Source: a virus. From it: a stretch of 44,874 nucleotides of DNA. Where the stretch lies: IMG/VR virus record IMGVR_UViG_3300015360_000075, positions 1 through 44,874 of that record. One strand, given 5' to 3'. The stretch's first letter is position 1. Each line of letters opens with the position of its first letter. Positions 1 through 44,874 of this stretch are shown one piece after another. The position numbers and the translations under genes are program-made. The notes under the pieces are model-generated. The model was not told where the DNA came from. It saw only the letters and a list, made by a program, of their open reading frames with translations, and made no database searches.

Positions 1-402
1 CGTTCCCGGTCTTGCCGTTATCCCAGGACAGGTTGGTGGTCGGAAAGACCCCAGAACCAAACTCAACGAGACCCGTACCAGCCGGGTCCACGATGATATT
101 CCCGTCCGCATTCGTAGAAAAAAGAGTGTTGCCATCCAGACGCAAGTTATCAACGTTGACCTGCCCCGTTACGCCAAGAACCCCGGTGACAGTCTGCGCC
201 AGCGTCGTCATGGCTGACTGGACATCGACCACTGTGGTCGCCAACAGATTCAAGGCCCCCGAGGTCGACGACAACGTGTTGCCATCCACCCGGAGGTTGT
301 CGACGTTAAGCTGGGTACCAGTGATGACCCCCGCCTGAAGCGTCCCAGTGGTGCTCAGGTTCTCGTTGTCGAACGATATGGCCCCAGAGCTATCAGTGAT
401 GC
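1..402. repeat. Left copy of a 402-bp near-identical terminal repeat
   Basis: Bases 1-402 align without gaps to 44473-44874 with 17 substitutions by direct reading. The repeat lies inside the minus-strand tail-fibre gene. In the fibre reading frame five codons change the amino acid (N/D, L/F, V/L, T/N, A/S) and the other changes are silent, so the two copies look like natural variants kept under protein-level selection, not random read errors. The simplest reading is redundancy at the ends of a circular or circularly permuted genome assembled from a mixed population. A true diverged duplication inside the fibre gene is the alternative. Confidence 0.9.
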
Positions 403-1294
403 TCGCGTCGTTCAGAAGTAGGCTTCCGACCGTCACAGTGCCAGTCGTCGTTAGGTTCTCGTCTGCGAAGCTTATCGCGCCACTGGAATCCGTAATGGAC
501 CCCGCGTCAAGCGTAAGCGTAGAGGCACCCGTGGCAAGAAACGCCGTCCCCGTTATCTGACCAGCAGCCAGGGTACCCGTCGTCGACAGGTTCTCATCGC
601 CGAAGCTAATCGCCCCAGAGCTATCCGTGATTGACCCCGGCCCACATATAAGGGTGCCTACCTGGAGCTCATCGAACCAACCCTTCAGAAACCTGTTCGC
701 CGTAGTCCCCAGATTCACTGCCGAGTCAATCAGTGGCCTGACATGATCCCCGAACTGGACGAACCCGGTACCGGCTCCGACACCATCCCCACTGTTGGCA
801 TACAACGTGAGATGACTGTTAGCAGTAGCCCCACCGTAAAAATGCTGGCCAGCCAAATTACCAGTAAGCGCAACCCCAACGTCGCTGACGTCGTCGTAAC
901 CGTATCGGTATGCATAAACGTCCTGCGTCTTAAGTAAGAACTGCGACAGGATGTCTGGGACACCCCAATCCATGTCAGAGATCTTATACCACTTCGCCGC
1001 TACGTCACCCTCACGCTGCTGCCACTGGTATCCTGCTGCCTTCCCATCGCCATCATCGGTCACGACCCGATGGTCACCAATCGTATTACCTGCACCCGGT
1101 AACGCCGCCTGATTAGCGACTGGATCCTGAGTACGTGGGTACAAAGCCGTGAACAACCAATCGAGCGCACCTTGAAGCGTCGTCACACCAGGCAACGCAT
1201 CACTTGTGTACGTGAAGTCGTCAAGCGTGTGCTTATAGGGATGCTGCGCCGGATTGAATATCCGCGCACGATGGTTGTGCTCAAAGACGCTCAT
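1..1294 (-). CDS. Tail fibre protein 1, N-terminal part (runs off the left edge)
   Basis: Reading on the minus strand starts at ATG 1294-1292, with AAGGGGG about 5 bases upstream, and stays open to base 1 (431 codons). The first ~130 residues look like a fibre attachment region. It then repeats a motif of the form ITDSSGAISF..ENLSTTGT at about nt 636-580, 506-451 and 404-358, a pattern seen in beta-rich trimeric fibre shafts. On a circular genome it continues into 44472-43688, giving about 692 residues. It lies downstream of the capsid genes and upstream of a second fibre-like gene. The likely role is host recognition; the receptor is unknown. Confidence 0.8.
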   Translation of the reverse strand, partial: MSVFEHNHRARIFNPAQHPYKHTLDDFTYTSDALPGVTTLQGALDWLFTALYPRTQDPVANQAALPGAGNTIGDHRVVTDDGDGKAAGYQWQQREGDVAAKWYKISDMDWGVPDILSQFLLKTQDVYAYRYGYDDVSDVGVALTGNLAGQHFYGGATANSHLTLYANSGDGVGAGTGFVQFGDHVRPLIDSAVNLGTTANRFLKGWFDELQVGTLICGPGSITDSSGAISFGDENLSTTGTLAAGQITGTAFLATGASTLTLDAGSITDSSGAISFADENLTTTGTVTVGSLLLNDASITDSSGAISFDNENLSTTGTLQAGVITGTQLNVDNLRVDGNTLSSTSGALNLLATTVVDVQSAMTTLAQTVTGVLGVTGQVNVDNLRLDGNTLFSTNADGNIIVDPAGTGLVEFGSGVFPTTNLSWDNGKTGN

Positions 1295-1303
1295 CGAACC
1301 CCC

Positions 1304-1528
1304 TTACACATCCATGGTCGCAGAGACCCAGGTCGACGCCGTCTCTTTCATCTTAGTAACCCGCGTACTGACACCCGAGTACACGTACTGAGTACGCAAA
1401 CACGTCTGGCCATCGATCGCATCAGCAGCGGCCTCGTACACGTACTCCATACGACTAGACGCATCGTAGGTAATGTACGACTTGATAAGCCCATGCTTGC
1501 CCGTCTTAAGCAGATTCGTATCGGCCAT
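1304..1528 (-). CDS. Small conserved phage structural-region protein (74 aa)
   Basis: The ATG at 1528 has GGAG about 9 bases upstream and the stop is just before the fibre start. The product is short and ends in a MKETASTWVSATMDV-like tail. Similar small proteins starting MADTN.LKTGKHG occur between head and fibre genes of podoviruses, as far as I recall, but no function is known. Its position, ten bases upstream of the fibre start, suggests a virion or fibre-assembly role. No transmembrane segment or signal peptide is seen. Confidence 0.75.
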   Translation of the reverse strand: MADTNLLKTGKHGLIKSYITYDASSRMEYVYEAAADAIDGQTCLRTQYVYSGVSTRVTKMKETASTWVSATMDV

Positions 1529-1543
1529 AGCTTAAACTCCAAA

Positions 1544-1565
1544 GGGGAGGCCCGTAGACCTCCCC
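1544..1565 (-). terminator. Stem-loop between capsid and fibre genes (possible attenuator)
   Basis: Reading leftward, GGGGAGG (1565-1559) pairs perfectly with CCTCCCC (1550-1544) around an 8-base loop, followed by only TTT. The short T-run suggests a weak terminator or attenuator, or a protective 5' stem for the fibre message. It sits just upstream of the ribosome-binding site of the 74-aa gene. Confidence 0.5.
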
Positions 1566-1576
1566 CAAGTTTTCGA

Positions 1577-2113
1577 TCAGGAATCGCCGAAATACAGATA
1601 CTCGACCCACACGACCATCTTACCAGCCGTCAACGCCTCGACTGCAACAGTGAACGTCACGCTGACAGGAACCGTAGTCGTGAGCCACGACGAGGTGGTC
1701 TCGATCTTCGGTACACCCTCGACAGCAGCCCCCGCATCCCACGTCGTACCTGTTGAAATCGCCGCCGCACTAACGACATCATTCGCAGCCACAATGCTGA
1801 TAGCAATCGTTGCGGCATCCGACGAAGACGTAAACGTCGTCAACACTTTGTACCAAGCTCCCGTCACGAGAACTTTCGCCGGCAACACCAAGTTACACCC
1901 ATAAGCACCAATCGCTCGCTGAGCAACGACTGCCGTATCAAACACGCACTTCGCAAACCCCGTCTTAAAACCGTGATCCCGACTATTCTTTAGAGGTGGC
2001 TCCGCATTGTTCATGTTGACGATGTCATCTTGATTGAACGAGGCAAACCCAGTCCCAGCGCTTAACGCTGCAACGATAACCGCTACCAACAACATTTTAC
2101 AAATGTGCACCAT
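1577..2113 (-). CDS. Exported beta-rich protein of the head region with signal peptide (178 aa)
   Basis: The start chosen is ATG 2113, with GAAGGGA upstream (spacing about 8). Residues 1-24 form a classic signal peptide: a short basic start, a hydrophobic core (LLVAVIVAALSAG) and an A-x-A-type cleavage site near GFA. The mature part has two cysteines and a beta-rich, threonine-rich body ending in a LTAGKMVVWVEY segment of the kind seen in phage head decoration proteins. A signal peptide is unusual for a capsid-module protein. It could be a decoration protein, or a periplasmic protein made during infection. Function is not known. Confidence 0.7.
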   Translation of the reverse strand: MVHICKMLLVAVIVAALSAGTGFASFNQDDIVNMNNAEPPLKNSRDHGFKTGFAKCVFDTAVVAQRAIGAYGCNLVLPAKVLVTGAWYKVLTTFTSSSDAATIAISIVAANDVVSAAAISTGTTWDAGAAVEGVPKIETTSSWLTTTVPVSVTFTVAVEALTAGKMVVWVEYLYFGDS

Positions 2114-2141
2114 AGTTACATTCCCTTCAAAATTATTTGAT

Positions 2142-2564
2142 CTACGCAACTGCGCGAAGTACAGAATAGGCCAAAATATGATCCGTTGACGGATCGCCAC
2201 TCAACGTAACCGTGATGGTATTGGTAGTAAGCACCGCTGCGACAATGGCCCGTGGCGTCCCGCCAGCGGTCTGAACCGTTACGTGAACCACATCCGTCGC
2301 AGCAAGACCCGTGACCGTGATGACTTCCGTCGCATCACCGCCAAGCGTCGTGAAATTACCAGCGAACTTGACTACGTGACTCGGCGTCACACCCGCCGCC
2401 AACTTAGCGAGCGTAACGTTACCATTCAAAATCTTCGCCGTCGTCACAGCGTCATCAGCTACGCTGTCACCAGCCGAACCAATCAACGTACCTAGCTGCA
2501 CCTTCCGCGCAACCGAACCCGTCTTGCTATTCAGTAAAAACAACTCTTCTGCGGTCAACGCCAT
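2142..2564 (-). CDS. Probable head decoration or stabilising protein (140 aa)
   Basis: ATG at 2564 with AGGAG upstream (AGGAGAAGTGAT). The first 50 residues include a VTTAKILNGNVTLAKLAAGV stretch common in phage virion proteins; the remainder is a Val/Thr-rich beta domain. It lies directly after the major capsid gene and its terminator, the usual place for a decoration protein. Assignment rests on position and composition, not on a recognised named family. Confidence 0.65.
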   Translation of the reverse strand: MALTAEELFLLNSKTGSVARKVQLGTLIGSAGDSVADDAVTTAKILNGNVTLAKLAAGVTPSHVVKFAGNFTTLGGDATEVITVTGLAATDVVHVTVQTAGGTPRAIVAAVLTTNTITVTLSGDPSTDHILAYSVLRAVA

Positions 2565-2573
2565 ATCACTTCT

Positions 2574-2619
2574 CCTAAAAGAAGGGACTGCGGTTTACCC
2601 GTTACCGGAACACAGCCCC
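2574..2619 (-). terminator. Intrinsic terminator after the major capsid gene
   Basis: Reading leftward, the arm at 2619-2611 pairs with the arm at 2592-2584 (9 pairs, two G-U), followed by TTCTTTT (2583-2577). It begins 15 bases past the capsid gene stop. A partial terminator here would keep capsid message high relative to the downstream genes. Confidence 0.65.
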
Positions 2620-2634
2620 AATGTTGAGAAACTC

Positions 2635-3906
2635 TTAGTACGCTGGAATCGAGTACATGACTCCACACCGACATGGGGCATGAAGGATCAGCTCGCCGTA
2701 GAAGCGCACGTCAACGATGTAAACGAAGCCCGTCGTCGCACGCTTGACGTAGTAGCCGTTTCCGTTCGGGTCAATGTGACGCTCAAAAAACCCGTTCGAG
2801 TGAAGCTTGAACGCGCTCATGTCAAGGTAATACATCAAGTCATCGTCCATCTCCTGGACTGCGACGAGCTTGAGGTTGCCCTTCACGCTACCGATCGTGA
2901 CTTCGGTGTAGCCGTACACGGACGCCTTCGTCTCGACGTGGCGGTACCCACCGCTACCGGCTTCAAGAAGCTTGAACACCGAGCCAATGTGCTTCAGCGA
3001 CATGACGACGCGATCAGCGTGGCCCTTACCGAGCTTCAGAATCCGTGTCCAGCCATCGAAGATCGAGTCGAGGATATTGGACGCCGAAACGCTCGCACCC
3101 GAAATCGCGATCGACTGGAGGTACGGGTACGCCAACTTCGACTTACCAAACAAATTCGCAGAACCACCCTGCGCCGAAGGAAGAAGCTGACTGCGAAGCG
3201 ACGTAAACGCATTCGCCGCCGTCTCTGCGCCAGGAATGTAAACACGCGCATTCTGCGCCGTCGTCATGTTGTTAGCCGAAAAATCGACCACCGTAGCGCC
3301 ACCACGAGTCGTCACAAGTACAACTTCATTCGTGTTGACGTTGACCGTACTCACATAGCCTTCGAGCGCCGCAGAGTTGTCATCGTCAATGATGACCTTC
3401 TGCTTCAACTCGAACCGCTCGACCCGATCGACCACGATCAAGCCGGTGTTCGCCGTCGCATTGCTCGTCAACGTCGCAAAGTGCGCTCCGTTCAGAAGCA
3501 TGGTCGACACCATGTCCTTCATGCCATCGACGAAATCTTCGATCTGGTCAGGCAGAATGCGAAGAAAGGAATCCTTGTTGACGAGACCCTTCTTGCGAGC
3601 GCCTTCAGGAACGTGCTGATGAAGATCCTTCGAGTTGAATTTCAATGTCCCCCAAGTCTCTTTGTAATCCTCTACGACTCCTCTCACAAATTCATAATCG
3701 CTAATATCATTTTCGGCTGTGAGGCCACCTTGAGAAAACGAACTCCCGCGAGCTCCACGAAATGGAACTGGCAGCGAACCGCCTTTCCACTTCATGTTCT
3801 TCTCAACGTTCTTGATAAGCCAGTTGCGCTCAGTCAACTCTTCCATCAAGAGGTCGTATGCCAAATGCTCGTTCAGCATGTCGTCGAATAGGGCTAACGT
3901 CGCCAT
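2635..3906 (-). CDS. Major capsid protein (423 aa)
   Basis: It starts at ATG 3906, 24 bases after the scaffold gene, and stops at 2635. Length and order (portal, scaffold, coat) match the P22-like coat family (about 430 aa, HK97 fold). No long cleaved delta domain is apparent; the separate scaffold gene fits this. A Gly/Val/Thr-rich insertion at about residues 170-215 could form the insertion (I) domain. The C-terminal ~60 residues are rich in aromatic beta-strand residues. The family call comes from synteny and size; key residues are not diagnostic. Confidence 0.8.
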   Translation of the reverse strand: MATLALFDDMLNEHLAYDLLMEELTERNWLIKNVEKNMKWKGGSLPVPFRGARGSSFSQGGLTAENDISDYEFVRGVVEDYKETWGTLKFNSKDLHQHVPEGARKKGLVNKDSFLRILPDQIEDFVDGMKDMVSTMLLNGAHFATLTSNATANTGLIVVDRVERFELKQKVIIDDDNSAALEGYVSTVNVNTNEVVLVTTRGGATVVDFSANNMTTAQNARVYIPGAETAANAFTSLRSQLLPSAQGGSANLFGKSKLAYPYLQSIAISGASVSASNILDSIFDGWTRILKLGKGHADRVVMSLKHIGSVFKLLEAGSGGYRHVETKASVYGYTEVTIGSVKGNLKLVAVQEMDDDLMYYLDMSAFKLHSNGFFERHIDPNGNGYYVKRATTGFVYIVDVRFYGELILHAPCRCGVMYSIPAY

Positions 3907-3929
3907 AGTCTAATTTGCTTTCTGGGCTA

Positions 3930-5030
3930 TCAGCCCGAAGGTACGTTCTTGTCCACGTACTCACGCATTTCCTTGATGGTCTTGAACCGTCTACCCGTTG
4001 GCGAAACGTTACGACCTTTCCCAATATTGGGAATCGGCTTAACAGGATCTCGCTTAGCGGCAGACTGCCCACCCTTCTCGGACACTTCAGCCACACCTTG
4101 AGGCTGAGCTTGCGTGAATGTTTTTTTATGAAACTCGTAAACCTGTTTGACCGCTTCCATTGGAGCTAGATTCTCAGGCTTCCCACTCTGCTTGGTGCGC
4201 TCATAGTGGTAGTAACCCTGCTTCCTAACTTCTTCCTGGAACGAACCGAGACCATGGACCTTGTCGAACTGTGACTGGAAGCCAGACACATCGGGATGTC
4301 CCAGGGCCATGGTCATCTGCTGCTGATGAGCATTCATAAACTGAGCCGATGCATCTTCCTGAACACGCACCGCCTGCTGATGTTGATTGTATGCATCGTA
4401 CTGGGTCGCCCTAGTACGATTGAACTGATCCCACTGCTCAGGCGTTTCCTTTGCGTTCACGATCTCTTTGGCGCGATTGATGATCCAATCGTCCGTGATC
4501 CCAACCTCGGCGGCGAACAAATGCGGTTGCTTCTCGCGTAGGGTGAGAACTCTATTGATGTCGCTCCTAAAGAAATCAACTTCACCCTTGAATTGATCGC
4601 GCTGACTGACGACTTCCTGATGCTTCGGCTTCATTGCATCCAGACCATCTGCTTTCGACAGAAGATCTCGGAAGTAGTCTTCAGTAGCCTTGTCTTTTAC
4701 GAGCGTCTTAAGCTGATCTGGGAATTCTTTTTCCTGGTCATAGACCTTGTACTTCGTGTTCGGCTCATACGCAGGAGTCCCCTCCTTCGTGCCGGCATCG
4801 GTCTTAGCTGCGTCGTCAGCGGCTTCTTTCGACGCACCCTCGTCATCACTGTCACCGAACGCTTCTTCAGCCGTAAGCTTCTTACCGCCGTCGTCGTCTT
4901 CGGATACAGCTTTCCCGTCACCTTCGGATTCCTTCGATTCTTCCTTGTCGGGACTTTCAGTCTCGAACTCAGCGGAATCAAATTCCTCGTAGCCAATTTC
5001 GCCGTCAGTACCTTTTCCTTCGATCAACAT
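3930..5030 (-). CDS. Capsid scaffolding protein (366 aa)
   Basis: The start chosen is ATG 5030, with GGAG six bases upstream; an in-frame ATG at 5042 has a poorer site. The N-terminal ~90 residues are highly acidic (runs of D and E), the middle (about 110-260) is helical and glutamine-rich, and the C-terminal ~40 residues are basic (KPIPNIGKGRN region), as expected of a scaffold that binds coat through a basic tail. It sits between portal and coat. It would direct procapsid assembly and leave before maturation. Confidence 0.8.
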   Translation of the reverse strand: MLIEGKGTDGEIGYEEFDSAEFETESPDKEESKESEGDGKAVSEDDDGGKKLTAEEAFGDSDDEGASKEAADDAAKTDAGTKEGTPAYEPNTKYKVYDQEKEFPDQLKTLVKDKATEDYFRDLLSKADGLDAMKPKHQEVVSQRDQFKGEVDFFRSDINRVLTLREKQPHLFAAEVGITDDWIINRAKEIVNAKETPEQWDQFNRTRATQYDAYNQHQQAVRVQEDASAQFMNAHQQQMTMALGHPDVSGFQSQFDKVHGLGSFQEEVRKQGYYHYERTKQSGKPENLAPMEAVKQVYEFHKKTFTQAQPQGVAEVSEKGGQSAAKRDPVKPIPNIGKGRNVSPTGRRFKTIKEMREYVDKNVPSG

Positions 5031-5043
5031 AGAGATCTCCATT

Positions 5044-5063
5044 CGTGAACTGACCTGTTCACG
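5044..5063 (-). other. Short inverted repeat before the scaffold gene
   Basis: CGTGAAC (5044-5050) and GTTCACG (5057-5063) form a 7-bp stem with a 6-base loop in the 78-base gap between portal and scaffold genes. There is no T-run, so it is more likely an mRNA stability or processing stem than a terminator. Confidence 0.35.
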
Positions 5064-5108
5064 TTTGAGCGTTTCTCACGCCTGGCTTGGCGCTACACTT
5101 CCGCTCGA

Positions 5109-7214
5109 TTAAAAATTGCCACCACCCATCGCCGGATCCTGACCTGGACCTGGCGGTAGCTGTTGACGCTGCATATTGACTATTTCTGCGACCCTGGCTT
5201 GGGTCTGTAGATCAGATTGTTCAAGAGCCTGCTGAGTCGTACCCTGCTGCTCAAGTTTCTGCTGAAGCCACTGAAGCGACTCGGCGGGGAGCCTTAGCCG
5301 CTTCGACTTCTGAGGATCATTGGGATCGGTCACGTAGAAATCACAGCTCACGAGAAAGCCGCCGCTGGGAAGAAACCCATCTTTGGCGGCTTGAGCGGCA
5401 GCGACTTGTTGCGCCTTAATCTCGCGATGCTTCCCAATCTTCGCCTGATACATTTGCTGCACTTGAGGAGGCAGAGTATCGAAGTCCTTCTGCTTGACCC
5501 GGTGAATCAAACGCTTAATCACGTAGTCATGGCTCTCTTCCTCATCCGGCTCAACCCACTTGCCTCTATCAAGCGCCAGGATGTCAGAGCTCGCGTTGTC
5601 GTAATCGAGAGTCTCGTCATCAAAGAGCTGCTCCTTGTTGATGTACTCCATCGACCGAATCACGCGACCAAGATCTTTCGGCGCCATATTGGGACCAGCG
5701 AACTGAAGCAAATGATTCAAAGCTAACTGCTTACCGAACCGGCTCTCCAGATCCTCACTCTGAGGCTCTATCTTGATCTGGTAAGACAAATCATCGCTAT
5801 CGCGAAACTCCGCGATGTTGACGAATTCCTTCCTACCAATGATAGGAATCATCATCTCGTCTTTGTAAAACGCCTTGGCGTATCGCAACGACGCATCGCA
5901 AATCTCTGTTTCAAACTCTTGAAACTTATCCGTGTACAGAACGAACTGCTTCTTCTCCGCAGCACTGCGAAACAACATCGCATAGCTATCGACACCGTTG
6001 GCCATCTTCTCTTGACTGTCTTCGGCCACGTTCGTGATCGCGTACATCTCGCTGATCTGCCCAGCCATGTACCCGACATACTGCTCACCACTGCGACCAG
6101 CCATGATCTTAGGCTCTGATCCCGTGACCTGGATCGCCTTGACACCGTGTGTCGTTCCACCAGGCGACAAAGAGCTGCCGTTCATCAGAAGGACTTTGTC
6201 ATCCCCCAAAGAAATCTGATGCTCTGCGATCTTCGACGCCGAACGGTTGATCTCAGCCTGGTAAGGACGCAACTGCTTGATGATCGAATAGCTACGTGCC
6301 GACGTCGACGCCTCATCGAACCCGACGTAGATGATCGGGAACAACCCCAGAGGCAACTCCCCCTCGTGAAGAATCCCTGACTTCGTCGTGATCCAATAAT
6401 AACCTTTGGGGTAATCAGCGCACGGCCTGAAGTAGAACTCCATGACCATCACGAGGCCCTTACTGGCCCCGTAGCTACTCGACCCCGTGTCGAAGATCTT
6501 GTAGGTCTCCTCGGCACTCGCCGTGATCTTGGTGAGCTTCTCCTCGTCAGCGGCAAACTGCTTCTCAAGATCCTTCACAGGAAGCATCTTGCGGTAACAG
6601 ACCCAACGGGCCTCTTCCCACGACCTAGCTTCAGGATCCGTCAGAAGGTTAAAACCATGGATCCGCTCGTAAACGAGATCGCCCGTGAAGATGATCGAGT
6701 GAGACGGCGTACCGTCCTCTTCCATCTGCGGCAAGCCATCTTCACCAATGACGGCCTCGTACCCTAGAAGCTCACCCATGTTGGGATCGTAGAAAATCTT
6801 GCAGATCGCTTCACCGATCTCGGAGTAATCCTGCGCCCACTGACGACGGCGCTTCTTGAACTTGTGCCGATACTTGATGTCCTGCCATACAGAGTCGTGA
6901 ATCTCAGCCGACTTCTGATCGCTCAGCTCCGACTCGTTCTTCGGCCCAACGGCAACACCTGGCGCGAATGCCAGGATGTTGTTGACGTAGGTCTTGGTGA
7001 TTTTCTGGATGTGATTCTTGGTAAGACGAAGCTTCTGCGACTTACTGATGTTCTCTACCTGGCGTAGTTTCCGCCAGAACCGAGAATCTTTCCGGTTGTA
7101 GTGATTACCGGCGACGAGTAGCAGATTGGAGCGTTGCTCAGCGAACAATGACGTGTGATGGGTCTCGGCATCTTGGTACAGATGTACCAACTCACTGATA
7201 TCCATCTCCGTCAT
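5109..7214 (-). CDS. Portal protein, P22-like (701 aa)
   Basis: The start chosen is ATG 7214, with GAGGA five bases upstream; an in-frame ATG at 7244 adds ten residues and has no good site. Size is close to the P22 portal (725 aa). The N-terminal region has the typical NHYNRKDSRFW-type segment and the body is mixed alpha/beta. The C-terminal ~130 residues are long, helical and Gln-rich, as expected of the barrel in P22-type portals. It overlaps the end of the preceding 154-aa gene. It would form the dodecameric DNA channel at one capsid vertex, bound by terminase during packaging and then by the tail adaptor. Confidence 0.9.
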   Translation of the reverse strand: MTEMDISELVHLYQDAETHHTSLFAEQRSNLLLVAGNHYNRKDSRFWRKLRQVENISKSQKLRLTKNHIQKITKTYVNNILAFAPGVAVGPKNESELSDQKSAEIHDSVWQDIKYRHKFKKRRRQWAQDYSEIGEAICKIFYDPNMGELLGYEAVIGEDGLPQMEEDGTPSHSIIFTGDLVYERIHGFNLLTDPEARSWEEARWVCYRKMLPVKDLEKQFAADEEKLTKITASAEETYKIFDTGSSSYGASKGLVMVMEFYFRPCADYPKGYYWITTKSGILHEGELPLGLFPIIYVGFDEASTSARSYSIIKQLRPYQAEINRSASKIAEHQISLGDDKVLLMNGSSLSPGGTTHGVKAIQVTGSEPKIMAGRSGEQYVGYMAGQISEMYAITNVAEDSQEKMANGVDSYAMLFRSAAEKKQFVLYTDKFQEFETEICDASLRYAKAFYKDEMMIPIIGRKEFVNIAEFRDSDDLSYQIKIEPQSEDLESRFGKQLALNHLLQFAGPNMAPKDLGRVIRSMEYINKEQLFDDETLDYDNASSDILALDRGKWVEPDEEESHDYVIKRLIHRVKQKDFDTLPPQVQQMYQAKIGKHREIKAQQVAAAQAAKDGFLPSGGFLVSCDFYVTDPNDPQKSKRLRLPAESLQWLQQKLEQQGTTQQALEQSDLQTQARVAEIVNMQRQQLPPGPGQDPAMGGGNF

Positions 7215-7656
7215 CGGCATCCTCGCTTTGTATGAACTCTTCATACGCAGCGGGATCAGTGACTTTGAGATGCTCCAACTCTTCGGTCACCATGTCACTG
7301 GTTTCCTGGAGATGCTGCCTATCCTCAACACGGGAAGCACCCTCCAGGTTGGAGAGGGTGTCACCGCGCCCCGTCCGCTGCGATACTTCTGTTCTCGGTT
7401 CGTCAAGTGATTTGTTAAACACTAACTGCAAATCGCCGTACTGAAAAGACAAAACACCTTTTGCCGCACAGCACTCGATGATCCGTTTGATCCCTTCAGC
7501 ATCTAACCCAATGACCGCACTAACTGTTTTCACAGGCTCCTTTACAGCCAAGACCTCCGCTACGCGCTTTCTTGCCCAGTAAGACTTCATTCCCTTGCTG
7601 ACAGCCGCTGAAACACTGGGTTTCGTAGGCACTTTCTTGGCTTTCTTCTTAGTCAT
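7192..7656 (-). CDS. Hypothetical protein between terminase and portal (154 aa)
   Basis: ATG 7656 has an ideal GGAGG five bases upstream and overlaps the terminase stop by 8 bases; its end overlaps the portal start. The N-terminus is lysine-rich (TKKKAKKVPTK), followed by a compact region at about 20-90 that could be a winged-helix-like fold (DAEGIKRIIECCAAKGVLSF). The C-terminus is acidic (EDADDGDGY). A DNA-binding packaging accessory role is plausible from its place, but I do not recognise the family. Confidence 0.7.
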   Translation of the reverse strand: MTKKKAKKVPTKPSVSAAVSKGMKSYWARKRVAEVLAVKEPVKTVSAVIGLDAEGIKRIIECCAAKGVLSFQYGDLQLVFNKSLDEPRTEVSQRTGRGDTLSNLEGASRVEDRQHLQETSDMVTEELEHLKVTDPAAYEEFIQSEDADDGDGYQ

Positions 7657-9262
7657 CGTAACCTCCATCTGAATAATCGCCGTCGAGACCGTAATCGTAA
7701 GCCTCGTTAGCCAGGTCAAACTCTGCCTCTAACAAATCGATCCCATTGTTCTCGTTTCCGATGAGCCCCCGACGCTCCCTCTCCCGTTCACTCAGCTTGG
7801 AATTCGGATCCGCCTTGTCGGGAACCTTTTTATTGAGAATGGAAAAGTCCCACGGAATCTGAGTCACCGCGAAACGAAGGGCATCGATGAAATCATCCTT
7901 AGCCACTGGCTTGGGAGTCGAATTCTTCAGGTTCTCAAGCTCCGTCACCAGCTTCATCAACTCAGGCTCATCGTAGATCGCGAGCATGTCGTTCTTGAAC
8001 AACGTGTTCAAAAGCTGCTCCCCTGTCTCACGACCCTTCTCAGCCTTCTGAAAGGGGATCTTCCGCCGCGATGCCACGGTAAAGAAGTCACGACTCTGAT
8101 GATCGTAAAACTGAGCCACTGGCTTCATGTCAGCCTTGAGCTCTAGAAACTTGTTGAGAATGTCAGCAGCATCCGTTGTAACGCCATCGCCACGCCACCC
8201 CTTAAACACTCGCCCCACAGAAAAGTCAGGCTTCACGCCGACAAACACGATTGCTGCCGGGTGTGCCGTACCACCAGACCCAATATCGACCCCCGCGTAG
8301 ACGAACCACCCTTTGGGCAACTTGTGCGCCGGCTTCACATTCGTTGAACGAACGAACGACGCATACTTCCGATTCTGGTCAATAACGAACCGACCTTGAA
8401 CGCGACGAAGGACCTCGTTCTCGTCCTTACAGTTACGCTCGATCTCGTGAATCGCTTCTAGCGTCCACGGGCTCTTTGACCCGTCCATGTACGTCAGACA
8501 CTCGTACATACTGATCTGCTGCTTGAACGCCGTAGGGAACTTCTCGTGCTTCCCTTTTTCTTCCATCGTGGCCCGCCAGATCTCCTGACCGATCGTCGCC
8601 GTGAAGACGAGATGGAAGTACCCCATGATCGCTGGAGAGAAGCACCGCGCCTGAAGCTCCGACAACAACTCCTCTGGCAACTCCTCGTCGCAGAAGATCG
8701 CGTAGACAGACGCCGTCTGTAGCGCTGTCACGCCCTGTTCATAACTCTTAAAGTAAATCGTCACGCCACTATTGAAAGAGATCGATTCTACTTGACCATT
8801 CTTAAACGTTGGAGACCAACCATAGATCGGGTGCTCGTGATACGCCCCCTCCTTAATGATTTTATTCCATTCAACATTGCCAGCCTCATCCCTATCACCA
8901 GGACCAAGCGGCAACCATTCTTTGCACCACTTCTCTTTATACTCGTTATGACCGACACCACGATCGGGATAGAAGTACCACATTTGCGTTGGACGAGACG
9001 GCCACAGCTCAGGCCAAATCTCTACCGCTGTTGCCCAATGTATAGCCTTCCTTATCTGAGTAGAACTCTTGCTAATCTGATTAGCCGCGACCATGAAGTT
9101 GTATTTGTTCTTGCTCTGGAAGAAGTCCCACGCCCAACGATACCAAGGCATCCCATAGAGATGCCGTAACGACGCCTTTAATTGTGATTGCTGAAGCTGA
9201 AGCCTACGCTTCTCTTCGAGCAACTTCAGATGCTCTTCCTTCCTTTCCCGTTCCGATACCAA
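7649..9262 (-). CDS. terL: Terminase large subunit (537 aa)
   Basis: The ATPase and nuclease motor packages DNA into the procapsid. The Walker A-like loop is AANQISKSS (residues 59-67), the variant form found in this terminase group, with S where G is usual. Walker B is IFCDEE with D192/E193. The C-terminal RNase H-like nuclease has D326 (GVDIGSG), D387 (FYDHQS) and the DDFIDALRF motif (D456-D460). The start is TTG 9262, preceded by AAGGGGGC. It lies next to the small subunit and upstream of the portal, the standard order. Confidence 0.93.
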   Translation of the reverse strand: MVSERERKEEHLKLLEEKRRLQLQQSQLKASLRHLYGMPWYRWAWDFFQSKNKYNFMVAANQISKSSTQIRKAIHWATAVEIWPELWPSRPTQMWYFYPDRGVGHNEYKEKWCKEWLPLGPGDRDEAGNVEWNKIIKEGAYHEHPIYGWSPTFKNGQVESISFNSGVTIYFKSYEQGVTALQTASVYAIFCDEELPEELLSELQARCFSPAIMGYFHLVFTATIGQEIWRATMEEKGKHEKFPTAFKQQISMYECLTYMDGSKSPWTLEAIHEIERNCKDENEVLRRVQGRFVIDQNRKYASFVRSTNVKPAHKLPKGWFVYAGVDIGSGGTAHPAAIVFVGVKPDFSVGRVFKGWRGDGVTTDAADILNKFLELKADMKPVAQFYDHQSRDFFTVASRRKIPFQKAEKGRETGEQLLNTLFKNDMLAIYDEPELMKLVTELENLKNSTPKPVAKDDFIDALRFAVTQIPWDFSILNKKVPDKADPNSKLSERERERRGLIGNENNGIDLLEAEFDLANEAYDYGLDGDYSDGGYDD

Positions 9263-9470
9263 AGCGAAGCCCCCTTAACACTGTTGCGATGCGCTCAATA
9301 ACATCAGCTTTGTACCTACAGATATGCCAAGCATCATTCCCTGATACTTGGATCCTGGCTCCGAAGTAAACCAACGTGGACAACTTCCCGCTCCGCTTTC
9401 TGAGTCGTAACCGATACAACTTGATCGTTGCCAACTCTGTCTTTTCCTCGATCGATTGACGATTCACCAC
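9204..9470 (-). CDS. Possible overlapping small gene between terminase subunits (up to 88 aa)
   Basis: An open frame starts at GTG 9470, or GTG 9467 which has AGAGG six bases upstream. It overlaps the C-terminus of the small terminase and the N-terminus of the large terminase, and fills the 71-base gap between them. The middle (GNDAWHICRYKADVIERIATVL) looks protein-like, while the ends are arginine-rich. It may be real and translationally coupled, or a shadow frame. Confidence 0.3.
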   Translation of the reverse strand: MVNRQSIEEKTELATIKLYRLRLRKRSGKLSTLVYFGARIQVSGNDAWHICRYKADVIERIATVLRGLRFGIGTGKEGRASEVARREA

Positions 9471-10116
9471 TCACCTCTAGTTCCAGTTGCTTGATGCGCT
9501 CGTCGATACTCGACATCGTCTCGATCCCTTGATTTGCTTTAGACCGTGTGACGACGTTGACGTTCAAGTTCCGTTGCTCACTACGCTGCACCGCCATCCC
9601 CTTAACGCGATTGCTGACCTCAATAAGTGTCTTGAGAAGCAGATCGCCAGCCTTGGCATCCAGCTTCCCTTTCTTATCAGTGAGCGTGATCTCCGTTAGC
9701 TCCCACAACCGTTCAGTGCAGCGATAGAGGATTGCCTCCATCTCTTTCTGATACGCCTGCATCGGACGGATCATCCACGCGAACTTGGCTTCGTTCGTGA
9801 TGAACTTCTGATAGAAATACGGATCAGAACAAATGCCTGCATACACTGACGCACACACGATCTTCCCTGACCCCTTCCACATCATCTTCTCAAACTCACG
9901 CCAGAACGAGACCCTGAGCGCGTAATCCGTTGGCGTAGGCTGCGCCATACCCTTGAGCTGCGCCTCAGTCATCACCAGGAACTCGTCCGGCAAGTCCATC
10001 ACCGCCTGCTTCAGACGATCGCTCAGGAAGTTGATCAGACTAAAATGATCCGACTCATCACGTATCGAATAGGGCCGATCCGGGATTTCCCCCACCGGCA
10101 AAACGTCTTTGTTCAT
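9334..10116 (-). CDS. terS: Terminase small subunit (260 aa), putative
   Basis: The start chosen is ATG 10116, with GGAAGGGGA upstream; an in-frame ATG at 10155 is possible. The product is helical and has a central region at about 45-180 with many aromatic and charged residues (VSFWREFEKMMWKG), then a coiled-coil-like segment (SIDERIKQLELEV) and a polar tail. The call rests mainly on its place directly before the large terminase and on size; I cannot point to a diagnostic motif. It would recognise phage DNA and regulate the large subunit. Confidence 0.65.
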   Translation of the reverse strand: MNKDVLPVGEIPDRPYSIRDESDHFSLINFLSDRLKQAVMDLPDEFLVMTEAQLKGMAQPTPTDYALRVSFWREFEKMMWKGSGKIVCASVYAGICSDPYFYQKFITNEAKFAWMIRPMQAYQKEMEAILYRCTERLWELTEITLTDKKGKLDAKAGDLLLKTLIEVSNRVKGMAVQRSEQRNLNVNVVTRSKANQGIETMSSIDERIKQLELEVSGESSIDRGKDRVGNDQVVSVTTQKAEREVVHVGLLRSQDPSIRE

Positions 10117-10424
10117 CCATTCCCCTTCCGTCGACAGGCGGATAATCCCACCCACATTTGCTGCAACGTATCCACATCACCTGACCCGCCGAGTGCAAAT
10201 ACCCGACCTGTACCAACGACACCCGCCTACAGACCACCCCATGGTAGAGACGCCTCAAGATCATGCTCACCGTGCCGATACACTTCATGTACGACGACCC
10301 GATTGGTTTTCGGCGGGCGCCCCTGGCCCGCTACTTTTCTGCCTACATTTTCCTCAGATCCTATACCACTCCCTTTCCAAGGCATAGCCAGCGCCACTTT
10401 CAGGACCGTAAGCACCCGCCCAGA
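10117..10424 (-). other. Gap between Acb2-like unit and terminase; possible broken small gene
   Basis: This 308-base stretch holds no gene I can call with confidence. Two minus-strand frames each carry protein-like pieces. One (about 10386-10227) has a basic GRPPKT segment followed by VHEVYRHGEHDLEAS. The other (10288-10058) ends with IRCSKCGWDYPP, half of a zinc ribbon, and overlaps the terminase start. The two would join by a single frame change near 10250. It probably also contains the promoter for the late genes, but no clear -35/-10 pair was found. Confidence 0.25.
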
Positions 10425-10456
10425 CGCGAAAATGCCCAGCGAGACCAGCGCTGGGC
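10425..10456 (-). terminator. Intrinsic terminator upstream of the terminase genes
   Basis: A perfect 8-bp stem, GCCCAGCG (10434-10441) with CGCTGGGC (10449-10456) and a 7-base loop. Reading leftward it is followed by ATTTTCG. It lies about 60 bases after the Acb2-like gene and separates the first three minus-strand genes from the packaging and structural genes. Confidence 0.6.
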
Positions 10457-10514
10457 ACATTCATTTTGCTGACGGGGCCACGCACACGAAGGAGGGTGCT
10501 TCCATTCTACTCGA

Positions 10515-10790
10515 TCAATCGGTCTTACGTTCTGGCTGCTCCACGGTCATCAGATCCGAAACTACCTGCTGATCCCGGATCGCCTTGCCCACCCACATGT
10601 ACGCTTCCTCAAGCTTCGTCATCACCAGCGACCGCGCACGTCCTGCTGGCAACTCCAGGACCGACTTCTCCACCACCTGAAACAACGCCTTGAACTGACC
10701 TTGAACCTTGACGTTCGCCTCGTTATACCGCACGTAAGCAAACGTCTTCGACTCAACGCCCATCACCTTGTCACCACTCTCGACCGTCAT
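10515..10790 (-). CDS. Acb2-like candidate anti-CBASS cyclic-nucleotide sponge (91 aa)
   Basis: This small helical protein resembles the Acb2/Tad1-hairpin (DUF7681-type) family. An N-terminal aromatic-Asn pair (Y22-N23) is followed by a long helix, then LPAGRARSLVMTKLEEAYMW (49-66) and GKAIR (68-72). Known relatives carry G-R-x-x-x-L-A-L-T-K-L-E-E-A-x-x-W followed by N-A-A-I-A-R. Acb2 forms a hexamer that binds cyclic di- and trinucleotides and so blocks CBASS signalling. The match is made from memory of the family and not from a search; binding residues are only partly checked. It follows the DUF3310-like gene with a 2-base gap and is followed by a terminator. Confidence 0.55.
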   Translation of the reverse strand: MTVESGDKVMGVESKTFAYVRYNEANVKVQGQFKALFQVVEKSVLELPAGRARSLVMTKLEEAYMWVGKAIRDQQVVSDLMTVEQPERKTD

Positions 10791-10792
10791 AA

Positions 10793-11245
10793 CTAACTCC
10801 TGCTGGACGTCCCGGTGGACTCGATATCGATTAGCCTCGTCAACAACTGACGCGCCTCAAAAAGATCCTGGACGTTCTGACCAGCGGTACGCCACCTGAC
10901 GACCGCCGCTATAATGCCGCCGTCCGCAAAGCCAAGATCATGCTCCATGATAAAATCCACCGCCTTAGACGACGGAGACACTGGCGCACGCTGCGGAACA
11001 CCGCCACTGACGAACTTTTCACGGGCTTCCTCCGATCTACTCATCGCCTCCCTCGCCAAAGCATGGGCCTCTGCCTCGGCCTTCAAATTCACCTGCTGCA
11101 ACGTACCCTTCAGACCATCCACTGCGCCCATCCTCTGCGTGATCTCTGCGATCCGTCTCTGTACCCTCGCCTCTGACCGCTCTATCCTGGACCCGCCCTG
11201 CCTCTGTATATCTCGAATTTCGTCCATGATATCTGGATCCGGCAT
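10793..11245 (-). CDS. DUF3310-like protein with coiled-coil N-terminus (150 aa)
   Basis: ATG 11245 follows AGGAGG with 9-base spacing. Residues 1-75 are charged and heptad-like. Residues about 88-140 (AVDFIMEHDLGFADG, then VVRWRTAGQNVQDLFEARQLL) fit the DUF3310 pattern of phage proteins, in which a PxxFI..N...GN.IKY..R segment precedes D...A..YL. The G-N-I-I-K-Y core is altered here to GGIIAAV. DUF3310 function is unknown; it is common near nucleotide-metabolism genes. Confidence 0.6.
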   Translation of the reverse strand: MPDPDIMDEIRDIQRQGGSRIERSEARVQRRIAEITQRMGAVDGLKGTLQQVNLKAEAEAHALAREAMSRSEEAREKFVSGGVPQRAPVSPSSKAVDFIMEHDLGFADGGIIAAVVRWRTAGQNVQDLFEARQLLTRLIDIESTGTSSRS

Positions 11246-11369
11246 GACGCTTTTCCTCCTCGCGAAAGCACGCTACGCAGAGCGCATGTTGACTACCCAA
11301 CTTCAAAACGGCTGGCCCCTGGCGACATCGGTCGCACACCCATGGCCGCGACACGGACTTGGACTGCAC
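11037..11369 (-). CDS. Possible small zinc-ribbon frame overlapping two genes (110 aa)
   Basis: From GTG 11369 a third frame encodes CDRCRQGPAVLKL..HALCVACF, a well-formed CxxC...CxxC pair with about 18 residues between. It overlaps the end of the 96-aa gene and the start of the DUF3310-like gene, and runs on in an arginine/glutamate-rich tail to 11037. The zinc motif argues for a real short protein; the long overlap and weak ribosome site argue against it. Confidence 0.25.
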   Translation of the reverse strand: MQSKSVSRPWVCDRCRQGPAVLKLGSQHALCVACFREEEKRHAGSRYHGRNSRYTEAGRVQDRAVRGEGTETDRRDHAEDGRSGWSEGYVAAGEFEGRGRGPCFGEGGDE

Positions 11370-11583
11370 GCCCTGTGTCTTTGATGTACTGCATGACGAC
11401 TTCATCCACGTCTCCACTGACGAGCCCCACCACAGCCGCATTCCCCGCATCCGCCACCGCTGCGAGGAATTCCATCGTGGCCGCGACCTTTGGCATCGCC
11501 ACCTCATACGACTCACTCTCAGTAATCTGAACGCCTGAGTGCTTGAAAACCAGCGCGGCGACTTGATTGAACGCCTCGACCAT
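11293..11583 (-). CDS. Hypothetical protein, first gene of the minus unit (96 aa)
   Basis: ATG 11583 has GGAGG at a 7-base spacing. It is a small Ala/Val-rich protein, probably helical (VAATMEFLAAVADAGNAAVV). I do not recognise a family. It is the promoter-proximal gene of the leftward unit and diverges from the rightward unit, so early expression is likely. Confidence 0.65.
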   Translation of the reverse strand: MVEAFNQVAALVFKHSGVQITESESYEVAMPKVAATMEFLAAVADAGNAAVVGLVSGDVDEVVMQYIKDTGRAVQVRVAAMGVRPMSPGASRFEVG

Positions 11584-11595
11584 GCTTACCCTCCT

Positions 11596-11629
11596 AAGGC
11601 CTTGACTCATGGCCTTTGACTTTTATGCC
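11596..11629 (+). promoter_or_regulatory. Candidate divergent control region: promoter plus inverted repeat
   Basis: The 96 bases between the two diverging units hold a sigma70-like pair for the rightward unit: TTGACT (11602-11607) and TATGCC (11624-11629), 16 bases apart. The -35 sits in the loop of an inverted repeat AAGGCC (11596-11601) / GGCCTT (11611-11616), which could be an operator, and GGCCTTGAC/GGCCTTTGAC is also directly repeated. This is inferred from sequence match only. Confidence 0.4.
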
Positions 11630-11679
11630 CTTGTGGGGCAATGCTTTCAAGACCATCTTCACCAATCACAGGCAACACC

Positions 11680-12018
11680 ATGAATCAAAACCTCTCCCAA
11701 CTTGTTGAGGGCTGCGTTGACACACACGTCACCGCATCCTCGACTAGAGATGCACGGAGCAACTTCCGTGCGCTAATAACCCATGCTTACGAACTAGGAG
11801 CCAAAGATGCCCACGAAGAAATCGCCAGTCGCCAAAACGGCAGCATCCAAAAAGAAGTCGACCAAAGCCAAGCCAAAGGCCAAAGCGAAGGTCGCGAAAA
11901 AAGCGACCAAGCCAACGTCCGCCAAAAAGAAGGCGTCAGCGTCGACCAAGCCACCCTACGAAATGTATTGAGTACGTCGGAGCTCGCCATTCAAAAGGCT
12001 GCTCTCGCCAAACTCTAG
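11680..12018 (+). CDS. Hypothetical protein, first gene of the plus unit (112 aa)
   Basis: ATG 11680 is preferred over ATG 11641, which lies close to the likely promoter; the ribosome site is weak (AGG). Residues 1-45 are ordinary, with helix-like ITHAYELGAKDAHEEI. Residues 45-90 are Gln/Lys/Glu-rich, and in part this reflects a lysine-rich gene in another frame. The last 20 residues (LSTSELAIQKAALAKL) look helical. Family is unknown. Confidence 0.55.
   Translation: MNQNLSQLVEGCVDTHVTASSTRDARSNFRALITHAYELGAKDAHEEIASRQNGSIQKEVDQSQAKGQSEGREKSDQANVRQKEGVSVDQATLRNVLSTSELAIQKAALAKL
11807..11971 (+). CDS. Lysine/alanine-rich histone-H1-like peptide nested in another gene (54 aa)
   Basis: ATG 11807 has an excellent site (AGGAG, 6 bases). 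The product starts MPTKKSPVAKTAASKKKSTK and continues with AKPKAKAKVAKKATKP-type repeats, a strongly basic KAK/KKA composition like histone H1 tails and AlgP-type bacterial DNA-binding proteins. It lies wholly inside the 112-aa frame, shifted by one. A role in binding phage or host DNA is plausible but inferred from composition alone. Confidence 0.6.
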   Translation: MPTKKSPVAKTAASKKKSTKAKPKAKAKVAKKATKPTSAKKKASASTKPPYEMY

Positions 12019-12026
12019 ACACGGCC

Positions 12027-12056
12027 AAGCCAAGCGGTGTGTGTGCCGCTTGGCTT
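12027..12056 (+). other. Perfect 11-bp stem-loop after the first plus genes
   Basis: AAGCCAAGCGG (12027-12037) and CCGCTTGGCTT (12046-12056) enclose a TGTGTGTG loop. No T-run follows, so it may be a processing or stability stem, or a factor-dependent terminator, between the first genes and the next operon section. Confidence 0.55.
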
Positions 12057-12103
12057 AGCCCGTCCCCCCGCCCCGCTCATGTATTGGATTCGCGGAGACT
12101 ACC

Positions 12104-12250
12104 ATGGGACTCATGACCAGAACACTGCAACCTGTTCCAAAGCAAACCTCAGTACGCACCGCCCACACCTATGGCTTCATCCAGGGATTCGCCACAGGTA
12201 TCACCGTCATCGTCGTTGCGATCTCATGCTGGATCTGGATCAACACATGA
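12104..12250 (+). CDS. Single-pass membrane micro-protein (48 aa)
   Basis: ATG 12104 has GGAG upstream (GCGGAGACTACC). After a polar N-terminus, residues about 25-46 (GFATGITVIVVAISCWIWI) form one clear transmembrane helix. It overlaps the next start in an ATGA. Small single-pass proteins early in phage operons often target the host envelope or block superinfection, but no specific function can be assigned. Confidence 0.6.
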   Translation: MGLMTRTLQPVPKQTSVRTAHTYGFIQGFATGITVIVVAISCWIWINT

Positions 12251-12429
12251 ACCAATGGTCAAAGCCCGAGGACTACATCGAGGTCCTCGACGACCGCGAG
12301 TACATCACCCTCGTCCTCAAACAACCGTCAGGCGCAGCTAGGGTCATTCACCTCAAGCCGCACGACGCGGACTACATCGTCCGTCAGCTCACGCTGCTTC
12401 TCCAAAAGCGCAGTCTAGAGACGCAATGA
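12247..12429 (+). CDS. Hypothetical protein (60 aa)
   Basis: The ATG overlaps the previous stop (ATGA), and its own stop overlaps the next ATG in the same way, so translation is probably coupled. A compact alternating-strand pattern (YIEVLDDREYITLVLKQP) is followed by a helix (DADYIVRQLTLLLQK). No family recognised. Confidence 0.65.
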   Translation: MNQWSKPEDYIEVLDDREYITLVLKQPSGAARVIHLKPHDADYIVRQLTLLLQKRSLETQ

Positions 12430-12659
12430 CCGACAGCGTGCGTCTGAACCACTGTCTTCGATGCGCTAAGCTATTCGTCCTCGGAGACCTCTACATGGAC
12501 TTCTGCAAAGCATGTCTACAAAACCACTACGCCGACTGCCAGAGGACCCTGGCCAACTACTTGTTGACACAGCATGCGCCGCAGCCATGCGCCAAAGCGA
12601 CTTCGACAACATCACGTCCTATCTCCGCTGGGCCAAAAAAGAAGTCGAGCCCTACATAG
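12426..12659 (+). CDS. Small zinc-finger-like protein (77 aa)
   Basis: The N-terminus carries CLRCAKLF then CKAC, a CxxC...CxxC pair about 18 residues apart, with a His and another Cys close behind (NHYADC). The C-terminus is Ser/Thr/Lys-rich and overlaps the next gene by 73 bases, so the real end of the functional part is uncertain. It may bind nucleic acid or a host protein. Confidence 0.5.
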   Translation: MTDSVRLNHCLRCAKLFVLGDLYMDFCKACLQNHYADCQRTLANYLLTQHAPQPCAKATSTTSRPISAGPKKKSSPT

Positions 12660-12919
12660 TGACAAATAAGCTGAAGCTGCGTGACGAGCACAAGTCATTC
12701 CTGATGTACGGCTTCATCGCTGAAACAGGACTGCTTCCCTCCGCATGTCAGCTTATCGAGCGTCACACCGCAGACGACATCATCTGGATCTTTGAACCGA
12801 AGGACGAACTAGACCACGTCCTCCAAGAAGCACTCCGCGAGCGTGACGGTGAGATCACTCTTCTCCGCGAACGCCTCAAACACGCCCAACAACAGATCGC
12901 TCGCTTGAAAGGCGTCTAA
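12587..12919 (+). CDS. Hypothetical protein with C-terminal coiled coil (110 aa)
   Basis: ATG 12587 is chosen as the first start of the part that looks folded; an in-frame ATG at 12512 gives 135 aa. Neither has a good ribosome site. Residues 1-70 are helical with aromatic residues (YLRWAKKEVEPYI), and residues 75-110 form a charged heptad-like helix (RERDGEITLLRERLKHAQQQI). The stop overlaps the next ATG (TAATG). Family unknown. Confidence 0.6.
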   Translation: MRQSDFDNITSYLRWAKKEVEPYIVTNKLKLRDEHKSFLMYGFIAETGLLPSACQLIERHTADDIIWIFEPKDELDHVLQEALRERDGEITLLRERLKHAQQQIARLKGV

Positions 12920-13176
12920 TGAATCACGAAGCCTTCGTCGACAGACAGATCGAGCAGATTGACAGCATCCTCTCCATCGTGGACGAGTACGAGCTCCGTC
13001 GCCAGATTGACCATCGCTCACTGCTCGCCATGTACCGTCGAACACTTGTACGACTACGCGAGGCAGAACGCTTCTGTGTTGCTGCCAAAGCCCTGGCCTA
13101 CTACAAGGCCCCACTCGAAATCGTTATCACTGCCCTGGACGCCTGGGAACGTGTAGCGACGAGGGAATCCCCGTGA
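12919..13176 (+). CDS. Hypothetical helical protein (85 aa)
   Basis: It starts in a TAATG overlap with the gene before and ends in a GTGA overlap with the gene after. The whole chain is predicted by eye to be helical (DRQIEQIDSILSIVDEY, MYRRTLVRLREAERF) and is short and charged. It belongs to the same coupled cluster of small genes. No family recognised. Confidence 0.65.
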   Translation: MNHEAFVDRQIEQIDSILSIVDEYELRRQIDHRSLLAMYRRTLVRLREAERFCVAAKALAYYKAPLEIVITALDAWERVATRESP

Positions 13177-13361
13177 CACCGACCTCGAAACGTCGCGTAC
13201 ACAAACTCGAAACCGAGGAACATGGTGAACGCTTCGAGTATCACTGGATCCTTTGTCTTGACGCCGAGCGCTTCAACGAACCATACGGATACTCTCGCGA
13301 GTATCACTACAGCGACCATTGGCCTGACATCACTTGTAAGCACTGCCTGAGGAAACGATGA
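13173..13361 (+). CDS. Small protein with C-terminal CKHC motif (62 aa)
   Basis: GTG start within a GTGA overlap; the stop overlaps the next ATG. The middle is rich in Tyr, Trp and His (YGYSREYHYSDHWPDITCKHC), with a single CxxC near the end that could be half of a metal site completed by the His residues. Function unknown. Confidence 0.6.
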   Translation: MTPTSKRRVHKLETEEHGERFEYHWILCLDAERFNEPYGYSREYHYSDHWPDITCKHCLRKR

Positions 13362-13639
13362 CTAACACCGTGAAATCCGATGCTCAACTTCGATTCGATA
13401 AAACACTAGAAGTCCTCGCCCTCCTGTGGGCCGAGACCATCAAACGCCTTTCAGCGACACAAGCTCAACGTGACCATGAGCGAGCTGAGAATGCACACCT
13501 ATGGCGTGTGTACGATGCTGCCGTTGCTTTCGTCGCAGCTTACGTCGCGCCGGGAAATGCAGGAAGAGAGTCCCTCGACTTACAGGACGCACTCTCCAGA
13601 GTACCGCCGCGTGGCGAAAAGGAAGACCAGGATGGTTGA
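13358..13639 (+). CDS. Hypothetical coiled-coil protein (93 aa)
   Basis: ATGA overlap with the previous gene. Residues 8-50 form a long charged helix (LLWAETIKRLSATQAQRDHERAEN), followed by an Ala-rich helix and a short polar tail. The last part overlaps the next coiled-coil gene by 8 bases. Both may be partners or paralogues built on the QRD/RDHERAE pattern; no family is recognised. Confidence 0.65.
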   Translation: MTNTVKSDAQLRFDKTLEVLALLWAETIKRLSATQAQRDHERAENAHLWRVYDAAVAFVAAYVAPGNAGRESLDLQDALSRVPPRGEKEDQDG

Positions 13640-14237
13640 CATTTCTAAAGGCCTAAAGATGTCCTCACTCCTCGCCCAGTTTAAGAAACAGGAAGCACGC
13701 GAGACCGAAATGTGCATGAACTTAATGACAGCCCGTGACGCTGCGCTGACCGAATGCGACAGGTTGCGCGCCGAGCGTGACGATGCGATTGCTGAAGCCG
13801 CCAAGGCTAACTCTGCTTACTCGTCAGCTGATTTAATTAAAGCGACAATAGCCGGTACTCGCTTCGCAAATGAAGTGCAGGCAATCAAAAACCAGCGTGA
13901 CAGTGCATTAGCTGAGCGTGACATATACGGTGCCGAAGTTGTCCGCCTGATTGAACGCAACACCGACTTGATTATCCAACGTGACGCTGCGCTGGCTGAG
14001 CGCGACTGCCTACAAGGACAGCGCGACGCTCAACGGGCATGCCATCACACTTTGATTGTCGAGCTGAGCAACTTCCTGAGCGCCTTTGACTCGTACCATG
14101 AGATTCGATGTGCGGAGTCATCGTCGACTCAAAGAGCGCGGGACGCAAAGGAAGCGATGTTTTCGGCTGCACAACAGGCACGACAATTGTTCGCCGCCGT
14201 GCCGGCGCGTGACGGGAAGGGGACGGAATCGGAATGA
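13632..14237 (+). CDS. Long coiled-coil protein with RDAALAERD repeats (201 aa)
   Basis: ATG 13632 follows AGG just upstream and overlaps the previous gene. Residues 25-140 repeat a unit of the form RDxALAERDxL three to four times (RDAALTECDRL, RDSALAERDIY, RDAALAERDCL), typical of a long parallel coiled coil. The C-terminal 40 residues are Ala/Arg-rich. Repetitive coiled coils of this kind are common in phage early regions and their roles are mostly unknown; it could be a scaffold or an inhibitor that binds a host complex. Confidence 0.7.
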   Translation: MVDISKGLKMSSLLAQFKKQEARETEMCMNLMTARDAALTECDRLRAERDDAIAEAAKANSAYSSADLIKATIAGTRFANEVQAIKNQRDSALAERDIYGAEVVRLIERNTDLIIQRDAALAERDCLQGQRDAQRACHHTLIVELSNFLSAFDSYHEIRCAESSSTQRARDAKEAMFSAAQQARQLFAAVPARDGKGTESE

Positions 14238-14749
14238 GACTCCGCGTCGTTCCGGCGACATTGGCTCAGGCTAACGAAGTCGTGCATTTGCTTCACAGGC
14301 ACCACAAACCCGCGCAAGGACATCGCTTCTCTCTGCTAGTCGTTAATAAAGATGGAGTTGTTGTTGGTGCCTGTATTGTTGGGCGCCCCGTAGCGCGCAT
14401 GGTTGACCAGTACAACGTTTTTGAAGTGACTCGTCTCGTGACAAATGGAACACAGAACGCATGCAGTATCCTGTATGCCGCAGCGGCACGCGCTGCGCTG
14501 GCGATGGGTGCGGAGAAAATTCAAACGTATATCCTGTGCAGTGAGCCCGGTACGTCTCTCCGAGCCTCCGGCTGGTTTGCCGAGGGAGGCGTCGTCGGGC
14601 GCGACTGGAACACATCCGCTCGAAACGGGCGTCGCACTGACCAGCCGATGGACGATAAGCAGCGCTGGGCCAAACAACTTAACCCGAAGGTTTATAGGCA
14701 GCCTCCCGTTGACGCAGGCACCGGACAGGAAGGGAGAGCAGGACGATGA
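14234..14749 (+). CDS. XF1762-family protein, GNAT-like (171 aa)
   Basis: The sequence pattern matches the XF1762 family of phage and prophage proteins: MRLRVVPATLAQAN, HRHHKPAQGHRFSL, VVGACIVGRPVAR, EVTRLVTNGT.NACS.LY and EPGTSLRASGW. The fold is thought to be GNAT-like, and the conserved HHKP and NACS segments may form the active site. The substrate is unknown. The last ~20 residues (GTGQEGRAGR) are polar and variable. It is coupled on both sides by ATGA overlaps. The family is established; the enzymatic role is inferred. Confidence 0.8.
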   Translation: MRLRVVPATLAQANEVVHLLHRHHKPAQGHRFSLLVVNKDGVVVGACIVGRPVARMVDQYNVFEVTRLVTNGTQNACSILYAAAARAALAMGAEKIQTYILCSEPGTSLRASGWFAEGGVVGRDWNTSARNGRRTDQPMDDKQRWAKQLNPKVYRQPPVDAGTGQEGRAGR

Positions 14750-14982
14750 TTGACTGGCCATCACGCCCCTGCGGCGAATCACTCCAATACAAACTTGATC
14801 CCATCATCGCCCAGCGCGTAAAAGAGCTACGCCTTGGCCTCAACGGTAATCGCGTCCACTCCTGGCGAGCTCTCGCGTGCAAAGTAATCGGCTGGGAATG
14901 TCAACACACGGGATCTGAACTAGAGACACTGGCGCAGTGGACTCTCGACGAACATTGGGAAACCAGGGAGCACCACCAGTGA
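14746..14982 (+). CDS. Hypothetical protein (78 aa)
   Basis: It starts within an ATGA overlap and ends in a GTGA overlap. A central segment (IIAQRVKELRLGLNGNRVHSWRALACKVIGW) could be a helix-turn-helix-like DNA-binding unit, followed by a Trp-rich acidic helix (TLAQWTLDEHWETREH). Similar short proteins follow XF1762-type genes in some phages, as far as I recall. No firm function. Confidence 0.65.
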   Translation: MIDWPSRPCGESLQYKLDPIIAQRVKELRLGLNGNRVHSWRALACKVIGWECQHTGSELETLAQWTLDEHWETREHHQ

Positions 14983-15134
14983 CCATCAACCTATTCACCG
15001 AAACCCTATCTGTCGCTGAGCTGCAACGCATCATCGCTCGACTGATCGACTACCTGGAACTCGAAGCCTCACGCCGCCCCGACGACCCAACACCAAGAAG
15101 TCTCCGTCTCGTGCCAAAGGAACCCACGACATGA
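14979..15134 (+). CDS. Hypothetical small protein (51 aa)
   Basis: The start is GTG 14979 in a GTGA overlap. It is a short amphipathic helix (VAELQRIIARLIDYLELEA) followed by a basic proline-rich tail. It is too small for a family call and kept because it fits the coupled gene pattern. Confidence 0.5.
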   Translation: MTINLFTETLSVAELQRIIARLIDYLELEASRRPDDPTPRSLRLVPKEPTT

Positions 15135-15166
15135 GTAGACTCTCGCCGAGAAGGACACTCTGACCG

Positions 15167-15442
15167 ATGACCACCCTCGACACGATGACTGACGACGAGA
15201 TCACTCACCTGGAGTATGCCTGTGCCACCAACCCCGCACGCCTCATCTGCGACGGGTCCGTACTCCCACGACTGCTCCACACAGTACGCACCGCCCAGAG
15301 AGAACGTGACCAAGCCATGGCTCTCAACGACGCTCTCTGGGACGTCCGCGAAGCAGCACAACGCTACCTCACCAACAACAACCTCAACCAACACGACATC
15401 GAAGACGCCATCCTCAACACGCCACGGAGACCACGACGTTGA
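15167..15442 (+). CDS. Hypothetical acidic/helical protein (91 aa)
   Basis: ATG 15167, 32 bases after the previous gene. The N-terminus is acidic (MTTLDTMTDDEITHLEY), the middle has helical charged segments (LLHTVRTAQRERDQA), and the C-terminus is basic (PRRPRR). Its stop overlaps the next TTG start. Function unknown. Confidence 0.6.
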   Translation: MTTLDTMTDDEITHLEYACATNPARLICDGSVLPRLLHTVRTAQRERDQAMALNDALWDVREAAQRYLTNNNLNQHDIEDAILNTPRRPRR

Positions 15443-15717
15443 GCGCCACATACTACACCGACACTGAGTACACCCTCTGCCTGCGCGGCGGGGACATCTG
15501 CCTCGTCACCCAAGCTGGCTACTTCTATCTGAGCGCACGTCAAGCCCTCGCTATCGGCAACGCCGCGATCAAGGCCGCCAACGAGTACCTCGCCACCGCG
15601 GCCCAAGAGCTTCCACCCCCAATGACCAGATGCCGCATCTGCAACAACCTCCACAACCTCCCCGCAGAGACATGCTCCCTTGGCTGCTACTACAAGTTCA
15701 AGAGACACGAGCCATGA
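15439..15717 (+). CDS. Small protein with C-terminal zinc-ribbon-like motif (92 aa)
   Basis: The start is TTG 15439 within a TTGA overlap. Residues 5-45 look beta-rich then helical (LCLRGGDICLVTQAGYFYLS, ARQALAIGNAAIKAANEYL). Residues 65-83 carry CRIC...C...C (CRICNNLHN, ETCSLGC), a compact four-Cys site. The stop overlaps the next ATG. It may bind nucleic acid; the family is unknown. Confidence 0.6.
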   Translation: MSATYYTDTEYTLCLRGGDICLVTQAGYFYLSARQALAIGNAAIKAANEYLATAAQELPPPMTRCRICNNLHNLPAETCSLGCYYKFKRHEP

Positions 15718-15992
15718 CCAGCTTCTTCGTTCGCCTCACCCAGATGACCCACGACCTCGCCCAAGCCGCAGGACGTAACTCCACCATCCAAAGCATCACC
15801 CTCAGTGACGAGGCGTGGTGGCACATCGCCAAAGAAATAGAAAACAACACCCCCTACAACATCCGCGTCGACTGGTCCCCTGACCGACTCCGCGACGAAG
15901 ACGACACCATCGTCTTCTACGCCAACGCCACCCGGATCATCCTCCGTCGCGAACCACGATACGGGGCCATCAAGAGTCGCGACTTCGACTGA
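15714..15992 (+). CDS. Hypothetical protein, last gene before the non-coding island (92 aa)
   Basis: The ATG is in an ATGA overlap with the previous gene. A mixed helix/strand pattern (SDEAWWHIAKEIEN, YNIRVDWSPDRL, TIVFYANATRIILRRE) suggests a small globular alpha/beta protein. It closes the coupled cluster that began at 12104. No family recognised. Confidence 0.6.
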   Translation: MTSFFVRLTQMTHDLAQAAGRNSTIQSITLSDEAWWHIAKEIENNTPYNIRVDWSPDRLRDEDDTIVFYANATRIILRREPRYGAIKSRDFD

Positions 15993-16354
15993 TTGGTCTC
16001 CCCCCAGCCCTCGACCTCTGCACGTGCCTCCTGACCTCCGTAAAGGGTCAGAAGGTAGCGTAGCTATACCTGGAGACCTACGACGTCCTAGAGGGGGTTA
16101 CGTGGTCTACAGAGAGGGAGTGTGATTAGGGGGGAAAAGAGGGGTTGGAAATTTAAGGGAGAGGGGATTTTTTCAACCCCAGAACTTATCCAGTGGAAGC
16201 AGATTGTTGACCCCCACCCCCCCGGGTGTGGTCAATCCACTTGGCGAATGCGCGTCGTCTGACGCTTGACTCGGCGACACTCACTGCGTGGGTCGCCTCC
16301 ACTTGAGGAGCAGGGGCACGAGCCCCTGGATCTGTGAGGGGGAGGAGGGGAAGT
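15993..16354. other. Non-coding segment with G-rich purine tract and hairpins
   Basis: No credible gene. Bases about 16090-16190 are strongly purine-rich on the plus strand, with runs of G6, G4, G3 and G4 that could fold into a G-quadruplex, and a GGGGTTG...CAACCCC pair. Then come a hairpin at 16207-16235 (TTGACC...GGTCAA with an inner CACCC/GGGTG) and a perfect CAGGGGC/GCCCCTG hairpin at 16311-16328 with an ACGA loop. Neither hairpin has a T-run. Together with the AT-rich tract that follows, this resembles a replication or transcription control region. Confidence 0.5.
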
Positions 16355-16620
16355 CTTAATAACATTCTATGATTACTAAGGAAGTTATATTAATAATTAT
16401 CATTGGAATATACTTCCTCTCTATCTCTTCTATCTACATCTACTCTATCCTTATCCTCTTTAATGGTAGACATATCCATGTCTTACCTCTACTTACTACA
16501 CATAGATACTGTCTATGTATCTATATACATCTTATCCCATACATATCTACACCTTACCTACGTCTACATGAGATACATAAGAGTATGCCTTACCCCCTCA
16601 TGTCAAGTCCTAACTGCTCA
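16355..16620. other. AT-rich, low-G tract; candidate origin or unwinding element
   Basis: Composition changes sharply from the GC-rich surroundings to AT-rich with very little G on the plus strand; TCTAT/TCTAC/ACATA words recur. A 7-bp inverted repeat ACATAGA/TCTATGT occupies 16500-16518. Two overlapping frames encode only hydrophobic low-complexity peptides without ribosome sites, so I treat it as non-coding. A melting element for a replication origin is the most likely use. Confidence 0.4.
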
Positions 16621-16779
16621 CCTCTTGCACATTCCTCTGTGAGCCACGGAGATGGGTCTAGGATCGTGTGAGCCATGGATACCTACCCGACATGGCCTTT
16701 ACCCCGTTGCGTCCACCAGCGTGGCGATTAAAGCCCTTCTACGCGACGTCGTATCCCTGCCATCCCTGACGCCTTGTTG

Positions 16780-17120
16780 ATGTCCCTGTCTAACATTTAG
16801 ACACGTCACCACCCTTAGGCACCCGCTGGGTGGAGGTCAGCGACCGCCTCGGAGCCTTCGCTCTTAGGCCCATGGGTCCTCGCTTGTCTGGTCGCTGAGC
16901 GGTGGCTTCGCCCGATGCACATGTTCCCTCACCGCCGGGAACCGAGGCTCTATTTGATCGTTGCTCGAACTTGTAGTCACTAGGCGAGCGGTGTCTTTGG
17001 CTATGGGTCACCTACGGCGACCATCTACTACGGGCTCCCGCCCTCGTTGTCGTACCTCCACTTTCCCTTGGAGGGCCTTACGTCCCATCTGACCTCGGGA
17101 AAGATCCTCGGGAGGTTTCC
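16780..17120 (+). ncRNA. Candidate structured non-coding RNA (helix-dense, no gene)
   Basis: About 340 bases without a convincing gene contain many inverted repeats that could form RNA helices. They are CACCC/GGGTG (16820-16832), TCAGCGACC/GGTCGCTGA (16837-16845 with 16890-16898), GAGC/GCTC inside that stem (16852-16863), AGG.CCATGG.CCT (16866-16880), CGTTGCTCG/CGAGCGGTG (16959-16967 with 16985-16993, 9 pairs including G-U), CCTCCA/TGGAGG (17055-17074) and ACCTC/GAGGT (17092-17116). It does not match tRNA, tmRNA, RNase P or 6S RNA as I know them. It could be a phage ncRNA or part of an origin; strand is a guess from flanking genes. Confidence 0.35.
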
Positions 17121-17179
17121 TAGATGCACGCCGACGTTTGGAACAAGTTCTCGGACCGATCAACTAAGGAACAATTGAA

Positions 17180-17353
17180 ATGACGACCAACACCCAGACC
17201 GCCACGACCTTCGCAAGCTTCAGCAAGACCGAACTCGAACGCCAGCTTGCCGTCTACAACGCGATGCTGCCAACCGACGCGACCTTCGAAGCCATCGGCT
17301 GGCACGCCTTCTACATCAGCTCACTGCTTGATGCCATCGACGCCGCCACGTAA
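17180..17353 (+). CDS. Small hypothetical protein (57 aa)
   Basis: ATG 17180 has AAGGA about 10 bases upstream. The N-terminus is Thr-rich (MTTNTQTATTF), followed by a helical body (KTELERQLAVYNAML) and a second helix (HAFYISSLLDAIDAA). A strong terminator follows 24 bases after the stop, so it forms a single-gene transcript unit, suggesting high expression. Function unknown. Confidence 0.65.
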   Translation: MTTNTQTATTFASFSKTELERQLAVYNAMLPTDATFEAIGWHAFYISSLLDAIDAAT

Positions 17354-17377
17354 CGAAACCCGTTCCGTTCACAAACT

Positions 17378-17402
17378 GCCCACCACTTGGTGGGCTTTTC
17401 CT
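17378..17402 (+). terminator. Intrinsic terminator after the 57-aa gene
   Basis: GCCCACC (17378-17384) and GGTGGGC (17389-17395) form a perfect 7-bp stem with an ACTT loop, followed by TTTTCC. It separates the 57-aa gene from the next one. Confidence 0.8.
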
Positions 17403-17425
17403 TTTCAACCCTCAGGAGTCTTCAC

Positions 17426-18076
17426 ATGGCAAAGCGCACAATCGTCACCGGCCCACGTAACTTCGAAGTCTGCCCAGCGTGCAACATCATGGCAATCGCT
17501 GCGACCTTCAACCCCAAGTCTGGTCTCTGCAAAACCTGCGATGCCAAGCGACTGGCAACCGTCACCTACATCACCCGCGAAACCGTCGCACCTGACATGC
17601 ACGTTCTCCCCGTCGACTTCGGCTACGACGAAGACATGACGATCGACCACGAGACTGGCGACATCACCGCCCTCGACTCTGACGGCGAACGCTTCGTCTT
17701 TGACCAGACCATGACGTCCGAAGAATCCCGTGCTGCGGACCTTCGCGCCAAACGCCTGATGCAACAAGCCGATGCCCTGCTCGCACGTATCGACGCCAAG
17801 ATCCAAGCCAACCTGGCTGCATTCGCAGAATGGGCTGACTGGTACTGCAAGCTCATCGCGACCAAAGACTCGGCACAATTCCTCTCGAACAAAACGAGAG
17901 AGGCCAACTACGTCAACCTGCGTGACATCAACGACGGCTTTACGTCTGCCTCACTTGGCCAAGTCGCCGCCCTATCAAAGATCGGCTGGGCTGCTGACGA
18001 CGTTCGTAACATGAAGCTGACGATCGCTGAAGCTTCACGTCTTCTTCAACGCGGCCCACGTTGGACATGGATCTGA
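17426..18076 (+). CDS. Hypothetical protein with N-terminal zinc ribbon (216 aa)
   Basis: ATG 17426 has AGGAG upstream. Residues 16-38 hold CPAC...CKTC, a treble-clef or ribbon-type site. Residues 40-95 include an acidic beta-like segment (DFGYDEDMTIDHETGDITALD) and residues 98-150 a long helix (LRAKRLMQQADALLARIDAKI). The C-terminus is helical with basic residues (EASRLLQRGPRW). It is flanked by terminators on both sides. Could be a DNA- or RNA-binding regulator; family unknown. Confidence 0.7.
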   Translation: MAKRTIVTGPRNFEVCPACNIMAIAATFNPKSGLCKTCDAKRLATVTYITRETVAPDMHVLPVDFGYDEDMTIDHETGDITALDSDGERFVFDQTMTSEESRAADLRAKRLMQQADALLARIDAKIQANLAAFAEWADWYCKLIATKDSAQFLSNKTREANYVNLRDINDGFTSASLGQVAALSKIGWAADDVRNMKLTIAEASRLLQRGPRWTWI

Positions 18077-18088
18077 TTTCGACCTATC

Positions 18089-18123
18089 GCTTGGCACCGT
18101 AACAAGTGCCTTGCGTTTTTTTT
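18089..18123 (+). terminator. Intrinsic terminator after the zinc-ribbon gene
   Basis: GGCAC (18093-18097) and GTGCC (18106-18110) pair, extended by GC/GC across a small internal loop, followed by TTGCG and eight T. The 3' half also contains the GTAACAAGTG element repeated at 18701. Confidence 0.7.
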
Positions 18124-18124
18124 A

Positions 18125-18145
18125 CGAGTTGAATGCCTCGACTCG
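18125..18145 (+). promoter_or_regulatory. Leader hairpin upstream of the 106-aa gene
   Basis: CGAGTTGA (18125-18132) and TCGACTCG (18138-18145) form an 8-bp stem (one G-U) with an ATGCC loop, starting right after the T-run of the terminator and 30 bases before the next ATG. It may be an operator or a 5' leader stem. The 9-mer AACAAGTTC follows at 18149 and also occurs at 17142 upstream of the 57-aa gene. Confidence 0.4.
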
Positions 18146-18174
18146 CCTAACAAGTTCGCTCAGGAGATCACATC

Positions 18175-18495
18175 ATGGACAACGTCACCCTCTCGACCCC
18201 ATCCGTTCGCACGTATGCACCGACGTCGGACGCAACCCGCAACTGGTTTCTCCGCAACGGCTACACCGATGCTCAAATCCCTGACCTCGCCAAAGACTCT
18301 GTACCTGTCATGCAAGCGCACATCGACGCGCAACGTGCTCGCCGCGCTGGACCACCAACGACTGGCAAGTACGGCCAAGTCGCCTACCTCCTGGCGCATG
18401 GCTGGACTGAATCCGCAGTCTCTCGCATGACGTTCACTGATGCGTCGTCACTGATCTACAAGTCCAAAAAGGCTAAGGGCCTTCTCTCCGCTTAA
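18175..18495 (+). CDS. Hypothetical protein (106 aa)
   Basis: ATG 18175 with AGGAG upstream. Two similar halves can be seen: a NGYTDAQIPDLAKDSVPVM segment and a HGWTESAVSRMTFTDASSLI segment, each looking like a short helical unit of the G-[YW]-T-x-x-x-[IV] type, joined by a basic linker (AQRARRAGPPTTGKYGQ). This internal duplication suggests a two-headed binding protein. Family unknown. Confidence 0.65.
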   Translation: MDNVTLSTPSVRTYAPTSDATRNWFLRNGYTDAQIPDLAKDSVPVMQAHIDAQRARRAGPPTTGKYGQVAYLLAHGWTESAVSRMTFTDASSLIYKSKKAKGLLSA

Positions 18496-18808
18496 CGACA
18501 GCGCAGCGCGGACGCTGGCGCTCGCCTCGTGGCCACCAGGATCCGCGCACAAAGTAGGTCACCAAGAAGCATGGCCGCAATGGCGGCTTCGCCGTCGAAC
18601 TTCCACCACCCGCCACCACCAGACATAACGACGATTCATCCGCACCTCCGTCGCTACGCTCCTCAGATGTCTCGTCCCGAGCCATATCAGAACAAGCTAA
18701 GTAACAAGTGTCATGCGTTTCTAGATGAACACAAAAGGTTCAATCGGGAACAAGATCACCACATATCGTGACGAAATTGCTTCCGACCACCACAATTAGG
18801 AGTGCCCC
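18496..18808. other. Intergenic stretch with hairpin and a repeated 20-mer
   Basis: A GC-rich hairpin (GCGCAGCG/CGCTGGCGC, 18501-18521) follows the 106-aa gene without a T-run. An open frame at 18529-18771 (80 aa, Pro/His-rich) and a 24-codon frame at 18725-18799 have no ribosome sites and are not called. The sequence 18701-18720 repeats 18099-18118 with two mismatches. Confidence 0.4.
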
Positions 18809-19165
18809 ATGTCCGCAGTAAATCCCGTCCAGGCCCAAATCGACGCGCTACAGGCGCAAATGAACGACCCACGCTCTATCGAGAAGAATCCTCTCTTCTT
18901 GCTCGCTAAGGGAATCCAACCCGTCAGCCAACTGGCTGCTCACAAGAAGTCTGCCAAGGCTGGCAACCTCTTCTATGAGTACGTCCAGAACGCCAACTCC
19001 CTCAAGGGCGTCGTTCGCTCTGGTGCCCAAGTCGCCGAGTACCTCGAATCCGTCAACCTCATCACTTGGGACCGCACCAACGATCGCTACATGTGGATCG
19101 GCGAGCCCATGACCCGTTCGCAATTCCTCGCAATGTTCCCATCGTCGCTGCTCCGCGCTGTCTAA
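18809..19165 (+). CDS. Hypothetical protein (118 aa)
   Basis: ATG 18809 has AGGAG seven bases upstream. The N-terminal helix is Gln/Ala-rich (VQAQIDALQAQM), followed by a KSAKAGNLFYEYVQNANSLKG segment and a C-terminal part with a possible winged-helix feel (QVAEYLESVNLITWDRTNDRYMWIG). A strong terminator follows, so it is the sole or last gene of its transcript. Family unknown. Confidence 0.65.
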   Translation: MSAVNPVQAQIDALQAQMNDPRSIEKNPLFLLAKGIQPVSQLAAHKKSAKAGNLFYEYVQNANSLKGVVRSGAQVAEYLESVNLITWDRTNDRYMWIGEPMTRSQFLAMFPSSLLRAV

Positions 19166-19185
19166 TTTGTCCGTCACGTCATTAT

Positions 19186-19216
19186 GGGGAGCCTTACGAG
19201 GCTCCCCTCCTTTTTT
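19186..19216 (+). terminator. Strong intrinsic terminator
   Basis: GGGGAGCC (19186-19193) and GGCTCCCC (19200-19207) form a perfect 8-bp stem with a 6-base loop, followed by TCC and six T. It closes the 118-aa gene. Confidence 0.9.
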
Positions 19217-19247
19217 GCACCACTTTCCCTTTCAGGAACCGCATCCA

Positions 19248-19820
19248 ATGCTAATGACAGAGTCTGACTACCTAGAGAACACCCAGAACTATGCTGGATA
19301 CTGCCGCAAATGCGACGACGTCACCACGTTCGAGGGAATTGAACCCGACGCCGAAAAATACCGCTGCGACGACTGTGACCGCCCGTCCGTGTGTGGTGTC
19401 GAACAAGCGCTACTACTCGGCTACATCACCCTCGCTCCACTTGATGAAGTCATCGGAGCTCGCATTGCGTCATCAGAAACCAAAAGAGGCACCGCCCCCT
19501 TGACGTATCAACGCTCCCTCCAAGTCAACGACATGAACAGGTTTTGCACAGCCATAGACTTCTCGCGAGCCTCGATCAAACCCAAAGCTGGTTACAACCG
19601 AACGCTCACAGACTGCATCATGTATCTGATGACAGGCCACTACGCACAGGCTGACACGCTCCAGCTCACCAACGACTCTGTGCTGCACTCGTTCGGATTC
19701 GCTTTACTCCGTAAGGGACAACCCGTTATTACAGGCGCAATCATCCTGCATGGCTACGAGGAAACCTATGCCGTCGAACTCAATAGCGAACCGACCCCTC
19801 ACTACTCAATCCATACGTGA
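19248..19820 (+). CDS. Zinc-ribbon protein with a second C-terminal domain (190 aa)
   Basis: ATG 19248 has AGGA upstream. Residues 15-50 contain CRKC...CDDC (YCRKCDDVTTFEGIEPDAEKYRC is the core region), then a VCGVEQALLLGYI helix, a pattern I recall from small phage zinc-ribbon proteins. Residues about 85-190 are a separate domain (ten or so strands and helices, RSLQVNDMNRFCTAIDFSRA) not recognised. It may be a fusion of two phage small-protein modules. Confidence 0.65.
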   Translation: MLMTESDYLENTQNYAGYCRKCDDVTTFEGIEPDAEKYRCDDCDRPSVCGVEQALLLGYITLAPLDEVIGARIASSETKRGTAPLTYQRSLQVNDMNRFCTAIDFSRASIKPKAGYNRTLTDCIMYLMTGHYAQADTLQLTNDSVLHSFGFALLRKGQPVITGAIILHGYEETYAVELNSEPTPHYSIHT

Positions 19821-19824
19821 GCCC

Positions 19825-20073
19825 ATGAAAACTCTCCCAGGAATAGATGCCCAATGGGAACCGATCCAAGACCATGTCCGAAAGCTATGCGCCCAGGCTG
19901 AGCGCCTGATACACGCCTGCCATTCGAATGACTACAAATTCGCCGCCGCTGCTACGCGAGAAATCCAAGGCTCAATTCGCCGCATCAACTACGACCTCGG
20001 CTACATGTCCGGCTTTTACGCCGCGTGTGAACAACGTGAAAAAGAGGACGAGGAAGGCGTTCTCTCCCCATGA
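19825..20073 (+). CDS. Hypothetical helical protein (82 aa)
   Basis: ATG 19825 starts four bases after the previous stop. A helical, charged protein (IQDHVRKLCAQAERLIHACH, FAAAATREIQGSIRRINYDL) with an acidic tail. No metal site or membrane segment. Probably co-translated with the zinc-ribbon gene. Confidence 0.6.
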   Translation: MKTLPGIDAQWEPIQDHVRKLCAQAERLIHACHSNDYKFAAAATREIQGSIRRINYDLGYMSGFYAACEQREKEDEEGVLSP

Positions 20074-20110
20074 CTCGACCATTTCCACACCCTTTGAAGG
20101 ATTCCGCTGA

Positions 20111-20410
20111 ATGAACCTGATCTGGCACCGCAACGAACAATACACCGCTCCCAATTGGTCGACCAACCATGACCACAACGTCAAAGACTTCAAGGGACAC
20201 GCTATCGGGCACCACCTCGTCATCTCTCAGACAGGGGACGGAGGCACCTACAAACTCTTCACCCGTACTACACGCTCCGACCGAGACACGAAGACCTCTC
20301 TCACTGACCACGGCCACTTCGATACCTTTAACGAAGCCGACGAGGCCGCCAAACGCTTCCTCCGTAAATCCAATACAGATCTCAAGCGCTACCACAGGAG
20401 CACCAAATGA
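20111..20410 (+). CDS. Hypothetical protein (99 aa)
   Basis: ATG 20111, with GAAGGA upstream. Beta-rich N-terminal half rich in His, Asn and aromatic residues (NLIWHRNEQYTAPNW, GHAIGHHLVISQ, YKLFTRT), then a helix (NEADEAAKRFLRKSNTDL). The stop overlaps the next ATG. It could be a small beta-sheet plus helix protein; family unknown. Confidence 0.65.
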   Translation: MNLIWHRNEQYTAPNWSTNHDHNVKDFKGHAIGHHLVISQTGDGGTYKLFTRTTRSDRDTKTSLTDHGHFDTFNEADEAAKRFLRKSNTDLKRYHRSTK

Positions 20411-20547
20411 CCCCCGACGCTGACGCCCTACAACGCATGGTCGACATGTACTTCAAGGATCAAATGACGACGAAGGATGTCATCGACATCTTAGCTAACA
20501 TGCTCGCCGACGCTCTCAAGCGTATCGACGTCCTGGAGACGAAATGA
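20407..20547 (+). CDS. Small helical protein (46 aa)
   Basis: It starts and ends in ATGA overlaps with the genes on each side. The chain is almost entirely helical and acidic (DALQRMVDMYFKDQM, DVIDILANMLADALKRI). The doubly overlapped, coupled layout supports a real gene in spite of its small size. Function unknown. Confidence 0.55.
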   Translation: MTPDADALQRMVDMYFKDQMTTKDVIDILANMLADALKRIDVLETK

Positions 20548-20897
20548 CCTATCAAGGCTGGAAAAACTACGAAACCTGGAGCTGCTCACTCTGGATTAAC
20601 AACGACGAGGACTTGTACAAGTTCTGGCGTAGACGAGCGAGGGTGAGATGGCGAGCAAGCGACGCCAGTGATCTATCCATCGACTCTCAGCAATGCCGCG
20701 CAAGCCTCGCCAACGAGCTGTACGGATGGATCGCCGAACACGCCCCTGACATGGAGGCATCGTTCTACTCTGACATCATGAACGCCAGTCTCCGCAAGAT
20801 CGACACCTATGAAATTGCCAACTCCTTACTCGAAGACGAAGACCTAGACGGTTACGTCCCCAAGAAACCCCTCGTCACCAACCCCGTGGAGTTTTGA
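20544..20897 (+). CDS. DUF7249-type protein (117 aa)
   Basis: The N-terminus GWKNYETWSCSLWINND matches the pattern G-W-x-N-x-E-T-W-x-x-x-L-W-x-x-N-D of a small family found in many phages and archaea (DUF7249, to my knowledge). The rest is helical with an acidic C-terminus. Function unknown. The start overlaps the 46-aa gene stop. Confidence 0.75.
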   Translation: MTYQGWKNYETWSCSLWINNDEDLYKFWRRRARVRWRASDASDLSIDSQQCRASLANELYGWIAEHAPDMEASFYSDIMNASLRKIDTYEIANSLLEDEDLDGYVPKKPLVTNPVEF

Positions 20898-20898
20898 C

Positions 20899-21228
20899 AT
20901 GCGCCACGACCACCTTACGCACAACATGATCCTCAACATCCTGGAATCCGTCCAAGCATGGTGCTTAGAACACGATTACATGCCCGCCGTTCACGCCCTC
21001 GCGAACGCCACCGCAGCACTCCCCTACCAGGAACCCGTCGCCAGAAAGATCGTCACCAAGGCTGAAGCCACCTTCACCACGATCCACGACACCCGTTACT
21101 GCAACGACGCCTACGGCCAAGTCTTCCGCTTCGACGGCCCCAACGACTCTTGGTTACGAATCACCAGCCTTCAAGGGCGAACACTGGAACAGGCGATCGC
21201 CGACGCGGAAAGGAATCGCTATGGTTGA
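20899..21228 (+). CDS. Hypothetical protein (109 aa)
   Basis: ATG 20899 is one base after the previous stop. An N-terminal helix (HNMILNILESVQAWCLEH) and Ala-rich segment are followed by a beta-rich part (TIHDTRYCNDAYGQVFRFDGPNDSWLRI) and a C-terminal helix (LEQAIADAERNR). It overlaps the next gene by 8 bases. Family unknown. Confidence 0.65.
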   Translation: MRHDHLTHNMILNILESVQAWCLEHDYMPAVHALANATAALPYQEPVARKIVTKAEATFTTIHDTRYCNDAYGQVFRFDGPNDSWLRITSLQGRTLEQAIADAERNRYG

Positions 21229-21457
21229 CTTCACTCGCCCCCGATGGGCCACCATCCAACACGTCCCACTCACCGCTAACCACCTAGGCCTCAGGGTCCA
21301 CTACCAGCCCTATCCCAACGCCCCCATGGAACTGGGCATACTCAGCTCCTTCACCGACTCCGGGACGATCTACGTTCGATTCCAGGGTCCTCAGGGGGAA
21401 CGTTGCCCACCATCCACCCTGACCTGGGCGGAGGCACCCCTTGTTGACAGCGTGTAG
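21221..21457 (+). CDS. Hypothetical beta-rich protein (78 aa)
   Basis: ATG 21221 has AAGGAA upstream within the end of the previous gene. The sequence has alternating hydrophobic strands (LGLRVHYQPYP, MELGILSSFTDSGTIYVRFQG), compatible with a small SH3-like barrel. The end overlaps the next gene by 17 bases. Function unknown. Confidence 0.6.
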   Translation: MVDFTRPRWATIQHVPLTANHLGLRVHYQPYPNAPMELGILSSFTDSGTIYVRFQGPQGERCPPSTLTWAEAPLVDSV

Positions 21458-21947
21458 CCCTCACCTCACCGTCCTCCCCACTCACCGCTGCTTTGACGAC
21501 GTGGCTGACTGGTTCCGGTCTACCGGGTGCCATCTCACCAAAAAGAGTCTCGAAATGTACGAGATCTGTCACGGAGTCTGCTTTGGCTCGACAGTAGGCA
21601 CCGACCCCGGCCCCCCTCACCGCTACGCCCACGCCTGGCTACTCCACAGCGACGGCTTCGTACTGGATTTCGGGAAACATTCCGTCACAGGGGAGACCCT
21701 GATGATGAAGGTCGAGAAAGCGGCCTTCTACGACAGCCGCGCCGTACAGATGGAAGTCGTCTACACCATCTACGAAGCCGCCAAAGCCAGTCACCTGGCC
21801 GGAGGGTGTGGCCCCTGGCGACACTGTATCCGCCAGTTCACCAGTGACGCCGACGGGAAAACCTTCTCCCCCGAGGTCAACAGGCTGGGACGCCAGTACA
21901 TCTACGACTCTGGTCGTAATCGTCCGAGCTCCAGCCAGATCCTCTAA
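21441..21947 (+). CDS. Possible transglutaminase-like protein (168 aa)
   Basis: The start TTG 21441 has an ideal GGAGG six bases upstream. A Cys-rich segment (ICHGVCFGS) is followed by HAWLLHSDGFVLDFG, reminiscent of the His-Asp part of papain- or transglutaminase-like folds (Cys...HAW...D). Later GGCGPWRHCIRQF. A catalytic Cys-His-Asp triad is thus possible but not proven, since the order and spacing fit only loosely. It is the last gene of this section and is followed by two hairpins. Confidence 0.5.
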   Translation: MLTACSPHLTVLPTHRCFDDVADWFRSTGCHLTKKSLEMYEICHGVCFGSTVGTDPGPPHRYAHAWLLHSDGFVLDFGKHSVTGETLMMKVEKAAFYDSRAVQMEVVYTIYEAAKASHLAGGCGPWRHCIRQFTSDADGKTFSPEVNRLGRQYIYDSGRNRPSSSQIL

Positions 21948-21963
21948 CCCCGCCACGTATCTG

Positions 21964-22026
21964 CCCCTGGTCTCACCAAGGCCAGGGGACAGACGCAGAG
22001 AAGCCCCGAGAGACTAATTCGGGGCT
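21964..22026 (+). terminator. Two tandem hairpins ending the accessory gene section
   Basis: CCCCTGG (21964-21970) with CCAGGGG (21982-21988), then AGCCCCGA (22002-22009) with TCGGGGCT (22019-22026). Both stems are perfect; neither is followed by a T-run, so termination would be inefficient or factor-dependent. Confidence 0.5.
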
Positions 22027-22826
22027 CGCGCTGCTGACATCGTCAACCCGGACATCAACCGGTATGACTCCATTATGTACCCGCCCCCCTGACAAACGTC
22101 AAGACTTGCCAACCCCAATGCCCTGCTTTATCCTCCCGCTAATCGCTCTGATTCATCGCCAACCACAGTAGCCCGATGGGTTTGACCCCCCACGAGACGG
22201 CTGCCACATCAACCGGAGGCACACGCCCAGGCAAAGACCCGCAGCGCTCAACGCCTCGGCTGCGTCATCAACCCGTAGACCTCTCCCAGCGTAATCGTGC
22301 TGGGTTAGACAGCTTCGTATCGCGAGATCGCGAAGCGCGTAGTGGGGAAGCACCGTTGACGTAATGGCCCACCGTGGAACACAAGCGATGCCCCTGGCAC
22401 GGTGATAAGCGGCGGTGCCCCTCCCCCCTGACAATAGCCCCCGTGAAGAAATAGCGTTATGACCCTGGTTGTTGCTACGTGTTCTCCAGGTGTCGGTAGG
22501 TCAGAAGCCGACAAGTCCCTCGCTAAATCGAACGGCTTACTAGTCTCCCTGTGGTGGTACATCTCTCGCTCCCTCTGTCTCTAGACACCGTGGGCTCCCA
22601 GATGACCTAAAACCAGGGGCCAACCTATTGTGTAAAATCCCACCAAGTTTCAACCCACCCGTTTTCTTACAGCGAACTTACACGCCACCAACTCCATCCA
22701 CTCCCCCGCACGCACCGCCACAAGCCCTACACGCCTCTTGCCACTTTTCTTCTTGACGTATCTTTTTCGCTCCATGTAGCTTCCTTCCTACGTCCAATCT
22801 AAAAATCTAAAGACCTGAGCTACCCC
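22027..22826. other. 800-base stretch without a confident gene
   Basis: No gene is called here. It contains a perfect CCCAGC/GCTGGG hairpin (22285-22304), a TCGCGA-rich inverted segment (CTTCG...CGAAG near 22313-22335), a repeated CCCCCCTGACAA (22084-22095 and 22423-22434) and a -10-like TAAAAT near 22632. Minus-strand frames (22434-22153 and 22562-22305) encode arginine/serine-rich peptides and look like shadows of structured GC-rich sequence. It probably holds the promoter of the replication block and perhaps a structured RNA. Confidence 0.4.
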
Positions 22827-22973
22827 ATGACGCCCAAAACTCGCGTCTGCCGCCACTGCGGGAGACGTAGAACATTACTCCTGTTTTACCGCAACTCCAC
22901 GCGGGGTACCGGCTACCGCCCCGAATGCAAGACATGCACGCTCGCCGCCCGTAACCCAAAGGAGACCCCATGA
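22827..22973 (+). CDS. Small four-cysteine zinc-finger protein (48 aa)
   Basis: ATG 22827; the stop overlaps the exonuclease start. It has CRHC (residues 8-11) and CKTC (36-39) with a basic region between (GRRRTLLLFYRNSTRG), like the N-terminal zinc part of phage recombination endonuclease VII-type or HNH proteins, but without the nuclease part. It opens the replication block, so DNA binding is a fair guess. Confidence 0.65.
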   Translation: MTPKTRVCRHCGRRRTLLLFYRNSTRGTGYRPECKTCTLAARNPKETP

Positions 22974-23683
22974 CATTCGTCGTCATCGACATCGAGACCG
23001 TGGAAAACAGCCGCGCCAAGGAACTTTTCCAGAAGACCGTCTACAAACCAGCGGCCAACCTCAAGGACCCCGCCAAGATTGAGCAGTCGATCCTAGAGAA
23101 ACGCCAACGCGACATGGGCCAGGCGGCTCTCCATTGGTGGTCAGGCAAGATCATCTGCCTGTGCGCCAACGTCGTGGGACTGGACGAGCGCCCCAGAACC
23201 TTCATCGGCGACGACGAGCCAGAACTCCTACAATCCTTCTTCGATTGGCTATGGCTCGTCTGCGAGCGCGGAAACGGCGTCACAGTGCTCGCCAAGAGCG
23301 GAGACTACTTTGACCTGCCCTTCATCATCGGACGCTCCCTAGTCCACGATCTGGGCATCCCAGAGGTACTCAGGCCCCGTAGACCCATCCAGGACATCGA
23401 CCACATCTTCAGCTACTCGACCAACTGCGACCAACGCTCCAACCTCGGCAACTACGCCTTCGGCCTCAACATCCCAGGGAAGACCGCCCACGGCTCAGAC
23501 GTCGCTGCCATGTACTCCCAGATCCAAATGGGCGACGGCGACATGTGGGACAAGATCGGTGCCTACTGCGCCCAGGACACCGACATCGCCACCACGATGC
23601 TGACCCGCTACCTGAAACGTTACGTCGCCCGCAACCAGCCTGTAGCCGAGTCAATCGCCCCCGACGACATCCCGTTCGGATAA
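22970..23683 (+). CDS. DEDD-family 3'-5' exonuclease, PolB-like (237 aa)
   Basis: A DnaQ-like nuclease without a polymerase domain. Exo I is VVIDIET (D7, E9), Exo II is GDYFDLPF (D115) and Exo III is YCAQDTD (Y199, D203), the YxxxD type of PolB-like proofreading exonucleases. It would degrade 3' ends of single-stranded DNA, and act in recombination or proofreading with the host polymerase. It starts in an overlap with the zinc-finger gene and is followed by the Sak4-like gene. Confidence 0.85.
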   Translation: MTFVVIDIETVENSRAKELFQKTVYKPAANLKDPAKIEQSILEKRQRDMGQAALHWWSGKIICLCANVVGLDERPRTFIGDDEPELLQSFFDWLWLVCERGNGVTVLAKSGDYFDLPFIIGRSLVHDLGIPEVLRPRRPIQDIDHIFSYSTNCDQRSNLGNYAFGLNIPGKTAHGSDVAAMYSQIQMGDGDMWDKIGAYCAQDTDIATTMLTRYLKRYVARNQPVAESIAPDDIPFG

Positions 23684-23691
23684 GGATCACT

Positions 23692-24438
23692 ATGTCAATG
23701 TTCCCCGTCCAGACACCTGAACGAGACTTCACCCAGCTCAGCAAGCTCATCTACGGACTGCCCAAAACGGGCAAGACCACGCTCGCCAGCCTCATGCTCG
23801 ACTCCAGGGGGAAACCCCCAGCCTTCATCGCCACCGAGAAAGGGCACGGTGCCCTGACCGTCAACGCTATCCGCGTCACGTCATGGCTTGGCTTCGCAAA
23901 ACTCGTCAACGACATCAAGCTACGTGCCGTCGAGCTCCAAGCTGCCCACTCGTGTTTCGTCATAGACCTCGTGTCGGATATTGACGAAATGGCGGCCATG
24001 TACATCTGCGAGAAGAACCACATCTCGGCCCTTGGCGATCTCGAGCACGGCAAAGGCTGGTTCATGCACAAGACCGCCTTCCGCAACGGAATGAACGCCC
24101 TCCTCGGGGTGCTTCCATGCGTGTTCATCTGCCACAGTGAGCTGAAGGAAGACATCAAGACGAAGGTGACACGCATGGACCCAGCGATGGGAAAACAGTG
24201 TGCCGCCTTCGTCAACGGCAAGGTCGACATCATCATGTGGATCGAACCAGCCGGTGGCACCAAGAACATGCCCCAGGTAATCATTCGCCCCACCATCGCA
24301 CTCAACGCCGGTAGTCGCTTCCCACAGCTCGTTAGATCCTTCGACTACGACCCCAAGAACCCACCCGGCACAATCCTAGAAATGTCCACAGTCTTCGCCG
24401 AACGTCTCGGCGAGGAACCAACACCAGTTACGGAGTGA
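23692..24438 (+). CDS. Sak4-like RecA-fold ATPase (AAA_24-type) (248 aa)
   Basis: ATG 23692 has AAGGA upstream. Walker A GLPKTGKT is at residues 22-29 and Walker B-like CFVIDLVSD has D92. Sak4-type proteins are RecA-like single-strand annealing ATPases used by phages for recombination, and usually sit beside a DUF669 protein, as here. The MFPVQTPERDF lead and the KTGKT region match this family by memory. It would act with the exonuclease and the SSB-like protein. Confidence 0.82.
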   Translation: MSMFPVQTPERDFTQLSKLIYGLPKTGKTTLASLMLDSRGKPPAFIATEKGHGALTVNAIRVTSWLGFAKLVNDIKLRAVELQAAHSCFVIDLVSDIDEMAAMYICEKNHISALGDLEHGKGWFMHKTAFRNGMNALLGVLPCVFICHSELKEDIKTKVTRMDPAMGKQCAAFVNGKVDIIMWIEPAGGTKNMPQVIIRPTIALNAGSRFPQLVRSFDYDPKNPPGTILEMSTVFAERLGEEPTPVTE

Positions 24439-24441
24439 TCC

Positions 24442-24897
24442 ATGAGCATCGACCTACTCGGCGACTTGACTGAAGAAGCCTGTAATGGAGACAAAGTCTT
24501 TTTCGACAAGGACGAAGTCGTTCAATTCACAGGCATTGAACCCCGTGTCGATGAATTCAAAGGCCACATCTACATCAAGGCCCGAGTCGATAGCGGCATC
24601 CACAACGGCAAAGAACACACGATCATGATCGCAGCCGGCGACCACGACGTGACCAAGAAGAAGCGCGCCATGTTCTTCTTCAAGTCGGGATTCTTTAGCG
24701 CAGCCGAACTCCAGGAAAAAGATCATCAGGGCAAGTCCATGATCCACGTCCACCTCAAGAAACTTTGCGGACGTCGCTTCCAGGGCAAGGCCACCAAAGT
24801 CACCGAACGCAACGGCGACAAATTCCAAAACATCGACGACATCAAAGATCTTGGCCCTGCACCCGAAGGGGCGCCAGAAGCCTCATCCACGTACTAA
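24442..24897 (+). CDS. DUF669-like single-strand DNA-binding protein candidate (151 aa)
   Basis: ATG 24442 is three bases after the Sak4-like gene stop. A beta-rich core (VVQFTGIEPRVDEFKGHIYIKARV, TIMIAAGDHD) is followed by a basic helix region and a KVTERNGDKFQNID strand, then an acidic Pro/Glu tail, the usual layout of phage SSB-like DUF669 proteins. The role as an SSB partner of Sak4 is inferred from family and gene order. Confidence 0.7.
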   Translation: MSIDLLGDLTEEACNGDKVFFDKDEVVQFTGIEPRVDEFKGHIYIKARVDSGIHNGKEHTIMIAAGDHDVTKKKRAMFFFKSGFFSAAELQEKDHQGKSMIHVHLKKLCGRRFQGKATKVTERNGDKFQNIDDIKDLGPAPEGAPEASSTY

Positions 24898-24983
24898 GTC
24901 GATGATGACGGGGGATGGGCCACAGAGGCTCACTCTCAAAAGAGGCGCTGACGAAGACCCGCCCGTCACCCCAAGAGGCACCC

Positions 24984-26003
24984 GTGCCAGAACTACACCG
25001 AATCTTTGCGTGGAAGGACGGAGGATTCTGGCGCGGCCAGGAGCTTCTCCCCATGTCGCAGATCGCCACGATGCTAGGCGTCCTCGGCTGGCGTAAAGAA
25101 GTCTTCGCCACCATCCAAGCCTATGACAGTGAAGGCACATGCCTAAGCTGCCCGCTCTACTTCGACTTCGACGGCAAACCAGACGACGTGACGACGGACG
25201 TCCGCCACTTCGTCCAAGCCTGCGAATTCGTCATCAACATGACCCCGATGCTCTACTTCTCAGGCAACAAGGGTTTCCACCTCATCATCGACCACCCAAT
25301 TGAACACCCCCTATGCCACCTGCTGGTCCAGGATTTCGCGAAGGAACTCACGACCGTCAAGACCCTCGACACCAAGGTCTACCGCACGAACGCCATGTTC
25401 CGTATCCCAGGTAGCCCAGGCTCAGCCAAAGGCTTCTACAAGATACCCATCACGCGCGCTGAACTCTTCGACCTCACGTTCCCGGAGATCCGCGAGCTCG
25501 CCCGTAAACGACGGACCATTACGCACGCCCATGACATCTCCAAGATCGACACGGACGTCATGACCTCATGGCTCAACACAGCGCTGGGACGCCTACCGAC
25601 CTACTCCAACGTAAGCGCGCTAGAGATCCACGACGCATCGGTCAACATGGAAATGACACCATGTATCCACAGGATGCTAACAACCCCCCAGCTCACCGGC
25701 TCCCGTCACGAATCAGTATTCCTTCTCTGCCGTTTCTTTAAGCTCTGCGGCCTCGACCAGCACGCAGCCTTCTCCGCGATCACTGCCCAAGCCCATTGGT
25801 CCCAGTACGAAAAAGACGAGGGCGACATCACCAAGGTCCTTAAGTCTGTCTACAAAACGACCAAAACCACCATGGTCGGTTGCAAAGGCCCATCCGTCTC
25901 CGCAGAACACATGCGAAGCCTCTGTGACAAACACTGCCACTTCAGCCCTGACTTCCCAAAGATCGCCGTAACAGACCTCAACGAAAAGACCCACTATGTC
26001 TAA
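24984..26003 (+). CDS. Archaeo-eukaryotic-type DNA primase (339 aa)
   Basis: An AEP-superfamily primase. The catalytic DxD is LYFDFDG (D61, D63), the sxH motif is SGNKGFHLII (S93 to H99), and the third acidic residue is likely D129 (TLDTKVYR). A Cys-rich C-terminus (MVGCKG, LCDKHCHF) may bind a metal. The chosen start is GTG 24984 with AGAGG upstream; ATG 24915 in frame would add 23 residues. It makes primers for replication and is coupled to the RusA gene by an 8-base overlap. Confidence 0.85.
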   Translation: MPELHRIFAWKDGGFWRGQELLPMSQIATMLGVLGWRKEVFATIQAYDSEGTCLSCPLYFDFDGKPDDVTTDVRHFVQACEFVINMTPMLYFSGNKGFHLIIDHPIEHPLCHLLVQDFAKELTTVKTLDTKVYRTNAMFRIPGSPGSAKGFYKIPITRAELFDLTFPEIRELARKRRTITHAHDISKIDTDVMTSWLNTALGRLPTYSNVSALEIHDASVNMEMTPCIHRMLTTPQLTGSRHESVFLLCRFFKLCGLDQHAAFSAITAQAHWSQYEKDEGDITKVLKSVYKTTKTTMVGCKGPSVSAEHMRSLCDKHCHFSPDFPKIAVTDLNEKTHYV

Positions 26004-26436
26004 ATTGATGATCCCAACACGCGGCACGCTTCTGGCCAAACTCCCCGTCTACTGCGACGTCCAGCCTCTAATGCGCCCACGAATGCGCGGACGAGTCAAA
26101 GGCGTCTACCAGCCACTCACCAATCAACACGAACTACGCCGGGCATTGAGTGCCTACAATCCCCTTCGGATCGCTGAACCGGTTATAATCGATACCTACA
26201 TTTCGCTCAAAGCCGCTAAGTCGTCCAAGCTCGCATACCCCGTTGGCCTACGTCACGGCGACGAAGACAACCTCCGCAAAGCGATCAACGACGCACTAGT
26301 AGCTATGCACATGCTCGAAGACGACAAGTTCGTTCTCGGAGGCGAAAACTACAAGTTCTTCGGCCCCGAGGGAATGTGTCTCACACTCGTCTGGTCCGTT
26401 CACGGAACCGAGACCAAAGGGATAGACAATGTTTGA
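25996..26436 (+). CDS. RusA-type Holliday junction resolvase (146 aa)
   Basis: The catalytic pattern of RusA (D70-x-D72-x3-K76, D91 in E. coli) is present as GDEDNLRKAIND with D89, D91 and K95, followed by LEDDKFV with D110. The spacing of all four residues is as in RusA. It would resolve branched DNA before packaging. It overlaps both the primase and the helicase genes. Confidence 0.9.
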   Translation: MSKLMIPTRGTLLAKLPVYCDVQPLMRPRMRGRVKGVYQPLTNQHELRRALSAYNPLRIAEPVIIDTYISLKAAKSSKLAYPVGLRHGDEDNLRKAINDALVAMHMLEDDKFVLGGENYKFFGPEGMCLTLVWSVHGTETKGIDNV

Positions 26437-27994
26437 ACTTCGCCCGTACCAACAAGCCGCAGTGACCCGTTGCATGGAAGACCTCAAGACGCACCAGCGC
26501 ATAGGAGTCATCCTCCCGACTGGCTCAGGCAAGACTGAAGTCTTCGTCGACATCGCACGACAGATCACTGAAGCCAACCCCACTCAAGCCGTCCTCGTGC
26601 TATCGCACCTATCGCTACTGACGGACCAAACCAGAGACCGATTCCGCCTTCGAGCTCCGTCAATCAAAGTGGACGTGATGCAAGGCAATCAGACTGCTAA
26701 ATGGAACAGTGCCGTCATCATTTCCACGATGCAGACATCTCGCAACCTCAAAAAGATCGAATGGCTCAGAGACAACACCGTGCGCAAAGTAGGCACCATC
26801 ATCATCGACGAGGCACACTTCCTCCCCGTCGAAAGCTACCAAACCATCCTGAGCTATTTCCCTGACGCCAAAGTCATTGGCTTCACCGCCACTCCGTACC
26901 GCGACCGCCAAATCATGACCAAGGTCTTTGAGAAGATCTCTTTCTCAATCTCTCTCCAAGAACTAATAGACATAGGCTACCTCGTCCCACCGAAGCTCAA
27001 CGAAATCGTCTCGAAAGGAGAAACCATTGCCGACGTCATGGCCACGGTCGTCCACCTTTTCAATAGTCAAGCACCTGACCGCCAAGCAATCGTCTACATG
27101 CAAACCATCGACGACGCTCGGATGCTACGCGCCGCGTTCGAGCACGCTGGAGTCACTGCTTCCGCCGTTACGCAAGAACTACTGGGCGATTATCGCACGC
27201 AGATTCTATCCGCATTTAACAATGGTGACACGCGAGTACTTACCACTGTCAACGTCCTTACGGCGGGATTTGATAGCCCCAATGTTGGTGCCATTTTTAT
27301 GCCGTATGGCACGAAATCCCCCACCACGTACCTACAGCGAATTGGACGAGGACTACGCCCCGCCAATGGAAAAACTGATTGCCTCGTATTTGTATTCGGA
27401 GATGCACCTTCTGTATCGCGACGAGCCTATGAACAGATGACCAACCAAATCCTGAACGCCGGAGGAGCACCGCGCCAGTACGCGACCTACGGCGAAGACA
27501 TCCTCTACAACACCCACGACACGAAATCGGACTTCTACATATGGAACAAAACGATCATCGACACCGTGACCAGAATGCAGAAGCTCAACATGATGAAGTT
27601 CGCATCCCTGTTGAACTCGAAACTCTTTCCGAAACGATTCATGGACAACATCGACACATTGCTAGCCAACTTGCCAGCCAAGACGTCGAAGCTACCTCAT
27701 GGACAGCAACCTGCCACGGAGGCTCAAACGGCGACCCTAACGAAGGCCGGATTCGCGTCAGCAGCCATTTCCCAGGTATCCAAAAACGAAGCGTCGATGA
27801 TGATCGGCACGATCTTGAACAACTCGAACAGATCGTCGTCACAACAACGATTTTGCTTACCAGAAGGAGCCCATATCGGCAAACATGTGGCTGAAACCCC
27901 ACACGCCTACAGATCACTAGTGAAGCAACGCTTCCCGGATAGTCCGGTGGCGAAATTGATTATCGAATGGGAAACCCAAAGGAAGACCGCATGA
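26429..27994 (+). CDS. SF2 DEAH-box-type helicase (521 aa)
   Basis: Motif I TGSGKTE (GSGKT at 32-36), motif II IIIDEAHF (DEAH at 127-130), motif III GFTATPYRDR (TAT at 153-155), motif V VLTAGFDSPNV and motif VI YLQRIGRGLRP are all intact. This is the UvrB/RecG-like DEAD-helicase type common in phage replication blocks. The C-terminal ~150 residues form a separate variable region. It would unwind the template; no separate DnaB-like helicase is seen. It overlaps the next gene in ATGA. Confidence 0.92.
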   Translation: MFELRPYQQAAVTRCMEDLKTHQRIGVILPTGSGKTEVFVDIARQITEANPTQAVLVLSHLSLLTDQTRDRFRLRAPSIKVDVMQGNQTAKWNSAVIISTMQTSRNLKKIEWLRDNTVRKVGTIIIDEAHFLPVESYQTILSYFPDAKVIGFTATPYRDRQIMTKVFEKISFSISLQELIDIGYLVPPKLNEIVSKGETIADVMATVVHLFNSQAPDRQAIVYMQTIDDARMLRAAFEHAGVTASAVTQELLGDYRTQILSAFNNGDTRVLTTVNVLTAGFDSPNVGAIFMPYGTKSPTTYLQRIGRGLRPANGKTDCLVFVFGDAPSVSRRAYEQMTNQILNAGGAPRQYATYGEDILYNTHDTKSDFYIWNKTIIDTVTRMQKLNMMKFASLLNSKLFPKRFMDNIDTLLANLPAKTSKLPHGQQPATEAQTATLTKAGFASAAISQVSKNEASMMIGTILNNSNRSSSQQRFCLPEGAHIGKHVAETPHAYRSLVKQRFPDSPVAKLIIEWETQRKTA

Positions 27995-28701
27995 AGAACG
28001 TGACCAGCTTGCCACCACCAGTCAGCCCCGACACCGCCCGCCGCGCAGGAGTGTTCTTCAATTACGGCGACTGCAACAACCGAGTGCTCCATGGCGCCCT
28101 AGAAAAGCTCGACAGCTACACCGGCTTTGGCGTCCAAGACCTCTCCCGGTTCAACAAGATCAAAAGCGCCTACGACGCACGTTCACGCGACGTCCAACGC
28201 CTTTTCAAGAAGCTCATCGACAAGCACGCCCACCACGAACCCGTCACCCGCGAGGACCCAGCTACCGGCGAGCCCGCCCCCGTCATCAGAGCCAACGGCA
28301 AACCCCAGATGAAACCCGTCATGGTGCCTACTGGCCGTGGTCGCATGGACTTCGCATTCAAGGATCGCCAGTCATTCAACAAGGAATACGCGACCTTGAT
28401 GGCGGAAACCTTCAAAGTTGAGGCGTACTGCCTTTTGACCGAAGACTTCATCAAGGCTGGCCTCACCCCCAAAGAGATCCGGTCCTGTGCCAAAATGCTA
28501 AGTGACACCGACCCAGACATGATCCTAGAGCCCGCCGCCGCCTACGACGAAGAAGCCGAGGAAGACGATGACGAGGACGAATCCTCCGATCCCACTCCAG
28601 AGGCCCCAAACACCGACGCTGCTGCGTCCCCGACCCTAGAGGTAGAAAATGCTCCCGGAAGCGATGGAGACGTCCCAGCAGGCGATCAGCCTCCTCAGTG
28701 A
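27991..28701 (+). CDS. Hypothetical protein with acidic tail (236 aa)
   Basis: ATG 27991 overlaps the helicase stop (ATGA). The N-terminal ~175 residues are globular with helix-rich and basic segments (ARSRDVQRLFKKLIDKHAH, TGRGRMDFAFKDRQSFNKEY). The C-terminal ~60 residues are Glu/Asp/Pro-rich (AEEDDDEDESSDP). The acidic tail is like those of DNA-mimic or SSB-binding proteins. Next to the helicase it may be a replication accessory. Family not recognised. Confidence 0.65.
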   Translation: MKNVTSLPPPVSPDTARRAGVFFNYGDCNNRVLHGALEKLDSYTGFGVQDLSRFNKIKSAYDARSRDVQRLFKKLIDKHAHHEPVTREDPATGEPAPVIRANGKPQMKPVMVPTGRGRMDFAFKDRQSFNKEYATLMAETFKVEAYCLLTEDFIKAGLTPKEIRSCAKMLSDTDPDMILEPAAAYDEEAEEDDDEDESSDPTPEAPNTDAAASPTLEVENAPGSDGDVPAGDQPPQ

Positions 28702-29002
28702 AGCTCTGAAGGGCCTCCCGGTCCTAGCGGTCATGTGGTACATGCTGCGCGACGTCCGGGTAGCCGTCAAAGAGCTCTCAGCGAAGGTCAGCCTCATGGA
28801 GGTCAAAGTCGCCGCCGACGACAGCCGTGTTAGAATCGACCACGTTAATGAGAAGCTAACCGAAGCCAAAATTGAGTCGAGAACCGACATCGAAAAACTC
28901 CTCAATCGCGTCCTGCTTCTCGAAAATCAAATGCCGGCAATGTGGGCCAAGGTCGGTACCAGGCCCGAAGACATCAAACATAGAACGGGAGAATGTGCAT
29001 GA
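28649..29002 (+). CDS. Membrane-anchored coiled-coil protein, possible lysis factor (117 aa)
   Basis: ATG 28649 has AGAGG six bases upstream and overlaps the previous gene by 53 bases in another frame. A short hydrophobic helix at about residues 20-34 (LPVLAVMWYML) is followed by a long charged coiled coil (residues 35-100). Such one-helix, long-coil proteins often sit with holins in phage lysis blocks. No family call. Confidence 0.55.
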   Translation: MLPEAMETSQQAISLLSEALKGLPVLAVMWYMLRDVRVAVKELSAKVSLMEVKVAADDSRVRIDHVNEKLTEAKIESRTDIEKLLNRVLLLENQMPAMWAKVGTRPEDIKHRTGECA

Positions 29003-29376
29003 AAGTGATCGAACAATGGATCGCCAACGCAGCCCTCAGTTTCGCGATCCGCCAGCTTGCCAAGTACGGCAAAAACACGAAGTGGGACCTCGTCAAGAAA
29101 GACCTAGCGATCCGTGTCGCCGACCTCGTCCCTGGCGACTGGTTCGACGAGCAAGCCGTCGAGGTCTGCAACCAGATCATCGACGCCGTTAAGCGTGCCC
29201 TCGATAACACCAAGACGATGGAGATCATCGGCAAGCTGGCCATCGAAGGAAAAACGTCCGAGGCCATCATCCGTCTTCGTGACTACCTCCTCAAAGCTTG
29301 GAAGCCTGAGACACCAGCAGGCGTGAAAGCGATGAGCCTGGTTGAACTTAGCCGCAACCAGTTCAAGGCAGTCTAA
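28999..29376 (+). CDS. Hypothetical protein of the lysis region (125 aa)
   Basis: ATG 28999 has GGGAG seven bases upstream; an in-frame ATG at 28993 lies too close to it. Helical, with an amphipathic start (IEQWIANAALSFAIRQLAKY) and LVPGDWFDEQAVEVCNQII. The start overlaps the previous stop and the stop overlaps the next ATG, so the three small genes are coupled. Function unknown. Confidence 0.6.
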   Translation: MKVIEQWIANAALSFAIRQLAKYGKNTKWDLVKKDLAIRVADLVPGDWFDEQAVEVCNQIIDAVKRALDNTKTMEIIGKLAIEGKTSEAIIRLRDYLLKAWKPETPAGVKAMSLVELSRNQFKAV

Positions 29377-29612
29377 TGGCCACGTCAGGACTACTCGCAG
29401 CCATCAGGTTCCTGATCCTATGGGGACCGACCGCTCTGACCCTGATCGAAGAGATAAGTAAGTTGATGAAGCGCATGGTGAAAGACGACGACCGTAACGA
29501 CATCAACGCGCAACTGGCGGACATCATCGCCCATAACTACGTTGAACGAAGCCGTCGCATAAGAGCTCTCAATGAGCTGCTATGCCAAGCCGAAGAGTGC
29601 CAAAGCCGCTGA
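29376..29612 (+). CDS. Small membrane protein, holin candidate (78 aa)
   Basis: The ATG is in a TAATG overlap with the previous gene. One transmembrane helix at about residues 5-24 (LLAAIRFLILWGPTALTLI) is followed by a charged amphipathic C-terminus with lysines and arginines. With a following endolysin this fits a single-helix holin or pinholin-like protein. The lysis role comes from position. Confidence 0.5.
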   Translation: MATSGLLAAIRFLILWGPTALTLIEEISKLMKRMVKDDDRNDINAQLADIIAHNYVERSRRIRALNELLCQAEECQSR

Positions 29613-29629
29613 GTCAGGGATAAGTAAGC

Positions 29630-29664
29630 GGCGCGGGAGTCATCGACTTCCGCGCCTTTTCTTT
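29630..29664 (+). terminator. Strong intrinsic terminator between holin candidate and endolysin
   Basis: An 11-bp stem (29630-29640 with 29646-29656, one G-U) with loop CATCG, followed by TTTTCTTT. It stands 10 bases before the endolysin start and overlaps the endolysin's ribosome site region (GGAGA at 29665-29669), so read-through would control endolysin production. Confidence 0.85.
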
Positions 29665-29673
29665 GGAGACGAC

Positions 29674-30114
29674 ATGGAACACGCACTCTTCACCGTCATG
29701 ACTAGTTGCCTTGGCGTCCCCTACATATGGGGTGGCAACAACCCCATGACTGGCATGGACTGCTCAGGCTTCGCAATATGGTGCTTACGGTCCATAGGAC
29801 TATGGAAGGGAGGCGACGACACCGCCCAAGGACTCTACGTCCACTACAAGACCGCTGGCCACGTCCTCACCATGGACGACGAGCTACCACTTGGAACACT
29901 GCTGTTCTTCGGAACGTCACTCGACACCATCACCCACATCACCATGGCCATCGACGATGACCTGATGATCGAAGCCGGTGGAGGGGGATCAAAAACAAAA
30001 ACCCCAGCCGACGCTGCGAAGGCTGGAGCTTGTGTTCGTATCAGACCGATATCTACTCGGAAGGATCTTGTCGCCCTGGTTTGCCCTTACCGCTTGAGAA
30101 GGCCTTTAGGATAG
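29674..30114 (+). CDS. NlpC/P60-type endolysin (146 aa)
   Basis: ATG 29674 with GGAGA upstream. A single compact NlpC/P60 domain: GVPYIWGGNN, catalytic Cys in GMDCSGFA (C30), THITMAI with H88, and MIEAGG (E100) as a likely third residue. No signal peptide and no cell-wall binding domain. It would cleave peptide stems of host peptidoglycan at the end of infection. Its 3' end overlaps the convergent minus-strand gene by 62 bases. Confidence 0.88.
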   Translation: MEHALFTVMTSCLGVPYIWGGNNPMTGMDCSGFAIWCLRSIGLWKGGDDTAQGLYVHYKTAGHVLTMDDELPLGTLLFFGTSLDTITHITMAIDDDLMIEAGGGGSKTKTPADAAKAGACVRIRPISTRKDLVALVCPYRLRRPLG

Positions 30115-30313
30115 CCATAGACGCTTCCTTCTTCTCAATGCACTTAGCAACAGCCTTCATCTTCTTAGCGTCACTGATGATCTCAGCAGCCTCCTGAAGC
30201 GTGCGAGCCCATCCGTCGACCTCGTACTTTTCGAACCCACCGTACTCAGTCTTCCTCTTCAACTCCTGAGCATCCATCTCCACGCGAATCGCACGACTAG
30301 TCTTCCTTGCCAT
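30053..30313 (-). CDS. Hypothetical basic helical protein, last gene of the minus unit (86 aa)
   Basis: ATG 30313 has GGAGG six bases upstream. It begins MARKTSRAIRVEM and is Lys/Glu-rich and helical throughout (AAEIISDAKKMKAVAKCIEKKEASM), with a basic tail. It follows the large ejection protein with a 17-base overlap. It could be a small virion-interior protein. Convergent overlap with the endolysin gene is unusual. Confidence 0.65.
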   Translation of the reverse strand: MARKTSRAIRVEMDAQELKRKTEYGGFEKYEVDGWARTLQEAAEIISDAKKMKAVAKCIEKKEASMAILKAFSSGKGKPGRQDPSE

Positions 30314-33300
30314 CTCTATCCTCCTTCTTTTTTTGACGAACCATGCGAGCGTAGGACTCACTGACTTTCACGGTCTGCATCGGTGACAACCGATTGCTAA
30401 TCGCCTCACCGAGCGTCTCCTTACCAGACGCTACCTTACCCGCGCTACCCGCTATCTGATCCACCAGACCATGCGGCCAGAGCGTAGACAAAATCTTGTC
30501 AAACGTGACCAGCTTGTCTGACGTCGTAAACGGGTTTCCGCTTTCATCGACCTCCGCCAATCCAATAGCAGAATATTTATGGCCTCTACTGAAGAGGAAT
30601 TTCTTCCCATCTTTAGAACGGGATGGATAGAGCTCCTGGTCGTCGAAAAGATCATTGCCTGTAGCCAGCTCATATGCCGCCTTCGGAAACGTATGACCCT
30701 TGTCTAGTAACTGCTTTGGGACCTTACCCTGAAGCACCCGTTCCACTCCCCCCTTGACGTCAAGCATCTTCGCGGCGTCGTACATCGACCCCGATGGATA
30801 TATCCCGTACTTCATTCGCCCCTGTTCATCTCGCCCCAACTTTCGCGCACCACTATCTTGTATGTACGGCGACAACCCCTGCTTATCGTGCGCCGATGGA
30901 TCCTCACCGACGTTACGACGCACCTTCTCCAGCGCGACGAAGCGACCTACTTGCTCGGGGCTATATGCAGCCCGCAGCCAGTACGAAAGGTTCTTCGAGT
31001 AGAAACTGTAGAACGGCACGATCCGCTTAAATACTGCGGCCTCGAAATGCGTCACATCGCTATAGTCAAAGAACGTTCTCTTCACGACATCAGCGGCCAT
31101 ATCTTTGATCTTACCCAACTCCTTTGGCCCCGCGTTCTTGAACATCGGCGACCGCTCCAACGCTTCCTTGACCCTGAGATAGGTCATCATGCGAGCGGTA
31201 CCTTCCATATGCCCACCGATCCGACCAACCGCCTTCATCCACGGATTCGACAACCACGCCTCTGCACCGCGTTTCAGTAGCGACATAGGATCATTCGCCC
31301 TAGCCGCCTTCAACTGATCGGGTGTTTGTAGAAACGACTTCGTCCCATCATCCGCTAACGTCTTAAGCATCCCGCCATCGAGTACGCCACGCTCCAACGC
31401 CTCGGCCAAGTCAGCGCTCTTGTGTGCGCCTCTGACGTCATTCTTCACAAGAGAGTAAACGTCGTGACTAACACCCTTACGCAACGCACCGAACGACGCC
31501 GCATCGAGAAGCCCCTGCGTCCCACTCTCGATGAAACTTTTGGCCATATTGTCAGCCATATTATTCTTCAACCAGCTCAGGCTGAAATACAACATGTTGG
31601 CTTTCGCGAAGTTCGTGACCTTATCGAACCCACCCAGCACAGTCTCTAACGCACGCCAACCCGTCTGCTTCGCTGCCGTAGCGTTGTAGTCCATCATAAA
31701 CTTCATCGCCGTCTGCTCGGCATCATCGAGAAACGATTTCGAGAACTTCTCGGCGTATAACGCATATGACTTATCGCGTGCTCTCGCGAACACATCCGCC
31801 GCGACCTTATCGCCAGCCTTAGCTGCTGCCTCAAGCTGATCCGGCGCGAGCTGACGACCCGTCTGCTTCGAATACTCTTTCAAAGCCATCTGAATAGGAG
31901 CGCCCGACCTATCCAGACTCTCCGCTTTAGCGATGCCTAAGTTCTGCATCGCACCTTGGACCTTCGAGAAGTTTGACTTCTCGTACACGTCGTCAATGTG
32001 CCACTTGATACCGACGATGCCGCGCCCAGTCTTCAAGTCTGGCTTCCCATGACTCAACCCGAACACATCCGTATTCAACTTATTGATGACGGTATCGTTG
32101 TGACGCCCCCACGCGACGACCGCATCAGCGACCTCTTTCTTTTCCTTTTGAAGCAAAACTGGTAGAAAGTCCCGCTCAATACTCTGCTCGACACGACGAT
32201 TGAAATTGTTCATCACCCGCTTGTACGCTGGGTGCTTACTGTCAATCATCAACACCTTAGATTCCAACACACCCCGACGACGAAGAAACTCAGTCTTCAA
32301 CGTCTGCATCATCTCAGCGGCCCTGATCTTATCGACAGGATCCGTCAGCTCTTTCAATGCTTGGAATCTTCCTTGCTGTATCCACGACGCGATATTCGTA
32401 ACTCTCTGCATGCCTTTCCCAAAGATATCTCTCGACGTAGAGAAGTCTCTGAACTTACTGCCCCGTGTCCCCTCGGCATACATGTCAGAAACTTGATTGA
32501 ATCCCGTCTTGAAGAACGCCGACGCTTTGTCAAGACCTCTTCCAGACCCCACTCCAATACCTGCCCCGACTGCCGCACCGAGTAATTTGGTTCCGAGATC
32601 TTCGTCACCGTCCACGGACCCAACACCATACACGGCACCGATAGCCGCCCTGGTTGCCACCTGACCACGAGCGAACCTAATCGCATCGGCTGTCTTCAAC
32701 CCCAGCTTGGCGTCAATGGCACCACGATGGATCCCAGGAAGCGCCTTAGCGAGTCGCCCGCCACCCTTCACCACCGAACCCCACCCCGCGCTCACAAGCG
32801 TCAAAGGATCCGTAAAGATATCAGTCGCCAAATCCAACCCGAAGTCACCGACGTCACCAATCGTAAAGTTGCCATCGTCGACCCCGATCCTCACCTTACC
32901 GACCCCAGCGGCCTCTGTTGCCGTGTCCCTGAGATTCGTAGAACTCGTGTAGCGCTTCTTGTCAGCGGCATCGGCCATAAACTGAGTCGCCTTGTCGATA
33001 CGACCCAGGCCCTCCCCCTCAATGGCACCCTTGATCCCTGACCGCGCCACGTTGCCGGCATAGTCCAAGGCCCCAAAGACGTGATCCAGCCAACCCTCCT
33101 CTTTGACGTACTGATCCTTGCGCGATATCCCACGCTTGGTGAGTGCCTGCTCCTCGTGATCCTCACGGAACTTGTCGAAGTAGGGCTGCACCTTCTTAGA
33201 CTTCTCAGCCAAAGCGGGGTCCAGACCCTTGAACTTCGCGAACGACTCCTTGATGGTCATCGTCGACGGATCCAGGGGAGCCCTATCGTCGTGCCCCTTA

Positions 33301-33911
33301 GCCTGATTCCCACGCCCTAAAGCCCTACGGTATGCCTCAGGGTCATCGTCAGCGTACTCGGGGCTCCAGACCCCCTTTCCGGCCTTCTTAGCGACATCCT
33401 GCGCGTCAGTCAGCTCCTTCTGCATCCCCTTCGACAACTGACCAATGTATTTCGGGTTGTCGTACACCTTAGCGAACCCAGCCCTGACAAGCTCCACGTT
33501 CAGGTTCTTGTCACCTGCGTAAAGAATAGACACGTCCCGACCATAGAAGTCCCTGTGACGACTACCGACCTTTATCTCACCGTGGTCGCCCACCATCCCG
33601 TCCAGGTAAGCGTGAGCCGCTGGCCCAAGACCCTGACTACTCTCTGGAGCGTCAATCCCAGCAAATCGCGTCGACGTCCTCATCTTCCCACGACTGATCT
33701 CCATCGTGTCGCCATCTAGCGACCGCTGAAACTCCCCACCCTTAGACGTGCGCCACTCCCCAGCCAAGTCACCCGTAGACTTCGACGCCTGGAAACGCTG
33801 AAAGGCAGACGCCACATCGCCGGCTACTTGGCCGGCGTGTGTCTCAGTGGGTTTTACAGTCGTCTGTTGCTGCGCTTTCCACGCCGCATGACGTTCCTCA
33901 AGAGTCATCAT
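30297..33911 (-). CDS. Large internal (ejection) protein with N-terminal staphylococcal-nuclease domain (1204 aa)
   Basis: Residues about 60-185 form an SNase/thermonuclease-like domain with all main catalytic positions: LDGDT (D66, D68), RFAGIDAPE (R82, D87, E90) and GRDVSILY (R125). The T of the usual D-T-P-E is A here. The remaining ~1000 residues are helical with Gly/Ala segments and resemble the large T7 gp16-type ejection protein in place and size. The start overlaps the previous stop. It would travel in the capsid and enter the host with DNA. T7 gp16 has a transglycosylase at this end; here it is a nuclease. Confidence 0.82.
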   Translation of the reverse strand: MMTLEERHAAWKAQQQTTVKPTETHAGQVAGDVASAFQRFQASKSTGDLAGEWRTSKGGEFQRSLDGDTMEISRGKMRTSTRFAGIDAPESSQGLGPAAHAYLDGMVGDHGEIKVGSRHRDFYGRDVSILYAGDKNLNVELVRAGFAKVYDNPKYIGQLSKGMQKELTDAQDVAKKAGKGVWSPEYADDDPEAYRRALGRGNQAKGHDDRAPLDPSTMTIKESFAKFKGLDPALAEKSKKVQPYFDKFREDHEEQALTKRGISRKDQYVKEEGWLDHVFGALDYAGNVARSGIKGAIEGEGLGRIDKATQFMADAADKKRYTSSTNLRDTATEAAGVGKVRIGVDDGNFTIGDVGDFGLDLATDIFTDPLTLVSAGWGSVVKGGGRLAKALPGIHRGAIDAKLGLKTADAIRFARGQVATRAAIGAVYGVGSVDGDEDLGTKLLGAAVGAGIGVGSGRGLDKASAFFKTGFNQVSDMYAEGTRGSKFRDFSTSRDIFGKGMQRVTNIASWIQQGRFQALKELTDPVDKIRAAEMMQTLKTEFLRRRGVLESKVLMIDSKHPAYKRVMNNFNRRVEQSIERDFLPVLLQKEKKEVADAVVAWGRHNDTVINKLNTDVFGLSHGKPDLKTGRGIVGIKWHIDDVYEKSNFSKVQGAMQNLGIAKAESLDRSGAPIQMALKEYSKQTGRQLAPDQLEAAAKAGDKVAADVFARARDKSYALYAEKFSKSFLDDAEQTAMKFMMDYNATAAKQTGWRALETVLGGFDKVTNFAKANMLYFSLSWLKNNMADNMAKSFIESGTQGLLDAASFGALRKGVSHDVYSLVKNDVRGAHKSADLAEALERGVLDGGMLKTLADDGTKSFLQTPDQLKAARANDPMSLLKRGAEAWLSNPWMKAVGRIGGHMEGTARMMTYLRVKEALERSPMFKNAGPKELGKIKDMAADVVKRTFFDYSDVTHFEAAVFKRIVPFYSFYSKNLSYWLRAAYSPEQVGRFVALEKVRRNVGEDPSAHDKQGLSPYIQDSGARKLGRDEQGRMKYGIYPSGSMYDAAKMLDVKGGVERVLQGKVPKQLLDKGHTFPKAAYELATGNDLFDDQELYPSRSKDGKKFLFSRGHKYSAIGLAEVDESGNPFTTSDKLVTFDKILSTLWPHGLVDQIAGSAGKVASGKETLGEAISNRLSPMQTVKVSESYARMVRQKKKEDRDGKED

Positions 33912-34939
33912 TACTGCGACCCATCCGGCCCCGACGCATTCTGAAGGTAGAACTCCAACGCCGTGTTGTAGCCCATACCAGGCTTAGCCTGACCCTCGGC
34001 TTCGAGATGCTTACCGAAGTCAAACACCTCGTCATTGATCGGTCCCATACGAAGCTCATGACTACGATCCTCAGGACCAGCCCCCGGATACCTCTTCTTC
34101 GCGATAGCACTCAAAGCCTTTTTACTTTGAGTGAAGTAGCTCCTCTTCTCAGAGGACTCTCGTCTATCAGACCCACCACTGCGAGCAGCCGACGCCTGGT
34201 TGCCACGGATCTTGGCGAGCTCGACCTTGATGTCACGATTTTTAGCACCCTCTTCCTCGCGAAACTTCTGACGAAGCTCCTCGGCTTTAACCTGAGACGA
34301 GGCGTACTCCCTCTTGTATTTGATGTCGGCTTCCTGTTGGAACAACTTCGACTTGAGACCAAGTACGACCTTCTCACGCTCATCGTCACCCATAGGCGCA
34401 TCATACGAACCAAGTAGCTTGCTACCCGTCCATGAATCCGTCAGCGCGATCATCGGCGACAGATCCAACTTGCTGCCCTTCTTACCCTCGTACCGATCAA
34501 TCAGCCCCTTCAACTCTTTCAGTCCACCGTCGTCATCGGGAGCATGCGCCTCTGCGGCGGCCTCCAATACTTTCTGATGATCCTCAGGAGGTGCCCCTTG
34601 AGGAATCTTAGCCTTTGGCAACGGACGCCCAGCGACAGCTTTATTGGCACCCACCTGGCGCTTGAACTGTTCCCACTTGTCGTCCATCACACCAGTGGGC
34701 TCAGGACGCATCCCCCCACCAGCAGCGTGACCCTGAGACGCACCATGCTGGTCGCGGACCATCGGATCCTTTAGCTTCCCATCAGAATAACTATCACCAC
34801 CGAACATCTGGTCAGCCGTTGGTTCAGGAGGACCGACCATCTCCTTGATGCCCAACTGCCGACGAGCCATCGACATATCCTGATCAGACAACCCAGGATC
34901 GAATTGATGCTTGTAGGCATTTGGAATGCGCTGGCCCAT
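33911..34939 (-). CDS. Internal virion protein candidate (342 aa)
   Basis: Its stop overlaps the next ATG, and its start is 11 bases after the previous gene stop. The sequence is polar, Gly/Pro/Lys-rich with little hydrophobic core in the first half, then a charged helical region (YKREYASSQVKAEELRQKFREEE). This fits a T7-like gp15-type slot between two ejection proteins, but no sequence motif confirms it. Confidence 0.65.
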   Translation of the reverse strand: MGQRIPNAYKHQFDPGLSDQDMSMARRQLGIKEMVGPPEPTADQMFGGDSYSDGKLKDPMVRDQHGASQGHAAGGGMRPEPTGVMDDKWEQFKRQVGANKAVAGRPLPKAKIPQGAPPEDHQKVLEAAAEAHAPDDDGGLKELKGLIDRYEGKKGSKLDLSPMIALTDSWTGSKLLGSYDAPMGDDEREKVVLGLKSKLFQQEADIKYKREYASSQVKAEELRQKFREEEGAKNRDIKVELAKIRGNQASAARSGGSDRRESSEKRSYFTQSKKALSAIAKKRYPGAGPEDRSHELRMGPINDEVFDFGKHLEAEGQAKPGMGYNTALEFYLQNASGPDGSQ

Positions 34940-34950
34940 AACGAACCCCC

Positions 34951-35304
34951 TTAGGCGTACATGTTCCGCTGTTTCATCATCATGTCCTGCATACCAGCAC
35001 CAGGCATCTGACCAGCCGCACCAGCGCCAGCGCCCTGAGCGACGTTACCTGTCATACCGTATGCATTCCCACCAGCCGCCTCACCGCCGCCCATAGACTG
35101 ACCCATCATCGCACCCGTCATGCCACCCTGCATGACACGTCCCATGTGGTCGGGAGACGCGACGTTCTCACCAGTCTTGCCAGTGAACGTCGACCAACGA
35201 GACTTCGTTGATTCCACCTTCCTCGCCTCGTGAGCTTTCTTTTCCTCGCCCTGTGCTTTCACAGCACCCAGCGCTGCACCAATTGCAATTGCCCATGGAT
35301 TCAT
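34951..35304 (-). CDS. Gly/Met-rich small internal virion protein candidate (117 aa)
   Basis: The N-terminus is hydrophobic (NPWAIAIGAALGAVKA), followed by a basic segment and a tail full of Gly, Met, Ala and Gln (MGQSMGGGEAAGGNAYGMTG). Low-complexity proteins with a hydrophobic start in this position are typical of ejected membrane-pore components. Confirmation would need virion proteomics. Confidence 0.6.
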   Translation of the reverse strand: MNPWAIAIGAALGAVKAQGEEKKAHEARKVESTKSRWSTFTGKTGENVASPDHMGRVMQGGMTGAMMGQSMGGGEAAGGNAYGMTGNVAQGAGAGAAGQMPGAGMQDMMMKQRNMYA

Positions 35305-35316
35305 CGTCAGACTCCC

Positions 35317-36435
35317 TTATACGCCGAGTACCTTATTGAAGAACCCACCGGACCCACTACCTTGCCGCGCCTGAGCATTTGCTGCGTGCTGATTGCCAAT
35401 GACAGATCCCTGCGTATTCCAACTATCGAGCGCGTATGCGTTCTTACCCCTGACATCACCGACCAACGTCGCCTGATTGATAGCGTTGACTTGATTCTGT
35501 TGCCCGGCGTTAAACTGCGACGCCGCCGCCAGCCCAGCATTGTTGTTCTGATCGACACTCGCCCACTGATTAGCCTTCTGCATATTGAGACCAGCATTGA
35601 ACTGCTGCTCGTTCAGATTCACACCCTGGTTCTGGAACGCTACCTGATTCTTCACGTCTCTATTCTGCTGCTGAAGACCAGTGTTGTACTGATCCATCTG
35701 CAAGTTCATTCCAGGCATCTGAGTCTGAAGCTGCATCCGTTGTGCTTCGTCATTAATACCGATCCCGAGCTTATCCCGCTGACCCTGCCGAGCCACGCCT
35801 TGACGAGCCATCATGGAATCCCGTGACGATCCACGCGCCAAACGCTCCCGTGACCCACCTTCGAGACCACCTTGCATCGCCATGTCATTCGTGGCCTGGT
35901 TGAAAGCATTGCGTTGCTCAAAGCCGACCTGGCCCATTTGATCTTGCTGTTGCATCGCCTGCTGATCGTAAAGCTTCTTAGCCCACGGCGACGTATCAGT
36001 ACCGAACGCTCTCTTCTGAAGCGCGTCGATGTTGCCTTGAGCCGCTCCAAAGTTCTGACCGGCGTTTACGTCACCCGTGTAACCGACATCGTCGACACCG
36101 ACTTCCTTCGAAAGACCCATCCGCTTATCTAAATCGACCGTACTCGTCGAAAACGATTTGGCATCCTCAGGACCTTGCAACCTGTACTTGTTGTCGAGAG
36201 TACCGTCACGCTTCTGAAGCGACGCATACTTGGGCTGCTTAGCCATAAACTGATCCATCTGCTGAGTCTGAGCAGCAATCATCTTCTCGGTCTCAGCGTC
36301 ACGACCCTTCTGCTTTTGACCAAAAATGTCCAACGGGTCAGCATACGAAGCTATCTGAGCAGCCCCCCCGCTGATGCCTGACGACTTGGCGAAATCACTG
36401 ACCGCACCACCCACGGTCTTTACTGCATTACCCAT
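35317..36435 (-). CDS. Asn/Gln-rich internal virion protein candidate (372 aa)
   Basis: Strongly rich in Gln and Asn with little hydrophobic content (QQQNRDVKNQVAFQNQG), N-terminal amphipathic segment (VGGAVSDFAKSSG). It starts 3 bases after the GNAT gene and is followed by the 117-aa gene. It resembles gp14-type and related DNA-ejection proteins by composition and place. Confidence 0.65.
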   Translation of the reverse strand: MGNAVKTVGGAVSDFAKSSGISGGAAQIASYADPLDIFGQKQKGRDAETEKMIAAQTQQMDQFMAKQPKYASLQKRDGTLDNKYRLQGPEDAKSFSTSTVDLDKRMGLSKEVGVDDVGYTGDVNAGQNFGAAQGNIDALQKRAFGTDTSPWAKKLYDQQAMQQQDQMGQVGFEQRNAFNQATNDMAMQGGLEGGSRERLARGSSRDSMMARQGVARQGQRDKLGIGINDEAQRMQLQTQMPGMNLQMDQYNTGLQQQNRDVKNQVAFQNQGVNLNEQQFNAGLNMQKANQWASVDQNNNAGLAAASQFNAGQQNQVNAINQATLVGDVRGKNAYALDSWNTQGSVIGNQHAANAQARQGSGSGGFFNKVLGV

Positions 36436-36438
36436 TGC

Positions 36439-36789
36439 CTAGGCCTCCAGTCTCTTCGTGAAGTAAATCAGACCATCTTGACCGACATGATCCAGAACCA
36501 TGCCATACCCAAGAAGCACCCTGAGACTGTCAGTAGACCCCTTAGCGCGTGCGCTAACAGACCCAAGCATAACCTTGATCCCACGGGCCACAGCATCCGC
36601 AGCGATCCTGTCTGCCATCCCAGCAGCCGCGTGCGAGCGACGGTGCCTCTCTACAACGTAGATGTCCTCGATGTAGACGACCGTCCCTAACACGGGATGC
36701 TCGACATCAAAATGGATTGCGAACCCGTAATCGGACTCACAGATCGATTTGCCAAGTCGCTCAAAGATGTACTCGCCGTAAAGACTCAT
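36439..36789 (-). CDS. GNAT-like acetyltransferase (116 aa)
   Basis: A short GNAT-type pattern: EDIYVVERHRRSHAAAGM (the P-loop-like R/Q-x-x-G/A region), GIKVMLGSVSA, then SLRVLLGYGM. A small GNAT beside the ejection genes is a recurring feature of podoviruses; the substrate may be a virion protein or a host target. The start overlaps the previous stop (ATGA). Function inferred from the family. Confidence 0.75.
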   Translation of the reverse strand: MSLYGEYIFERLGKSICESDYGFAIHFDVEHPVLGTVVYIEDIYVVERHRRSHAAAGMADRIAADAVARGIKVMLGSVSARAKGSTDSLRVLLGYGMVLDHVGQDGLIYFTKRLEA

Positions 36790-37460
36790 GCCTCACTATC
36801 CTCGTAATGGCTGCTATCGCCCTCAATGTCAGTGTTCCCATCGACGATCATCGTCTTCAACGTGTCACGCATCAGATCACGCTTCTCGTCGAGCTCGGCC
36901 TTAAAGAAGACTAGTCTCGGATGACCCATCTTGCTGGCCACCTGCACCTTGACGTGACGCAATATAAAGTCGATGAACTCAGGGATATCGATCACCGAAG
37001 CGTCGTCGACGACAGCCGTTGCGTTACGCACGAACCAACGACGCAACACCGTTGAACTCGTTTCCGTAGCCGCTGGATACACGACGAACTTCGTACCCGC
37101 CGACCCAGTGTTATTTTCGATGTTGTAGCGATAGTCCTCATCGCCATCGACATAGGGGATCTCCCTCAGTTTGATACGTCCAACCTCATACGCTTCCTGA
37201 CCGCTCTTGTAGTAGCAAAGGCGGATCTTGTTTGCGTAGATGTTGCTTGGCATCGGAAACTCTGACGTGCCATTGACGAGAGCGACGAAATCGCTCGTCA
37301 GAAAGTAGTCTTCATGGAGCTGATGAATGATCGCTTCAGCTTCGTCGATCGCACTGTTGAACAACCTAATCATCTCCGGATCGTCAAGGAAACTCTCCCC
37401 CTGAATATCCAGCTCATCTTCGACAGCACGCTTCGCGTTACCGTATGTCCACAACTGCAT
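36786..37460 (-). CDS. Tail adaptor / head-tail connector protein (224 aa)
   Basis: ATG 37460 has CGGAGG upstream. Size, order (before the nozzle protein in the minus direction) and the helical N-terminus with SAIDEAEAIIHQLHEDY fit the T7 gp11/P22 gp4-type adaptor family. The C-terminus is acidic. It would sit below the portal and attach the tail. Confidence 0.72.
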   Translation of the reverse strand: MQLWTYGNAKRAVEDELDIQGESFLDDPEMIRLFNSAIDEAEAIIHQLHEDYFLTSDFVALVNGTSEFPMPSNIYANKIRLCYYKSGQEAYEVGRIKLREIPYVDGDEDYRYNIENNTGSAGTKFVVYPAATETSSTVLRRWFVRNATAVVDDASVIDIPEFIDFILRHVKVQVASKMGHPRLVFFKAELDEKRDLMRDTLKTMIVDGNTDIEGDSSHYEDSEA

Positions 37461-37462
37461 CG

Positions 37463-37804
37463 TTAGTCCTCCGCGTATGAGCCGATGAAGGCCCTGACAG
37501 TAACCGTTTCACCAGCGACCAACCCAGCCACCGTGAAACTCACGTTCGTGCGATCGAACAACCCATAGTTCCATTTGAACGTACCCGCACCTTCGGTCAT
37601 GACGCTCGTCTGCATCACATCACGCGGACGAAACCCGAAGTTGTGCAGGTACAGATACGTCCCATTCGCTACCCGCGAAATCTCGACGTGCTTCCCTATG
37701 AACTTTGAAAACAGATCCTCGTCAGAAAGCTTCTGCAACCGATCGAAGTTCTCGCGCACGACAGGATCCTGGACTTCGGCGATCACCAGCTCTAGGTCAC
37801 GCAT
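37463..37804 (-). CDS. Hypothetical tail-region protein (113 aa)
   Basis: The start ATG 37804 overlaps the stop of the nozzle gene by 8 bases. The N-terminal half is helical (DLELVIAEVQDPVVRENFDRL), the C-terminal half beta-rich and Gly/Thr-rich (FTVAGLVAGETVTVRAF). It sits between nozzle and adaptor genes, so it is probably a minor tail component. Family not recognised. Confidence 0.65.
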   Translation of the reverse strand: MRDLELVIAEVQDPVVRENFDRLQKLSDEDLFSKFIGKHVEISRVANGTYLYLHNFGFRPRDVMQTSVMTEGAGTFKWNYGLFDRTNVSFTVAGLVAGETVTVRAFIGSYAED

Positions 37805-40061
37805 TGCTGCCAGTCTCCGCGCCGTCAAAGCCCTTAGTAGCTTCGCCGAACATTTCCCAATTAATCGCGTAGCTCTCCAGACTCAAACGCTCTCCCTTAC
37901 GAAACCCTTTGATGATCCACGCATAGCTACCGTCTGCTGGCAACAATCCAAAGGATTCCTCAAGCGTCAGCGTATCGCCAGACACCGACAGGATCTTGTA
38001 ACCAAAGACATACCCATCGATATCGAGATGCAACTTGTAGCCGACGACACCAGCAGGCCACTCCTCTGCCAAATCATCGAAGATCGCAGTGTTGCCAGAC
38101 GCATCCGTGGTCACGTTCCCATAGCTATCTGAATTCAAAATGATCGTATTGGAATTGGTCATGCGAACTTGCTTGTAGATGCACCGTAGGCTTCCCTTGG
38201 GAAACATACGCTCGGCTAGTATCGTCCCACCGTAATTCCAAATGATCGAGGAATCACCCCACACCGTATCGACATCACCCCACACCACGTTGTTACGAAA
38301 CCGAACCTCTTTCAAATCCTTCGTAACGCCAGAGTCATCGTTAATCGACTGAATCAACAACGACAAATTCGTCTCATTCCTAGCGACGACCGTAATCTTA
38401 GGCGTAAACTTCTTCTGAATCTCCGTACCGAACGAAAACGCCACTGACACGTACTCATAAATGACTGACTTCGATGCCCACGCACTTGGCAGCGCTGCGG
38501 TATCGACTACTGGATCTGTGAACAGCCCCGCCTCGTGACGAAAACAGTACCCACGATTGTCTGCGCGAACCAATTCCGATTCGATGAACGCCAGTGACGT
38601 GGGAGCCATATCCACATCACTCGACCACGTCGTCACAGCCATCTCAGGACCGATACCACCCTGATACGGATCAATTACCCAGACATGATCGCAATCGGTC
38701 TTCGTCGCATCCGTCGTCATCGTCCAATAAATCCGACCGTCGACTGGATCAAGCGCCCCGTGAATACGACTACGCATCCCCCCAGTAGCCGTCGCAGCCT
38801 TGTAACTCGCGTTCAAATGGTTCGTGACCTTGACCATCCGAAAGCCATCAGTGAAATAGAACCCGTCGACCCCGGCGAAGTACATGCCCCCCAGAACTTG
38901 CACAATCGAATTGTGACTGACACAGCCCACGGTGCTACTGATGATCCGCTTTCGCGTAAACCCGCGCCCCTGGTTGTCGACGAACCCCTCAAAGCGATAT
39001 GCCTTCGTCTTAGTGAAGACCACCGGATAAACATCAATAACTCCGGCACCAACGATGTCCCCATCGACGTCCATAAAGTGAGCGCCTGGACAAGCATCTG
39101 GGTCATCCTTAAGCGCCTGACGAGCTCGGTACCCCTTTTCCTCCGACCCTTCCTTGACGTTCAGGTACCAAGCGACACCATCCGCGACGATCACAAACTT
39201 CGCCTGCGGAGGCGGATCGTTCTCGACTCTATCGCCCTCGGTGTAAATGGACGTCGTCAACAGAGCATCCGTTATCGTGTCGCTATACGTCGTCGTCCCA
39301 TTCGTGACCTCGCCGGAATACTTGAGGTCGACACCGCCGTTGACACTCCGATACACCTCGACCTTGATTGTCGCCGTGTCGTAACACTCAGTCGCACCGT
39401 TACTCAGCACGGGTATCACGGACACTGCGCAAGGCGTTCCAATGCCAATCGCTGACCCCAACGCATCCACTGCCTGGACAAACGTCAATGGCCCACGATC
39501 AACGTGCGTCACCGTGCCGACCGTGTACGTAAACTTGTGACAGAAAGCGTACAGGTACGAGAGACTCACCGCCCCGACTGAATCCAACGTACACACGGGT
39601 GCAGACGCCAACGCTGGCAGACCTAGATTCCTAATCCGCCACACACCGCCAGAATCCTTGAAGACCTTCCGCGGACTCGAGTACGTGTCCGTCGTGACGA
39701 GCAGGTGCTTATTCCACTCAGCCACTGAAATCTGTGACGCCGTAGTCCCAGCCCCAAACGCTGGATTTGACGACACCGGCCCCACCAACGTGTTCCATCC
39801 CGACGAAACGAAGTACAACGCTCTTGCTGACTGCTGAAACAACACCGACTCAAAGTAGACGATCTTACCAATCCGACTCACACCCGCTGGGATCTGATAG
39901 TAATCGACGTCGTAAATCTCTGACCCTGGTCGCTCGACAGGCTTCCTATTGCGACTGATCAAAAAATTATTGAGCCGCTGAGAACGATTCAGCGGCCCAT
40001 TGACGTAGTGATCGGTAATCCCACCAGACCAGTCGTCTATCTTTAACGCTTGGATATCCAC
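37797..40061 (-). CDS. Tail nozzle / stabilisation protein, gp12- or P22 gp10-like (754 aa)
   Basis: The start is GTG 40061 with GAGG upstream. It is a large beta-rich protein (long runs of Val, Thr, Ser, Asp strands) with MDIQALKIDDWSGGITD at the N-terminus, a form shared by T7-type tail tubular B and P22-type stabilisation proteins. It would form the nozzle of the short tail. Neighbours are the adaptor and the fibre module. Confidence 0.78.
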   Translation of the reverse strand: MDIQALKIDDWSGGITDHYVNGPLNRSQRLNNFLISRNRKPVERPGSEIYDVDYYQIPAGVSRIGKIVYFESVLFQQSARALYFVSSGWNTLVGPVSSNPAFGAGTTASQISVAEWNKHLLVTTDTYSSPRKVFKDSGGVWRIRNLGLPALASAPVCTLDSVGAVSLSYLYAFCHKFTYTVGTVTHVDRGPLTFVQAVDALGSAIGIGTPCAVSVIPVLSNGATECYDTATIKVEVYRSVNGGVDLKYSGEVTNGTTTYSDTITDALLTTSIYTEGDRVENDPPPQAKFVIVADGVAWYLNVKEGSEEKGYRARQALKDDPDACPGAHFMDVDGDIVGAGVIDVYPVVFTKTKAYRFEGFVDNQGRGFTRKRIISSTVGCVSHNSIVQVLGGMYFAGVDGFYFTDGFRMVKVTNHLNASYKAATATGGMRSRIHGALDPVDGRIYWTMTTDATKTDCDHVWVIDPYQGGIGPEMAVTTWSSDVDMAPTSLAFIESELVRADNRGYCFRHEAGLFTDPVVDTAALPSAWASKSVIYEYVSVAFSFGTEIQKKFTPKITVVARNETNLSLLIQSINDDSGVTKDLKEVRFRNNVVWGDVDTVWGDSSIIWNYGGTILAERMFPKGSLRCIYKQVRMTNSNTIILNSDSYGNVTTDASGNTAIFDDLAEEWPAGVVGYKLHLDIDGYVFGYKILSVSGDTLTLEESFGLLPADGSYAWIIKGFRKGERLSLESYAINWEMFGEATKGFDGAETGSNA

Positions 40062-40068
40062 CGTTGCC

Positions 40069-40443
40069 TCATGTGAACAGGCAGTCCACCGCCAGGTTGT
40101 CTACGGGCATGTACAGATAAAAACTCGTCGCCGTGATTCTTTCGTAATGCGGATAAATCCGGTCACCACTGGCGTTCAACAAAAACACTGGCCCCGAGCT
40201 CGACAATGACCACCCAGTTGGAACTGTCACCGTCTTACGAATCCTAGTCCCACTCGCCGACCACCCAGAACCTGTCACAGCGACTGCACCCCTGGTCATG
40301 TGCTTCGACGATAGGACAGAGGAATTCACTCCATCATGTGTATGGGCATCATCGAGAACCGTATTGGCACTCAGCGCATCCCAGAACTGCGCCCCCTTGT
40401 CGCCATCCTCAGGTTCTTTTCTGCCATACGTCAGATTGTTCAT
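40069..40443 (-). CDS. Hypothetical tail-region protein (124 aa)
   Basis: ATG 40443 has GGGAG upstream and overlaps the lipoprotein stop (ATGA). Short helical N-terminus (MNNLTYGRKEPEDGDKG), then a His-containing segment (AHTHDGVNSSVLSS) and a beta-rich C-terminus. Such HTHDG-containing small proteins recur near phage fibres, as far as I know, and may be fibre-assembly or base-plate parts. Confidence 0.6.
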   Translation of the reverse strand: MNNLTYGRKEPEDGDKGAQFWDALSANTVLDDAHTHDGVNSSVLSSKHMTRGAVAVTGSGWSASGTRIRKTVTVPTGWSLSSSGPVFLLNASGDRIYPHYERITATSFYLYMPVDNLAVDCLFT

Positions 40444-41363
40444 GGCTTCACTCCCGATACGTCTCCGACGATCAAACTCGCGGCGAACAACCAATTGGCC
40501 AGACAGTTGCCCAGACTGCCACGTCCATACGTTGGGCAGACCAAGACCTCTCCAAGAAGCACCCCATAAGCAGGTGCGTACTCACCCGAGTAACGAGCGT
40601 AGGCCGCCTGGAACAACGGATCCTTGGGATCAATCTCCACAAGCTTCCAAAGAACCTCGACGTCGACCTCAGACACCCCCCGATCCACCTCACCACCGAG
40701 AACGATGCCAAGCGCGGTTAGCCGACGTTGATAATCCTGACCACCCGACGAGTACAAATTCGGGATGTCGCGGTAGCTGCGGTCATCAGATTGACCTGAC
40801 AGCCGGTAGATCATCCGACCCACAATACCCACCATACCCGGCCTCAGTACCACCCTTTGGTCTTGCTCAGGATATGGCTGCCCAAGAACCCACGCTGGGA
40901 GCCCCAGAATCCTCACCTCGTTCGCTTGACCGTAGTTAGCGAACCTCTGCACCCCAGCCAAGTCCCCGTCGCGCCAGAGAGCTAACAGGTACCCCACAGC
41001 CATATCCCCACTCGTCTCCGACTTCGACCCGACATCACCATCAGCGACGGTCCAACAAGGACTAGGCGCCGCCCGCCTACCAATCTTCCCCGGCTCACTC
41101 TCAGCCAACGATATTTTGACCTCCTTAACGCCCGCCGCCCTGGCGACACCCGCATGGAGAACCCCGTCACAATCGTTGGGGTCAGGCCAACCAGTCACCC
41201 GGTCTGCTACAGCCAGATACTCAGCGAGCTTCCCTGGTACCGCTGCACGAAGCGCCGTCATCTGCTCATCATCGGCGACGGACGTCTCCTCGACTTGCTT
41301 GAAGTATCCACAGCCACCTATAAGCCATGTCGCGATCACAACCCAAATCCATGTGAGACGCAT
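40440..41363 (-). CDS. Phage-encoded lipoprotein of the tail module (307 aa)
   Basis: ATG 41363 with GGAGAAGGG upstream. A lipoprotein signal peptide (WIWVVIATWLIGGC, lipobox Cys at about residue 18) is followed by a ~290-residue mature part. The mature part has DCDG near its start, a PSPCWTVADGDVG segment and SGDMAVGYLLALWRDGD, a pattern I recall in other phages' tail regions without a known function. It would be anchored in the inner or outer membrane facing the periplasm. A virion role or superinfection exclusion are both possible. Confidence 0.7.
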   Translation of the reverse strand: MRLTWIWVVIATWLIGGCGYFKQVEETSVADDEQMTALRAAVPGKLAEYLAVADRVTGWPDPNDCDGVLHAGVARAAGVKEVKISLAESEPGKIGRRAAPSPCWTVADGDVGSKSETSGDMAVGYLLALWRDGDLAGVQRFANYGQANEVRILGLPAWVLGQPYPEQDQRVVLRPGMVGIVGRMIYRLSGQSDDRSYRDIPNLYSSGGQDYQRRLTALGIVLGGEVDRGVSEVDVEVLWKLVEIDPKDPLFQAAYARYSGEYAPAYGVLLGEVLVCPTYGRGSLGNCLANWLFAASLIVGDVSGVKP

Positions 41364-41404
41364 GTGCCCTTCTCCTTTTTTGATTATTGCGTGGCCGTTG
41401 GTCA

Positions 41405-43678
41405 TTAGCGAACGCGCCTTGCTCGAAATTGACCGTGTGCCGTCATGGTCGATGTCGAGAACGTCGCGCGAACGACGGGAAAGAGCGTGACAGTCGCGGC
41501 CGTTGCTACACGCACCGTGTAGGCGGGGAATAATAGATTCAAGAGGCCGCCCGGAACAGATGCCGCCTGCGACGTCTCAAGTCTAAACTCGCCTGTGGTG
41601 GCGCTAGGCGTATTGAGTGCCGTTGTTGGCGGAAGTGCCGCACTGGTATTGCAAAGACCGCCAACTATTTGAGTCGTGGAGCCGCTCGCGTTGAAGCCGA
41701 GGGACCCGCTGATCTCCCATTCACCGGGAGTCAGTACAAACGTCTGTCCATTTAGATTTTCGATGACAGTTGTCGCGAGGCCGTTGGCTGACGCGAAGGC
41801 AAGCGTGATGTTCTGCTCTTCCCCAACGTTCCCCGCAATCGCGTTGTCATTCGTGTTCGTCCCCGGCACCTGGCCGGCTTTGACGAGTCCGAGAGAATTT
41901 TGCGTAGCTGCTCCCCAACCAACGGCAACGCCTGCTCGTTCCTTGCGAACCCGCCAGTTCCTAGTGGTCAGCGCCGACCATGCCGAACCCGGCATCGCTT
42001 GCGAATAAAAGTACACACCAACGTCTGTTGTCGAGCCAGAGATTCTGTGTATTTCGACCCCGAACAGAGTCGTCCCGGCGTCGTTAGCTGAAAGCTGGAA
42101 CCCCATATCAGAAGCCGCGACCCACATATCGGAACCGTTACGATTGAATTCCAATACGACACGGTCAGTGTTGCTGATCGGCGTTGCAAACCTTACGCGC
42201 TTTTCGATCGACGATGTCCCCGTTGGAGCATAAGCAACGACCGGGACTCCGGCGGGTCCATAGGCGAAAAGAGTAGTTTCAGCGCTCGTACTCGACGAGG
42301 AGTTATAGGCGTACTCCACATCGTTAGCTGCGAGATTGCTTGTCCCACCAGCCCACTCGGCGATTGGAACCGTGAGGTTTGCATAAACTGCGTCACCATT
42401 CGCAATCGTGACCGGCGCTAGCACACCCAAGTTCGCCCCTGTAAGGCTCTCCTCAACACCGAAGCGAATAAGACTCCCGTTCCAGGTCACGCTAAGACCG
42501 AAACGGTCGGATGCACTAGCATCCCAGAAAAGGCCACTCCCGATTTGAAGGTCGTCGGCGCCGCCTACAGTAGGTAGCTGCGTAGCATCGACTGTGAAGC
42601 CTCCGGGAACCGTCAGACGATAATTGCCGGACGATCCGAACGATTCACCCGAAGTGCCCCATGCGAATTGTAGGATAATCTCCATCGAGTTGCCGACACG
42701 GCGATACCTCGATGCCGCCGTAGCGTTTCCGCCCGTGCCGACACTGACTGCGCCGCCGCCTGATGCAGTCAGTTCTGCTGTAAACGAAGTCCAGCTTTCA
42801 ACCACCGCCCCCTGCGGCTGTATCCCCGGCCCTACGATGACATCCGAAATGACTACACCGCCACTTGTCGTCATGTCCGCAGTCGCACGAATGCCCAGCG
42901 ACAACGTAGCCGTCGAACCTGAATCGAAACTCGTCTGGAGTACAAAGTCAGCCGATGGAATCGCCGGGACGAGTGCTGCGTGAAGAACCGTCGTGCGATC
43001 CGCCTGACTCGTTATCACGACCTCAAGCTGACCCGCCGTATACGTTCCTATGACTTTCTGCGCCCACTGGATCTTAAGCTTCTTATTGAGATCGACATCA
43101 TCAAGCGTAAAGTCGAAATACACGTAATCGGCTACCGACTGCACACCAGCATTCGCTACGATCTTGATACCCGTCGCCGTCGTGAACTCTCGCGGAAGCT
43201 CTGCCAGCGTCGTCGTCCTACTAAGATCGAAATCTCCTACGGCCACCCAGCCAGTGATTGCCGTAGCAGCACTGGCATTCGAAATGTAATTCTTCTCGCC
43301 ATTACCACCAGCAGCGCCGAACACCGTAACCGCGGCCCCATCATCAATCAGCCGCATGATCCCATCGGTACCGACATACAACCGACTCCTACCGGAACTC
43401 GGTGTCGCTGGAGCCGACTCTTCGTTGAAGTCAAGGTACCCATCGACGAACGAATTATCGAGCTCGCCGGAATTGATAATCGGCGACGTGAACGTCTTCA
43501 CACCAGTGACAGACTGTGCCGTCTCCAGATCCATCCCCGTCTTCCACGCTCCGTTCGCGTAGAACTTCATCACATGTGCCGTCGTGTTCAAATAGAACCG
43601 ACCAGTCGTCGCTCCACTTGCTGGGTCAGACGCCAACGCCTCAAAGTACGCAACGACGAGATCCGAATAAACTAACAT
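41405..43678 (-). CDS. Second tail fibre / receptor-binding protein (757 aa)
   Basis: ATG 43678 has GGAG upstream. The N-terminal ~130 residues carry FYLNTTAHVMKFYANGAWK and RSRLYVGTDGIMRLIDDG, beta-hairpin elements also seen in the first fibre's C-terminal part. The remainder is beta-rich with Thr/Ser/Ala-rich strands (VTGVKTFTSPIINSG) and ends in an RARRVR tail. It has no obvious depolymerase motif. Two fibre genes in tandem suggest a branched or two-component receptor-binding apparatus. Confidence 0.78.
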   Translation of the reverse strand: MLVYSDLVVAYFEALASDPASGATTGRFYLNTTAHVMKFYANGAWKTGMDLETAQSVTGVKTFTSPIINSGELDNSFVDGYLDFNEESAPATPSSGRSRLYVGTDGIMRLIDDGAAVTVFGAAGGNGEKNYISNASAATAITGWVAVGDFDLSRTTTLAELPREFTTATGIKIVANAGVQSVADYVYFDFTLDDVDLNKKLKIQWAQKVIGTYTAGQLEVVITSQADRTTVLHAALVPAIPSADFVLQTSFDSGSTATLSLGIRATADMTTSGGVVISDVIVGPGIQPQGAVVESWTSFTAELTASGGGAVSVGTGGNATAASRYRRVGNSMEIILQFAWGTSGESFGSSGNYRLTVPGGFTVDATQLPTVGGADDLQIGSGLFWDASASDRFGLSVTWNGSLIRFGVEESLTGANLGVLAPVTIANGDAVYANLTVPIAEWAGGTSNLAANDVEYAYNSSSSTSAETTLFAYGPAGVPVVAYAPTGTSSIEKRVRFATPISNTDRVVLEFNRNGSDMWVAASDMGFQLSANDAGTTLFGVEIHRISGSTTDVGVYFYSQAMPGSAWSALTTRNWRVRKERAGVAVGWGAATQNSLGLVKAGQVPGTNTNDNAIAGNVGEEQNITLAFASANGLATTVIENLNGQTFVLTPGEWEISGSLGFNASGSTTQIVGGLCNTSAALPPTTALNTPSATTGEFRLETSQAASVPGGLLNLLFPAYTVRVATAATVTLFPVVRATFSTSTMTAHGQFRARRVR

Positions 43679-43687
43679 GGCGTCTCC

Positions 43688-44874
43688 TTATCCGATGCCA
43701 ATGAGGGTGTACGTCCCGACCGGGAGATTGACGGGCGACGTCACAGTCACCTCCGTCTGAGTCTTCGTGATCTTGATGCCTGTTAGCTGCTCGAACGTCA
43801 GCGAGTTACTACTGAATGACCAGACGCACAGACGCGCATCCGACACATCGCTACTGACCGTATACGTCGCCGTCGCAGTCGAACCATTCCACGTCACAGC
43901 GTCCTGATTGACGTACTTCTCGATCGAAATCTTCTTCCACGTCCCACCGAGATCTACGAAGAGATCGTTTTCATCGGTGTTGAAGTACAGACGCCCTTTG
44001 GTACCCGCTGATGCTGATGGAGCACCCGCCGTAGTCGCGTTATGCGCCCGCAGCCCAATCGCTTGACCACCGAGATACAAATCCTTGAACCGAAACCCTG
44101 ACTCTCCGAGATCGAACGTGTTGTCCGTTCCCGCAATCACGTCACTCGCGCAAATGATGTCGCCCTTAGTGGCATGCGACGTCGAATTCAGCGTGAGGTT
44201 GTTACCACTGGCGGTGCCTCCACGAAGCGTCTGCCCACCGCTACGTCCGAGCAACAAAGCGTACTGACTATGATCGTCATCACCGAGACCACTGATCGTA
44301 CCGTGATCGACCTCGCTGTCTGGAACCGAGGCGACCCATTTCGTCCCGTTCCAGAAAATGGAATGTCCCGTCGCTACACCAGCGTTGATGTCCCTTAGCG
44401 ACTGAAGAACCGACGATGCTATCTCCGTCGTCCCGTCAGCTATCGCTCCACCGAGCCACAACTTGTTCCAGACGTTCCCGGTCTTGCCGTTATCCCAGGA
44501 CAGGTTGGTGGTCGGAAAGACCCCAGACCCAAACTCAACGAGACCGGTACCAGCCGGGTCCACGATGATATTCCCGTCCGCATTCGTAGAAAAAAGAGTG
44601 TTGCCATCCAGACGCAAGTTATCAACGTCGACCTGCCCCGTTACGCCAAAGACCCCGGTGACCGTCTGCGCCAGCGTCGTCATGGCTGACTGGACATCGA
44701 CGACTGTCGTCGCCAACAGATTCAAGGCCCCCGAAGTCGACGACAACGTGTTGCCATCCACCCGAAGGTTGTCGAGGTTAAGCTGGGTACCGGTGATGAC
44801 CCCCGCCTGAAGGTTCCCAGTGGTGCTCAGGTTCTCGTTGTCGAACGATATGGAACCAGAGCTATCCGTGATGC
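43688..44874 (-). CDS. Tail fibre protein 1, C-terminal part (runs off the right edge)
   Basis: Open to base 44874 without an upstream start and stopping at 43688. It joins the 5' part at bases 1294-1 across the circular junction. It contains NLSWDNGKTGN, HSQYALLLGRSGGQTL and LYFNTDENDLFVDLGG, elements of shaft-type and head-domain fibre modules, and ends with a beta-rich tail (VTSPVNLPVGTYTLIGIG). The HSQYALLLGR segment is characteristic of phage fibre regions. Confidence 0.8.
   Translation of the reverse strand, partial: ITDSSGSISFDNENLSTTGNLQAGVITGTQLNLDNLRVDGNTLSSTSGALNLLATTVVDVQSAMTTLAQTVTGVFGVTGQVDVDNLRLDGNTLFSTNADGNIIVDPAGTGLVEFGSGVFPTTNLSWDNGKTGNVWNKLWLGGAIADGTTEIASSVLQSLRDINAGVATGHSIFWNGTKWVASVPDSEVDHGTISGLGDDDHSQYALLLGRSGGQTLRGGTASGNNLTLNSTSHATKGDIICASDVIAGTDNTFDLGESGFRFKDLYLGGQAIGLRAHNATTAGAPSASAGTKGRLYFNTDENDLFVDLGGTWKKISIEKYVNQDAVTWNGSTATATYTVSSDVSDARLCVWSFSSNSLTFEQLTGIKITKTQTEVTVTSPVNLPVGTYTLIGIG
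44473..44874. repeat. Right copy of the 402-bp near-identical terminal repeat
   Basis: This is the partner of bases 1-402. If the circle is closed by removing this copy, base 44472 joins base 1, the molecule is 44,472 bp long, and the fibre gene reads in frame across the join (1294 + 785 nt = 693 codons including stop). The exact in-frame closure supports circularity. Confidence 0.9.

What the first reader, a model, noticed from the sequence alone, without database searches (positions are those of the whole stretch)
30297..33911. Ejection protein carries an intact staphylococcal-nuclease domain
The N-terminus of the ~1200-residue internal virion protein has an SNase-like fold with the main catalytic positions (D66, D68, R82, D87, E90, R125) kept, in the place where T7 gp16 has a lytic transglycosylase. 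A nuclease delivered with the genome could degrade host or competing nucleic acid, process the entering DNA end, or cut RNA. I do not know a described function for such a fusion.
Basis: partly seen in the sequence, partly recalled or inferred. Interest (0 to 1): 0.65.

Follow-up and report, generated by a model that had tools for sequence, protein, structure and literature searches.

The report
Phage injection protein carrying a nuclease
A virus of bacteria has joined a complete DNA/RNA-cutting enzyme to the front of a very large protein that it probably packs in its particle and injects with its genome, whereas about 70 related proteins in other phages, including its two closest relatives, lack the enzyme.

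Summary
The 1204-aa ORF runs on the MINUS strand and has a genuine staphylococcal-nuclease (SNase) domain at residues ~59-190 (PF00565 E=2e-13; AlphaFold2 pLDDT ~94-98; SNase crystal structures are the best fold matches). Residues equivalent to SNase D21, R35, D40, E43 and R87 are all kept. The remaining ~950 residues belong to a widespread family of 800-2300-aa phage proteins. P0001 is the last long gene of the late (head/tail) module and follows the same tail genes as its two closest orthologues. Those (E=6e-98, 2e-78) align from residue ~253-274 on and have only 62-84 residues where P0001 has the nuclease. In ~70 non-redundant members only P0001 has an SNase; one other carries a C5-cytosine methylase and one a transglycosylase. 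So this looks like a conserved ejection-type core to which enzymes are occasionally added. Packaging and injection are inferred, not shown; homology to T7 gp16 was not found. A precedent exists: the BtI1 baseplate-hub protein has an SNase where its relative has a transglycosylase (PMC2147016), function unexplained. Verdict: real; a new variant of a known kind; most likely a delivered, probably Ca2+-gated, nuclease acting in the envelope compartment.

The parts
30297..33911 (-). P0001, 1204-aa fusion: SNase + giant late-module (probable ejection) protein
   Evidence: ORF; family HMM built without it matches at E=7e-26, 0 of 200 shuffles
33738..33911 (-). Residues 1-58: N-terminal helices (4-15, 26-45), no recognised domain, mostly low confidence
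   Evidence: AlphaFold2 with alignment
33342..33737 (-). Residues 59-190: SNase domain (D68, R82, D87, E90, R125 = SNase D21, R35, D40, E43, R87)
   Evidence: Pfam E=2e-13, PDB phmmer, AlphaFold2/Foldseek, invariant columns
33156..33341 (-). Residues 191-252: linker between nuclease and core
   Evidence: pLDDT ~50 over residues 200-230; the closest orthologue aligns only from residue 253
30300..33155 (-). Residues 253-1204: conserved giant-protein core
   Evidence: L372 E=6e-98, L363 E=1.8e-78
32676..32963 (-). Residues 317-412: N-terminal conserved block with the DIFTDPLT motif
   Evidence: family HMM domain; D368 P369 invariant in 19 members
30624..31685 (-). Residues 743-1096: C-terminal conserved block with FDYSDVTxFE...KRxxPFY
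   Evidence: family HMM iE=4e-24; a profile of this block found 60 loci
33911..34939 (-). 342-aa late gene directly upstream, its stop codon overlapping the start codon of P0001 by one base (TAATG)
   Evidence: sequence; weak syntenic match in L363 (E=7e-4)
34951..35304 (-). 117-aa late gene, syntenic in L363
   Evidence: phmmer E=7e-7
35317..36435 (-). 372-aa late gene, syntenic in L363 and L372
36786..37460 (-). 224-aa late gene, syntenic in L372, L363, L366, L367, L374
   Evidence: phmmer down to E=1.5e-55
37797..40061 (-). 754-aa late virion protein (phrog_511 'internal virion protein' E=2e-12)

Best explanation
P0001 is a giant late-module virion protein, most likely an ejection (internal virion) protein, whose lineage has, in place of the short N-terminal tail of its orthologues, a catalytically complete SNase plus linker (shown: anatomy, orthologues without SNase; inferred: virion location and ejection). 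The nuclease travels as cargo of the ejection protein. Because classical SNases need millimolar Ca2+, it should be silent against the phage's own packed DNA and become active where Ca2+ is available, i.e. at the cell surface, wall or periplasm during ejection (inferred). There it would cut exposed nucleic acid, such as DNA of competing phages or extracellular DNA, while the phage's own DNA passes through the ejection channel (inferred, least certain step).
For: SNase fold and catalytic set intact. Core is a member of a giant phage protein family, last long gene of the late module, after the same tail genes as in orthologues, and beside lysin or endopeptidase genes in named phages. Closest orthologues L372 and L363 align from residues 253/274 with 62/84 residues in front and no SNase, so the domain looks like an N-terminal gain. 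The family also carries a C5-cytosine methylase (L061) and a transglycosylase (L319), i.e. enzymes are added to a conserved core. Enzymes on ejected proteins are established: T7 gp16-N transglycosylase (PMC8954989), injected polyvalent proteins (PMC5512222). Ca2+ dependence of SNase is established knowledge, not tested here.
Against: No proteomics: no test of packaging or ejection. Core has no detectable homology to T7 gp16; the only notable solved match is 9k3a_A 'Tail protein' with the broad family profile (E=4e-10), in part generic helix and not recovered with two other profiles. No strongly hydrophobic transmembrane segment (best 19-residue Kyte-Doolittle mean 1.13). Single record: no second assembly of the fusion was found. 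Where the N-terminus ends up after ejection, and its metal need, are unknown.
Confidence: 0.5

Rival explanations
1. Cytoplasmic effector: the ejected SNase enters the cytoplasm and degrades host DNA or RNA, or competing plasmids and phages, early in infection, as other injected polyvalent proteins are proposed to act.
For: Other injected multidomain phage proteins carry nucleic-acid-targeting domains (PMC5512222); catalytic set intact; another family member carries a DNA methylase, whose substrate would be intracellular or entering DNA.
Against: SNase is non-specific and would endanger the incoming genome; cytosolic Ca2+ is normally far below what SNase needs (established knowledge). No protective partner was identified.
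Confidence: 0.24
2. The nuclease acts during assembly or on the phage's own DNA: for example trimming the DNA end, resolving packaging intermediates, or processing the entering genome end.
For: Encoded with head/tail genes.
Against: SNase has little sequence specificity (established knowledge); about 70 relatives carry the same core without it.
Confidence: 0.07
3. The domain is used as a nucleic-acid-binding or structural module only, anchoring the protein to packaged DNA; catalysis is incidental.
For: The OB fold binds nucleic acid; the domain sits on a protein expected to lie near DNA (inference).
Against: All catalytic and Ca2+-ligand residues are kept and invariant in the alignment, which a binding-only role would not be expected to maintain.
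Confidence: 0.1
4. The fusion is recent and neutral, or an assembly join, with no role in infection.
For: Found once in ~70 family clusters and in one record only.
Against: One uninterrupted ORF; GC and GC3 similar to the rest of the gene; active site fully kept despite ~21-31% identity to other viral SNases.
Confidence: 0.09

Closest known systems
Staphylococcal nuclease / thermonuclease family (PF00565), e.g. SPbeta YokF and stand-alone viral SNases
   Same: Fold and the D21, R35, D40, E43, R87 set
   Different: Those are stand-alone enzymes (nearly all of ~240 viral SNase ORFs are 100-250 aa); here it is fused to a 950-aa late phage protein
T7 gp16 and podovirus ejection proteins
   Same: Giant protein at the downstream end of the late module; N-terminal enzyme followed by a long core (PMC8954989)
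   Different: Enzyme is a nuclease, not a transglycosylase; no sequence homology of the core detected; packaging not shown
BtI1 homologue of phage 0305phi8-36 gp147 (baseplate hub)
   Same: N-terminal SNase where the relative has a transglycosylase; function unexplained (PMC2147016)
   Different: Baseplate hub of a large phage-like element; relation of the carrier to P0001 was not tested
Injected polyvalent proteins (PMC5512222)
   Same: Enzymatic domains on large proteins encoded with virion genes; proposed to be injected
   Different: P0001 has one recognised enzyme domain; the paper does not mention SNase
Giant late proteins of Cellulosimicrobium DS1, Arthrobacter Jasmine gp28, Microbacterium Shocker gp37, Podoviridae ctEqG8
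   Same: Same conserved blocks, same position at the end of the late genes
   Different: No SNase in these genomes
A0A6J5NQ80, 1342-aa 'SNase-like, OB-fold' protein of an uncultured Caudovirales phage
   Same: Giant phage protein with SNase (fold match E=5.5e-8)
   Different: Sequence and context not available here; homology of the carrier unknown

Membership tests
Staphylococcal nuclease (PF00565) | Profile match above curated cut-off | tested here: met
   51.1 bits against 21
Staphylococcal nuclease (PF00565) | SNase OB fold with C-terminal helices | tested here: met
   AlphaFold2 pLDDT ~94-98; PDB best hits all SNase
Staphylococcal nuclease (PF00565) | Catalytic R35, E43, R87 and Ca2+ ligands D21, D40 | tested here: met
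   R82, E90, R125, D68, D87
Staphylococcal nuclease (PF00565) | Ca2+-dependent DNA/RNA hydrolysis | not testable with these tools
   needs purified domain
Giant late-module phage protein family (DS1/Jasmine/L372 type) | Similarity with both conserved blocks in order | tested here: met
Giant late-module phage protein family (DS1/Jasmine/L372 type) | Downstream end of late operon after conserved tail genes | tested here: met
   named phages
T7 gp16-like ejection protein | Sequence homology to gp16 | tested here: inconclusive
   no gp16 match among solved chains with three profiles; gp16-like proteins diverge rapidly (PMC8954989)
T7 gp16-like ejection protein | N-terminal transglycosylase | tested here: not met
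   SNase instead; no SLT by Pfam. The feature is phage-specific even among podoviruses (PMC8954989)
T7 gp16-like ejection protein | Membrane-spanning segments | tested here: inconclusive
   best Kyte-Doolittle window mean 1.13 at residues 439-457
T7 gp16-like ejection protein | Present in virion and ejected | not testable with these tools
   needs proteomics
Polyvalent protein | Two or more disparate effector domains in one protein | tested here: not met
   only SNase recognised by Pfam
Polyvalent protein | Encoded among virion genes | tested here: met

The most novel reading that the evidence does not exclude
A widespread family of giant phage ejection proteins serves as a delivery chassis to which individual phages add different enzymes (nuclease, DNA methylase, wall hydrolase). 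In this phage the cargo is a Ca2+-gated nuclease that stays off inside the capsid and switches on in the host envelope to destroy rival or surface nucleic acid.
Probability: 0.25. Interest if true: 0.75.

Novelty: new variant of a known kind. Interest (0 to 1): 0.48.

Why it matters
A nuclease packed next to the phage's own genome raises a direct question of control: how the genome is spared and where the enzyme acts. If the chassis reading is right, natural differences in the enzyme on one ejection-type protein (nuclease, methylase, transglycosylase, or none) give a comparative handle on where its parts go during infection, which is unresolved for most podoviruses.

Tried and rejected
Single-sequence AlphaFold2 of residues 1-230 was useless (pLDDT 39.5); the aligned run was used instead. 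Direct searches with P0001 or its SNase+linker in IMG/VR found no relatives. TerL kin (24 contigs) that reach this region have non-homologous proteins in the same slot and no SNase, so the late module is mosaic. Alignments A1 and A4 were too divergent for pattern scans. The longer SNase ORFs among ~240 viral SNases were mostly SNase-Excalibur or SNase-LTD proteins, not virion proteins. phrog_8809 (2317 positions) also holds an SNase, function unknown. SNase is not mentioned in the polyvalent-protein and jumbo-phage papers. Considered and rejected: degenerate enzyme (active site intact); considered and thought unlikely: assembly artefact (one ORF, similar composition).

Full report
1. Observation. 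The ORF at 30297-33911 lies on the minus strand and encodes 1204 aa (P0001). Pfam finds one domain above its cut-off, SNase (PF00565, E=2.1e-13, 51 bits against 21). The phmmer alignment to solved thermonucleases (E=1.7e-11) pairs D66/D68/R82/D87/E90/R125 with D19/D21/R35/D40/E43/R87 of SNase; the last pairing is by the YGR motif. AlphaFold2 on residues 1-230 with 24 viral SNases gives pLDDT ~94-98 for most of 61-190, and Foldseek returns staphylococcal nuclease structures first (E~1e-11, TM by target ~0.8-0.87). All catalytic columns are invariant. No other SNase is in the record.

2. What carries it. The first tblastn gave one weak hit of the C-terminus, to a 1783-aa protein of Cellulosimicrobium phage DS1. 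From there, proteins of Arthrobacter phages Jasmine/Adat/Brad, Microbacterium phage Shocker and 'Podoviridae' ctEqG8 followed, all at the end of the late genes and mostly beside lysin or endopeptidase genes. Profiles of the FDYxxxTxFE...KRxxPFY region then gave 17, 60 and 4 loci in IMG/VR and 4 in bacterial MAG contigs. An HMM built from 18 relatives without P0001 matches P0001 at E=7e-26 in two collinear blocks (residues 317-412 and 743-1096) and none of 200 shuffles.

3. Orthologues without the nuclease. L372 (IMGVR_UViG_3300027996_000077) has a 1205-aa protein whose residue 63 onwards aligns to P0001 residues 253-1195 (E=6e-98); L363 (IMGVR_UViG_3300035701_000061) has a 1259-aa protein whose residue 85 onwards aligns to residues 274-1164 (E=1.8e-78). 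Upstream in both come homologues of window genes 36786-37460 and 35317-36435, with 37797-40061 and 37463-37828 also in L372 and 34951-35304 and 33911-34939 also in L363. Neither protein has an SNase. Thus ~250 N-terminal residues (short helices, SNase, linker) stand where orthologues have 62-84 residues. Among 83 family sequences in 66 clusters, only P0001 has an SNase. None of the 48, 21 and 25 related records searched has one anywhere; several of these are fragments, so absence from a genome is not proven.

4. Enzymes on the family. Pfam over 59 rows (P0001 and 58 relatives) found a C5-cytosine methylase inside the L061 protein (residues 616-979, E=1e-15) and a transglycosylase (SLT) at the C-terminus of the 2286-aa L319 protein (E=2e-7). 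Most members carry no recognised enzyme. This is the strongest support for reading the SNase as an enzyme added to a conserved chassis.

5. Mechanism. Shown: fold, catalytic set, fusion in one ORF, family and synteny, orthologues without the domain. Inferred: the protein is packaged and ejected (late module with portal and terminase; phrog_511 'internal virion protein' label of the neighbouring 754-aa protein; podovirus label of a relative; a weak profile match to a solved 'Tail protein', 9k3a_A). T7 gp16 was not recovered by any profile, so I do not file P0001 as a gp16 homologue; it may work like one. In T7 the gp16 N-terminal enzyme acts in the periplasm (PMC8954989). If P0001 is oriented likewise, and if its domain needs millimolar Ca2+ as classical SNases do (established knowledge), it would be silent in the capsid and cytoplasm and active in the envelope compartment. 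That reading avoids self-destruction and is the one I prefer, at about 0.5. A cytoplasmic effector role is the main rival.

6. What is known. SNase genes are common in viral contigs but nearly all stand alone (about 240 sampled, two capped scans). A 2007 comparative-genomics paper described an N-terminal SNase on the BtI1 homologue of the 0305phi8-36 baseplate hub gp147, in place of a transglycosylase, with unexplained purpose (PMC2147016). BFVD lists a 1342-aa SNase-like protein of an uncultured phage (A0A6J5NQ80). The polyvalent-protein survey does not mention SNase. So the kind (enzyme on a virion or injected protein) is known, an SNase on a virion protein has a precedent, and this carrier with this cargo is a new variant.

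7. Limits. One record only; no second assembly of the fusion. No proteomic or biochemical evidence. Host unknown. Foldseek TM normalised by the query is ~0.5 because the model includes low-confidence flanks.

Noticed in passing
window 1-402 and 44473-44874: The two ends share 402 bp at 95.8% identity, open in frame within tail-fibre-like ORFs, both of which match the same ~695-aa proteins of relatives: probably a complete genome of ~44.5 kb whose ends overlap over strain variation.
   Followed up: partly
L061:5510-10906: A giant family member carries a C5-cytosine DNA methylase domain (residues 616-979) with PECQACS, ENH and RER motifs: possible injected methylase.
   Followed up: partly
L319:4122-10979: A 2286-aa family member has a transglycosylase (SLT) domain at residues 2131-2243.
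   Followed up: no
L327, L328, L353, L372, L363, L318, L048, L312, L332, L347 (giant ORF N-termini): Many members begin with 2-4 copies of a short motif that differs between phages (FVPVEKKSS, ITYLDEEPSK, VYIPGQLSR, ILDKYRR, EEDPFKNPALLEGI); P0001 shows no such repeat and has the SNase region there. Possibly a packaging or partner-binding signal.
   Followed up: no
window 29572-30114 (+): NlpC/P60 peptidase gene convergent with P0001 (PF00877 E=3.5e-13), probably the lysin.
   Followed up: no
window 2524-3891 (+): A 455-aa ORF lies antisense over the 423-aa minus-strand ORF 2635-3906, a capsid-protein candidate by position; the antisense frame is open also in the near-identical contig L003. 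Probably a by-product of codon usage.
   Followed up: no
window late module versus TerL kin G001-G024: TerL and portal relatives carry unrelated proteins in the P0001 slot while the 754-aa and 224-aa genes are shared: mosaic exchange of the ejection-type genes.
   Followed up: partly
phrog_8809 (via L290, L294): A 2317-position PHROG family of unknown function contains an SNase at positions ~1020-1270: another giant phage protein with SNase.
   Followed up: no
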